Origin: Actinospica acidithermotolerans
GTDB lineage: Bacteria > Actinomycetota > Actinomycetes > Streptomycetales > Catenulisporaceae
DNA length: 42,599 bases
Reading direction: 5' to 3'
Assembly: GCF_018139625.1 (NCBI RefSeq)
Contig: NZ_JAGSOH010000064.1
Coordinates: forward strand, 1 to 42,599
This document shows, piece by piece, positions 1-42,599 of the stretch. The translations under genes were made by a program, and so were the position numbers. Under the pieces are notes generated by a model, which worked only from the letters and a program-made list of their open reading frames with translations, was not told the origin of the DNA and did no database searches. Numbering within the stretch: position 1 is the stretch's first letter; every line of letters begins with the position of its first letter.

Positions 1-130
1 ACCGGTTGCCCCCTTTTTCGGGCCGCCGGTCGCCCGTCCTTTGCACCAGCGGTCGTCCGCGCTTCGCACTGCCGGTCGGCCCCCGTCGCGCCGTTGGCCG
101 CCCGACCTTCGCATCACCGACCGCCGGCCC

Positions 131-283
131 GCCCTACACGCCACCGGCCGCAGACCTCCGCACCACCGACCGATAGAGCGCCCTACGCGCCAGCGGCCGA
201 TAGACCGCCCTACGCGCCACCGGCTGCGGATGCACCACCGACCGATAGACGGCCCTACACGTAGACCGCCCTACACGCCGCCC
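131..283. repeat. degenerate tandem repeats downstream of the sigma factor gene
   Basis: A unit beginning GCCCTACRCGCCASCGGC recurs at about 131, 180, 208, 252 and 268, the last two shortened. A second phrase, CACCACCGACCGATAGA, occurs at 161-177 and 233-249. Unit spacing varies from about 16 to 49 bp, so the array is irregular. It lies just beyond the 3' end of the sigma gene. Bases 1-130 carry related but more decayed C/G-rich sequence. No gene is convincing in 1-295 and no function can be assigned. Confidence 0.6.
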
Positions 284-295
284 ACCCCCTTCGCC

Positions 296-1699
<1,404 letters not shown>

Positions 1700-2009
1700 C
1701 CGAACTCCGTTCGCATCAACGGCCAGTGGATTGCGTGCGCGGGCTGCTGCACCCGCTCGGTCCCGCCGCACACTCGGCTCCACTGGCGATCCTTGGCTCG
1801 CACCGCCGGGCGCCAAGCTGGGACCGACGGCACTGTGGGTTCCTTGCGATACACCCCTACCCCGGCGCGCGCAGGTTTGCGCCTCCCGAGCCGAGGAACT
1901 TTGCGCTATTTACCGGTGCAGGTGCGCGGAATCCGGGTCAATCCGGGCCGCATCCCCCGCCCGTAATGTCCCGGAGCGCGGTGAAACGCCCCCCGCGGGA
2001 GCCCGGGTT
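1700..2009 (-). other. 310-bp spacer between dnaG and the sigma gene
   Basis: No credible gene was found. On the minus strand there are a TTGACC and a TAAATA, but they are 23 bp apart, too far for a standard promoter. The spacer is long for an operon, so the sigma gene may have its own start site here, but I cannot place it. Confidence 0.4.
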
Positions 2010-3920
2010 CTACAGCCCGTAGCGGGACTTGAGTTGCGCGGCGTACTGTTGGTACTGCTGGAGTTGGCCGAACAGCGCCGCCTGCGCGTCCGGGTCTCCG
2101 GCGGCCCCGGCGCGCAGCATCTGGGCACGCAGCAACGAGATCCGCCGCTCCACGGCGCTGAGCCGGACGGAGCTCATGCACGTCTCGACGTAGTGCTGCT
2201 CGACCTGGTCGCGGGTCTTCGCCGTGCGCCGCACCTGGAGCGGCTCCACGAGCAGTTCGTTGATCATCCCGCGGACCCGGTCGTCCGCCGCCGAGGCCAT
2301 GACCTTCTCCCGGAACTCGTCCGCCGACCGGGCGGCCGCGCAGCCGCCGGCGGCGGCGATCGCCTGCCAGACGAGGGCGTGCGCGGGCAGGGTGAACTCG
2401 TTCAGTTCGAGGTCGTCGAAGAGGGCTCCGGCGGCGCCGGGGTACTGCAGCGCCACCTTCAGCGCCTCCCGCTGCCGATACCGGTCCCGCGCGGGGACTT
2501 CGACGGCGGGGGCGGCGGGGACCGCGGCGGCGCCGGGCGACGGCGGTCGGTGAGCGCCGGGGCCGCCGCCGGACACGGCGGTCCGCTCCCGGCGCGGGGC
2601 GGCGCGGCGGACCTCGGCGCGCACGACCTGCTCGTCGAGGCCGAGCCAGCCGGACAGCCGCAGCGCGTAGCCCTGCCGCAGCGCGTCGTCCCGGATACCG
2701 GCCACGACGGGGGCCGCGGCGCGCAGCGCCTGCACCTGTCCCTCGGGCGTGTTCAGGTCGTGCTCGGCCAGCTGCGTCCTGATCACGAACTCGAACAGCT
2801 GCACCCGCGAGTCGACCAGGTCGCGCACCGCCGCGTCGCCGCGGGCCATCCGCAGATCGCAGGGGTCGAGGCCCTCCGGCTGGACGGCGACGTACGTCTG
2901 CGTCACGAAGCGCTGGTCCTCGGTGAACACCCGCAGCGCGGCCTTCTGGCCGGCCGAGTCGCCGTCGAAGGTGAACACGATCTTCGCGGACAGGAACTGG
3001 TTCCGGTCCCCGGTGAGCCTGCGCAGTATCTTGATGTGCTCCTCGCCGAAGGAGGTGCCGCAGGTCGCGATCGCCGTGCCTTCGCCGGCGAGGTGACACG
3101 CCATCACGTCGGTGTAGCCCTCGACGACGACCGCCTTCTGCTGGCTGACGATCTCGCGCCGCGCGAGGTCGAGTCCGTAGAGCACGGAGGACTTCTTATA
3201 AAGGGGCGTCTCCGGGGTGTTGAGGTACTTCGGCGAGTTCTTGTCGTCGGACAGCCGGCGTCCGCCGAAGCCGATGATCTCGCCGCCGACGTCGGCGATC
3301 GGCCAGATCAGCCGGTGCCGGAAGCGGTCGATCAGCCCGCGCTGCCCCTGCGAGGCCAGACCCGCCGTCATCAGCTCGCGCTCGGTGAAGCCGCGGGAGA
3401 GCAGCAGGCGCACGAGGTGGTCCCAGCCGTCCGGCGCGTACCCGATGCGGAACTTCTCCGCGGCCGACTGGTCGAACCCGCGACCCGCCAGCAGCTCGCG
3501 GCCCGCGCGCGCGCCCGGCGTCGCCAGCTGCTCGCGGTAATACTGTGCGGCGGCCTGGTTCGCCTCGAGCAGCCGCGCACGCTCGCTGCTCACCGCGCGC
3601 TTGGTGTAGCCGCCTTCCGCGTACCGCAGCTCGATCCGGGCCCGCTTCGCCAGCCGCTCGACGGACTCGTTGAAGCTCAGGCCCTCGATCTTCGTGATGA
3701 AGGTGATGACGTCGCCGCCCTCGCCGCACCCGAAGCAGTAGTACATGCCGCGCGAGGGCGTGACGTTGAACGACGGCGACTTCTCGTCATGGAACGGGCA
3801 CAGGCCCTTCAGGTTGCCGCCGCCCGCCGAGCGCAGCTGCAGGTACTCGCCGATCACGTCATCGATCGGGGACGCGTCGCGCACCGCGCGCACGTCCTCA
3901 TCTCTGATCCGACCGGCCAT
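2010..3920 (-). CDS. dnaG: DNA primase DnaG
   Basis: Synthesises RNA primers at the replication fork. The 636-residue protein has the usual order: an N-terminal CHC2 zinc finger (C41, H44, C62, C65, within CPFHDEKSPSF and YYCFGCGEGGD), then the catalytic core with a TOPRIM fold (VVVEGYTDVMA carrying the catalytic Glu, FTFDGDSAGQKA carrying the acidic metal ligands), then a C-terminal helical region expected to bind DnaB helicase. Length is typical for actinobacterial DnaG. ATG 3920 begins MAGRIRDEDV, a usual start, although the nearest GGAG lies about 17 bases upstream and is weak. It follows dgt by 81 bp on the same strand and is probably cotranscribed with it. Confidence 0.97.
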   Translation of the reverse strand: MAGRIRDEDVRAVRDASPIDDVIGEYLQLRSAGGGNLKGLCPFHDEKSPSFNVTPSRGMYYCFGCGEGGDVITFITKIEGLSFNESVERLAKRARIELRYAEGGYTKRAVSSERARLLEANQAAAQYYREQLATPGARAGRELLAGRGFDQSAAEKFRIGYAPDGWDHLVRLLLSRGFTERELMTAGLASQGQRGLIDRFRHRLIWPIADVGGEIIGFGGRRLSDDKNSPKYLNTPETPLYKKSSVLYGLDLARREIVSQQKAVVVEGYTDVMACHLAGEGTAIATCGTSFGEEHIKILRRLTGDRNQFLSAKIVFTFDGDSAGQKAALRVFTEDQRFVTQTYVAVQPEGLDPCDLRMARGDAAVRDLVDSRVQLFEFVIRTQLAEHDLNTPEGQVQALRAAAPVVAGIRDDALRQGYALRLSGWLGLDEQVVRAEVRRAAPRRERTAVSGGGPGAHRPPSPGAAAVPAAPAVEVPARDRYRQREALKVALQYPGAAGALFDDLELNEFTLPAHALVWQAIAAAGGCAAARSADEFREKVMASAADDRVRGMINELLVEPLQVRRTAKTRDQVEQHYVETCMSSVRLSAVERRISLLRAQMLRAGAAGDPDAQAALFGQLQQYQQYAAQLKSRYGL

Positions 3921-4001
3921 AGCTACAGATATTACCGCTCCGGACGCTCGCGGGATGAGCCGTCAATGCAGTGACCAGCGGGAAAAGTCGTACCGCGCCG
4001 G

Positions 4002-5252
4002 TCATCGTGTTCCGGCGCTGACAATGAGGTTGCGGTAGGTCGCGTAGGCCCTGGTGTCCGTGAAGGTGGCGACCTGGTCGACGATCACGCGCAGCCGGGC
4101 GGCGTCGTCCGGCGCGGCGGCGTACGTCTCCGCGTACGGCGGGTCGAGCAGGTCGGGCCGGTTACTCAGCCGTGCCACGAGGTCCTTGATCAGGTCGCTC
4201 TGCGTCCGGCGCAGCGCCAGCGCCCGATCGGTCTCCATCACGTAGCGCGCGGCGACGGCCTTCAGCAGCTCGCACTCCAGGCGCACGGTGCGCGGCACGA
4301 CCAGCCGCGCCGCGTAGCGCCGGTGCGGTCCGGGGCCGTGTTCGTCCTTCGTCGCCTTCACCACCGGGCGGCAGAACCGGCCGATCAGCTCGCTCGACGT
4401 GCGCTTGAGCCGGGCCTGCGCGCCGAATGAGCCGTCGAAATCGGTCGGCCACCACTCCACGGACTGCAGGCGGTCCAGCGATTCCGCGAGCTCCTCGACC
4501 GAGGCGTCCGGGGCGTACCCGAGCGTGCGGCGGTAGAGCGCCTCGCGCTCCTCGTCGATCTTCAGTATCCGAAGATCCAGCTGTCCGGACACGATCGCGT
4601 CCTCGAGGTCGTGCACCGAGTACGCGACGTCGTCCGACCAGTCCATGATCTGCGCCTCGAAGCACTTGCCCTCGGCGTACTCGGGCGGGGTCGCGGCGCG
4701 CACCCAGCGGAAGACGGGCAGGTCGTCGCGGTACGTGCCGAACTTCCGCAGGCCCTCGCGGCGCCGCCAGGGGTACTTCGTGGTCGCGTCGAGCAGCGCG
4801 CGGGTGGCGTTGATCCCGGCGGAGCGGCCGTCGGCGGTGATGATCTTCGGCTCGAGCCGGCTCATGATCCGCAGGTTCTGCGCGTTGCCCTCGAAGCCGC
4901 CGATGTGCCCGCACACGTCGTTGAGCGCGTCCTCGCCGGTGTGCCCGAAGGGCGGGTGGCCCAGGTCGTGCGCCAGGCAGGCCGCCTCGACCAGGTCAGG
5001 ATCGGCGCCGAGCGCCCCGGCGATCTCCCGGCCGATCTGCGCGACCTCGAGCGAGTGGGTCAGCCGGGTGCGCGGGAAGTCGGACTCGCCGGGGGCGACC
5101 ACCTGGGTCTTCCCGGCGAGTCTGCGCAGCGCGGCGCTGTGCAGGATGCGCGCGCGGTCCCGCTGGAAGGGCGTGCGGTCGGTCGCGCCCCGCTTCTCGC
5201 CGCTCACCGGCTCCACGGCGTACCGCTCGATGTCCGAGGGCTCGTAACTCAC
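4002..5252 (-). CDS. dgt: dGTPase-like HD-domain triphosphohydrolase
   Basis: Predicted to hydrolyse dNTPs, typically dGTP, to nucleoside and triphosphate, influencing nucleotide pools. The 416-residue protein carries the HD metal site: H66 in RTRLTHSLEVAQI, H95-D96 in CLAHDLGHPPFGHTGE, with H99 and H104 following. N-terminal YEPSDIERY and RTPFQRDRARILHSAALRRL are characteristic of the Dgt family in actinobacteria. GTG 5252 is the start; the upstream TTGGGA is a modest ribosome site. It is first of the dgt-dnaG-sigma series, and linkage of dgt to dnaG is also known in mycobacteria. The MFS gene ends 9 bp upstream on the same strand, so read-through from it is possible. The true substrate cannot be read from sequence. 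Confidence 0.93.
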   Translation of the reverse strand: MSYEPSDIERYAVEPVSGEKRGATDRTPFQRDRARILHSAALRRLAGKTQVVAPGESDFPRTRLTHSLEVAQIGREIAGALGADPDLVEAACLAHDLGHPPFGHTGEDALNDVCGHIGGFEGNAQNLRIMSRLEPKIITADGRSAGINATRALLDATTKYPWRRREGLRKFGTYRDDLPVFRWVRAATPPEYAEGKCFEAQIMDWSDDVAYSVHDLEDAIVSGQLDLRILKIDEEREALYRRTLGYAPDASVEELAESLDRLQSVEWWPTDFDGSFGAQARLKRTSSELIGRFCRPVVKATKDEHGPGPHRRYAARLVVPRTVRLECELLKAVAARYVMETDRALALRRTQSDLIKDLVARLSNRPDLLDPPYAETYAAAPDDAARLRVIVDQVATFTDTRAYATYRNLIVSAGTR

Positions 5253-5261
5253 ATCCCAACG

Positions 5262-6650
5262 CTATCGGCTCTGGCTAGCCCTCCCGCCGAACGTGATGAG
5301 GACAAGCGCCAGCGCGGCCCCGACGAACAGGGCCGCGGCCGCGCCGCGCAGGTTCGCGACGCCGACCGCGCTGACCACCGCGACGCCGAGCGCCGAACCG
5401 GCCTGCCGTGCCGCGTAGAGCGCGCCCTGGCCGGTAGCCGCGTACCGCCCGGGCGCCGCTACCGAGATCTCGGAGGTGACCGCGGGTACGACCTGGACCG
5501 CGGCGAGGGAGAACATCAGCGCGCCGACGATGTAGATCCAGAGTGCCGCGTGCGATCCGGCGGCGATGAACAGGGCGGCGGCCAACGCGTAGAGCGTGAA
5601 CCCGGTGACCTGCACGCGTCGGGCGCCGAAGCGGTTGACGGCGCGTGCGGTGAACGGCGGCACCATCGAGCAGGGCAGCGCGGCCGGCACGAAGAAGAGG
5701 CCTGTCTCCAGCGGGCTGAGATGGCGGACCGTCTGCAGCCAGATCGCGAGCAGGAACCAGAGTCCGTACCAGAGGTAGTTGGTCAGCAGCGCCGAACCGA
5801 GCGCCGTCCTCACCCGCGTGAGAGAGAACAGCACCGGCGGCAGTGCGGGCGCCGCGGTACGCCGCTCCACGAGGGTGAGCGCGCCGAACGCGAGTACTGA
5901 GACGGCGATCGCGGCCAGGACGACGGGGTTCGTCCAGCCCGCCGAACCCGACTCGATCAGGCCGAAGCTCGCGGCGCCGAGTCCCACGACGGACAGCAGC
6001 AGTCCGGCCACGTCCACGTTCCGCCGCGGGCCGCGTTCGGGCTCGCCGATGCCGCGGATGAGTGCGAAGCCCAGCAGCGCGAACGGTGGGTTCACCAGGA
6101 AGATCAGCCGCCAGGCGTCGGGCGAGTCCAGTGCGAGCAGCAGGCCGCCGAGCGCGGGACCCGCCGACAGGCCGAGCGTGGTCACGGCCGCCCAACTGCC
6201 GACGGCGCGAACGCGCCGCGCCGGATCCGGGTAGAGCACGCGCAGCAGGGCCAGGCTCGCCGGCATAAGTCCGGCGGCGCTCACGCCCAGCAGCGCGCGT
6301 CCCGCGATCAGCGTTCCGGCGTTCGGGGCGAGCGCGCACAGCACGGAGAAGACCGCGAATGTGATCAGGGCGCCGCGGAACACGCGGCGCGACCCGAGCC
6401 GGTCCGCGAGCGCTCCGGCCGCGAGCAGCAGTCCGCTGACGACGACGGTGTACGCGTCGGCGGTCCAGGGCAGCGCGGCCGCGGCGGAGTGCAGATCCTC
6501 GCCGATGCGGGGGAGGGCGACGTTGAGGACGGTGGCGTCGAAGTTGACCAGCAGCAGGCCGATGGTGATCCCGAAGAAGCGGCGGCGGGCCGCCGGATCC
6601 GCGGCCGTGGCGGCCGCGGCGGGCACGCGCGGCGGGGAGATCGTCGTCAT
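5262..6650 (-). CDS. MFS drug/metabolite exporter, DHA2 (EmrB/QacA) type
   Basis: A 462-residue integral membrane protein with about 14 predicted hydrophobic segments. FDATVLNVALPRIGEDL in the first helix is typical of DHA2 proton-driven exporters; ADRLGSRRVFRGAL is the loop 2-3 motif A; LGLSAGPALGGLLL fits the antiporter motif C. It should therefore export a small hydrophobic compound or drug by proton antiport. The substrate is not identifiable. ATG 6650 is used; there is only a weak GAAG upstream. It is divergently arranged with the LysR gene, with a perfect palindrome between them, so control by that regulator is likely. Confidence 0.88.
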   Translation of the reverse strand: MTTISPPRVPAAAATAADPAARRRFFGITIGLLLVNFDATVLNVALPRIGEDLHSAAAALPWTADAYTVVVSGLLLAAGALADRLGSRRVFRGALITFAVFSVLCALAPNAGTLIAGRALLGVSAAGLMPASLALLRVLYPDPARRVRAVGSWAAVTTLGLSAGPALGGLLLALDSPDAWRLIFLVNPPFALLGFALIRGIGEPERGPRRNVDVAGLLLSVVGLGAASFGLIESGSAGWTNPVVLAAIAVSVLAFGALTLVERRTAAPALPPVLFSLTRVRTALGSALLTNYLWYGLWFLLAIWLQTVRHLSPLETGLFFVPAALPCSMVPPFTARAVNRFGARRVQVTGFTLYALAAALFIAAGSHAALWIYIVGALMFSLAAVQVVPAVTSEISVAAPGRYAATGQGALYAARQAGSALGVAVVSAVGVANLRGAAAALFVGAALALVLITFGGRASQSR

Positions 6651-6702
6651 GCTTCGAGCATCGGGACTCCGGGGGCGCGCCGACAGGCCGGGATCCCGGT
6701 GG

Positions 6703-6725
6703 GGCTATCGGAGCTTCCGATAGCC
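6703..6725. promoter_or_regulatory. 23-bp palindrome, probable LysR-type operator
   Basis: Perfect arms GGCTATCGGA and TCCGATAGCC flank the centre GCT. Inside is ATC-N9-GAT, which satisfies the T-N11-A LysR box. It sits 7 bp before the LysR start and about 50 bp from the exporter start, as expected for an autoregulating LysR protein that also controls the divergent gene. Confidence 0.8.
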
Positions 6726-6732
6726 GTGGATA

Positions 6733-7695
6733 ATGACCGGTATGCAGGCTCGGCACTTACGCGCGTTCCTGGCGGTGCTCGACTGCGGCGGCATCGCCGC
6801 GGCGGCCCAGCAGCTCGGATTCGCCCAGTCCAGCGTCAGCGACCAGCTGCGCGGCCTGGAGCAGGAGCTCGGTGTGCCCGTCTTGCACCGTACCAGCACC
6901 GGCACCGTGCCGACCCCGGCCGGCGAGCGTCTCGCGCCGCTGGCCCGGGAGTGGCTGGAGCTCGATGAGCGGCTGCGCCGCGAGGTGGTCGGCGCCCGGC
7001 CCCGGGTGCGGATCGGGGTCGTCGAGTCCCTCGCCACGGAATGGATGCCCGACCTGCTGACGGCCTTCGAACTCGGCGCCGCCGGGCCGGGCCAGGGCGC
7101 CGAGCCCTGGCTCGTCGTCGGCATGCGCGATCAGATCGCGGAGGACCTCGCGGCCGGCCGCCTCGACGTCGCGTTCGTGTTCGACAACGGCAACCCGACC
7201 GCGCTTCCGCACGCCACGATCGGCCAGGACCAGGTCGTGCTCGTGGCCGCCCCCGACCACCCGCTCGCCCGCGCCGGACGCCCGCTGACCAGGGACGAGC
7301 TGATGGAGGCCGAGTTCATGGTCGCGGACCACGGATGCACCTCCCAGTACCTGCTCGACCAGTACGGCCGGGACATCGGCCCCTTCACCCGGATCGGCAT
7401 GCTGACCGGATCCACGGCGATGCTGCGCCGGATCGTGGCCAACGGACGCGGGATCACGATGGTGCCGCGGCTCGTGGTGGCCCGCGAGCTCGCCGACGGC
7501 GACCTGGTCGAGCTCGAACTCGCCCCGGAATGCTCGTTGCGGCTGGCCAGGGTCGGTATCGAGGCCCGCTGGCAGGCGCGGCTCGGCACCGTCTCCGAGC
7601 CGCTGCACGCCCTCGTGCGCCTCGCGCGCAGGCATGCGCCGTTCCCCGTCGCCGACGCCTCGAATGTTACGGATATTTCTGTTACACCAGCTTGA
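6733..7695 (+). CDS. LysR-family transcriptional regulator
   Basis: A 320-residue LTTR. The N-terminal winged helix-turn-helix is MQARHLRAFLAVLDCGGIAAAAQQLGFAQSSVSDQLRGLEQ in character, with the family's conserved A-A-x-x-L-x-x-x-Q-x-x-V-S core at about residues 21-40. The C-terminal two-lobed effector domain starts near residue 90 (RVRIGVVESLATEW) and includes DVAFVFDNG and a VAAPDHPLA turn. Two ATGs, 6733 and 6742, are possible starts; neither has a strong ribosome site. It is divergent from the MFS exporter and probably senses that exporter's substrate or a precursor. The ligand is unknown. Confidence 0.92.
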   Translation: MTGMQARHLRAFLAVLDCGGIAAAAQQLGFAQSSVSDQLRGLEQELGVPVLHRTSTGTVPTPAGERLAPLAREWLELDERLRREVVGARPRVRIGVVESLATEWMPDLLTAFELGAAGPGQGAEPWLVVGMRDQIAEDLAAGRLDVAFVFDNGNPTALPHATIGQDQVVLVAAPDHPLARAGRPLTRDELMEAEFMVADHGCTSQYLLDQYGRDIGPFTRIGMLTGSTAMLRRIVANGRGITMVPRLVVARELADGDLVELELAPECSLRLARVGIEARWQARLGTVSEPLHALVRLARRHAPFPVADASNVTDISVTPA

Positions 7696-8069
7696 TCGAA
7701 TGTTTATTTGTCAAAACATCAGTGGTCTGACCATCTGGCGACCTGCGCTGATGAATTCGTTTGTCCGATTAAGGGATGGTATAAGGTCAGTTGACCCTCA
7801 CTTTACCCGGACATGGCGCTGACGGGCGGTTACTCCACCTGGGGGTAGCGTGTGGTAGCGCAGCGAGAGCGCTCATTCACCCTGTGAGTTGAAAAAGTGT
7901 TTTGATTTTGCCTGTTCTTCACAGGCTGCGGATAGACTCGTGACTCGTTCCAGAGCACACACCCGGATACACATCACCGAAACCCGCAGGCTGGTGGGCC
8001 GCGGGCCTGTGCCGTACCGCGGACCCTGGGGGGTCGGACGGCCGCGCGAAAGGGTGGGGAAGCAACCGC
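7696..8069 (+). promoter_or_regulatory. 374-bp regulatory region ahead of the GT2-GH26 gene
   Basis: No gene is credible here. Bases 7670-7940 are clearly AT-richer than the surroundings, which suggests promoter DNA. A TAGACT at 7933-7938 fits a -10 box; the best -35, TTGCCT at 7908-7913, is 19 bp away, so the call is weak. An inverted repeat CCTGT/ACAGG (7911-7925) lies between them. From about 7980 the leader can fold into GC-rich stems, including GACCC/GGGTC just before the start. I do not recognise a known riboswitch class. Confidence 0.35.
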
Positions 8070-10970
8070 ATGACCGTTCTCGAAGACAGACCGCGCCCGA
8101 AACCCCTGCTGACGGGCCATCAGGACGCGGACACCGGGGTCCTCCCGGTCATCCAGCCGGATCCGATCGCCGCGCCGCCCGGAGAGGTGGCGCCCTGGGC
8201 GCTGTGGCTGAGCCGGTTCGGGCTGCTCGCCGTCGCCGTGGTCATCGCGGTCGAACGGCCCGGGCCGTGGCTTCCCGCCGCGGCCTTCGCATTCGCCCTC
8301 GGCCTGGCCTGGACGGCCGGCTGGCGCGGGCGGCAGCTGCGCAACATCGCCTTCGCCCTGGCGGTCTTCACCAGCGGCGTCAACTACCTGTCGTGGCGCT
8401 TCACGGTCATCGCGATCGGCGGGCATCCGCTGCCGGGCTGGATCATCGGCATCCCGCTCTACCTCGCCGAGATGCACGCCGCGATCCACACGATGGGCCT
8501 GCACATCGGCCTGTGGCCGCGCAACCCCCCGGCCGAGCCCGAGGCCTTCTACGGCCGCCGGTTCGTGCCGGAGGACCGTCGCGTCGACCCCTTCAAGTAC
8601 CCGGTGTACGTGTTCGTGCCGACGGTGGACGAGGGCGAGGAGGTGCTGCGCCCGACGCTGACCGGCATCCTGGCGGCGCGCGCCGCGTACCTCGCCGAGC
8701 ATCCGTACACGGATATCACGGTCGTCGTATGCGACGACGGGTTCGTCGCGAAGAAGGACACGGTCCCGGAGATCTCGGACCTGTGCCGCGAGCTCGGCGT
8801 GCTGCACGTGGTGCGCGACGTCGGCGGCGGCGCGAAGGCGGGCAACATCAACAACGCGCGCACGGTCGTCGGCGCCGAGGGCGACGTGCTGCTGTGCATC
8901 TTCGACTGCGACCAGGTGCCGCGCGAGGACTTCTTCCTCAAGCTGATCCCGGGCTTCGACGACCCGGAGGTCGGCTGGGTGCAGTCCGGCCAGTTCTACG
9001 GCAACCGGAAGAACCCCGTCGCCCGCTGGGCCGACGACCAGCAGTCGCTGTTCTACCGGCTGCTGTGCCCCGGCAAGGCGGCGCACAACTCCGCGTTCAT
9101 CTGCGGCACCAACTTCCTGATGCGCGCCACGGCGATCGACTCCATCGGCGGCATCCCGACCGGCTCGATCACCGAGGACTTCGCCGCCTCCATCCGGATG
9201 GCCGCGAACTGGCGCTCGGTGTACTACACCGGCATCCTCGCCGTTGGCCTCGGCCCGCTGGACCTGGCGTCCTTCTTCAAGCAGCAGGACCGCTGGGCGC
9301 GCGGCACGCTCAACATCATGTGGGACCACTGGCGCGACCTGCTGCTGCCCGCGAAGAAGGGCGAGAAGGGCCTGACCGCCCAGCAGCGCGCGCACTACCT
9401 GCTGGCCACGACGCACTACTGGTGCGGGGTGCGCGACCTGATCTTCTGTATCGCGCCGATCGCGTTCGTGCTCACCGGCATCAGCGGCGTGCGCGGCGCG
9501 ACGGCCACCGACTTCCTGATGTACTTCGTGCCCTACTTCGCGCTCTCGATCGCGGGCTTCTGGCACGCCGCGTGGGACATCACGACGTGGCGCTGCATCA
9601 TCATCAACTACGGCTCGTTCCCGGTACTGCTGCAGGCGGCGTTTCGCGTCGTGATCGGCCGCAAGGGCGACTTCACGCTCACGCCGAAGAAGCGCGGCAC
9701 GATGTCGCCGTGGCGGACCGCGCAGCTTCACCTCATCGTCGTCGCGGGCTGCCTCGTCGCGCTGGTGAAGCTGGCGCTGAGCTCGGGCGGCACGGCGTAC
9801 TGGCTGGCCGGTTTCTGGCTGCTCTACCTGTGCATGATGTCCGGGATGCACATGATCCTCGTGGTCCTGGACACCCGCCAGGCCCGCAAGGAGCGGCGCG
9901 AGGCCGAACTGCACGGCGGACACGCGCCGGCCGAGGCGCTGATCCCGCGGCGTGACCCGCACCAGCGGAGGCACAAGGGGCGGCGACCGGCGCGCCGGCT
10001 GCCGAAGCCGCGCACGGCCGTCGCCGGGCTCGTGGTCGGCGGCGCGATGCTGTTCATCCTGGACACCAGCACGCTCGCCGCGCACTCCGACCCGCTGCAC
10101 CTGACCGCCGCCTCACTGCCCGCGCATCCGTACGTCGGCGTAGGCGCCCTGGCCACGCCCTACGGCGGCAGCGGCGTGAAGGCGATCGAGAAGCAGCTCG
10201 AGGTCACGTTCGGCACCACCGCGCGGACGCAGGAGATAGGAGACTCCTTCGACTACGGCTGGGCCGACTCGATCTCGTCGAACGGCGGCGTGCCGTGGCT
10301 CACGATCGTGTTCTCGCAGAACGGCAAGTCGACGCTGAACTCGGCGCTCACCGCGATCGCCAACGGCAGCGACGACGCCCAGATCAGCTCGTGGGCGCAG
10401 CAGATCACCGCGTACGGCAAGCCGCTGTACCTCACGGTCCTGCCGCAGGCCGACCGCAACTACGCGGCGAGCTCGGGCGTGGCCAACGGCGGCATCCCGC
10501 AGGACGTCTCGCGGGCGTGGACGCACATCAGGGCGCTGTTCACGGCGGCCGGCGCGAACAATGTCTCGTGGGTCTGGACGCCCGGCGACCCGGCCCACGA
10601 CCAGGCGTACACCCCGCCCGCGAGCCAGATCGACGCCGTGGCGCTGACGCTGGCCGAGTTCCCGAAGACGACCTGGGCGGACCCGGCGGCGCAGCTGGCC
10701 GCGGCGGCGGCGGCGCACCCCGGCAAGCAGCTGATGCTCCAGGTCTCGCTCGACGGCACCCCGGCCCAGCGCGTCGCGTGGCTGAAGAAGCTCCAGGCGG
10801 CGATCGCCGCGCGGCACGACGTGGCGGCGGTGGTCTACCAGGAGGCAGGCCCGGTGAGCGATCTGGCCGGCAAGGACGCCCAGCCGTGGGCGCTGACCGC
10901 GGACAAGCAGACCGTGGCCGAGTTCCAGCAGCTGGCGGCGGCGATGGCGAAGGTGGACAACGGTGGCTGA
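8070..10970 (+). CDS. cellulose-synthase-like GT2 fused to a GH26-like domain
   Basis: A 966-residue membrane protein predicted to polymerise a beta-glycan from a nucleotide sugar. About four N-terminal membrane segments (46-150) precede the GT2 domain, with D222-D223-G, D279-x-D281, T368-E-D370 and Q405-Q-D-R-W409, the complete processive-synthase set. About four more membrane segments run 455-600, then a basic linker and another membrane segment at 652-668 that should place the C-terminal domain outside. Residues 690-960 resemble the GH26 proteins elsewhere in the window (AGANNVSWVWTPGD against EGATNVIWIWDPND), but the catalytic motifs are replaced: LPQADRN where HEFNGN is expected, QVSLDGT where AETAVES is expected. 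It is probably a non-catalytic glycan-binding or guiding domain. ATG 8070 follows a GGGGA site. The next gene overlaps by 8 bp. The polymer is unknown. Confidence 0.88.
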   Translation: MTVLEDRPRPKPLLTGHQDADTGVLPVIQPDPIAAPPGEVAPWALWLSRFGLLAVAVVIAVERPGPWLPAAAFAFALGLAWTAGWRGRQLRNIAFALAVFTSGVNYLSWRFTVIAIGGHPLPGWIIGIPLYLAEMHAAIHTMGLHIGLWPRNPPAEPEAFYGRRFVPEDRRVDPFKYPVYVFVPTVDEGEEVLRPTLTGILAARAAYLAEHPYTDITVVVCDDGFVAKKDTVPEISDLCRELGVLHVVRDVGGGAKAGNINNARTVVGAEGDVLLCIFDCDQVPREDFFLKLIPGFDDPEVGWVQSGQFYGNRKNPVARWADDQQSLFYRLLCPGKAAHNSAFICGTNFLMRATAIDSIGGIPTGSITEDFAASIRMAANWRSVYYTGILAVGLGPLDLASFFKQQDRWARGTLNIMWDHWRDLLLPAKKGEKGLTAQQRAHYLLATTHYWCGVRDLIFCIAPIAFVLTGISGVRGATATDFLMYFVPYFALSIAGFWHAAWDITTWRCIIINYGSFPVLLQAAFRVVIGRKGDFTLTPKKRGTMSPWRTAQLHLIVVAGCLVALVKLALSSGGTAYWLAGFWLLYLCMMSGMHMILVVLDTRQARKERREAELHGGHAPAEALIPRRDPHQRRHKGRRPARRLPKPRTAVAGLVVGGAMLFILDTSTLAAHSDPLHLTAASLPAHPYVGVGALATPYGGSGVKAIEKQLEVTFGTTARTQEIGDSFDYGWADSISSNGGVPWLTIVFSQNGKSTLNSALTAIANGSDDAQISSWAQQITAYGKPLYLTVLPQADRNYAASSGVANGGIPQDVSRAWTHIRALFTAAGANNVSWVWTPGDPAHDQAYTPPASQIDAVALTLAEFPKTTWADPAAQLAAAAAAHPGKQLMLQVSLDGTPAQRVAWLKKLQAAIAARHDVAAVVYQEAGPVSDLAGKDAQPWALTADKQTVAEFQQLAAAMAKVDNGG

Positions 10971-12576
10971 TTCGCTGACGGTCATCCACACGGTCGACCC
11001 TGATTCGTACATCGGCCCGAGTCCGTGGGAGCGGTTCGCCGCGCACCGGGTGGGCCGCTGGCTGATCGGCCGGCTGCCGCTGCTCGCGGTGCTCGCGCTG
11101 CAGATCGCACTGGCGATCCGGCTGCACAACACCGCGTTCGAGGACGAGGCGCTGTATCTGTACGCCGGGCACCATGAGATCGCCTGGCTGCTGCACCACC
11201 AGGCCACGTACGACAACTACTCGACGTACTTCTCCGGCGCGCCGTTCCTCTACCCGGTCCTCGGCGCCGCCGCCGACGGCCTGTTCGGGCTCGAGGGAGC
11301 GCGCGCACTGAGCCTGATCTTCATGCTCGGCGCGACGTGCTGCGTGTGGGGCGTGACCAGGCGGCTCTACGGACGCCCGGCGGCGGCCTGCGCGGCGGCG
11401 CTGTTCGCCGTCGCCGCGCCGACGCTCTTCCTGAGCAGGCTCGCCACGTACGACCCGATGTCGCTGTTCCTGCTCGCGTTCGCGCTCTGGATCGTCGTCG
11501 CGACCGCACGCGGAATGGCGCCGCTGGTGCTGCTCGCCGTGCCCCCGGCGGTGCTCGCGGTCGGCACCAAGTACGCGGGTCTGCTGTTCATCCCGACCAT
11601 CGCGCTCGTAGCGGTGTTCGTCGGCAGGTACGGCGGCCGCGTCAAGGGCACCGGTGAGGCGAGGCGCCGCGGCTGGCTCGCCTCGATCGGCCGAGGGCTG
11701 CTGTTCACGGGCTCGTTCGGAGTACTCGTATACGGCTGGCTCAAGCTGCTCGGCCACTCGTACGTCGCGGGCATCACGTCCACGACCACGAACCGCGCCA
11801 GCGGCGGCGACTCGCTCGGCTACATACTCAAACTGGCCGCCGAGCTGGGCGCGGGCGTCGCGATTCTCGCCTTCGCCGGCGTCTACGTGGACGCGAGACT
11901 GGCCCGGAGGAACGGCGAGAGCCGCGCGGCCGTCCTGGTCCGTATCCTGCTCAGCAGCGCGCTGGCGTTCACCGCGTTGCTGGCCCCCGCGTACCAGGTG
12001 CACCTGCACACGGCCACGTCCCTGCAGAAGCACGTCGGCTTCGGCCTGCTGTTCGCGGCGCCCGTCGCCGGGGTCGCCCTCGCGGGCCTGCTGCGCATCG
12101 GCGCCCGCGACCCGCGTCGACTCTTCGCGGGCCTGATGGTCTGCCTCGCCCTGACCTGGGCCGCGATCGTGCAGTCGACGCAGCTCTACGCCGGCTGGCC
12201 CAACTCCAGCCAGATGGTCGCCGACCTCAAGACCCAGGTGCGGCCGGTCACCGACCGCATCCTCGCCGAGGAGGACGAGGTCCCGCGCTACTACCTCGAC
12301 GACCTGACCGAGCCGTACCAGTGGTACAGCACCTTCTCGTTCACGTACACGACCAAGAAGGGCCAGGTGCTCTCCGGCATCCCCGCCTACGAGCAGGCCA
12401 TCGCCGACCAGTACTTCGGCCTCATCGTGCTGCGCTTCGGCCCGACGGCCGGCGTCGACAACACGATCGACGGCGACCTGATGGCCCAGAAGGGCTACAA
12501 GCTGATCGCGAAGGTCAAGGACAGCGACGAGTACGGCACCGGGTACTACTGGATCTGGCGCTCGGACAGCTCCTGA
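10963..12576 (+). CDS. PMT/ArnT-type membrane glycosyltransferase
   Basis: A 537-residue polytopic protein of the GT-C fold, family 39/83-like, expected to use a polyprenyl-phosphate sugar donor on the outer face of the membrane. The conserved acidic pair after the first helix is at E60-D61-E62 (AFEDEALYLYAGH). About ten or more hydrophobic segments follow, then a soluble C-terminal region from about residue 420. It is a close paralogue of the protein at 26885-28960, sharing LYLY-GH, YFSGAP-LYP, TLFL-LATYD and HLHTA-SLQKHVGFGL. GTG 10963 overlaps the previous gene by 8 bp, so translation is coupled. It may glycosylate the polymer or an acceptor. A hairpin terminator follows. Confidence 0.85.
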   Translation: MADSLTVIHTVDPDSYIGPSPWERFAAHRVGRWLIGRLPLLAVLALQIALAIRLHNTAFEDEALYLYAGHHEIAWLLHHQATYDNYSTYFSGAPFLYPVLGAAADGLFGLEGARALSLIFMLGATCCVWGVTRRLYGRPAAACAAALFAVAAPTLFLSRLATYDPMSLFLLAFALWIVVATARGMAPLVLLAVPPAVLAVGTKYAGLLFIPTIALVAVFVGRYGGRVKGTGEARRRGWLASIGRGLLFTGSFGVLVYGWLKLLGHSYVAGITSTTTNRASGGDSLGYILKLAAELGAGVAILAFAGVYVDARLARRNGESRAAVLVRILLSSALAFTALLAPAYQVHLHTATSLQKHVGFGLLFAAPVAGVALAGLLRIGARDPRRLFAGLMVCLALTWAAIVQSTQLYAGWPNSSQMVADLKTQVRPVTDRILAEEDEVPRYYLDDLTEPYQWYSTFSFTYTTKKGQVLSGIPAYEQAIADQYFGLIVLRFGPTAGVDNTIDGDLMAQKGYKLIAKVKDSDEYGTGYYWIWRSDSS

Positions 12577-12601
12577 CCGGCACCTCTCCGCCTGATGCGC
12601 C

Positions 12602-12638
12602 GGGGCGGGCGGGCGGCCGGAAGCCGCCTGCCCGCCCC
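12602..12638 (+). terminator. hairpin terminator after the first glycan module
   Basis: Arms of 16 bp, GGGGCGGGCGGGCGGC and GCCGCCTGCCCGCCCC, with one G-U pair and a CGGAA loop, start 26 bp after the stop codon. No long T tract follows, as is common in high-GC actinobacteria. It separates the GT2-PMT pair from the glucanase gene. Confidence 0.75.
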
Positions 12639-12665
12639 TCGCCGTACCGGAACCCGGCGAACCGC

Positions 12666-12694
12666 TTGACAGCCGTGTTACGCGGCCGTAAACA
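12666..12694 (+). promoter_or_regulatory. sigma-70-type promoter of the GH16 glucanase gene
   Basis: A perfect -35 TTGACA (12666-12671), a 17-bp spacer, and a -10 TAAACA (12689-12694). The start site should fall around 12700, on or beside the palindrome below, leaving an untranslated leader of roughly 80 nt. Confidence 0.7.
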
Positions 12695-12705
12695 GTTCCC
12701 TGATT

Positions 12706-12719
12706 GGAGAGCGCTCTCC
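12706..12719. promoter_or_regulatory. LacI-family-type operator, GGAGAGCGCTCTCC
   Basis: A perfect 14-bp palindrome with the central CG typical of LacI-family operators. It resembles, but is not identical to, the CebR cello-oligosaccharide operator of Streptomyces (TGGGAGCGCTCCCA). Lying just after the -10, it could block transcription of the glucanase until an oligosaccharide inducer is present. No LacI regulator is encoded in the window. Confidence 0.6.
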
Positions 12720-12782
12720 CGATCCGCGCCACGCTCCGTCCGCACGCTCACACCGCGCGCTGCGCTGAAAGGGAACTCCAGC

Positions 12783-14936
12783 ATGCCCGCACACTTCCGC
12801 GCCTTACTGACCAGCGCGGCCCTGCTCGCCGGGAGTCTGACCGGCGCCGCGGCCGCGGCCCTCGCCCTCGCACCGGCCGCCTCGGCCGCCGCCGTGCCGC
12901 CCGCGCCCGCCGGGTGGACCACGGTGTTCAGCGACGACTTCGCCGGGGCGGCCGGGACCGCGCCCTCGGCGCAGAACTGGTTCTACGACATCGGGACCGG
13001 CTACGGGACCGGCGAGACCGAGCAGACGACGAGCTCGACCGGCAACGTGTACGTGGACGGCAACGGGCATCTCGTGCTCAAGGCCGTCGACAGCGGCGGA
13101 ACGTGGACGTCCGCGCGGATCGAGAGCACCCGCGACGACTTCCAGGCGCCGGCCGGCGGCGAGCTCGAGATGACCGCGTCGATCGAGCAGCCGAATCCGG
13201 CGAACGGGCTCGGCTACTGGCCCGCCTTCTGGGCGCTCGGCTCGCCGATGCGCACCGGCGGCGGCTGGCCGACGTCCGGCGAGATCGACATGATGGAGGA
13301 CGTCAACGGCCTGAACGAAGCCTCGCAGACGCTGCACGACGCCGCCGGAAGCAGCGGGCACGCGCTGATGTCTTGCCCTGATACGAGCTCGTCCTGCCAG
13401 AGCGGCTACCACACCTACTCGGTCATCCTGAACCGCCAGAACACCAGCGCCGAGACGCTCGAATTCCTGATGGACGGCACGGTGGAGAGCACCATCACCG
13501 AGGCCTCCGTCGGCACGACGGCGTGGCAGGAGGCCGTCGACCACGGCTTCTTCATCATCTTCGACCTGGCGATGGGCGGGAACTACCCGAACGGCGTCTA
13601 CGGCTCGACCACCCCGACCTCGGCCACGACCTCCGGCGCGGCGATGAGCGTGGGCTACGTCGCGGTCTACGAGGAGGGCGGCAACTCGACGCCCACCGGC
13701 ACGGCCACCGCCACCGGCGCGCTCACCGGCATCAACGGCCTGTGCGCGGCCGACCAGGGCGCGCTGAACACCGAAGGCAACCCGATGGTGCTCGCCGCCT
13801 GCGACGGAGACCCCGGCGAGCAGTGGTCGCCGTACTCGGACGGCACGGTTCGCGTCCAGGGCGGCTGCCTCGACGTGGTCAGCGCGGGAACGACATCGGG
13901 CACCGACGTCGACTGGTATCCGTGCAACGCCTCGAACGCGCAGAACTGGACCTACGAATCCAACGGCGAGCTCGTCAATCCGAACTCGGGGCTCTGCCTC
14001 ACCGATCCGGGCGGCAACACGGGTTCGAGACTTGACATCGAGACCTGCGCCGATACCGCCCAGCAGCAGTGGAAACTGCCCACCGGCACCTCCACCGGAG
14101 GCGGCTCGGGAACGATGACGGTCACCGCCTCGCAGTACGCCGCGCAGAATTCGACCGGCACCGAGGCGACCTCCGACACCGGCGGCGGCAACGACGTCGG
14201 CTGGATCAACTCGGCGAGCTGGCTGGAGTACACCAACGTCGACTTCGGGTCCGGATACAGCGGCGTCGAGGTGCGCGACGCCTCGGCGGTCACCGGCACC
14301 GCCATCGGCTCCATCCAGTTCCGGCTCGACTCCGAGACCGCGACACCGTTCGCGACCGTGAACGTGAACGGAACCGGCGGCTGGCAGACGTGGGTGACCA
14401 GCGCTGATACGGCATCGTCGCCGACACCGACCGGCACGCACACGCTCTACGTCACTTTCACGACGTCGACCGGCGGCAACTTCGTCAACGTCAACTGGTT
14501 CGAGTTCACCGGCGGCAGCACGAGCGCCGCGAGCCCGGTGACGGTGACGGCCTCGCAGTACGCCGCGCAGAATTCGACCGGCACCGAGGCGACCTCCGAC
14601 ACCGGCGGCGGCAACGACGTCGGCTGGATCAACTCGGCGAGCTGGCTGGAGTACACCAACGTCGACTTCGGCAGCGGCCTGTCCGGCAACGTCGCGGCGC
14701 GCATCGCCTCAGCCGCCACCGGCACGAACATCGGCACGGTCCAGTTCCGCCTGGACTCCCTGACGGCCACCCCGTTCGCGACGGTGAACGTCAGCGGCAC
14801 CGGCGGCTGGCAGACCTGGGTCACCGCGACCGGCACGGCGAGCCCGATCCCGAGCGGCACGCACACGCTCTACGTCACCTTCACGACGTCGACGACCGGC
14901 AACTTCGTCAACGTCAACTGGTTCAAGTTCAGCTAG
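12783..14936 (+). CDS. secreted GH16 endo-beta-glucanase with ricin-type lectin and two CBM6 domains
   Basis: Predicted extracellular endo-beta-1,3 (or 1,3-1,4) glucanase of 717 residues. Residues 1-36 form a Sec signal peptide ending near AASA/A. The GH16 domain (about 45-300) carries the signature GEIDMMED, with E167 nucleophile, D169 and E172 acid/base. Residues 312-432 form a ricin-B/CBM13 domain with three repeats and the motifs EQW, QNW, QQW. Two CBM6-like domains follow (about 445-576 and 585-717), joined by short Ser/Thr/Gly linkers. The reading frame is open farther upstream, but ATG 12783 is chosen because it starts the signal peptide and lies beyond the promoter and operator. It has its own regulation separate from the GT2 genes, and may remodel the endogenous polymer or digest external beta-glucan. 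Confidence 0.93.
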   Translation: MPAHFRALLTSAALLAGSLTGAAAAALALAPAASAAAVPPAPAGWTTVFSDDFAGAAGTAPSAQNWFYDIGTGYGTGETEQTTSSTGNVYVDGNGHLVLKAVDSGGTWTSARIESTRDDFQAPAGGELEMTASIEQPNPANGLGYWPAFWALGSPMRTGGGWPTSGEIDMMEDVNGLNEASQTLHDAAGSSGHALMSCPDTSSSCQSGYHTYSVILNRQNTSAETLEFLMDGTVESTITEASVGTTAWQEAVDHGFFIIFDLAMGGNYPNGVYGSTTPTSATTSGAAMSVGYVAVYEEGGNSTPTGTATATGALTGINGLCAADQGALNTEGNPMVLAACDGDPGEQWSPYSDGTVRVQGGCLDVVSAGTTSGTDVDWYPCNASNAQNWTYESNGELVNPNSGLCLTDPGGNTGSRLDIETCADTAQQQWKLPTGTSTGGGSGTMTVTASQYAAQNSTGTEATSDTGGGNDVGWINSASWLEYTNVDFGSGYSGVEVRDASAVTGTAIGSIQFRLDSETATPFATVNVNGTGGWQTWVTSADTASSPTPTGTHTLYVTFTTSTGGNFVNVNWFEFTGGSTSAASPVTVTASQYAAQNSTGTEATSDTGGGNDVGWINSASWLEYTNVDFGSGLSGNVAARIASAATGTNIGTVQFRLDSLTATPFATVNVSGTGGWQTWVTATGTASPIPSGTHTLYVTFTTSTTGNFVNVNWFKFS
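14127..14671 (+). repeat. 122-bp identical direct repeat in the two CBM6 domains
   Basis: Bases 14127-14248 and 14550-14671 are identical over 122 bp, offset by 423 bp (141 codons). Outside this block the two CBM6 domains differ at many positions. This suggests a tandem domain duplication followed by local gene conversion. Confidence 0.9.
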
Positions 14937-14959
14937 GCCGGAGGGCGAAGCCGGAAACG

Positions 14960-15004
14960 GCGCCGGCCTCTGACACGCCCCACGTACGTGTCAGAGGCCG
15001 GCGC
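14960..15004. terminator. strong bidirectional terminator between convergent genes
   Basis: A perfect 18-bp stem, GCGCCGGCCTCTGACACG with its complement at 14987-15004, closes a 9-nt loop. It lies in the 81-bp gap between the glucanase gene (plus) and the permease gene (minus), and should end both transcripts. Confidence 0.85.
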
Positions 15005-15017
15005 AGGTGCGACGCCG

Positions 15018-17375
15018 CTATTCGAACCGGGCGCTGTCGGATCGGGTGATCCGGCCGAGGAACGGAAGCGTGCCGCTGATCAGGGCGAATGCGGCGAGTA
15101 GGCCGATGCCCATGGTCAGGTAGTAGGAGCCGGAGGGCGTGGGGACCGGGGTTCCCTTCGGGGCTACCTTGACCGCGGCGACCACGGCGAGGCCGTAGCC
15201 CGTCGCGATCGCGAGGACCGTGGCAGCGGACAGGGGGAGCAGGGCTTCGAGCAGGACGACCTTGTACAGCGCGCGGGTCGGCGTGCCGGTCAGCCTGAGG
15301 AGGGTGAAGGGGCGCTTGCGCTCGACGAGGCTGCCGCCAGCGGCCACGGCGAGGCTGCATCCGGCGACCAGCAGCGTGAGCACGATCGCGATGTTCGTGA
15401 TGCGCTGGACGATGGAGGCGACCGACGCCCTGGCCTGCACAGCCTCGCCGAAGGTGCGCGGGGCGATGCCGGACTGCGAGAGCGGGGTGTGCGTCACCAG
15501 GAACGTGCGCACGACCTCCAGCGTCGTCGCGTTGTCGACCTTGACGAGCACGCCGCGCAGGTACAGGCCGCTGAAGTCCGCCTTCGCCGCCGGATTGCCG
15601 GGAGCGGCGATCGGCTCGGTGGAGTCTCGCGGGTTGTCGCTGGTCAGGTTGCTGGTGTCGGCTTCGATCGCGGGGTCGCCGGCGGCGCACGAGCCGAGCG
15701 CGGGCATCTGCGCGAGGGCCGCGCAGCTCACCACGGCGTCGTAGGACGCTGAGCGGTGAGGCGCCGGGCGCGGTCCGGAGCCGTTCTTTCCGCCGCCCAT
15801 CGGCGGGGTCGCGGTCGCGTCCTTGGACAGCGAGTAGTACGGCATGACCTCGACGCCGCGCATCGCCTCCAACTGCCGCACGAGCGCCGCACCGGTCGCG
15901 GGCTCCAGGCCGAGCATCCCGGACGTCGTGGTAGCGGTCTTATTCGGGTCGCCGCCTGTGCAGTTGACGTTGTCGCCGCAGACGGGGGAGTAGGGGAACG
16001 TGTCGAGCAGGACGTTCGAGAGCGCCGTCGCGGACGGCGTCGCGTTCGTCTCGTTGAGCGTCGGCATGAGTCCGCCGAGCATCGAGCCGAGGAAGACGGC
16101 CAGCACCAGGCCGCTGACGGCGCGGAAGGAGGCCTTCGGTGCGTCCGCCAGCCGTCGGGCCGCGAGCAGCGAGGGCGCGCTGCCGGTGTAACGCGCCATC
16201 AGCCTTGCCGCCACGAAGGTCAGCCACGGCCCGGCGATGACGAGCCCGATCATGGCCAGCAGCAGGCCGGGGTATACGCCGGGGCCGATCTCCTGACTGT
16301 TCGTCGTCGCGATGCCGTAGCCGTAGAGCGCGATGCCGACCAGCAGCGGCAGGACCCGCAGGAAGCTGGGCTTCGGGGGCGTCTGCCGCCGCGTGACGCC
16401 GAGCGGCGAGATACGGATGCGGCGCAGCGAGATCAGCGAGGCGATCGTCGATGCGAGCGGCACGCACACCAGCAGCGCGAGGTAGCCGAGCGCGGTCGGG
16501 GTGACGGCGTACGAGAAATACTTGCTGCCGAACAGTGCCGCGTCCGCCAGCAAGGGCCGGAACAGCACGAACAGCAGCATCCCGAACAGTGTGCCGGCCA
16601 GTGCGCTGACACTCGCGTCGACCGACGAGATCACGGCGATCTGCCGGTTCGTCGCGCCGACCAGGCGCAGCGCCGCGTAGCGCTCCTCCCGGCGGGTGGC
16701 GGCCAGCCGCGTGGCCATGCCGATCAGGATGAGGATCGGCAGCACGAACGCGACCGCGCCGACCGCGAATGCGTAGCGGAAGTAGTTCGTCCACACGCTG
16801 GTCTGCGCGCCGCCCGCGATCGTCGAGACCTGGATCGTGGACGGCCGCACGGCCAGCTCCGACGGGCTGTAGCCGACGTAGACGACGAGGTCGTCCGGGC
16901 CGGTCAGGGCTCTGTCGCCGACGATGCCCGCCTGCGTGCCCGGGAACCGCTCGCCCAGCTCGTCGCGCGGGGTGGAGGCGAGCAGGGCCGCCAGCGCGGG
17001 CGACGCGTAGTACTGGCCGGCGTGCGGCAGTGCGCCGATCCCCGGCGGGAGCGGGGCGCCCGGGCCGAGGGCGGCGAGGTCGAGCTCGTCGATGGTCCGG
17101 CCCCGGAAGACCGTCTCGCGGTAGTTCCACAGCTCGCTGTGCGCGTTCGGGCCGGAGGCGGAGTACGAGTACGAGTACGACGAGCCTCCCGTGACCGTCG
17201 TGCCCACCGTGCTCTGCCAGCGCGGCTGATTGTTGGTGTACTCGAAGGCGTGGAAGTCGGCCAGCACGGCCAGCAGGATGGCGACGCCCGCCGCGACCGC
17301 GGCCATGGTCACCAGGAGGCGGGTGAGCGCCTCCTTGCCGCTGCGCAGTGTGAGGCGCAGACCGAGGCGGTACAT
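15018..17375 (-). CDS. FtsX-type ABC transporter permease
   Basis: A 785-residue membrane protein of the MacB/FtsX class. A first membrane segment (about 18-40) is followed by a long extracytoplasmic domain rich in Ser, Thr and Gly. Then comes an FtsX core containing ATRLAATRREERYAALRLVGAT, and a second FtsX core near the C-terminus (SLVERKRPFTLLRLTGTPTRAL). The repeated layout is the usual ten-helix export permease. The reading frame is open farther upstream, but ATG 17375 is chosen because it begins MYRLGLRLTLRSGKEAL and its A is shared with the TGA of the ATPase gene (TGATG). With the ATPase it probably exports or resists a lipid- or peptide-like compound. Confidence 0.88.
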   Translation of the reverse strand: MYRLGLRLTLRSGKEALTRLLVTMAAVAAGVAILLAVLADFHAFEYTNNQPRWQSTVGTTVTGGSSYSYSYSASGPNAHSELWNYRETVFRGRTIDELDLAALGPGAPLPPGIGALPHAGQYYASPALAALLASTPRDELGERFPGTQAGIVGDRALTGPDDLVVYVGYSPSELAVRPSTIQVSTIAGGAQTSVWTNYFRYAFAVGAVAFVLPILILIGMATRLAATRREERYAALRLVGATNRQIAVISSVDASVSALAGTLFGMLLFVLFRPLLADAALFGSKYFSYAVTPTALGYLALLVCVPLASTIASLISLRRIRISPLGVTRRQTPPKPSFLRVLPLLVGIALYGYGIATTNSQEIGPGVYPGLLLAMIGLVIAGPWLTFVAARLMARYTGSAPSLLAARRLADAPKASFRAVSGLVLAVFLGSMLGGLMPTLNETNATPSATALSNVLLDTFPYSPVCGDNVNCTGGDPNKTATTTSGMLGLEPATGAALVRQLEAMRGVEVMPYYSLSKDATATPPMGGGKNGSGPRPAPHRSASYDAVVSCAALAQMPALGSCAAGDPAIEADTSNLTSDNPRDSTEPIAAPGNPAAKADFSGLYLRGVLVKVDNATTLEVVRTFLVTHTPLSQSGIAPRTFGEAVQARASVASIVQRITNIAIVLTLLVAGCSLAVAAGGSLVERKRPFTLLRLTGTPTRALYKVVLLEALLPLSAATVLAIATGYGLAVVAAVKVAPKGTPVPTPSGSYYLTMGIGLLAAFALISGTLPFLGRITRSDSARFE

Positions 17376-18115
17376 CAGCCCGCCACCTCGTACTCGGTCA
17401 GCGCGGAGACCTTGCCGTCGCGGACCATGACGGTGCGTTCGGCGCACGCGGCGACCCGGGCGTCGTGGGTGACCACGACGACGGTCGTGCCCTCGGCCCG
17501 CGCGGTGCTCACCAGCAGGTCCATCACGGTCTCGCTGGTCAGCGAGTCGAGCGAGCCGGTCGGCTCGTCGGCGAACAGCACCTTCGGCTGCGGCACGAGC
17601 GCCCGGGCGATCGCCACCCGCTGCGCCTGGCCGCCGGACAGCTCGCCGGTCCGCCGTCCGCCGAGCCCGCCGAGGCCGAGCCGGTCCAGCCACGCGTCGG
17701 CGCGCCGGTAGGCCTCCTTGCGGCGGACGTCGCCGAGCAGCAGCGGCATCGCGATGTTGTCGGAGACGGTCAGCTCGGGGATGAGCTGGCCGAACTGGAA
17801 GACGAAGCCGAACGCGGTCCGGCGCAGCTCCGTGCGCCGGGCGTCGCTGAGCTCGTCGATGCGCTGCCCGTCGAACCGGATCTCGCCCTGGTCGGGGGTG
17901 TAGATCCCGGCGAGGCAGTGCAGCAGCGTGGACTTGCCGGAGCCGCTCGGCCCCATCACGGCGAGGATCTCGCCGCCGCCGACGGCGAGTTGCGCGCCGC
18001 GCAGCGCGGGCGTCTGGCCGAAGGACCGGTGCACGTCGCGGGCTTCCAGGAGGGACCGGCGCGAAACGGCCGGGCCCGGCTCGGGTTCTCGCGCCAGGGT
18101 CAGGTCTGTGCTCAT
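17375..18115 (-). CDS. ABC transporter ATP-binding protein, LolD/MacB type
   Basis: A 246-residue cytoplasmic ATPase that powers the FtsX-type permease. Walker A is GPSGSGKS (55-62), the Q-loop is Q107, the signature is LSGGQ (159-163), Walker B is VLFADE (179-184) and the switch histidine is H217. ADEPTGSLDS is typical of the LolD/MacB subfamily. ATG 18115 overlaps the padR stop by 4 nt (ATGA), and its own stop overlaps the permease start by 1 nt, so padR, ATPase and permease form one tightly coupled operon. The cargo is unknown; antimicrobial peptide or lipid export are the usual roles. Confidence 0.95.
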   Translation of the reverse strand: MSTDLTLAREPEPGPAVSRRSLLEARDVHRSFGQTPALRGAQLAVGGGEILAVMGPSGSGKSTLLHCLAGIYTPDQGEIRFDGQRIDELSDARRTELRRTAFGFVFQFGQLIPELTVSDNIAMPLLLGDVRRKEAYRRADAWLDRLGLGGLGGRRTGELSGGQAQRVAIARALVPQPKVLFADEPTGSLDSLTSETVMDLLVSTARAEGTTVVVVTHDARVAACAERTVMVRDGKVSALTEYEVAG

Positions 18116-18639
18116 GGCTTGCGTACCATTTCTCTGAGTGCGCTGAGCCGCGCCTCCGTGGCGTCGATCCAGCGCAAGTCCGCTTCGAGGTGGAACAGGC
18201 CGTAGTCGGCGAGCAGCACGTCCATCGTGGCGCCGCCGCGGCGCGTTTCGGTCAGTTCGCGCATGCGCCGCAGGTGCGAGCCGCGCTGCGCGTCGAGGTA
18301 GCGGGCCGCGTCGCGGCCCAGCATCAGGGCGAGGACGACCTTCGCGAAGAGCACGGACTGCAGGTGCGGCTCCGGCGGGGCCGGCTCGGCGAGCCAGGAC
18401 TCGACCTCGGTCCGGCCCGCCTCCGTGATCGAGTACCGCTTCCGGTCCGGCCCGTCCCCCGGCTCGCTCGCCCCGACCGTGACCTTCCCGTCGCGCGCCA
18501 GCCGGCCGAGCGTCGAGTACACCTGGCCGAACGGCAGCGGCTTGTCCCGACCGAAGAAGGCGTCGTAGTCGCGCTTGAGGTCGTACCCGTGGCTTGGCTC
18601 GCGGTCGAGCAGCCCGAGAAGAGTCAGAGGAACGCTCAC
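18112..18639 (-). CDS. PadR-family transcriptional repressor
   Basis: A 175-residue regulator with the N-terminal PadR winged helix (LTLLGLLDREPSHGYDLKRDYD, then LPFGQVYSTLGRLARDGKV, then RKRYSITEAGRTEVESWL) and a C-terminal helical dimerisation region. GTG 18639 is chosen over an upstream in-frame start at 18675. The conserved domain begins directly after it, and it lies only 6 nt from a -10 box, so the message is probably leaderless. It heads the padR-ATPase-permease operon and presumably represses it until the exported compound binds. Confidence 0.9.
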   Translation of the reverse strand: MSVPLTLLGLLDREPSHGYDLKRDYDAFFGRDKPLPFGQVYSTLGRLARDGKVTVGASEPGDGPDRKRYSITEAGRTEVESWLAEPAPPEPHLQSVLFAKVVLALMLGRDAARYLDAQRGSHLRRMRELTETRRGGATMDVLLADYGLFHLEADLRWIDATEARLSALREMVRKP

Positions 18640-18645
18640 ACCGGC

Positions 18646-18688
18646 AGTATGCACTCGGTGTATACCCTCGGTCAATACGTTACTGACC
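18646..18688 (-). promoter_or_regulatory. promoter and imperfect operator of the padR-ABC operon
   Basis: Reading the minus strand, -35 TTGACC (18675-18670), an 18-bp spacer and -10 CATACT (18651-18646) end 6 nt before the GTG, consistent with leaderless transcription. An imperfect palindrome GGTCAGTA-ACG-TATTGACC (18688-18670) covers the -35 box and could be the PadR operator. Confidence 0.6.
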
Positions 18689-18888
18689 AGGGTGTTCGCG
18701 GAAACTGCTCACGTCAGCCGGATGGAGCAGGGCTGTGCGAAAACCCGGCGCGACCGAGGCGTTGCGCGCCGAGAGCGAGGGTTTGGCCGAGGCTCAGGAC
18801 CCCTCGGCGGGGCCGATGGCCTGGTCCTGATCGACCGCTGCGGATCAGCCGGCTGACGCCCGGCCGGCCTGCGGCCTCGGCGGGCGCG

Positions 18889-19057
18889 CTAGGCCGTGTC
18901 TTCAGACTATCGCCGGGTCCGCGACGCCTGCCACGCACGCTCGCGGCGTTGCAGGGGCGGTTGCAGACGACCGAGTATGCGCCCGCCCCTGCGCCTTGCG
19001 AGCGCACGCGTCAGACGCCGCGGCCTGATCCGACGCAAGTTTGAAGACACGGCCTAG
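18889..19057. mobile_element. palindromic miniature element, copy 1 (MITE-like)
   Basis: Both ends are CTAG, with 20-bp terminal inverted repeats differing at one position (outer sequence CTAGGCCGTGTCTTCA). TA at 18890-18891 and 19055-19056 is the likely target duplication. The interior is a long imperfect palindrome, with an apical perfect 10-bp stem GCAGGGGCGG (18951-18960) paired with 18983-18992. It carries no transposase. The right CTAG supplies the TAG stop of the GH26 gene. A second copy in opposite orientation is at 37758-37925. The roughly 200 bp from 18690 to 18888 show no gene. Confidence 0.85.
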
Positions 19058-20007
19058 GAAAGCGCCAGCAGGAAGCCCGAGTTCCCGTCGACCCGCTTGC
19101 GGAACTCGACCGCGCCGACCGGATGGTCCTTGAGCGTGTAGTCCTTGCCGTTGGTGTCGAAGTCGAAGTAGACCAGGGCCTTGACGGTCTTCGGATTGGC
19201 CGCCGCGAAGTCGAAGATCAGGTTCATCGCGGCGGCGGTGTCCGGCTGCGGTTTCGCCGGCGCCCATTCCGCGACCATGAGCGGCTTCTTGCGCGCGGCG
19301 GCGAACTTCACGGTGTCGTCGAGTCCGCCCGCGCCGGTCATGATGAACGAGGTCACGGCGCTCTGCGGGTACGCGTCGATGCCGAGCCAGTCGACGTACG
19401 CGTCGCCGGGGTACCAGGTGTCGGGGCTGAGGCCGCCGGGCCCGTTCCACAGCGTGGGGCACCAGACGAACGCGGCGTTCGTCGCGCCCTCCTCCTGGAA
19501 TATCTCGTACACGTGCCGCCAGGAGGCGATGAACTGGGCCGGGGTCACCCCCGGCAGGTTCCAGTCCGGGTACCAGCTCGCGTTCATCTCCCAGTCGAGC
19601 CGGACGAAGACGGCGCCGCCGTGCTTCTTCACCGCCTGCGCCTGGGCCCTGAGATACGCGTCCTTGCCGCCGTCGGTGATCTGGCCGCCGGTCATCGGCA
19701 GGTTCCACGAGATCATCGGCGCCATCCCGGAGCGGGTCGCGGCGTTGTCGAGGATCGGCTGCACGCTGCCGTCCGGCGTCGTCCACTGGTCGTAGATCGC
19801 CGGGTGCCGGCCGGAGCCCAGGCCGGCCGCCGCGTCGAAGGCGTCGAGCCGGCCGATGTCCGTGGACACCCCGAGGTACACCTGCCCGTCGGCGGGCTCG
19901 TACTTCGCCCCGGCCGGCTTCGAGCGGGACGCCCACGCCGACCAGGCGCCGACGGCCAGGCATGCGACCACCGCTATTGTGATCAGGTTCCTGACGCGTC
20001 GGCTCAC
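19054..20007 (-). CDS. membrane-anchored GH26-like glycoside hydrolase
   Basis: A 317-residue protein with an N-terminal signal anchor (VRNLITIAVVACLAVGAW, residues 5-22), so the catalytic domain should face outside. The GH26-type acid/base motif is LDWEMNASWYP with E140; the nucleophile motif is MVAEWAP with E247. Both are present, unlike in the GT2 fusion. GH26 enzymes cleave beta-mannans, some beta-1,3-xylans or mixed-linkage glucans, so the substrate is open. The reading frame is open far upstream through ppdK, but GTG 20007 is chosen because the anchor starts there. It follows ppdK by 20 bp and is probably cotranscribed. Its TAG stop lies in the CTAG end of the miniature element. Confidence 0.82.
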   Translation of the reverse strand: MSRRVRNLITIAVVACLAVGAWSAWASRSKPAGAKYEPADGQVYLGVSTDIGRLDAFDAAAGLGSGRHPAIYDQWTTPDGSVQPILDNAATRSGMAPMISWNLPMTGGQITDGGKDAYLRAQAQAVKKHGGAVFVRLDWEMNASWYPDWNLPGVTPAQFIASWRHVYEIFQEEGATNAAFVWCPTLWNGPGGLSPDTWYPGDAYVDWLGIDAYPQSAVTSFIMTGAGGLDDTVKFAAARKKPLMVAEWAPAKPQPDTAAAMNLIFDFAAANPKTVKALVYFDFDTNGKDYTLKDHPVGAVEFRKRVDGNSGFLLALS

Positions 20008-20027
20008 CCGGTCATTGTGCCGCAAAC

Positions 20028-22745
<2,718 letters not shown>

Positions 22746-22814
22746 GTAGGGCTCCCTGAAGTCCTCGCGTACGAAAAAAGGCTGCTGACCCGCACGACCA
22801 GCAACCCTGTTGAC

Positions 22815-22839
22815 GTCTATAGACACTACCCGCGGGTAG
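22815..22839. promoter_or_regulatory. two adjacent perfect palindromes between ppdK and dus
   Basis: GTCTATAGAC (22815-22824) and CTACCCGCGGGTAG (22826-22839) stand one base apart in the 145-bp divergent region. Either could be an operator. I could not place a promoter with standard spacing for either gene. Confidence 0.5.
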
Positions 22840-22890
22840 ATACGCTGTCGACGTGAGGGACCCCACGTCGCGCCGTGAGATCCTGGAAGG

Positions 22891-24018
22891 GTGAATCCCT
22901 CTCTCAGCTTCGGCCCGTACGCGGTGGACCCGCCGGTCGTCCTCGCGCCCATGGCCGGGATCACCAACGTCGCCTTCCGGCAGCTGTGCCGCGAGCAGGG
23001 CGCCGGTATCTACGTCTGCGAGATGATCACCACCCAGGCGCTGGTCGCCCGCAACCCCAAGACGTACAAGATGATCGAGTTCGGCGAGCAGGAGAAGCCC
23101 CGCTCGCTGCAGCTCTACGGCGTCGACCCGGCCACGGTCCGCAAGGCCGCCGAGATGGTGGTGCAGGAGGACCTCGCCGACCACATCGACGCGAACTTCG
23201 GCTGTTCGGTCAAGAAGGTCACCCGGCGCGGCGGCGGCTCGGCGCTGCCCTGGAAGCGGCAGCTGTTCCGGCAGATCGTGCGCGCGATGGTCGAGCCCGC
23301 GCGCGACGCCGGCATCCCGGTCACCATCAAGATGCGCAAGGGCATCGACGACGACCATCTCACGTTCATCGAGGCCGGGCAGATCGCGCAGGAGGAGGGC
23401 GTGGCCGCCGTCGCCCTGCACGCGCGCACCGGCGAGCAGCGCTACTCCGGCGAGGCAGACTGGGAGTCGATCGCGCAGCTCAAGCAGGCCCTCGACATCC
23501 CGGTGCTCGGCAACGGCGACATCTGGGAGGCCGACGACGCGCTGCGCATGATGCGCGAGACCGGCTGCGACGGCGTCGTGATCGGCCGCGGCTGCCTCGG
23601 CCGGCCCTGGCTCTTCCGCGACCTGGCGAACGCCTTCGCCGGCAGCGACGAGCGCACCATGCCCGCGCTCGGCGAGGTCGCGAAAATCATGCGACGCCAC
23701 GCCGAACTCCTCGTACAGTGGCTGGGGGACGAGCGGGAGGGCGTCACGGGGTTTCGAAAGCACGTGGCGTGGTACTTGAAAGGCTTCCCGGTCGGCACCG
23801 AACTGCGCCGGGGCATGGCGATGGCCTCGAGTCTGACGGAACTGGACGACCTGCTCGGCAAGCTCGATCAGGACGCCCCGTTCCCGGCCGAGGTCCTCGG
23901 CAAGCCCCGCGGACGGACCAACGCCCCCGCGCGCGTCGTCCTGCCTTACGGCTGGCTCGACAACCGCGATGACGACACCGTCCCCGAAGGCGCGGAGCTC
24001 GACGACTCGGGTGGCTGA
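22891..24018 (+). CDS. tRNA-dihydrouridine synthase (DusB/NifR3 type)
   Basis: A flavoenzyme that reduces specific uridines in tRNA to dihydrouridine. The 375-residue protein has the family motifs APMAGITNVAFR near the N-terminus, CEMITTQAL, the catalytic cysteine C105 in NFGCSVKKVTRRGGG, HARTGEQRYSG and the FMN-binding GNGDIW and GRGCLGRPW. The common Pro after the catalytic Cys is Ser here. GTG 22891 directly abuts GGAAGG, closer than a normal ribosome site, so the true start is slightly uncertain. A hairpin terminator follows the gene. Confidence 0.94.
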   Translation: MNPSLSFGPYAVDPPVVLAPMAGITNVAFRQLCREQGAGIYVCEMITTQALVARNPKTYKMIEFGEQEKPRSLQLYGVDPATVRKAAEMVVQEDLADHIDANFGCSVKKVTRRGGGSALPWKRQLFRQIVRAMVEPARDAGIPVTIKMRKGIDDDHLTFIEAGQIAQEEGVAAVALHARTGEQRYSGEADWESIAQLKQALDIPVLGNGDIWEADDALRMMRETGCDGVVIGRGCLGRPWLFRDLANAFAGSDERTMPALGEVAKIMRRHAELLVQWLGDEREGVTGFRKHVAWYLKGFPVGTELRRGMAMASSLTELDDLLGKLDQDAPFPAEVLGKPRGRTNAPARVVLPYGWLDNRDDDTVPEGAELDDSGG

Positions 24019-24024
24019 ACCGGG

Positions 24025-24066
24025 GTGACGGGCGCGGGGAGCGCAGCGAGCCCGTCACACTTTTGG
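24025..24066 (+). terminator. intrinsic terminator of dus
   Basis: Arms GTGACGGGC (24025-24033) and GCCCGTCAC (24050-24058) form a 9-bp stem followed by ACTTTT, an unusual T run for this GC-rich region. It begins 6 bp after the dus stop. Confidence 0.85.
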
Positions 24067-24075
24067 TGACTGTTG

Positions 24076-24091
24076 GTGCACATATGTGCAC
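24076..24091. promoter_or_regulatory. perfect 16-bp palindrome GTGCACATATGTGCAC
   Basis: It stands 25 bp upstream of the lipoprotein gene, after the dus terminator. Its length and AT-rich centre suggest the binding site of a dimeric repressor. The factor is unknown; the ROK regulator encoded two genes on is one candidate. Confidence 0.6.
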
Positions 24092-24116
24092 TCAGCGTTA
24101 CCGTTGGGAGGTGCGT

Positions 24117-24737
24117 GTGACGAGGAGGGGCCGCGGATACGCCGTCGTGTTCGCGCTGGGGGCGGTGGCGGCGCTGTCGTCCGGCTGCGCGAAGGCCCCG
24201 GCGGACCCGCCCTTGATCCAGCCGACGACCGTGACCGCCGAGCACCAGGACCAGCGGATCACCCTGCCGGTCACCGTCGCCGTCGCCTTCCACCACCCCG
24301 CGCTCTCCGACCGCACCGAGTACGCCGTGCTGTTCACCGTCCAGCAGGCGATGCGCTCGATGGTCGAGGGGGAGTACGCGGGCACCGCGAAGGACCCCGA
24401 GCTCACCGAGTACTGGACCGGCAGCGGCCTGACCGAGGTCGACGCGCAGATAAGCCAGTGGACCGGGCACCAGCAGCAGCCGGTGGGAACCATCGTGCTC
24501 GAGGACACCGAGTACACCCCCCTCGACGACGGCCGTGCCGCGCAGGTCAGCTTCTGCGCCGACTGGTCCCATGTGGTCCGCGGCGAGTCCCGCACCCACG
24601 TGGTCGGCGCCGCCGTGCAGCCGAAGACCGCCCACCCGGCCTACGAGCAGCTCGGCCTGGTCCGCGAGTCCAACCGGCACTGGGCGGTCGACGCGCTCAC
24701 CGTCACCGCCGATTCGGCGCAGTGCCCGAAGGGCTGA
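24117..24737 (+). CDS. putative lipoprotein of unknown function
   Basis: I do not recognise this 206-residue protein. Residues 1-23 form an Arg-rich start and hydrophobic stretch ending LSSGC, with C24 as a possible lipidation site; the -3 residue is Ser rather than Leu, so the lipobox is imperfect. The rest is a soluble domain of about 180 residues containing two further Cys (CADWSHVV and AQCPKG), which could form a disulfide outside the cell. GTG 24117 is chosen over an in-frame start at 24063 because GGGAGG lies five bases before it. It lies between the dus terminator and the ROK gene, and a perfect palindrome precedes it. Confidence 0.75.
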   Translation: MTRRGRGYAVVFALGAVAALSSGCAKAPADPPLIQPTTVTAEHQDQRITLPVTVAVAFHHPALSDRTEYAVLFTVQQAMRSMVEGEYAGTAKDPELTEYWTGSGLTEVDAQISQWTGHQQQPVGTIVLEDTEYTPLDDGRAAQVSFCADWSHVVRGESRTHVVGAAVQPKTAHPAYEQLGLVRESNRHWAVDALTVTADSAQCPKG

Positions 24738-24946
24738 GCGCCCGTCAGGTGTTGACAGAAGTGCTGAGAGGCCGTCAGCATCACGGTGATGGCCGCCTCG
24801 CTCAGGATCCTGGTACAGCGCCGCCACATCGACTTCGCGCGATGCGGCAGCGCCCTGTGTCGTTCCCGGTGAGCGCCCCGGAACCCACTCCGCGGACGCA
24901 GTCCTGCCCCTGAGCCGTAACGCGAGCCGGAACCCGAGGAACCCCC

Positions 24947-26146
24947 GTGCCCACCCCTGTCCGGGCGGCCAACGCCGCCGCGGTGCTGCGCGCCGTACTG
25001 CTGCACGGCCCGGTGCCGCGCACCCGCATCGCCGAAATCAGCGGCCTGAGCCCGGCCACCGTCACCCGCCTCTACCCGCTGCTCGCCGAACGCGGTCTGC
25101 TCCGCGAACTCGACGAGCCCGACGCCGCGCAGACGGTCGGCAGGCCGCGCGTCCCGGTCGACCTCGACGCCTCCGCTTGCGCCGTGCTCGGCGCGCACCT
25201 CGGCGCGCGCCGCAGCCGGCTCGGCGTGCTCGACCTGCGCGGCAGGCTGCTCGGCGCCGCGGAGCTCGAGCACGAGGTTCCCGCGCCGCGCGCGCTGATC
25301 GACCGGGTCTGCGAGCGGCTGGGCGCGCTGGCCGCCCGGACGGCGGGGCCGCGACGGCTGCTCGGGCTCGGCGTGATCGGCGCCGGACCCGTCGACGCGG
25401 CCACCGGAACGCTCGGCGGGCACCCGGCGCTCGGCGGCCACTGCGTGGACCTGCGCGCCGAATTCGGGGAACGCATCGGCCTGCCGGTGTACGTGGACGA
25501 ACACACGCGGGCGATGGCCGCGGCCGAGGCGCTGTTCGGCAGGGCGAGACGGGTCCGCAGCCTCGGCTACCTCTACGTGGGCGACGTCCTCGGCTTCGCC
25601 TACAGTGCTGAAGGCGACGTCCACCGCGGCGCCCACGCGGCGGCGGGCGACGTCACCCACCTCCCGCTCGGCGTGCCGCGCTGCGCCCCGGCGGACGCGG
25701 AGCCGTGCAGCTGCGGCGCGCGCGACTGCTTCCTCTCGCTCGCCGGAGAGGGTCCGACCACCGCGCGCGCGATGCGCCTCGGCGTGGTGCCCGAGCCGCG
25801 CATCGACCTCGTGCTCAAGGCCTCCCGCGCGGGGGACGAGCGTGCCGAGCAGCTGCTGCGCGAGCGCTCGCGCAGCGTCGGCGCCGCGGTGTCCGTCCTC
25901 GCCGGGATCCTCGACCCCGAACTCTTCGTCGTCGCCGGCGCGGGCCTGACCGAGGCCGCCGAATTCCTGCCCGAGCTGCGCGTCGCCACGCGCACGGCCG
26001 TCGTCCCCTCCGCCTTCGGAGCGCGCGTGAACGCCGTCGCCGCGGCCTCGCTCGTCATCGACCGCGTCTTCCGCGACCCCCTCGGCGCCGTTTCGGACGT
26101 CCGCGGCAGACGGTCCGCACCGATGAACTCACCGATCAACGGCTGA
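24947..26146 (+). CDS. ROK-family transcriptional regulator
   Basis: A 399-residue protein with an N-terminal winged helix (RTRIAEISGLSPATVTRLYPLLAERGLL) and a sugar-kinase-like ROK domain. The kinase features are degenerate: GDVTH replaces the usual GEIGH motif, and the zinc motif is CSCGARDCF, lacking the usual Gly and final Glu. It is therefore probably a DNA-binding sugar sensor, like NagC/XylR, rather than a kinase. GTG 24947 follows GAGGAA by five bases. A TTGACA at 24752-24757 could be a -35, but no good -10 lies at the right distance. Its 3' end overlaps the convergent methyltransferase gene by 18 bp. It might govern the neighbouring glycan genes, but nothing proves it. Confidence 0.85.
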   Translation: MPTPVRAANAAAVLRAVLLHGPVPRTRIAEISGLSPATVTRLYPLLAERGLLRELDEPDAAQTVGRPRVPVDLDASACAVLGAHLGARRSRLGVLDLRGRLLGAAELEHEVPAPRALIDRVCERLGALAARTAGPRRLLGLGVIGAGPVDAATGTLGGHPALGGHCVDLRAEFGERIGLPVYVDEHTRAMAAAEALFGRARRVRSLGYLYVGDVLGFAYSAEGDVHRGAHAAAGDVTHLPLGVPRCAPADAEPCSCGARDCFLSLAGEGPTTARAMRLGVVPEPRIDLVLKASRAGDERAEQLLRERSRSVGAAVSVLAGILDPELFVVAGAGLTEAAEFLPELRVATRTAVVPSAFGARVNAVAAASLVIDRVFRDPLGAVSDVRGRRSAPMNSPING

Positions 26147-26851
26147 CGCGGAGCGTCGTCCCGGATCGGCTCGCCGCTCCGGGACCGCGGTGACGAACAG
26201 GTGCGGGGAGGTGGGCAGGCTCGGGCCCTTGGCCGGGAACTTGAAGCGCTCGGCGGATTTCACGGCGAGGCCGGCCGGGCCGATCGCCCGGGTCAGGTCG
26301 CGGGAGCAGTGGCAGCCGGCGCCGATCAGCGGCCAGACGGTCGCGTCCAGCGCACGCTGCACGCGGGAGAGCGTGCCGCCGTCGGCGCGGACGTGCTCGA
26401 GCAGGCGCACCTCGCCGACCTTGCTGCCCGCCTGCAGCCGCAGCACGGAGCGCAGCTGGGTGAGGGCGTCGACCTGGTCGTGGACCGAGCAGAGCACGAG
26501 CGAGCACACGGCGGCGTCGAACTGCCCGGCGAAGGCCGAGAGATCCTCCGCGACGCCGTCCACGACCTCGACGCGCACCGGCGCCTCGGCCGCCGCCCGC
26601 CCGGCCAGCTCGCGCATCCTCGCCTCGGGCTCCACCGCGACCACCCGCTCGACCTCCGGCGGGTAGTGCGCGAAGTTCAGGCCGCTGCCCGCGCCGAGTT
26701 CGAGCACCTCGCCGGACAGCCCGGCGAGGAAGCGGTCGCGGTACTCCGCGAACCCGGCCTTGTCCATCGCCGCCGCACGGCCCGGATACCAGCTCGCGAA
26801 TACCCGGTGCTGTCTGCGCGGGGCGGGGGACGGCTCCATCTGCTGCGCCAC
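26129..26851 (-). CDS. class I SAM-dependent methyltransferase
   Basis: A 240-residue protein with the Rossmann-like SAM fold. Motif I is VLELGAGSGLNF (about 49-60); VVAVEPEARMREL carries the acidic residue that binds the ribose; VVDGVAEDLSAFAGQFDAAVCSLVLCSV covers the adenine-binding and motif IV region. It resembles the METTL7/UbiE-like group, in which LLEHVRADGG recurs. The acceptor is unknown. GTG 26851 is taken as start, with ATG 26839 an alternative; a TAATAA nine bases before the GTG could be a -10 of a nearly leaderless message. It starts 34 bp after the PMT gene on the same strand and could be the last gene of that operon. It overlaps the ROK gene end by 18 bp. Confidence 0.85.
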   Translation of the reverse strand: MAQQMEPSPAPRRQHRVFASWYPGRAAAMDKAGFAEYRDRFLAGLSGEVLELGAGSGLNFAHYPPEVERVVAVEPEARMRELAGRAAAEAPVRVEVVDGVAEDLSAFAGQFDAAVCSLVLCSVHDQVDALTQLRSVLRLQAGSKVGEVRLLEHVRADGGTLSRVQRALDATVWPLIGAGCHCSRDLTRAIGPAGLAVKSAERFKFPAKGPSLPTSPHLFVTAVPERRADPGRRSASAVDR

Positions 26852-26884
26852 GCGCCTAGGTTATTACGCGCCGGGCACCGTCCA

Positions 26885-28960
26885 CTACTTGCGAACCCAG
26901 ACGTAGGACCAGGCGGGCCCGCCGCTGGTCGGGGTGTAGATCTTCGCGGCCAGCCGGTAGATCGGCGAGTTGTAGAGAGCCTGGGCGATGGCCTGCTCCG
27001 CCCCCGGGTTCGCGCTGAAGTCGTAGCTGACGACCTGGAAGTAGCCGGCCTGGATGGCATCGGCGTAGGCGGCGTCGCCGGTGATGTACTTACCCTGCTC
27101 GTCCCACCAGCCGAAGGAGAAGGCGTCGGTGATCTGCGAGGGCTCCGCGTACGGGTCGCCGCGCAGCAGGTAGATCGCGTTGGGTCCGTCGGCGAACAGG
27201 TAGTGCGCACCGGGCTTCTGGTACTTCACCAGCGCGGCGACCGCGGCGTACGAGTTCGTCCAGCTGTGGAACATCGACAGGGACTGGCCCATGCCGAGCG
27301 CGAAGGTCAGTACCAGTACGCCGATGCCGAGTTGCACGCGGTGGAAGTGCGGCCCGACGATGCGCACGAGGCCGTAGCCAGCCAGCGGCGCCGCGAAGAA
27401 CAGCCCGAAGCCGACGTGCTTCTGGAGCGAGACCGCAGTGTGCAGATGCGCTTGGTAGAGCGGGGCCAGCAATGCGGTGCCGGCCAGCAAGACGGCCAGC
27501 GCCGTGCGCTGCCAGCGGTCCGGCGAGACCGCCGGATGGGCGTGCCGCCGCGGAAGCCTTACCACGAACACGGCGCCGATCAGCGCAATGACGAAGACGA
27601 CGCCGATGTACTGGCCCGCCTGCTTCATCACGAGCGTCAAGGTGTCCGTGCCGTGGGCCCGGTTCGTCGTGGTCGCGCTGATACCTGCCGCCGCCGACGT
27701 GCCGGCGAGCCGGTACCCGGTGTAGAGGACGCAGGCCGTGCCGAGGCTCAGCGCGATCGGCCGGATCACGGCCCAGGCTCGGGAATACGGCGCGGCCGCC
27801 AGGAACGCGAGGACGAAGATGGTCGGCACGAACAGCAGCGAAACGTATTTCGTGCCCACCGCGAGCGCGGCGGGGAAGACCGCCAGCAGATAGAACGGGT
27901 AGTTGCTCGCGGCGAAGCGCACGACGAGGAACGTCGCGAGGGCCAGCAGGAACAGTGCGGGCGCGTCGTACGTGGCGAGACCGCCGAGGAAGAGCGTCGG
28001 CTCGGTGCACGAGAAGAGCGCCGCGGCGCACAGGCCGGCCCGCGTGCCGAACAGCCGCCGGGTGATCAGGTACAGCAGTCCCGTGGTGGCGAGCATGAAC
28101 AGCAGGCTGAGCAGGCGCGCCGCGAAGATGCCGCCGATCTGGTCGGCCAGCGCGCCGAGCGGCGGGTAGAGCACGGGGGCGCCGGAGAAGTACGACCAGA
28201 AGTCGATTCCGGTGGACGTGCCGTGGAGCATGTGGGCCAGCTCGAGGTGTCCCGAGTACAGGTAGAGCGACTCGTCCACGAACGGGGAGTTGTTGTTGCG
28301 CAGCGAGAGCACCGCCTGGACGGCCATGATCGACCCGACCAGCGCCCGGCGCGGCCAGGCGCCCGTCCAGAACCCGGGACGCTGGGACTTCGCGGCCTCG
28401 GAGTCGTCGTCCTCGATCTTGATCGCGCTGATCAGCTCGGTCTCGGCGTGCATGGCCTTGGCGCGCAGCGACTCCGGCCGCATCAGGACGCCGGTCTCGT
28501 CGAAGGGCACGTGGTCCTGCCAGCGCGGCGGCCCGTGGAAGCCGCCGTCGTCCGGCTTGCCGCCGGGCTGCTTGCCGCCGGCCGGCTTCGCGCCGCCGGG
28601 AGCCTGCGGTCGCGTGTCGGGCGCCGCGGGCTGCTCACCTGTTGCGGGCTGCGTACCCGCCGCGGGCTGCGCGGTTTCGGCCTCGACGTCGGCCGAGCCG
28701 TTCGCGGCGGTCGCCGACCGCGGCGGGGAGGCGAACTCCGGCGGCACCGGAATCGGCTCGCGCTGCGGGTGGATCACGGCGACCGCGGCGGGGATCACCT
28801 GGGTGCTGTCCGGATCGGCGTCGAGCGCGCCGGTTCCGGCGCCCGCCTCGTCACCGGGCTCGTCCATCCATTCGGCGAACCGGTCGCGCAGGGAGGGCTG
28901 CGCCGGCGACATCAGCCGCGTCTCGGCGGACGATTCCGTCTCGATTCCTTCGTCGCTCAT
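26885..28960 (-). CDS. PMT/ArnT-type membrane glycosyltransferase with long N-terminal tail
   Basis: A 691-residue GT-C fold protein and paralogue of the one at 10963-12576. It has an extra N-terminal region of about 185 residues rich in Pro, Ala, Gly and charged residues, likely cytoplasmic and disordered. The acidic catalytic pair follows in FVDESLYLYSGHLEL. Then come about ten or more membrane segments and a soluble C-terminal part. Shared blocks with the paralogue include YFSGAP-LYPPLGA, TLFLGGLATYDA, AVGTKY, TTTNRA and HLHTAVSLQKHVGFGL. It should use a polyprenyl-phosphate sugar at the outer face. The frame stays open upstream, but ATG 28960 is chosen: it overlaps the GH26 stop as ATGA, giving a coupled GT2-GH26-PMT operon. 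Confidence 0.87.
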   Translation of the reverse strand: MSDEGIETESSAETRLMSPAQPSLRDRFAEWMDEPGDEAGAGTGALDADPDSTQVIPAAVAVIHPQREPIPVPPEFASPPRSATAANGSADVEAETAQPAAGTQPATGEQPAAPDTRPQAPGGAKPAGGKQPGGKPDDGGFHGPPRWQDHVPFDETGVLMRPESLRAKAMHAETELISAIKIEDDDSEAAKSQRPGFWTGAWPRRALVGSIMAVQAVLSLRNNNSPFVDESLYLYSGHLELAHMLHGTSTGIDFWSYFSGAPVLYPPLGALADQIGGIFAARLLSLLFMLATTGLLYLITRRLFGTRAGLCAAALFSCTEPTLFLGGLATYDAPALFLLALATFLVVRFAASNYPFYLLAVFPAALAVGTKYVSLLFVPTIFVLAFLAAAPYSRAWAVIRPIALSLGTACVLYTGYRLAGTSAAAGISATTTNRAHGTDTLTLVMKQAGQYIGVVFVIALIGAVFVVRLPRRHAHPAVSPDRWQRTALAVLLAGTALLAPLYQAHLHTAVSLQKHVGFGLFFAAPLAGYGLVRIVGPHFHRVQLGIGVLVLTFALGMGQSLSMFHSWTNSYAAVAALVKYQKPGAHYLFADGPNAIYLLRGDPYAEPSQITDAFSFGWWDEQGKYITGDAAYADAIQAGYFQVVSYDFSANPGAEQAIAQALYNSPIYRLAAKIYTPTSGGPAWSYVWVRK

Positions 28961-30051
28961 TTGGCCGTCGTCACCGCCCCGCTGAAGTCGCCCGAGGACA
29001 GCGCGCTCTTGAACGCGCCCAGGAGCGTGGGACGGTTCTCGATCCGCCAGTCCCCGCCCTTGTCGAAGTCGTACCAGACGAACCCGACTATGTCGGAGTG
29101 CTGCTCCACCGCGTCGAAGAGCTGGGTCAGCGATTCGAGCTCGTGGGAGCCCGACTCCACCGCCGTCTCCGCGATGATGAACGGCTTCTTGGTGAACCCG
29201 CGGACCTCGGTGAGCGTCGGAAGGTAGAGGGAGGAGTAGGTGTTCGGGCCGTCCTGCGTCCAGTAGCCGGTGACCCCGACCCAGTCCACGTACGCGTCGC
29301 CGGGGTAGTAGTCGGCGAGATGCACGCTCGAGACGGGATAGATGTCGTTGGGGTCCCAGATCCAGATGACGTTGGTCGCGCCCTCGTCGGTGAAGATCTT
29401 GTGGATGTGCTGCCAGGCCGCGACGAACTCGGCGGCCGTGGTGCCGGTCGTTCCCCACGGGTACCAGTTGCCGTTGAACTCGTGGCCGAAGCTCAGCGCG
29501 ATCGGCACGTCCAGGGAGCGCACGGAGGCCGCGAACGCCTTGACGTACGTGTCGGAGGCGCCCGAGGCGATCTTCGCCAGCGCGGTGTTCCAGGGTTCCC
29601 ACACCACGAAGTCCAGCGCCCCGTAGGACCAGGCGTTGGAGGCCGCGGAGGTGTCGAACGAGGTCCCCCAGGCGACGTAGTGCCCGATGATGTCCGGCTT
29701 CGTGCCGACCCAGGAGGCGAACTGCTTGGCCGGCGTCAGCGACTCGGGGGCTCCGTTGATCTCGACACCGAGGTACTTCTTACCCGGCTGCAGCAGCGGG
29801 GAGACGTCGTAGGCCGGCTTGAGTCCGGCCGTGCTTCCGGCCGAGCCCTTCGCCTGCACCTGCCCGGCCCCCGTCCACAGCGGCGCGGGCCCGCTGCCCA
29901 CGGCGGTACCTCCGGCGACCGGATGGTACGGATCGTTCCAGTCCGCCGCCGAGGAGACGGTCGAACACGCGCAGAGCAGCGAGCCGAGAAGGGCCATCGC
30001 CGCCAGGAGGATGGGCACCCGCCGGCGCCCGGTCGTTCCGTGCCGCATCAT
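28957..30051 (-). CDS. GH26-type glycoside hydrolase lipoprotein
   Basis: A 364-residue predicted extracellular lipoprotein. The signal sequence has the hydrophobic stretch VPILLAAMALLGSLL and a lipobox LCAC with C29 as anchor; Cys at -2 is unusual. The GH26 domain (about 90-350) has both catalytic glutamates: H190-E191 in SFGHEFNGNWYPWG (acid/base) and E295 in FIIAETAVES (nucleophile). ATG 30051 overlaps the stop of the GT2 gene as ATGA, and its own stop overlaps the PMT start in the same way. It is the probable chain-cutting partner of the GT2 synthase, comparable in role to the cellulases in cellulose operons. The polymer is unidentified; beta-mannan or mixed-linkage glucan are typical for GH26. 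Confidence 0.88.
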   Translation of the reverse strand: MMRHGTTGRRRVPILLAAMALLGSLLCACSTVSSAADWNDPYHPVAGGTAVGSGPAPLWTGAGQVQAKGSAGSTAGLKPAYDVSPLLQPGKKYLGVEINGAPESLTPAKQFASWVGTKPDIIGHYVAWGTSFDTSAASNAWSYGALDFVVWEPWNTALAKIASGASDTYVKAFAASVRSLDVPIALSFGHEFNGNWYPWGTTGTTAAEFVAAWQHIHKIFTDEGATNVIWIWDPNDIYPVSSVHLADYYPGDAYVDWVGVTGYWTQDGPNTYSSLYLPTLTEVRGFTKKPFIIAETAVESGSHELESLTQLFDAVEQHSDIVGFVWYDFDKGGDWRIENRPTLLGAFKSALSSGDFSGAVTTAK

Positions 30052-31691
30052 GCTTCTGCTTTCTGGGGTTGGCGCAGCACCCGCGCGGCCGTCGCCGCGT
30101 AGAACAGGCCGGAGGCGAGGAAGAGGGCGTAGTCGATCGGGTCCCCGTTCCTCATCCGCCACAGCGCCGTGCCGACCCAGGCCGCCGCCGTCACGCAGGT
30201 CCAGCCGATCATCCCGATCCAGAACCGGCGGTTGCGGCCCTGCTTCTTCGACGAGGAGCCGGTGGGCTGCCAGCCCATGCGCTTGTTGCGCAGCACGTCG
30301 TAGATCGTGAAGACGTGGGCCCAGCCGTAGACCATCCGGCACGCGTACGCCTCGAGCCGGTAGGGCGCGCGGTGCCACAGCGGGAAGAGCAGGCCGGCGT
30401 AGATGAGCCCGGGGATGACCCACACCAGGTTCGCCACGCGCATCTCCTGCGGCCAGAAGATCATCAGCGCCATCGGCACCAGTGGGACGATGAACGTCGC
30501 CAGGGCCGTGTGGACGTAGTAGAAGAACCCCGACAGGTAGCTCAGCCGCACGCGCCAGGGCAGCTTCGTGCCCCAGAACTTCCTGCTGCCGAGCATGCTC
30601 ATGTTGCCGGAGCACCACCGGTACTGCTGGTTGACGTAGGCGGCGACGTTGTCGGGGCACACGCCGGTGGACAGCGCGAGCGGGAGGTAGCTCAGCCGCC
30701 AGCCCTTGGTGTACAGGTCGAAGCCGGTGTGCACGTCCTCGGAGTGCTCGATCAGCGTCATGCCGCCGTTGGCCTCGAGCGCGGCCCTGCGGTAGACGGC
30801 GCACGTGCCCACGCAGATCGCGCCGTCGTAGTTGGACAGCGAGGTCTGGATGTTGCGGTAGAACAGCTCCTGCACGGCTCCCGCGCCGCGCTCGAGCCAG
30901 CTCTGCTGGTCCAGCACCCGGAAGAACTGCGGGGTCTGCACGATGCCGAGCGTCGGGTCCGCCTCCATGTGCGGCAGGATCTCGTCGAGGAAGTCCGGCC
31001 GCGGCGCGAAGTCGGCGTCGAGCAGCAGGATGTACGGCGCGTGCGAGATGCGGTAGCCGTAAAGCAGGTTGCCGGCCTTCTTGTACCAGCCGCGGTTGGC
31101 CCGGCCGGCGTAGACGAACCCGAACTCCCCGGCCATCCGCTGCAGCTTGGGGCTGGAGGAGTCGTCCAGCACGTACGCGGTGACCCGGCCCTTGTAGTGC
31201 TCGCGCAGGGCGGCGACGTTCTCCCAGGTGTTGCGCAGCACCTCGACCGGCTCGCCGCAGACCGGGAGCAGCACGTCGACGGCGGGGTAGGACTCCGGGG
31301 CCCAGGCGGCCGCGAGCCTGCGATGGCCGGCTATGTCGAATTCCGGTGCGGTCGCCGTCACCACCTGCGAGATCAGAAAGTAGACGACGGTGAAGCCGAG
31401 GAACGGAACGTAAGACCACATCCACGGAGAGAGCCGCGTCATCAGGATCTGGCTGTATACGAGTGCAATGAAGCTCAGCGAGGAAAAGATCAGCAGGATC
31501 CTGTTGCCGCGTCTCGCGTACGAGTATTTCTCCTGGTCGTCCGGGGGGACCGGAAGCAACCCGCCCTCATCGTGGCGCACAATCGCCGGATTCGCCGGCG
31601 GCCTCGTCGCGGCGGCGGGACCTTCATATGCCGCCGAGGGTCTGCGTGACCGTTTTGCCTGGCCGCGCCGCGTGCCGAGGGCTTCAGACAT
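30048..31691 (-). CDS. cellulose-synthase-like GT2 glycosyltransferase
   Basis: A 547-residue processive beta-glycan synthase candidate. Two N-terminal membrane segments (about 64-84 and 92-112) precede the GT2 domain with D176-D177, D225-x-D227, S317-E-D319 and Q355-Q-Y-R-W359, the full catalytic and acceptor-site set (SED replaces TED). At least four membrane segments follow (about 375-540). There is no PilZ domain, so direct c-di-GMP control is not evident. ATG 31691 starts the operon GT2-GH26-PMT; only a weak GAAG lies upstream. It is divergent from the SDR gene across 240 bp. It differs from the GT2 at 8070 in motifs and lacks the fused GH26-like domain, so the two may make different polymers. 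Confidence 0.9.
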   Translation of the reverse strand: MSEALGTRRGQAKRSRRPSAAYEGPAAATRPPANPAIVRHDEGGLLPVPPDDQEKYSYARRGNRILLIFSSLSFIALVYSQILMTRLSPWMWSYVPFLGFTVVYFLISQVVTATAPEFDIAGHRRLAAAWAPESYPAVDVLLPVCGEPVEVLRNTWENVAALREHYKGRVTAYVLDDSSSPKLQRMAGEFGFVYAGRANRGWYKKAGNLLYGYRISHAPYILLLDADFAPRPDFLDEILPHMEADPTLGIVQTPQFFRVLDQQSWLERGAGAVQELFYRNIQTSLSNYDGAICVGTCAVYRRAALEANGGMTLIEHSEDVHTGFDLYTKGWRLSYLPLALSTGVCPDNVAAYVNQQYRWCSGNMSMLGSRKFWGTKLPWRVRLSYLSGFFYYVHTALATFIVPLVPMALMIFWPQEMRVANLVWVIPGLIYAGLLFPLWHRAPYRLEAYACRMVYGWAHVFTIYDVLRNKRMGWQPTGSSSKKQGRNRRFWIGMIGWTCVTAAAWVGTALWRMRNGDPIDYALFLASGLFYAATAARVLRQPQKAEA

Positions 31692-31931
31692 GAAGCTTCG
31701 TGTCCCCTCATGAACCGTTTCTGAGCTGTTCTCACGAGCTGCTGGGTCGAGATGCTACCGTGTGCGCCGGGTAAGCAGATCCCGCAACCGGAAATTTCCC
31801 GACGCGCCGGGGTGGGTGGACGCATCCTGTGCTAGCTTCGTAATTCTTCGGTGCCGCAGTGTAGCGGCAGTGGTGTGCGGCCGTCGCCCGGCTAACCGCC
31901 GCGGGCACGGACCTGCGTTGGGGAGGACACT
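31692..31931. promoter_or_regulatory. 240-bp divergent region between the GT2 operon and the SDR gene
   Basis: It contains the perfect palindrome GGAAATTTCC (31790-31799) near its middle and an inverted repeat TGCCGC/GCGGCA (31852-31869). TGGACG (31817-31822) and TAATTC 18 bp later could be a promoter for the SDR gene, but the match is weak. Shared control of the two transcripts is plausible. Confidence 0.4.
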
Positions 31932-33287
31932 GTGAGAAGCATCAATGAGCTGCTGGGCGATCTCCGAGCAACGGCGCCCCCGCAGGCCGCGGAGCTCTCG
32001 GCGGCGCAGGTGGAGCGGCTGCGCACGCTGACCAGGGAGCTGCTCGAGCTCAAGCCGCAGTCGCTGGCCGAGTACCGCCGCTTCGAGGGTGTCCGCACCC
32101 GATGTATCGATCTGCCGAAGCAGGAAATCGCGGCACACGTCGAGGGAGCGACGATCCTGGTGACCGGCGGTACCGGCTGCATCGGCCGGGTGCTGCTCGG
32201 CCAGCTGCTGCCGCACCGCCCCGCCCGGCTGGTGAGCCTCAGCCGCGGACGCACCGCCCTGCCGCGTATCGACGGCGTCGAATTCGTCTACGGAGACGTC
32301 CGCTACCGCTCCAGCCTCGACGAGGTCTTCGCGGAGATCCGGCCGGACATCGTCTTCCACGTCGCCGCGCAGCGCAACCCGGGCCTGGCCGAGGTCGAGG
32401 TGCTGCGCACCGTGGCCACCAACGTTTTCGGCACGCGCAACGTCCTGCAGGCCGCGGCGCGCTGCGGCGCCGGCACCGTGGTGACCGCCTCGACCGGCAA
32501 GGCCCTGCGGCCCTACTCGCCGGACGTCTACGCCGCCTCCAAGCGGATCGGCGAGTGGATCCTCGCGAGGACCGCCGCGACCGGCGAGCTGCGCCTGGCC
32601 GCCTCCCGGTTCACGCACGTGGTCGATAATTCGATCATCGGCGAGCGGCTGCGCTCGTGGTGCGCGAAGGACGAGCCGATCCGGCTGCACAGCGCGGAGA
32701 TCGGCTTCTACATCCAGTCAGCGCTCGAGTCCGCGCAGCTGCTGCTCTGCGGCCTGCTCGACGCGCAGCCCGGCAACCTGCGGCTCAACGCCCTGCGCGA
32801 CCTGGACTGGCCCGCGAGCCTGCTCGAGGTCGCCCTCGGCGCCGTCGCGCACACCGGCTCGGCGGCCCCGGTCTACATCGCCGGGTACGACAGCGGCTAC
32901 GAGGAGCAGGCCTTCCCCGGCCTCTACGACCCGATGACCGCCGGCGACGTCAGCCCGCTGATCAACGTGTTCGAGGCCATCGGCGCCAAGGCCGCCGCCT
33001 CCGAGCAGGTCGACATGTTCATCCCGGACGTGCTGAGCGACGACGAGCCGGCGCAGCGCGCCCTCGCCGAGCTCGAGTCCGTCTGCGTCCCCGCGCTGAC
33101 CGGCGAACCCGACCCCTGCGTCGTGCGCCAGAAGCTCGACGAGCTCTCCTGGGCCCTGCTGGACGCGACGGTCGTCGAGATCCCCAGCCAGTCCCGCGCC
33201 CGCGCCGTACGGCTCGCCGAGCGCTCGGTCGCGACGCTTCCCGAACAGCATCCGCACCACCGGCTCCTCGGCACCCTGCGTCCGTGA
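31932..33287 (+). CDS. CapD/FlaA1-like NAD-dependent sugar epimerase/dehydratase
   Basis: A 451-residue protein of the extended SDR family. After about 70 helical residues comes the NAD-binding motif TGGTGCIG (78-85). The polysaccharide-biosynthesis-type active site is STGKALRPYSPDVYAASK, with S187, K190 and the pair Y200/K204. FlaA1/CapD proteins have STDKAVxP at the same place, so action on a nucleotide sugar such as UDP-GlcNAc is likely, although the reaction cannot be fixed. The C-terminal 150 residues are unlike standard CapD. GTG 31932 is preceded by GGGGAGGAC. It is divergent from the GT2-GH26-PMT operon and may provide its modified sugar donor. Confidence 0.82.
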   Translation: MRSINELLGDLRATAPPQAAELSAAQVERLRTLTRELLELKPQSLAEYRRFEGVRTRCIDLPKQEIAAHVEGATILVTGGTGCIGRVLLGQLLPHRPARLVSLSRGRTALPRIDGVEFVYGDVRYRSSLDEVFAEIRPDIVFHVAAQRNPGLAEVEVLRTVATNVFGTRNVLQAAARCGAGTVVTASTGKALRPYSPDVYAASKRIGEWILARTAATGELRLAASRFTHVVDNSIIGERLRSWCAKDEPIRLHSAEIGFYIQSALESAQLLLCGLLDAQPGNLRLNALRDLDWPASLLEVALGAVAHTGSAAPVYIAGYDSGYEEQAFPGLYDPMTAGDVSPLINVFEAIGAKAAASEQVDMFIPDVLSDDEPAQRALAELESVCVPALTGEPDPCVVRQKLDELSWALLDATVVEIPSQSRARAVRLAERSVATLPEQHPHHRLLGTLRP

Positions 33288-33313
33288 ACCGCGGGCATCG
33301 ATCGTAGGGCGGG

Positions 33314-33332
33314 CGGGCGCATACGGCGCCCG
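33314..33332. terminator. hairpin between convergent SDR and APH genes
   Basis: Arms CGGGCGC and GCGCCCG around an ATACG loop, 27 bp after the SDR stop. A smaller inverted repeat CCCTA/TAGGG follows at 33353-33364. No gene lies in the 116-bp gap. Confidence 0.6.
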
Positions 33333-33403
33333 TTCCGCATTTCGGGGCAACTCCCTATTTAGGGTCACCACGCGCCGATTCGCCATACCCGACCGTCCGC
33401 CGG

Positions 33404-34468
33404 TCAGGACCGTGCGACCGTCCAGCAGAGCCTTGAGCAGCACGCGAGCCGCGCCGGATCCGTCGGGGCCGCGGCCCAGGCCACGGCCTCGGCGCCGTGG
33501 TGCTCCGCGATGCCCCGCATGAACCCGCGGTCGGGGAAGTCCCCCTCCAGCAGGCGCAGCGGCCCGGCCGTCAGCGAGAGCCGCTGGACGAGCATGTAGA
33601 GCGCGAGGCGGTCTTCGTCCAGATCGCCGGCCGAAACATATCGGTAATCCGCGTGCGTACGCAGTCGAAGAAAGACGTGCTCCCATTCGACGTCGTAGTA
33701 CATGAGGTCTTCGATGTCGATGAGGACCGGCCGGCGGTCGCGGTCGACCAGGACGTGGTCGAGCCCGAGTTCGCCGTGGACGACGGAGTACTCGGCGCGC
33801 GGCCGGATCGCCGCCGCGAGGGCGTGGAGTCGTGCCTCCAGTTGGTCGTGCACCTTCGCGATACGCGGATCGCGCGCGGTGGCGTCCGCGAGACAGCGAA
33901 GGCCCCACGCGAGCGCGTCGGCTTCGCAGGAGCCTCCTCGGGACGTGCCGCCGCCGTCGACCAACGACACGTTGCCGTACGCCGGTGCACGGTAGTCGCG
34001 CATCGCCCTGAGACCTTCGGCCAGGCGCGCCATCGTCGGCGCGGCCCCCTCGGGATCGCGCGCGAGGAAACTCTCCAGGTTCCCGCCCGGGAAGTCCTCG
34101 ACGATCGCGAGGTCGGCCGGGGCGTACGTCCGGTCGCGGTCGACGAGGTAGAGCCCGGGGACGCGCAGGCCGAGCGATTCCAGGCGCGCGCGTGCGACTT
34201 CGAACAAGCCGAGCCCGTAGCCGGGCGAGAACGGATCGGCGAGATCGCCGTCCCCGTCGCCCGCTTCCGCCGCCGGCCAGTAGTTCTCCGAGGCCTCCCA
34301 CCGGTACGCGACCGCCGTCGTCTCGTCGTCCATGGTCAGCCGGTACACGCCCTTGCGGCTGCCGCCGGTCAGCCGCTCGACGCGTTCGAGCCGCCGCCCG
34401 CCGCCCAGCGCAGCCTGAGCCGCTCGCGCCAGTTCGTCCCGCGTCACGCTTCTCGGTGCCACCTCCAC
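33404..34468 (-). CDS. aminoglycoside-phosphotransferase-like (APH) kinase-fold protein
   Basis: A 354-residue protein with a kinase-like fold. The glycine-rich start is LTGGSRKGVYRL (33-44). The catalytic loop is HGELGLDH (231-238), where APH enzymes usually have HGDLHxxN, so the catalytic Asp is Glu and the metal-binding Asn is His. The metal motif IDIED (250-254) is kept. It could be a modified small-molecule kinase or a protein that binds substrate only; real antibiotic resistance is unsupported. GTG 34468 follows GGAGG closely. It lies downstream of glyS on the same strand, but a strong hairpin separates them. Confidence 0.75.
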   Translation of the reverse strand: MEVAPRSVTRDELARAAQAALGGGRRLERVERLTGGSRKGVYRLTMDDETTAVAYRWEASENYWPAAEAGDGDGDLADPFSPGYGLGLFEVARARLESLGLRVPGLYLVDRDRTYAPADLAIVEDFPGGNLESFLARDPEGAAPTMARLAEGLRAMRDYRAPAYGNVSLVDGGGTSRGGSCEADALAWGLRCLADATARDPRIAKVHDQLEARLHALAAAIRPRAEYSVVHGELGLDHVLVDRDRRPVLIDIEDLMYYDVEWEHVFLRLRTHADYRYVSAGDLDEDRLALYMLVQRLSLTAGPLRLLEGDFPDRGFMRGIAEHHGAEAVAWAAAPTDPARLACCSRLCWTVARS

Positions 34469-34517
34469 GCCCCTCCGCTTCGTCTCGGCTACCGACGGAG
34501 CCTACGGGAACGAACAT

Positions 34518-34563
34518 CGGGCCGTCCCGCGGATATCGATCCGCGGAACAGCCCGACGTCGGG
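34518..34563 (-). terminator. long interrupted hairpin after glyS
   Basis: The core CCGCGGAT-ATCG-ATCCGCGG is a perfect 8-bp stem, extended by outer pairs GT/AC and CGGGC/GCCCG (34518-34555) around single mismatches. The overlapping palindrome CCCGACGTCGGG ends at 34563. It lies 33 bp beyond the glyS stop and probably terminates glyS. Confidence 0.75.
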
Positions 34564-34595
34564 TGCCGCTGGGTGTCCTTGAGCGCCGCCGTGGG

Positions 34596-35978
34596 TCAGC
34601 AGCCCGGCAGGCGGGTGGCGAGGTAGGTCTCGACCTGGTCCAGCGAGACGCGCTCCTGGTGCATCGTGTCGCGCTCGCGGACGGTCACGGCGTTGTCCTC
34701 GAGGGTGTCGAAGTCGACCGTGACGCAGAACGGCGTGCCGATCTCGTCGTGGCGGCGGTAGCGGCGGCCGATGCCCTGGGCGTCGTCGAAGTCGACGTTC
34801 CAGTTGCGGCGCAGGTTGTTCGCCAGCTCCTTGGCCTTGGGGGACAGATCGGTGTTGCGCGAGAGCGGCAGCACGGCGACCTTGATCGGGGCCAGGCGCC
34901 GATCCAGCTTGAGCACCGCGCGCTTCTCCATCTTGCCCGCCGCGCTCAGCGCCTCCTCCTCGACGTACGCGTCGAGCAGGAACGCCAGCATCGCCCGGTT
35001 CACGCCCGCGGCCGGCTCGATCACGAACGGGGTGAACCGCTCGTTGTTCGGCTGGTCGAAGTACGACAGGTCCTGGCCGGAGGCCTTCGAGTGCGTGGTC
35101 AGGTCGAAGTCGGTCCGGTTCGCGATGCCCTCGAGCTCGCCGAACTCGTTGCCGCCGAACTGGAAGCGGTACTCGATGTCGACGGTCCGCTTCGAGTAGT
35201 GCGACAGCTTCTCCTTCGGGTGCTCGTACAGCCGCAGGTTCTCCGCCGAGACGCCGAGGCCGGTGTACCAGTCGAAGCGCTCCTGGATCCAGTACTCGTG
35301 CCACTTCTCGTCCTCGCCGGGGCGGACGAAGAACTCCATCTCCATCTGCTCGAACTCGCGGGTGCGGAAGATGAAGTTGCCCGGGGTGATCTCGTTGCGG
35401 AAGGACTTGCCGATCTGGCCGATGCCGAACGGGATCTTGCGGCGGCTGGACTCGAGCACGTTCTTATAGGACACGAAGATGCCCTGCGCGGTCTCGGGCC
35501 GCAGGTAGTGCAGGCCGGAGCCGTCGGCCACCGCGCCGAGGTGCGTGGTGAGCATGCCGTTGAACTGCTTGGGCTCGGTGAACTGGCCCTTCACGCCGCA
35601 GTTGGGGCAGTTGACGTCGGCCAGGCCGTGCTCGGGCGCGTGCTTGTGCTTGGCCTCGTACGCCTCTTCGAGGTGGTCGGCGCGGTACCGCTTGTGGCAG
35701 GAGAGGCACTCGGTCAGCGGGTCGGTGAACTCCTTGACGTGGCCGGAGGCCTCCCAGACCTCGCGCGCCAGGATCACCGAGGAGTCCAGGCCGACGACAT
35801 CCTCCCGGCCGCGCACCATCGCCTGCCACCACTGGCGCTTGATGTTCTCCTTCAGCTCCACGCCGAGCGGGCCGTAGTCGTACGCGGCGCGCGAGCCGCC
35901 GTAGATCTCGCTGGAGGGGAAGACGATGCCCCTGGCCTTGGCCAGTCGGACGATGGTTTCGATCTTGTCGGCGGCCAC
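34596..35978 (-). CDS. glyS: glycyl-tRNA synthetase (class II, single-chain alpha2 type)
   Basis: Charges tRNA-Gly with glycine. The 460-residue protein matches the bacterial/eukaryotic-type single-chain enzyme. The start [28 protein letters not shown] in character is followed by YDYGPLG; a zinc site is formed by CLSC and CPNC (about 91-131). Class II motif 2 is around [26 protein letters not shown], motif 3 around [18 protein letters not shown], and an anticodon-binding domain ends the protein. GTG 35978 has GAGGAA nine bases upstream. It is divergent from zur, a neighbourhood also seen in Streptomyces, where glyS lies near the zur-znu genes. Confidence 0.97.
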
Positions 35979-36131
35979 GATGATTCATTCCTCTTTTTTC
36001 CGCCATCACGCCCGGCTGGCGTGCGGTCTTGCCGCATCGTACCGGGCGCGTCCGAGGGGTCGCCAACGAGATGACCCGCTGCTCGCGCGCCTCGCGCGGC
36101 CCGCCGGTCGAACGCGCGGGCGTCCGGTGAG

Positions 36132-36154
36132 TGGCACAATGAGGGATTGCGCCA
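36132..36154. promoter_or_regulatory. inverted repeat upstream of zur
   Basis: Arms TGGCACAAT and ATTGCGCCA (one mismatch) around GAGGG, ending 25 bp before the zur start. It does not match the usual Streptomyces Zur box pattern (TGA-rich with an AT centre), so it may serve another factor or be part of the promoter. Confidence 0.45.
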
Positions 36155-36179
36155 TACGGAGCTGAAGCGAGGAGTACCG

Positions 36180-36626
36180 ATGCAGTCGCAGCCGCCAGGA
36201 CCCGCCGGGGCGCGCACCGCCGTGCCCGCGCCGGGCCGCGCCACCCGGCAGCGCGCCGCGGTCACCTCCCTGCTGGACGAGACCGAGGACTTCGTCTCGG
36301 CCCAGCAGCTGCACGACCGGCTCCGGCACCGCGGCGACTCGGTCGGCCTGACCACCGTCTACCGTACGCTCCAGTCGCTCGCCGAGACCGGCCAGGTCGA
36401 CGTCGTGCGCACGGACGAGGGCGAGTCCGTCTACCGGCGCTGCAGCAGCGGCAGCCACCATCACCACCTCGTGTGCCGCAGCTGCGGGACGGCGGTCGAG
36501 GTCGAGGGCCCCGCGGTCGAGGCGTGGGCCGGCAAGGTCGCCGCCGAGCACGGCTTCATCCAGGTGGAGCACACCGTCGAGATCTTCGGAACCTGCGCGA
36601 ACTGCGCCGCGAAACCGGACAGCTAG
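36180..36626 (+). CDS. Fur-family metalloregulator, probably Zur
   Basis: A 148-residue zinc- or iron-sensing repressor. The N-terminal winged helix contains [28 protein letters not shown], the Fur-family DNA-reading helix. The metal sites include the histidine cluster H93-H96, C99-x-x-C102 and C139-x-x-C142. [13 protein letters not shown] and GTCANC are characteristic of actinobacterial Zur. ATG 36180 is chosen over 36147 because GGAG lies five bases before it. It is divergent from glyS. No znuABC transporter is adjacent, unlike in Streptomyces. Its TAG stop lies in the CTAG that bounds the IS630 element, so the protein appears complete. Confidence 0.9.
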
Positions 36627-37717
36627 TGTGACGCGCCTGAAATCCGTTGTAGATATCGGGCGAGGGAGTCGAGGATCTCTTCGGCGGTCTTCTTCCACGC
36701 GAACGGTTTCGGGTTGTCGTTCCAGGTCGCTATCCAGTCGCGCACGTCTTGTTCGAGGGCTTGCACGCTGGTGTGGACGCTGCGGCGCAATAGTTGCGAG
36801 GTGAGCATCCCGAACCAGCGTTCGACCTGGTTGATCCAGGACGAGCCGGTCGGGGGGAAGTGGACGTGGAAGCGCGGGTGACGGGCGAGCCACTCCAATA
36901 TCGCCGGGGTCTTGTGGGTCGAGAGGTTGTCGCACACGATGTGCACGTCCAGCTCCGCAGGTACTGCCTTGTCGATGGTGACCAGGAACTTCTTGTACTC
37001 GGTGGCGCGGTGGCGGCGGTGCAGCTCGCCGATCACCGTCCCGTCGGCGATGTTGAACGCCGCGAACAGGCTGGTGGTGCCGTGCCGGACGTAGTCGTGG
37101 GTGCGCCGCTCGGGCATCCCGGGCATCATCGGCAGCACCGGCTGCGACCGGTCGAGCGCCTGCATCTGCGACTTCTCGTCCACGCACAGCACCACCGCGC
37201 GCTCGGGCGGATTGTGGTACAGCCCGACGACGTCGACCACCTTCGCCACGAACAGCGGATCGGTCGAGATCTTGAACCCGTCCTGGATGTGCGGCTTGAG
37301 GTCGAACCTGCGCCAGATCCGCCCGATCGTCGAGGCGGACAGGCCGCTGCGCTCGGCCATCGACGAGCGCGTCCAGTGCGTGGCGTTCGCCGGCAGGGAC
37401 TCGAGAGTGGCGCTGACCACCTCCTCGACCCGGTCCAGCAGGATCGAGGGCGGACGGCCGGGCCGCGGCTCGTCGGCGAGCCCGGCCATCCGGGAGGCGA
37501 GGAACCTCCCGCGCCACTTGCCCACCGTCGGCATCGAGATACCCAGGTCATCGGCGATCTGCGTGTTCGTCGCGCCATCCGCGCTCGCCAAGATGATCCG
37601 GCACCGCATCGCGTACGCCTGCGACGAAGACGCCGCCCGGACAGCACGCGTCAGCTCCGACCGTTCCGCATCCGTCAGCGTCAACTCGGCCTTCGGCCGA
37701 CCCGTCCTCGCCACCAC
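36623..37717 (-). CDS. IS630-family transposase (DDE)
   Basis: A 364-residue transposase. Residues 1-140 form two helix-turn-helix units ([22 protein letters not shown] and an Ala/Ser-rich second one). The DDE catalytic domain has D180 ([10 protein letters not shown]), D263 ([11 protein letters not shown]) and E299 ([11 protein letters not shown]), with 35 residues between the second Asp and the Glu, as in IS630/Tc1-mariner enzymes. There is no frameshift or stop, so it could be active. GTG 37717 starts the frame. The last codons run into the left terminal repeat, and the stop TAG is formed by the boundary CTAG, which on the other strand is also the zur stop. Confidence 0.95.
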
Positions 37718-37760
37718 ATCATCGTACTCTTATTCAATGGACTTCAGGCGCGTCACACTA
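36624..37760. mobile_element. IS630-family insertion sequence, complete
   Basis: About 1.13 kb bounded by 23-bp inverted repeats that differ at one position (outer CTAGTGTGACGCGCCTGA). TA at 36624-36625 and 37759-37760 is the likely target duplication, within CTAG at each end. It carries one intact transposase gene on the minus strand. It sits between the zur stop codon and miniature element copy 2, sharing a CTAG with each. Confidence 0.92.
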
Positions 37761-37925
37761 GGGCGTGTTTTGAAACTAGCGTCGGATCAGGCCGCGGCGT
37801 CTGACGCGTGCGTTCGCAAGGCGCCGGGTCGTCCGCATACTGGGCGTACGTGGGCGATCCGGCAACGCGGCGAGCGTGCGTGGCAGGCGTCGCGGACCCG
37901 GCGATAGTTCCAAAACACGCCCTGG
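37758..37925. mobile_element. palindromic miniature element, copy 2 (MITE-like)
   Basis: Same family as 18889-19057 but in the opposite orientation. The left end CTAG (37758-37761) is shared with the IS630 right end; the right end is CTGG (37922-37925), so its TA has mutated. The outer arms match copy 1 closely, while the centre differs. The apical stem here is GCCGGGTCGTCC (37823-37834) paired with 37852-37863 through two G-U wobbles. No transposase is encoded. Confidence 0.85.
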
Positions 37926-37950
37926 GCTCCGCGCGCCCCGCGCCGCCCCG

Positions 37951-38526
37951 CTACGGCGTCACCCACACCATGCTCCGCCCGGTCTCCGCCGGCGCCTTCG
38001 CCTCGTCGTCGACGATCCGGTCCAGCCGGAAGCCGAGCCGCTTCGGCACGGCCGCGCTGCGCACGTTGGCCTCGTCGCAGTGGATTTCGATCCGGTCGAT
38101 CCCCGGCAGGCCCAGGCCGATCTCGGTCATCCGCTCGGCCGCCCGCGTCATGATCCCGCGGCCGGTCACGTCGCTGCGCAGCCAGTAGCCGATCTCCAGC
38201 CCGCCGGGGCCGAGCCGGTCCATCAGCGAGATCGCGCCGATCTGCGTGCCGTCGGCGCCGAAGACGCCGTAGTTGAAGGCCCGGCCGACGGCCCAGGACA
38301 GGAAGCCGCGCTCGATGAAGTCGCGCTGGTCCTCGATCTGGACCGGCTCCACGCACCAGGGCATCCAGGGGCTCAGCTCGGCGGAGCTGGCCGCGATCGC
38401 CGCGTGCAGGCCCGGGGCGTCGTCCCTGGTGTACCGGCGCAGGTGGAATTCGCCTATCTCGACCCGCCCGGGCGGGTAGGCGCCGAGCGGCAGGGCCTTC
38501 GGCGGTTCTTCGGGGGTGTCAGTCAT
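37951..38526 (-). CDS. GNAT N-acetyltransferase, RimJ/RimL type
   Basis: A 191-residue acetyl-CoA-dependent transferase. FHLRRYTRDDAPGLHAAIAAS begins the GNAT fold; GLEIGYWLRSDVTGRGIMTRAAERMTEIG spans the acetyl-CoA-binding motif A, whose pyrophosphate loop is RSDVTGRGIMT; IEIHCDEANVRSAAVPKRLGF is the typical RimJ/L C-terminal block. Such enzymes acetylate protein N-termini or small amines; the substrate is unknown. ATG 38526 is chosen over an upstream in-frame start at 38634 because the conserved domain begins soon after it, although no strong ribosome site is visible. Miniature element copy 2 ends 25 bp beyond its stop. Confidence 0.9.
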   Translation of the reverse strand: MTDTPEEPPKALPLGAYPPGRVEIGEFHLRRYTRDDAPGLHAAIAASSAELSPWMPWCVEPVQIEDQRDFIERGFLSWAVGRAFNYGVFGADGTQIGAISLMDRLGPGGLEIGYWLRSDVTGRGIMTRAAERMTEIGLGLPGIDRIEIHCDEANVRSAAVPKRLGFRLDRIVDDEAKAPAETGRSMVWVTP

Positions 38527-38605
38527 ACGGGTCGATCTTGCCGAAGGCGCGTCGGCGGGGCAACCGCTTTCCCCGTCCGCTCCCGCCGCCGTCCCCGTGC
38601 CCGGG

Positions 38606-40300
38606 CTACGCCCGGTCGAGCTGCGCCGCCGCACGCAGGTGCTCCGGGGTCCGCTTCGGCGCTTCCTTGCGCACGAACGCGCGGCGCAGCGCGTGGTACG
38701 GCGCGGCCGGGTCGTCGAAGATGGCGCGCATCCTGGAGAGCTCGGCCTGCCGGTAGCGGTTCAGCGGGTGCACGGACTCGTCCGCGGCCAGCCGCTTCGC
38801 CTTCTGCGCGATCCGGGTGCCGATGTCCGCCCTGGCCGCCAGCTCGAACGCGTCGGCCCACACGGCGTCGGTGAAGTCCGACGGGTCCACGTCCACCAGC
38901 CGCTCGGCCAGCCCCCCGCGCAGCGCGGCCGCCGCGCTGACCGGCAGCGCCGCCCCGGTCAGCCGGTCCGCCTCGGCCCGGCCGACCCGGCGCGGCAGCA
39001 CGTAGGTCCAGTACTCGGAGCCGTAGAGGCCCATCAGCCGATAGTGCGGGTTGAGCACCGCGCCGCGGCGCAGCCAGACCTCGTCCGCCGCGAAGCCGAG
39101 CACCGCGCTCCCCGCCGCCGCGTTGCCGCCCATCGCCGCCACCACGATCCGGTCCGACATCCGCAGCACGGCCTCGACCACGTCGTCGATCGCGTTGATG
39201 TTCGCCCAGGACTCGGCCGCCGGGTCGTCGGCCGCCTCGATCACGCCGAGGTGGATGCCGTTGCCGAAGAAGTCCCGCCGGCCGCCGAGAACCAGGACCC
39301 TGGTACGCCGGGTGGCCGCGTGCCGCAGCGCCTTCAGCAGCCTGCGGCAGTGCTCGGTGCTCAGCGCGCCGCCGGGGAAGCCGAAGCTGAGCATCCCGAC
39401 CTCGGCGCGCTCCCGGTAGGCGATCTCCGGCGAGCCAGGGCACTCCGGCAGGTGGCCCACGGACCCGGACAGCGCGAGCGCGGCGGGCAGCTTCACCCCG
39501 GCCGGGCCGCCGGGCCGCCGCTTCGGCTTCGCGTGGCTGAGCCAGACGGCGCCGTCGGCCGTCGCCCGGCACACGGCGCCGGTCCGGGTGGCCAGCAGCG
39601 TTCCCGGCCGGCCGCGCAGCGCGTACTCGGGCTCGCCGCCGTAGAGGTAGAACTCGCGTCCCTCGACCCTGTCGAGCACGCCCGGGCTGGAGTCCGCCGC
39701 GCGCAGCAGGGCGCTGACCCGATCGGTCGAGTCCAGCGCCCAGTCGATCCGGCGCAGCTGCTGCGGGAACACGCCGCGGGTCACGCACTCGCGCTGCGGG
39801 CGCGGCCGCAGGCCGGCGGCGAAGCGGCGCACCGCCTCGTGCACGGCGGTGCTCGCGGCGTCGGCCAGCTCGCCGCGGTAGAGCTCGCTCTTGCCCACGC
39901 CGGGCGGGATCCGGAAGTCCGCCGTCGCCCAGACCGGTCCCGCGTCCATCTCGGCCACGGCCTGCAGCACGGTCACGCCCCAGCTCTCCGCGCCCAGGTG
40001 CAGCGCCCAGTCCAGCGACGCGGGCCCGCGGTCCCCGGCCGGGCCGGGATGCACGATCAGGCAGGGCAGCGCGCGCCAGACGTCCTCGGGTATCGCAGTG
40101 GTCAGCATCGGGGCGACGCAGAGGTCGAACCTGGGTGGAGCCCCGCCGTCGCCGCCGCCCGGCCCGAACACCGCCTCGCGGACCTCGCCCTGCCCGCAGG
40201 ACGCGATCACCACCTCGAGTCCGTGCCCTTCGTCCGCCAGTTCGGCGTGGACGCGCTGGGCGAGACTGTTGAAGGCGGTCGCGATCAGCAGGATCCGCAC
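38606..40300 (-). CDS. hoxX: HoxX-like hydrogenase maturation protein (CO-forming)
   Basis: A 564-residue two-domain protein. The N-terminal domain (about 1-260) is formyl-THF-transferase-like: it begins MRILLIATAFNSLAQRVHAEL and holds the motif VHPGPAGDRGPASLDWAL (83-100). The C-terminal domain is enoyl-CoA-hydratase-like and contains the HoxX block LYGSEYWTYVLPRRVGRAEAD, with conserved Tyr and Glu. Known HoxX proteins make CO from formyl-THF through formyl-CoA, supplying the CO ligand of NiFe-hydrogenase in air. GTG 40300 has AGAGGA eight bases upstream; the longer open frame lacks similarity. No hydrogenase or hyp gene lies in the window, so it is either an orphan or acts with a distant cluster. 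Confidence 0.88.
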   Translation of the reverse strand: MRILLIATAFNSLAQRVHAELADEGHGLEVVIASCGQGEVREAVFGPGGGDGGAPPRFDLCVAPMLTTAIPEDVWRALPCLIVHPGPAGDRGPASLDWALHLGAESWGVTVLQAVAEMDAGPVWATADFRIPPGVGKSELYRGELADAASTAVHEAVRRFAAGLRPRPQRECVTRGVFPQQLRRIDWALDSTDRVSALLRAADSSPGVLDRVEGREFYLYGGEPEYALRGRPGTLLATRTGAVCRATADGAVWLSHAKPKRRPGGPAGVKLPAALALSGSVGHLPECPGSPEIAYRERAEVGMLSFGFPGGALSTEHCRRLLKALRHAATRRTRVLVLGGRRDFFGNGIHLGVIEAADDPAAESWANINAIDDVVEAVLRMSDRIVVAAMGGNAAAGSAVLGFAADEVWLRRGAVLNPHYRLMGLYGSEYWTYVLPRRVGRAEADRLTGAALPVSAAAALRGGLAERLVDVDPSDFTDAVWADAFELAARADIGTRIAQKAKRLAADESVHPLNRYRQAELSRMRAIFDDPAAPYHALRRAFVRKEAPKRTPEHLRAAAQLDRA

Positions 40301-40576
40301 GGAAGGGGTCCTCTCCTCGGGGACTGTCGCCGGAAGCACGGTGACAGAAGCACCGTACGAACGGGCGTTCTGCGGAGACCAGGCCGCACCTGGGGGTACT
40401 CGGAGCAAGGCGGCGTCGATACCCGCCCAGCCGTGCGCCGTGGCGCGCCCGTGGCAGACCGCCCGCGACGAGACCGGACGCCGTGGACGATCGTGCGGCG
40501 AGCGCCGTGGCGCGCCGGGTGGCGGACCCGTACCGCGCCCCCGACGCGGGTTGATCCACCCGGGTGACGGCAGCGC
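40301..40576. other. spacer between hoxX and the DUF4097 operon, with a direct repeat
   Basis: No gene is credible. GCGCCGTGGCGCGCC occurs at 40435-40449 and 40502-40516, a 67-bp offset, and the bases after each copy are similar (GTGGC-GACC). CTGTC/GACAG inverted sequences lie close to hoxX. I could not place the hoxX promoter. Confidence 0.45.
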
Positions 40577-40604
40577 TTGACTTTCCGGAAACGCGATATA
40601 TCGT
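40577..40604 (+). promoter_or_regulatory. promoter of the DUF4097-padR operon
   Basis: -35 TTGACT (40577-40582), a 16-bp spacer, and -10 TATCGT (40599-40604). The -10 lies inside the left arm of the palindromic operator, which favours repression. Confidence 0.6.
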
Positions 40605-40636
40605 GGTTCTCGAGCGACGCGATACATCGCGTTTCC
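40587..40636. promoter_or_regulatory. 50-bp two-level palindromic operator
   Basis: Outer arms GGAAACGCGAT (40587-40597) and ATCGCGTTTCC (40626-40636) are perfect inverted repeats; the match continues inward with two mismatches. Each arm also contains its own palindrome, CGATATATCG on the left and CGCGATACATCGCG on the right. Two dimers of a regulator could bind side by side. The PadR protein encoded second in the operon is the obvious candidate. Confidence 0.75.
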
Positions 40637-40672
40637 AGGATACGCGGAGAACGGAAGGAATCGGGGAGGGCC

Positions 40673-41551
40673 ATGGGCGAGAAGTGGAAGATCGAGCAGC
40701 CCGAGCAGCTGGCGATCGGCGAGGGGGTGCGCCGGCTGCGCCTGTCGGCGGTCGGCGGCCGCATCAACGTGCTGGGGGTGGACGGGCCCGCGGCGCTCGA
40801 GGTCAACCGGATCAGCGGCCCGCCGCTGAACGTGGAGCTCGAGGACGGGGAGCTGACCGTCAAGCACGGCGAGGACCTCAAGAGCGGGCTGTGGAGCTGG
40901 ATCACCCGCGGCGCGAAGCAGGAGGTGGAACTGTCCATCTCGGTGCCGCCGGACGCGCTGGTCGAGGTCACCGTCGTCTCCGGTCCCGTGGTCGTCTCCA
41001 ACTTCCACGAGCGGGTCACCGTCAAGGGCGTGTCGGGCGAGTTCACCCTCGCCGGGGTGTACGGGCCGACGAGCGTCAGCACCGTCTCCGGCGCGGTCAC
41101 GGTCGAGCAGGCCACCGACGACCTCAAGGTGCGGGCCGTGTCCGGCTCGATCACCGTGCTCGCCGGGGCGGGCGGCGAGATCGAGCTCAACACCGTGGCC
41201 GGCGCGATCACCGTCGACCTCGAGGACCCCATGCCCGGCCGGGTGCACGCGACCTGCGTGTCCGGCGCGCTGACCGTGCGCCTGCCGCACGACCCTGACG
41301 TCGAGGTGGACATCAGCTCCACCAGCGGCCGCGCCACCACGGCGTTCCCCGAGATCACCCGCAGCAGGCAGCCGGGCAGCTCGCGGCTGCAGGGCGTGAT
41401 CGGCAGCGGCGCCGCCCAGCTCAAGGGACACACCGTGTCGGGATCCATCACACTGTTGCGGCGCGAAGCCGACGAGGACGCCGACGTTCAGGACGTTCAG
41501 GACGCGAAGCCGGGCGACACCGGCGAAGAGGGAATCGAGGACGCACGATGA
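40673..41551 (+). CDS. DUF4097-type beta-strand-repeat protein
   Basis: A 292-residue protein made of repeated short beta strands with Val/Thr/Ser/Gly patterns (VSGPVVVSNF, VSGEFTLAGVYG, VSGAVTVEQA, VSGSITVLAG, VAGAITVDLE, VSGALTVRLP), the regular VSG-x-x-T/V-V repeat of DUF4097 proteins, which should fold as a beta helix or solenoid. There is no signal peptide or membrane segment, so it is probably cytoplasmic. Its molecular role is unknown. ATG 40673 follows GGGGAGG; the open frame upstream runs through the operator and is not used. It overlaps the padR gene by 4 nt (ATGA). DUF4097-PadR pairs are common in actinobacteria. Confidence 0.85.
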   Translation: MGEKWKIEQPEQLAIGEGVRRLRLSAVGGRINVLGVDGPAALEVNRISGPPLNVELEDGELTVKHGEDLKSGLWSWITRGAKQEVELSISVPPDALVEVTVVSGPVVVSNFHERVTVKGVSGEFTLAGVYGPTSVSTVSGAVTVEQATDDLKVRAVSGSITVLAGAGGEIELNTVAGAITVDLEDPMPGRVHATCVSGALTVRLPHDPDVEVDISSTSGRATTAFPEITRSRQPGSSRLQGVIGSGAAQLKGHTVSGSITLLRREADEDADVQDVQDAKPGDTGEEGIEDAR

Positions 41552-42531
41552 CTCCGGTCTTCGGACACGGCCGGCTCCGGCTGTACCTGCTGAAGCTGCT
41601 CGACGAGAGCCCCAGGCACGGCTACGAGATCATCCAGCAGCTGCGCGAGCGCTTCGCCGGCCTCTACTCGCCGAGCGCCGGCACCGTCTACCCGCGGCTC
41701 GCCCGCCTCGAGACCGAGGGCCTGATCCGGCACGAGACCGACGGCGGCCGCAAGGTCTACCAGATCACCGACGCGGGCCGCGCCGAGCTCGCCGCTCGCG
41801 CCGACGAGCTCGAGGAGCTGGAGACCGAGATCCGCGCCTCCGCCCGCGACCTGGCCGAGGGCATCCGCCAGGAGGTGCGCGAGTCGGCCAAGGCCGTGCA
41901 GCAGGAGCTCGCCGACCAGGCCCGCCGCGCCCAGCAGGAGGAGCGCGGCGAGGACGCCAGGAGCGGCGGCCCGTGGGGCGGCTGGGCCGGCATACCGCCG
42001 TGGGCCCCGCAGCCGCCGGGATCCGCTGACTGGAACCGCGAGCAGTGGAGGGAGTGGAAGCAGCAGCTCAAGGACCAGGCCCAGGACTGGAAGCACCACC
42101 AGGAGGAGTGGAAGCAGCAGCAGAAGGAGTGGCGCGAGCAGCAGAAGGACCAGCGCCGCGAGTGGCGCCAGCAGCAGCGCGACTGGCAGCGCGACTGGAA
42201 GGAGCAGTGGGCGCGCCAGTGGAAGGAGCAGTGGCAGCAGCAGCAGCGCGACTGGGAGGCCGGCGGCGGCGCGCAGAGCTGGCGCGGCTGGATCGGCGGC
42301 CTGGCCGGCGACACCGACTTCAGCCAGCTCGGCGATCTGCTGGGCTACCTGCGCCGCGAGGGCGGCCCGGTGGCGGACGCGTTCCGCCGGCACGGGACGC
42401 TCAGCGCCGAGGAGCAGGCCGAGGTCAAGGCGATCATCGACAGCACCCTGCAGCAGCTCAAGGACCTGCTCGACGGCGGCCCGCGCGACGCGCGACCGGA
42501 GCCGGAGCCGGAGCCGGAGCCGGAGGAGTAG
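41548..42531 (+). CDS. PadR-family regulator with a tryptophan-striped helical C-terminus
   Basis: A 327-residue protein. Residues 9-80 are the PadR winged helix (LRLYLLKLLDESPRHGYEII, GTVYPRLARLETEGLI, RKVYQITDAGRAEL). A predicted coiled coil follows (about 81-135), then a Gly/Pro/Trp linker. Residues 162-236 are a highly charged Gln/Glu/Lys/Arg helix with 13 Trp at spacings of mainly 3, 4, 7 and 11, which would form a Trp stripe on one face. The C-terminus (251-310) is another helical block, then a Pro-Glu repeat tail. Ordinary PadR proteins are 110-200 residues, so the extension is the oddity. It probably represses its own operon through the 50-bp operator; the striped helix may sense, oligomerise or bind membrane. 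Confidence 0.85.
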   Translation: MTPVFGHGRLRLYLLKLLDESPRHGYEIIQQLRERFAGLYSPSAGTVYPRLARLETEGLIRHETDGGRKVYQITDAGRAELAARADELEELETEIRASARDLAEGIRQEVRESAKAVQQELADQARRAQQEERGEDARSGGPWGGWAGIPPWAPQPPGSADWNREQWREWKQQLKDQAQDWKHHQEEWKQQQKEWREQQKDQRREWRQQQRDWQRDWKEQWARQWKEQWQQQQRDWEAGGGAQSWRGWIGGLAGDTDFSQLGDLLGYLRREGGPVADAFRRHGTLSAEEQAEVKAIIDSTLQQLKDLLDGGPRDARPEPEPEPEPEE

Positions 42532-42599
42532 GCGGCGCAGCGCAGAGGTGCGGCGCAGAGGCAACGCGGCGGGGACGCCGGGGAGCCGGGGCCGGGGAC

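Follow-up and report, generated by a model that had tools for sequence, protein, structure and literature searches.

In the window, meaning the whole 42,599-nucleotide stretch of Actinospica acidithermotolerans DNA that was analysed, a membrane synthase of glycosyltransferase family GT2 ends in a domain with a GH26 glycanase fold that has neither of the two catalytic glutamates. With moderate confidence we read this domain as a former GH26 glycanase that is no longer hydrolytic and that serves, tethered to the BcsA/CesA-type synthase to which it is joined, as a partner that binds the chain. Its probable task is to grip or direct the new chain, not to cleave it.

Layout of the fused synthase

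The fusion lies within a single gene. One open reading frame on the forward strand encodes the entire protein, domain included (Table 1), and the region 10137-10970, where the preliminary description had located the domain, corresponds to aa 690-966 plus the stop codon of that frame. The same in-frame fusion is present in five other genomes, again as one open frame each (910-1011 aa). A PMT_2 homologue adjoins the fused gene in all six loci.

The GT2 part matches PF13632 in a Pfam scan (E 1e-22). It also matches TIGR03030, the BcsA model, at E 1e-59, with a score of 202 bits that falls below the cut-off of 699. The cut-off being missed, the module is on its sequence BcsA-like and not BcsA. All of the GT2 motifs are intact (VCDDG at 220, DCD at 279, TED at 368 and QQDRW at 405), and so is FTLTPK, which we take to be the counterpart of the FxVTxK gating-loop motif of BcsA. 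Neither a PilZ (c-di-GMP) domain nor a BcsB family match was found in the fused protein by a Pfam scan at E<=1.

The helix set of a BcsA-like synthase numbers eight; a hydropathy scan gave five segments above threshold here. The last membrane helix is in the same frame as the GH26-like domain, in agreement with the earlier proposal that this domain is tethered to the GT2 synthase by a membrane segment. Lys or Arg accounts for seven of the 15 residues preceding this helix and for none of the 15 that follow. Because of this asymmetry the positive-inside rule, taken together with hydropathy, would put the C-terminal domain outside the membrane. Orthologues from a second genus (see below) have hydrophobic stretches at the equivalent place when their sequences are read by eye.

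Table 1. Features of the window that bear on the fused synthase, with the genes used for comparison
Feature	Position	Strand	Details
Fused synthase gene	8070..10970	+	966 aa: GT2, linker, membrane helix and GH26-like pseudo-domain
BcsA/CesA-type GT2 membrane synthase module	8070..9869	+	aa 1-600; PF13632, TIGR03030, motifs
Lys/Arg-rich linker	9870..10019	+	aa 601-650; presumably cytosolic
Last membrane helix (tether)	10020..10076	+	aa 651-669; hydropathy 1.77
GH26-like pseudo-glycosidase domain (putative)	10107..10967	+	aa 680-966; sequence and fold matches
LPQADRN, acid/base site	10440..10460	+	aa 791-797; Gln793 (10446-10448) for Glu; followed by Y798
QVSLDGT, nucleophile site, end of beta-7	10740..10760	+	aa 891-897; GH26 has Ala-Glu or similar
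PMT_2-type membrane glycosyltransferase	10963..12576	+	PF13231 E 7e-6; 8-bp overlap with synthase if GTG start is right
Second intact GH26 (WEMNAS, AEWAP)	19054..19971	-	comparison only; no GT2 match within about 9 kb
PMT_2 glycosyltransferase of unfused trio	26885..28960	-	PF13231 E 2e-13
Intact GH26 of unfused trio (HEFNGN, AETAVES)	28957..30045	-	PF02156 E 7.5e-14; putative start
GT2 of unfused trio	30048..31691	-	comparison

The GH26 fold

How good is the case for a GH26 fold? The Pfam model of the family, PF02156, has no match to the window domain at E<=1 and none in any of the six fused members at E<=0.1. Other comparisons do connect the two. The lichenase CtLic26A of Clostridium thermocellum is matched by the domain in phmmer (E 5e-6) and by a six-member profile of the fused domains (E 1e-5). 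Profile-profile alignment of the domain with five intact GH26s in hhalign gives a probability of 99 and E 3e-18. Judged by these matches and by the structural models that follow, the homology of the domain to GH26 exceeds chance.

An AlphaFold model predicted from an alignment of 28 sequences (pLDDT 84, pTM 0.86) superposes on CtLic26A with Z 28.4 and an rmsd of 2.5 over 258 residues, at 19% identity. The next structural matches of this model are GH26 xylanases and mannanases (Z about 20-22) and GH5 enzymes (Z 19-20). By this prediction, whose input included GH26 relatives and which leans towards a GH26 fold as a result, only the match to CtLic26A is well separated from the others, and GH5 enzymes come close behind the GH26 mannanases. 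Because the first alignment contained GH26s, the domain was also folded from its single sequence. The resulting model is poor (pLDDT 54, pTM 0.56), and CtLic26A chains account for all seven of its top-ranking PDB matches (E 8.6e-9 to 4e-8, TM-score about 0.5). One of these seven is the fusion partner within a transporter entry. The GH26 fold put forward in the preliminary description is thus borne out by phmmer, by hhalign and by both predicted structures. The nearest solved fold is that of a lichenase; fold likeness does not fix specificity. Three residues found throughout GH26 (D769, N831 and D855) are retained in the domain, and the stretch NNVSWVWTPGD occupies aa 830-840 (10557-10589).

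Loss of both catalytic glutamates

At the end of beta-4 the acid/base register is free of gaps, with HEANGD or HEFNGN of intact proteins lying over PQADRN. The nucleophile Glu falls on Gln891 with a one-residue gap in HMMER and on Val892 without a gap in hhalign. In either register the aligned position reads as non-acidic. By comparison, a MAFFT alignment of the 28 sequences has the acid/base Glu in 27/27 relatives and the nucleophile Glu in 26/27.

The fused orthologues agree on the loss. Their acid/base position holds Gln in three and Ser in three, and the nucleophile position in the gap-free register holds Val (three), Leu (two) or Phe (one), never an acidic residue. In the second genus the acid/base site reads P-S-V-D-R-N-Y and the nucleophile site LLVTLAA or LLVTFSA. 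The claim that both glutamates have gone, first made for this one protein, therefore extends to all six fused homologues found. The preliminary description had also raised the possibility of homologues in which the fused domain keeps both glutamates; no such GT2-GH26 fusion was seen among the fetched loci (tblastn hits and gene calls). What does not carry over is the identity of the substitutions, since the two genera have different residues in place of the glutamates. The active motifs quoted for comparison, HEFNGN and AETAVES, hold for one of the two intact GH26s of the window and not for the other, which reads WEMNAS and AEWAP.

Perhaps the losses amount to a conserved E-to-Q substrate trap at both sites? 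This idea was rejected. In the second genus Ser takes the acid/base position and the nucleophile site has Thr followed by Leu or Phe, so Q793 is not an E-to-Q trap under selection.

A separate observation concerns the beta-6 Tyr (domain position 183), which is Tyr in 26/27 relatives and Phe in 1/27 and appears to be lost in the pseudo-domain. An aromatic residue (Phe or Tyr) stands two positions past this site in 6/6, which raises a question of loop register.

Distribution and relatives

Six fused orthologues were found in two genera (3/3 genomes of the own genus and 3/13 of the second), each of them joined to GT2. Among 99 genomes searched, the own one and its relatives, full-length matches occurred solely in the own genus (3/3), where the two other orthologues have 82-83% identity. 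None of the 11 other genomes of the own family had a full-length match, and five of them match the GT2 part only. Among 394 genomes of the class, three from the second genus gave domain matches of E 7e-62 to 7e-65; the next best hit was at 2e-15. These make up 3/35 of the genomes of that family. A profile search of the order covered those 35 genomes and recovered the three again, below E 1e-100, together with one GH26 at 1e-12. A sample of 396 genomes from the phylum, which did not include the other five carriers, had the own genome as its single positive (next best E 3e-18). A search of viral contigs with two peptide patterns gave no relative of the pseudo-domain. Across the two genera the fused domains are 39-44% identical to that of the window.

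The comparison set for the catalytic positions consisted of 79 GH26-like domains (E <= 1e-8, 60% model coverage) after weaker, shorter and duplicate hits had been dropped, and 24 of 45 viral loci (L101-L124) lay outside it. Unfused homologues keep the acid/base Glu in 70/73 and the nucleophile in 72/73, and both are lost in 0/73, against 6/6 of the fused domains. In the tree the six fused domains form one side of a branch with support of 100/100 and a stem of 1.97 changes per site. A long stem would be expected after loss of catalytic constraint. When the tree is rooted at its midpoint, the pseudo-clade groups with just one GH26, L048, at 94/89 on this long stem.

Where might the domain have come from? 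Unfused trios of GT2, GH26 and PMT_2 genes offer one candidate source. Five were found in four loci. Three are in the own genome, namely the one at 26885-31691 in the window and two sets on contig C55 (L076), with GH26 intact; the others are in L079, of the same genus, and in L080, an IMG/VR contig. More broadly, 38 loci with an unfused GH26 were checked, with flanks of unequal length, and a GT2 match was present in 10 (the window, L035, L076, L079, L080, L083, L141, L174, L175 and L183) and a separate PMT_2 match in five. The association of such GT2s is not exclusive to GH26, because GH6 or GH81 genes adjoin related GT2s in other places. Still, some of these synthases are accompanied by a GH26, and the fused domain is therefore a plausible descendant of one. 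The likely source is a GH26 like those beside GT2 and PMT_2 genes in the same genome, an origin that the tree does not support. Descent from the trio GH26 clade itself was considered and is unsupported, as the midpoint-rooted tree does not place the pseudo-clade within it.

Selection on the domain and alternative explanations

The domain is under purifying selection, though it changes more quickly than the synthase does. Comparison of three own-genus pairs yields dN/dS values of 0.34, 0.35 and 0.42 in the domain; the corresponding values in the GT2 part are 0.19, 0.28 and 0.14. Across the six sequences 79/287 domain positions are invariant. In the acid/base loop the motif LPxxDRNYxASSxVAxGGxPxD is kept across both genera; D795, R796 and N797 are conserved and Y798 follows. 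Within this loop (domain positions 112-130) 13/19 positions are invariant, against 66/268 elsewhere (Fisher p 1.4e-4, a descriptive value, as this beta-4 loop was picked after the alignment had been inspected). The loops of the catalytic face as a group show no excess, with 27/82 positions conserved against 9/27 in the opposite loops, and going by the alignment this counts against a fully conserved cleft.

Could the domain be a relic, a once-active GH26 that has been decaying without function since the fusion? Loss of both catalytic residues and the long stem branch would suit such a history. However, six genomes from two genera, with domains that have diverged to 39-44% identity, have kept the frame open, and both the dN/dS values and the number of invariant positions speak of constraint. 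Judged by these sequence patterns the domain is not simply decaying, and we consider a relic very improbable. A functional barrel need not grip the product, of course. It might be a structural module only, with a part in synthase stability, in oligomerisation or in attachment to cell-wall polymers. The faster evolution of the domain relative to the synthase and the lack of overall enrichment on the catalytic face both fit this explanation, whereas the enrichment of invariant residues in the former active-site acid/base loop, the sole loop tested and one chosen after inspection, does not. We regard a purely structural role as unlikely, if deserving of some weight.

The same loop can be read in another way, as part of a re-wired enzyme: other conserved acids, such as D795 and E722, would have taken over catalysis, and the domain could be a transglycosylase or an inverting hydrolase, for instance, that acts on the emerging chain. 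All six orthologues have E722 (end of beta-2), D733, D795 (two residues past the acid/base position) and D812; unlike D769 and D855, these four are not kept across GH26 relatives. E722 and D795 would lie at or near the active-site face and might form a new catalytic pair, and the D795-D812 loop is highly conserved. The preliminary description had named acidic residues elsewhere in the active site as evidence against its reading, and E722 and D795 are candidates for such residues. Nevertheless, none of the six has an acidic residue at the beta-7 position. In addition, Asp-Arg at 795-796 also occurs in intact Paractinoplanes GH26s (WEMDRPN; L037, L038 and L040), and D795-R796 alone is for that reason no sign of a new catalytic residue. 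A re-wired enzyme is, in our estimate, improbable.

A probable chain-binding partner in cis

The reading that we prefer, a GH26 glycanase turned non-hydrolytic chain-binding partner, can be set out as a sequence of steps. A GH26 glycanase fold would have been joined to a processive BcsA/CesA-type GT2 on the outer face of the membrane. The domain would no longer hydrolyse glycan, and its cleft would still contact the chain that leaves the synthase channel. It would then act in cis as the extracellular partner that is elsewhere a separate, membrane-anchored protein (BcsB, GlxA or CcsB). It may also guide the chain or keep it in place while the PMT_2 transferase decorates it. The suggestion in the preliminary description that the domain guides or senses the emerging chain is plausible by analogy with such systems.

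A bolder idea is that the secretion partner arose from an accompanying glycanase, which was welded on, lost both glutamates and became a guide in cis. This would be a further independent origin of the role filled by BcsB, GlxA and CcsB. We hold this idea only tentatively and think it rather less than probable. If it is true, the ancestry of the in-cis guide is still readable. Described cellulose-type synthases have a second partner, and in the portions of PMC11022532 on which we draw, BcsB, GlxA and CcsB are reported to be without homology to each other, which makes the origin and role of the partner a question. In the fused protein the candidate partner belongs to the synthase polypeptide itself and can still be recognised as a one-time glycanase, and unfused trios with intact GH26 in the same genome serve as a comparison. 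The notion of a hydrolase turned chain-holder is thus directly testable in one protein. A search of the open-access literature found nothing on-point on GT2-GH26 fusions or on pseudo-glycosidases of synthases.

Comparison with known systems

The closest structural relative, CtLic26A (2cip/2bv9/2bvd), has in common with the domain the barrel fold and the residues equivalent to D769, N831 and D855. It differs, along with GH26 enzymes in general, in that the domain is without both catalytic glutamates, misses the Pfam GH26 model and is fused to a GT2 synthase.

The likeness to BcsA-BcsB lies in a BcsA-type GT2 with DxD, TED, QxxRW and an FxVTxK-like motif, and in a predicted extracytoplasmic, carbohydrate-related part on a membrane helix. 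The differences are that no PilZ domain is called here and that the partner is in cis and has a GH26 barrel, where BcsB is CBD-like and flavodoxin-like. In the sections consulted of PMC11379886, BcsA depends on BcsB for its activity, and parts of BcsB resemble carbohydrate-binding domains. Must the domain then be essential? The membrane anchor of BcsB alone has been reported sufficient for a functional BcsA-BcsB complex (in the part of PMC11022532 dealing with this complex), so the analogy with BcsB and GlxA does not by itself predict an essential domain.

CslA-GlxA of Streptomyces and CcsA-CcsB of Clostridium are comparable in that a Gram-positive synthase has a second partner unrelated to BcsB, as described in extracts of PMC11022532. 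The same extracts describe GlxA as an extracellular, TM-anchored partner of CslA, and full activity is said to need the regions of GlxA that lie outside the membrane. GlxA differs in that it is not part of the synthase chain and is a radical copper oxidase.

A GH26 encoded within a polysaccharide-synthesis cluster also has a precedent in WpsE, from the wps-1 exopolysaccharide cluster of Actinoplanes missouriensis, going by the available text of PMC13390465. WpsE is a separate protein, and three Paractinoplanes GH26s that were fetched have both glutamates present. Another parallel comes from plants. CTL1 and CTL2 are chitinase-like proteins said, in the excerpted account of PMC6530356, to be without chitinase activity, to bind glucan and to matter for cellulose production. 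By analogy, this suggests that an inactive glycosidase fold can serve cellulose synthesis via glucan binding, although CTL1 and CTL2 belong to GH19 and are separate, eukaryotic proteins.

Other arrangements of the GT2, GH26 and PMT_2 parts

The three parts occur again in the comparison locus L141, but in a fusion arrangement other than that of the window synthase. Here it is the PMT_2-type glycosyltransferase that is joined to the GT2 synthase (see table), and two unfused GH26 genes lie nearby. A complete GT2-GH26-PMT_2 trio is also present on L080, a 110 kb IMG/VR contig classed as viral. This trio may be bacterial DNA, or cargo adjoining a prophage.

Catalytic residues have also been lost outside the fusions. 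In three unfused GH26-like proteins (L063, L064, and L068, from genomes G439, G319, and G419, all one family) the acid/base position is occupied by Asp, Gly, and Asn, respectively (SRDMD, QSGMD, QPNMD), and the nucleophile Glu is retained. This partial loss is separate from the loss in the fused domains.

Neighboring genes

No GT2 match lies within ~9 kb of the window's second intact GH26 gene. An ORF adjoining it resembles pyruvate phosphate dikinase by eye, without a family call.

Downstream of the window operon lies a gene for a protein that looks secreted and carries ricin-B lectin and CBM6/CBM35-like modules. By eye its N-terminus is GH16-like (EIDMMED, which we take to be a GH16 motif); the Pfam scan did not call PF00722 (GH16) in this protein. 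A GH16 gene (PF00722, E 2e-13) adjoins the fused synthase operon in L073, and gene calls place a different kind of ORF there in L071 and L072. In other genomes of the class, related GT2 synthases (L143, L144, and L146) have GH6 or GH81 genes nearby in place of GH26. The hydrolase accompanying such synthases thus seems to be interchangeable.

Coordinates of the features discussed
Feature	Position	Strand	Basis
GT2 synthase-PMT_2 fusion, one ORF, 1016 aa	L141:8805-11855	-	
Secreted-looking protein with ricin-B lectin and CBM6/CBM35-like modules	window 12633-14936	+	Pfam scan
Intact GH26 gene	window 19054-19971	-	
GH6 or GH81 near related GT2	L143:5996-6946		
GH6 or GH81 near related GT2	L144:5410-6483		
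GH6 or GH81 near related GT2	L146:7208-9196
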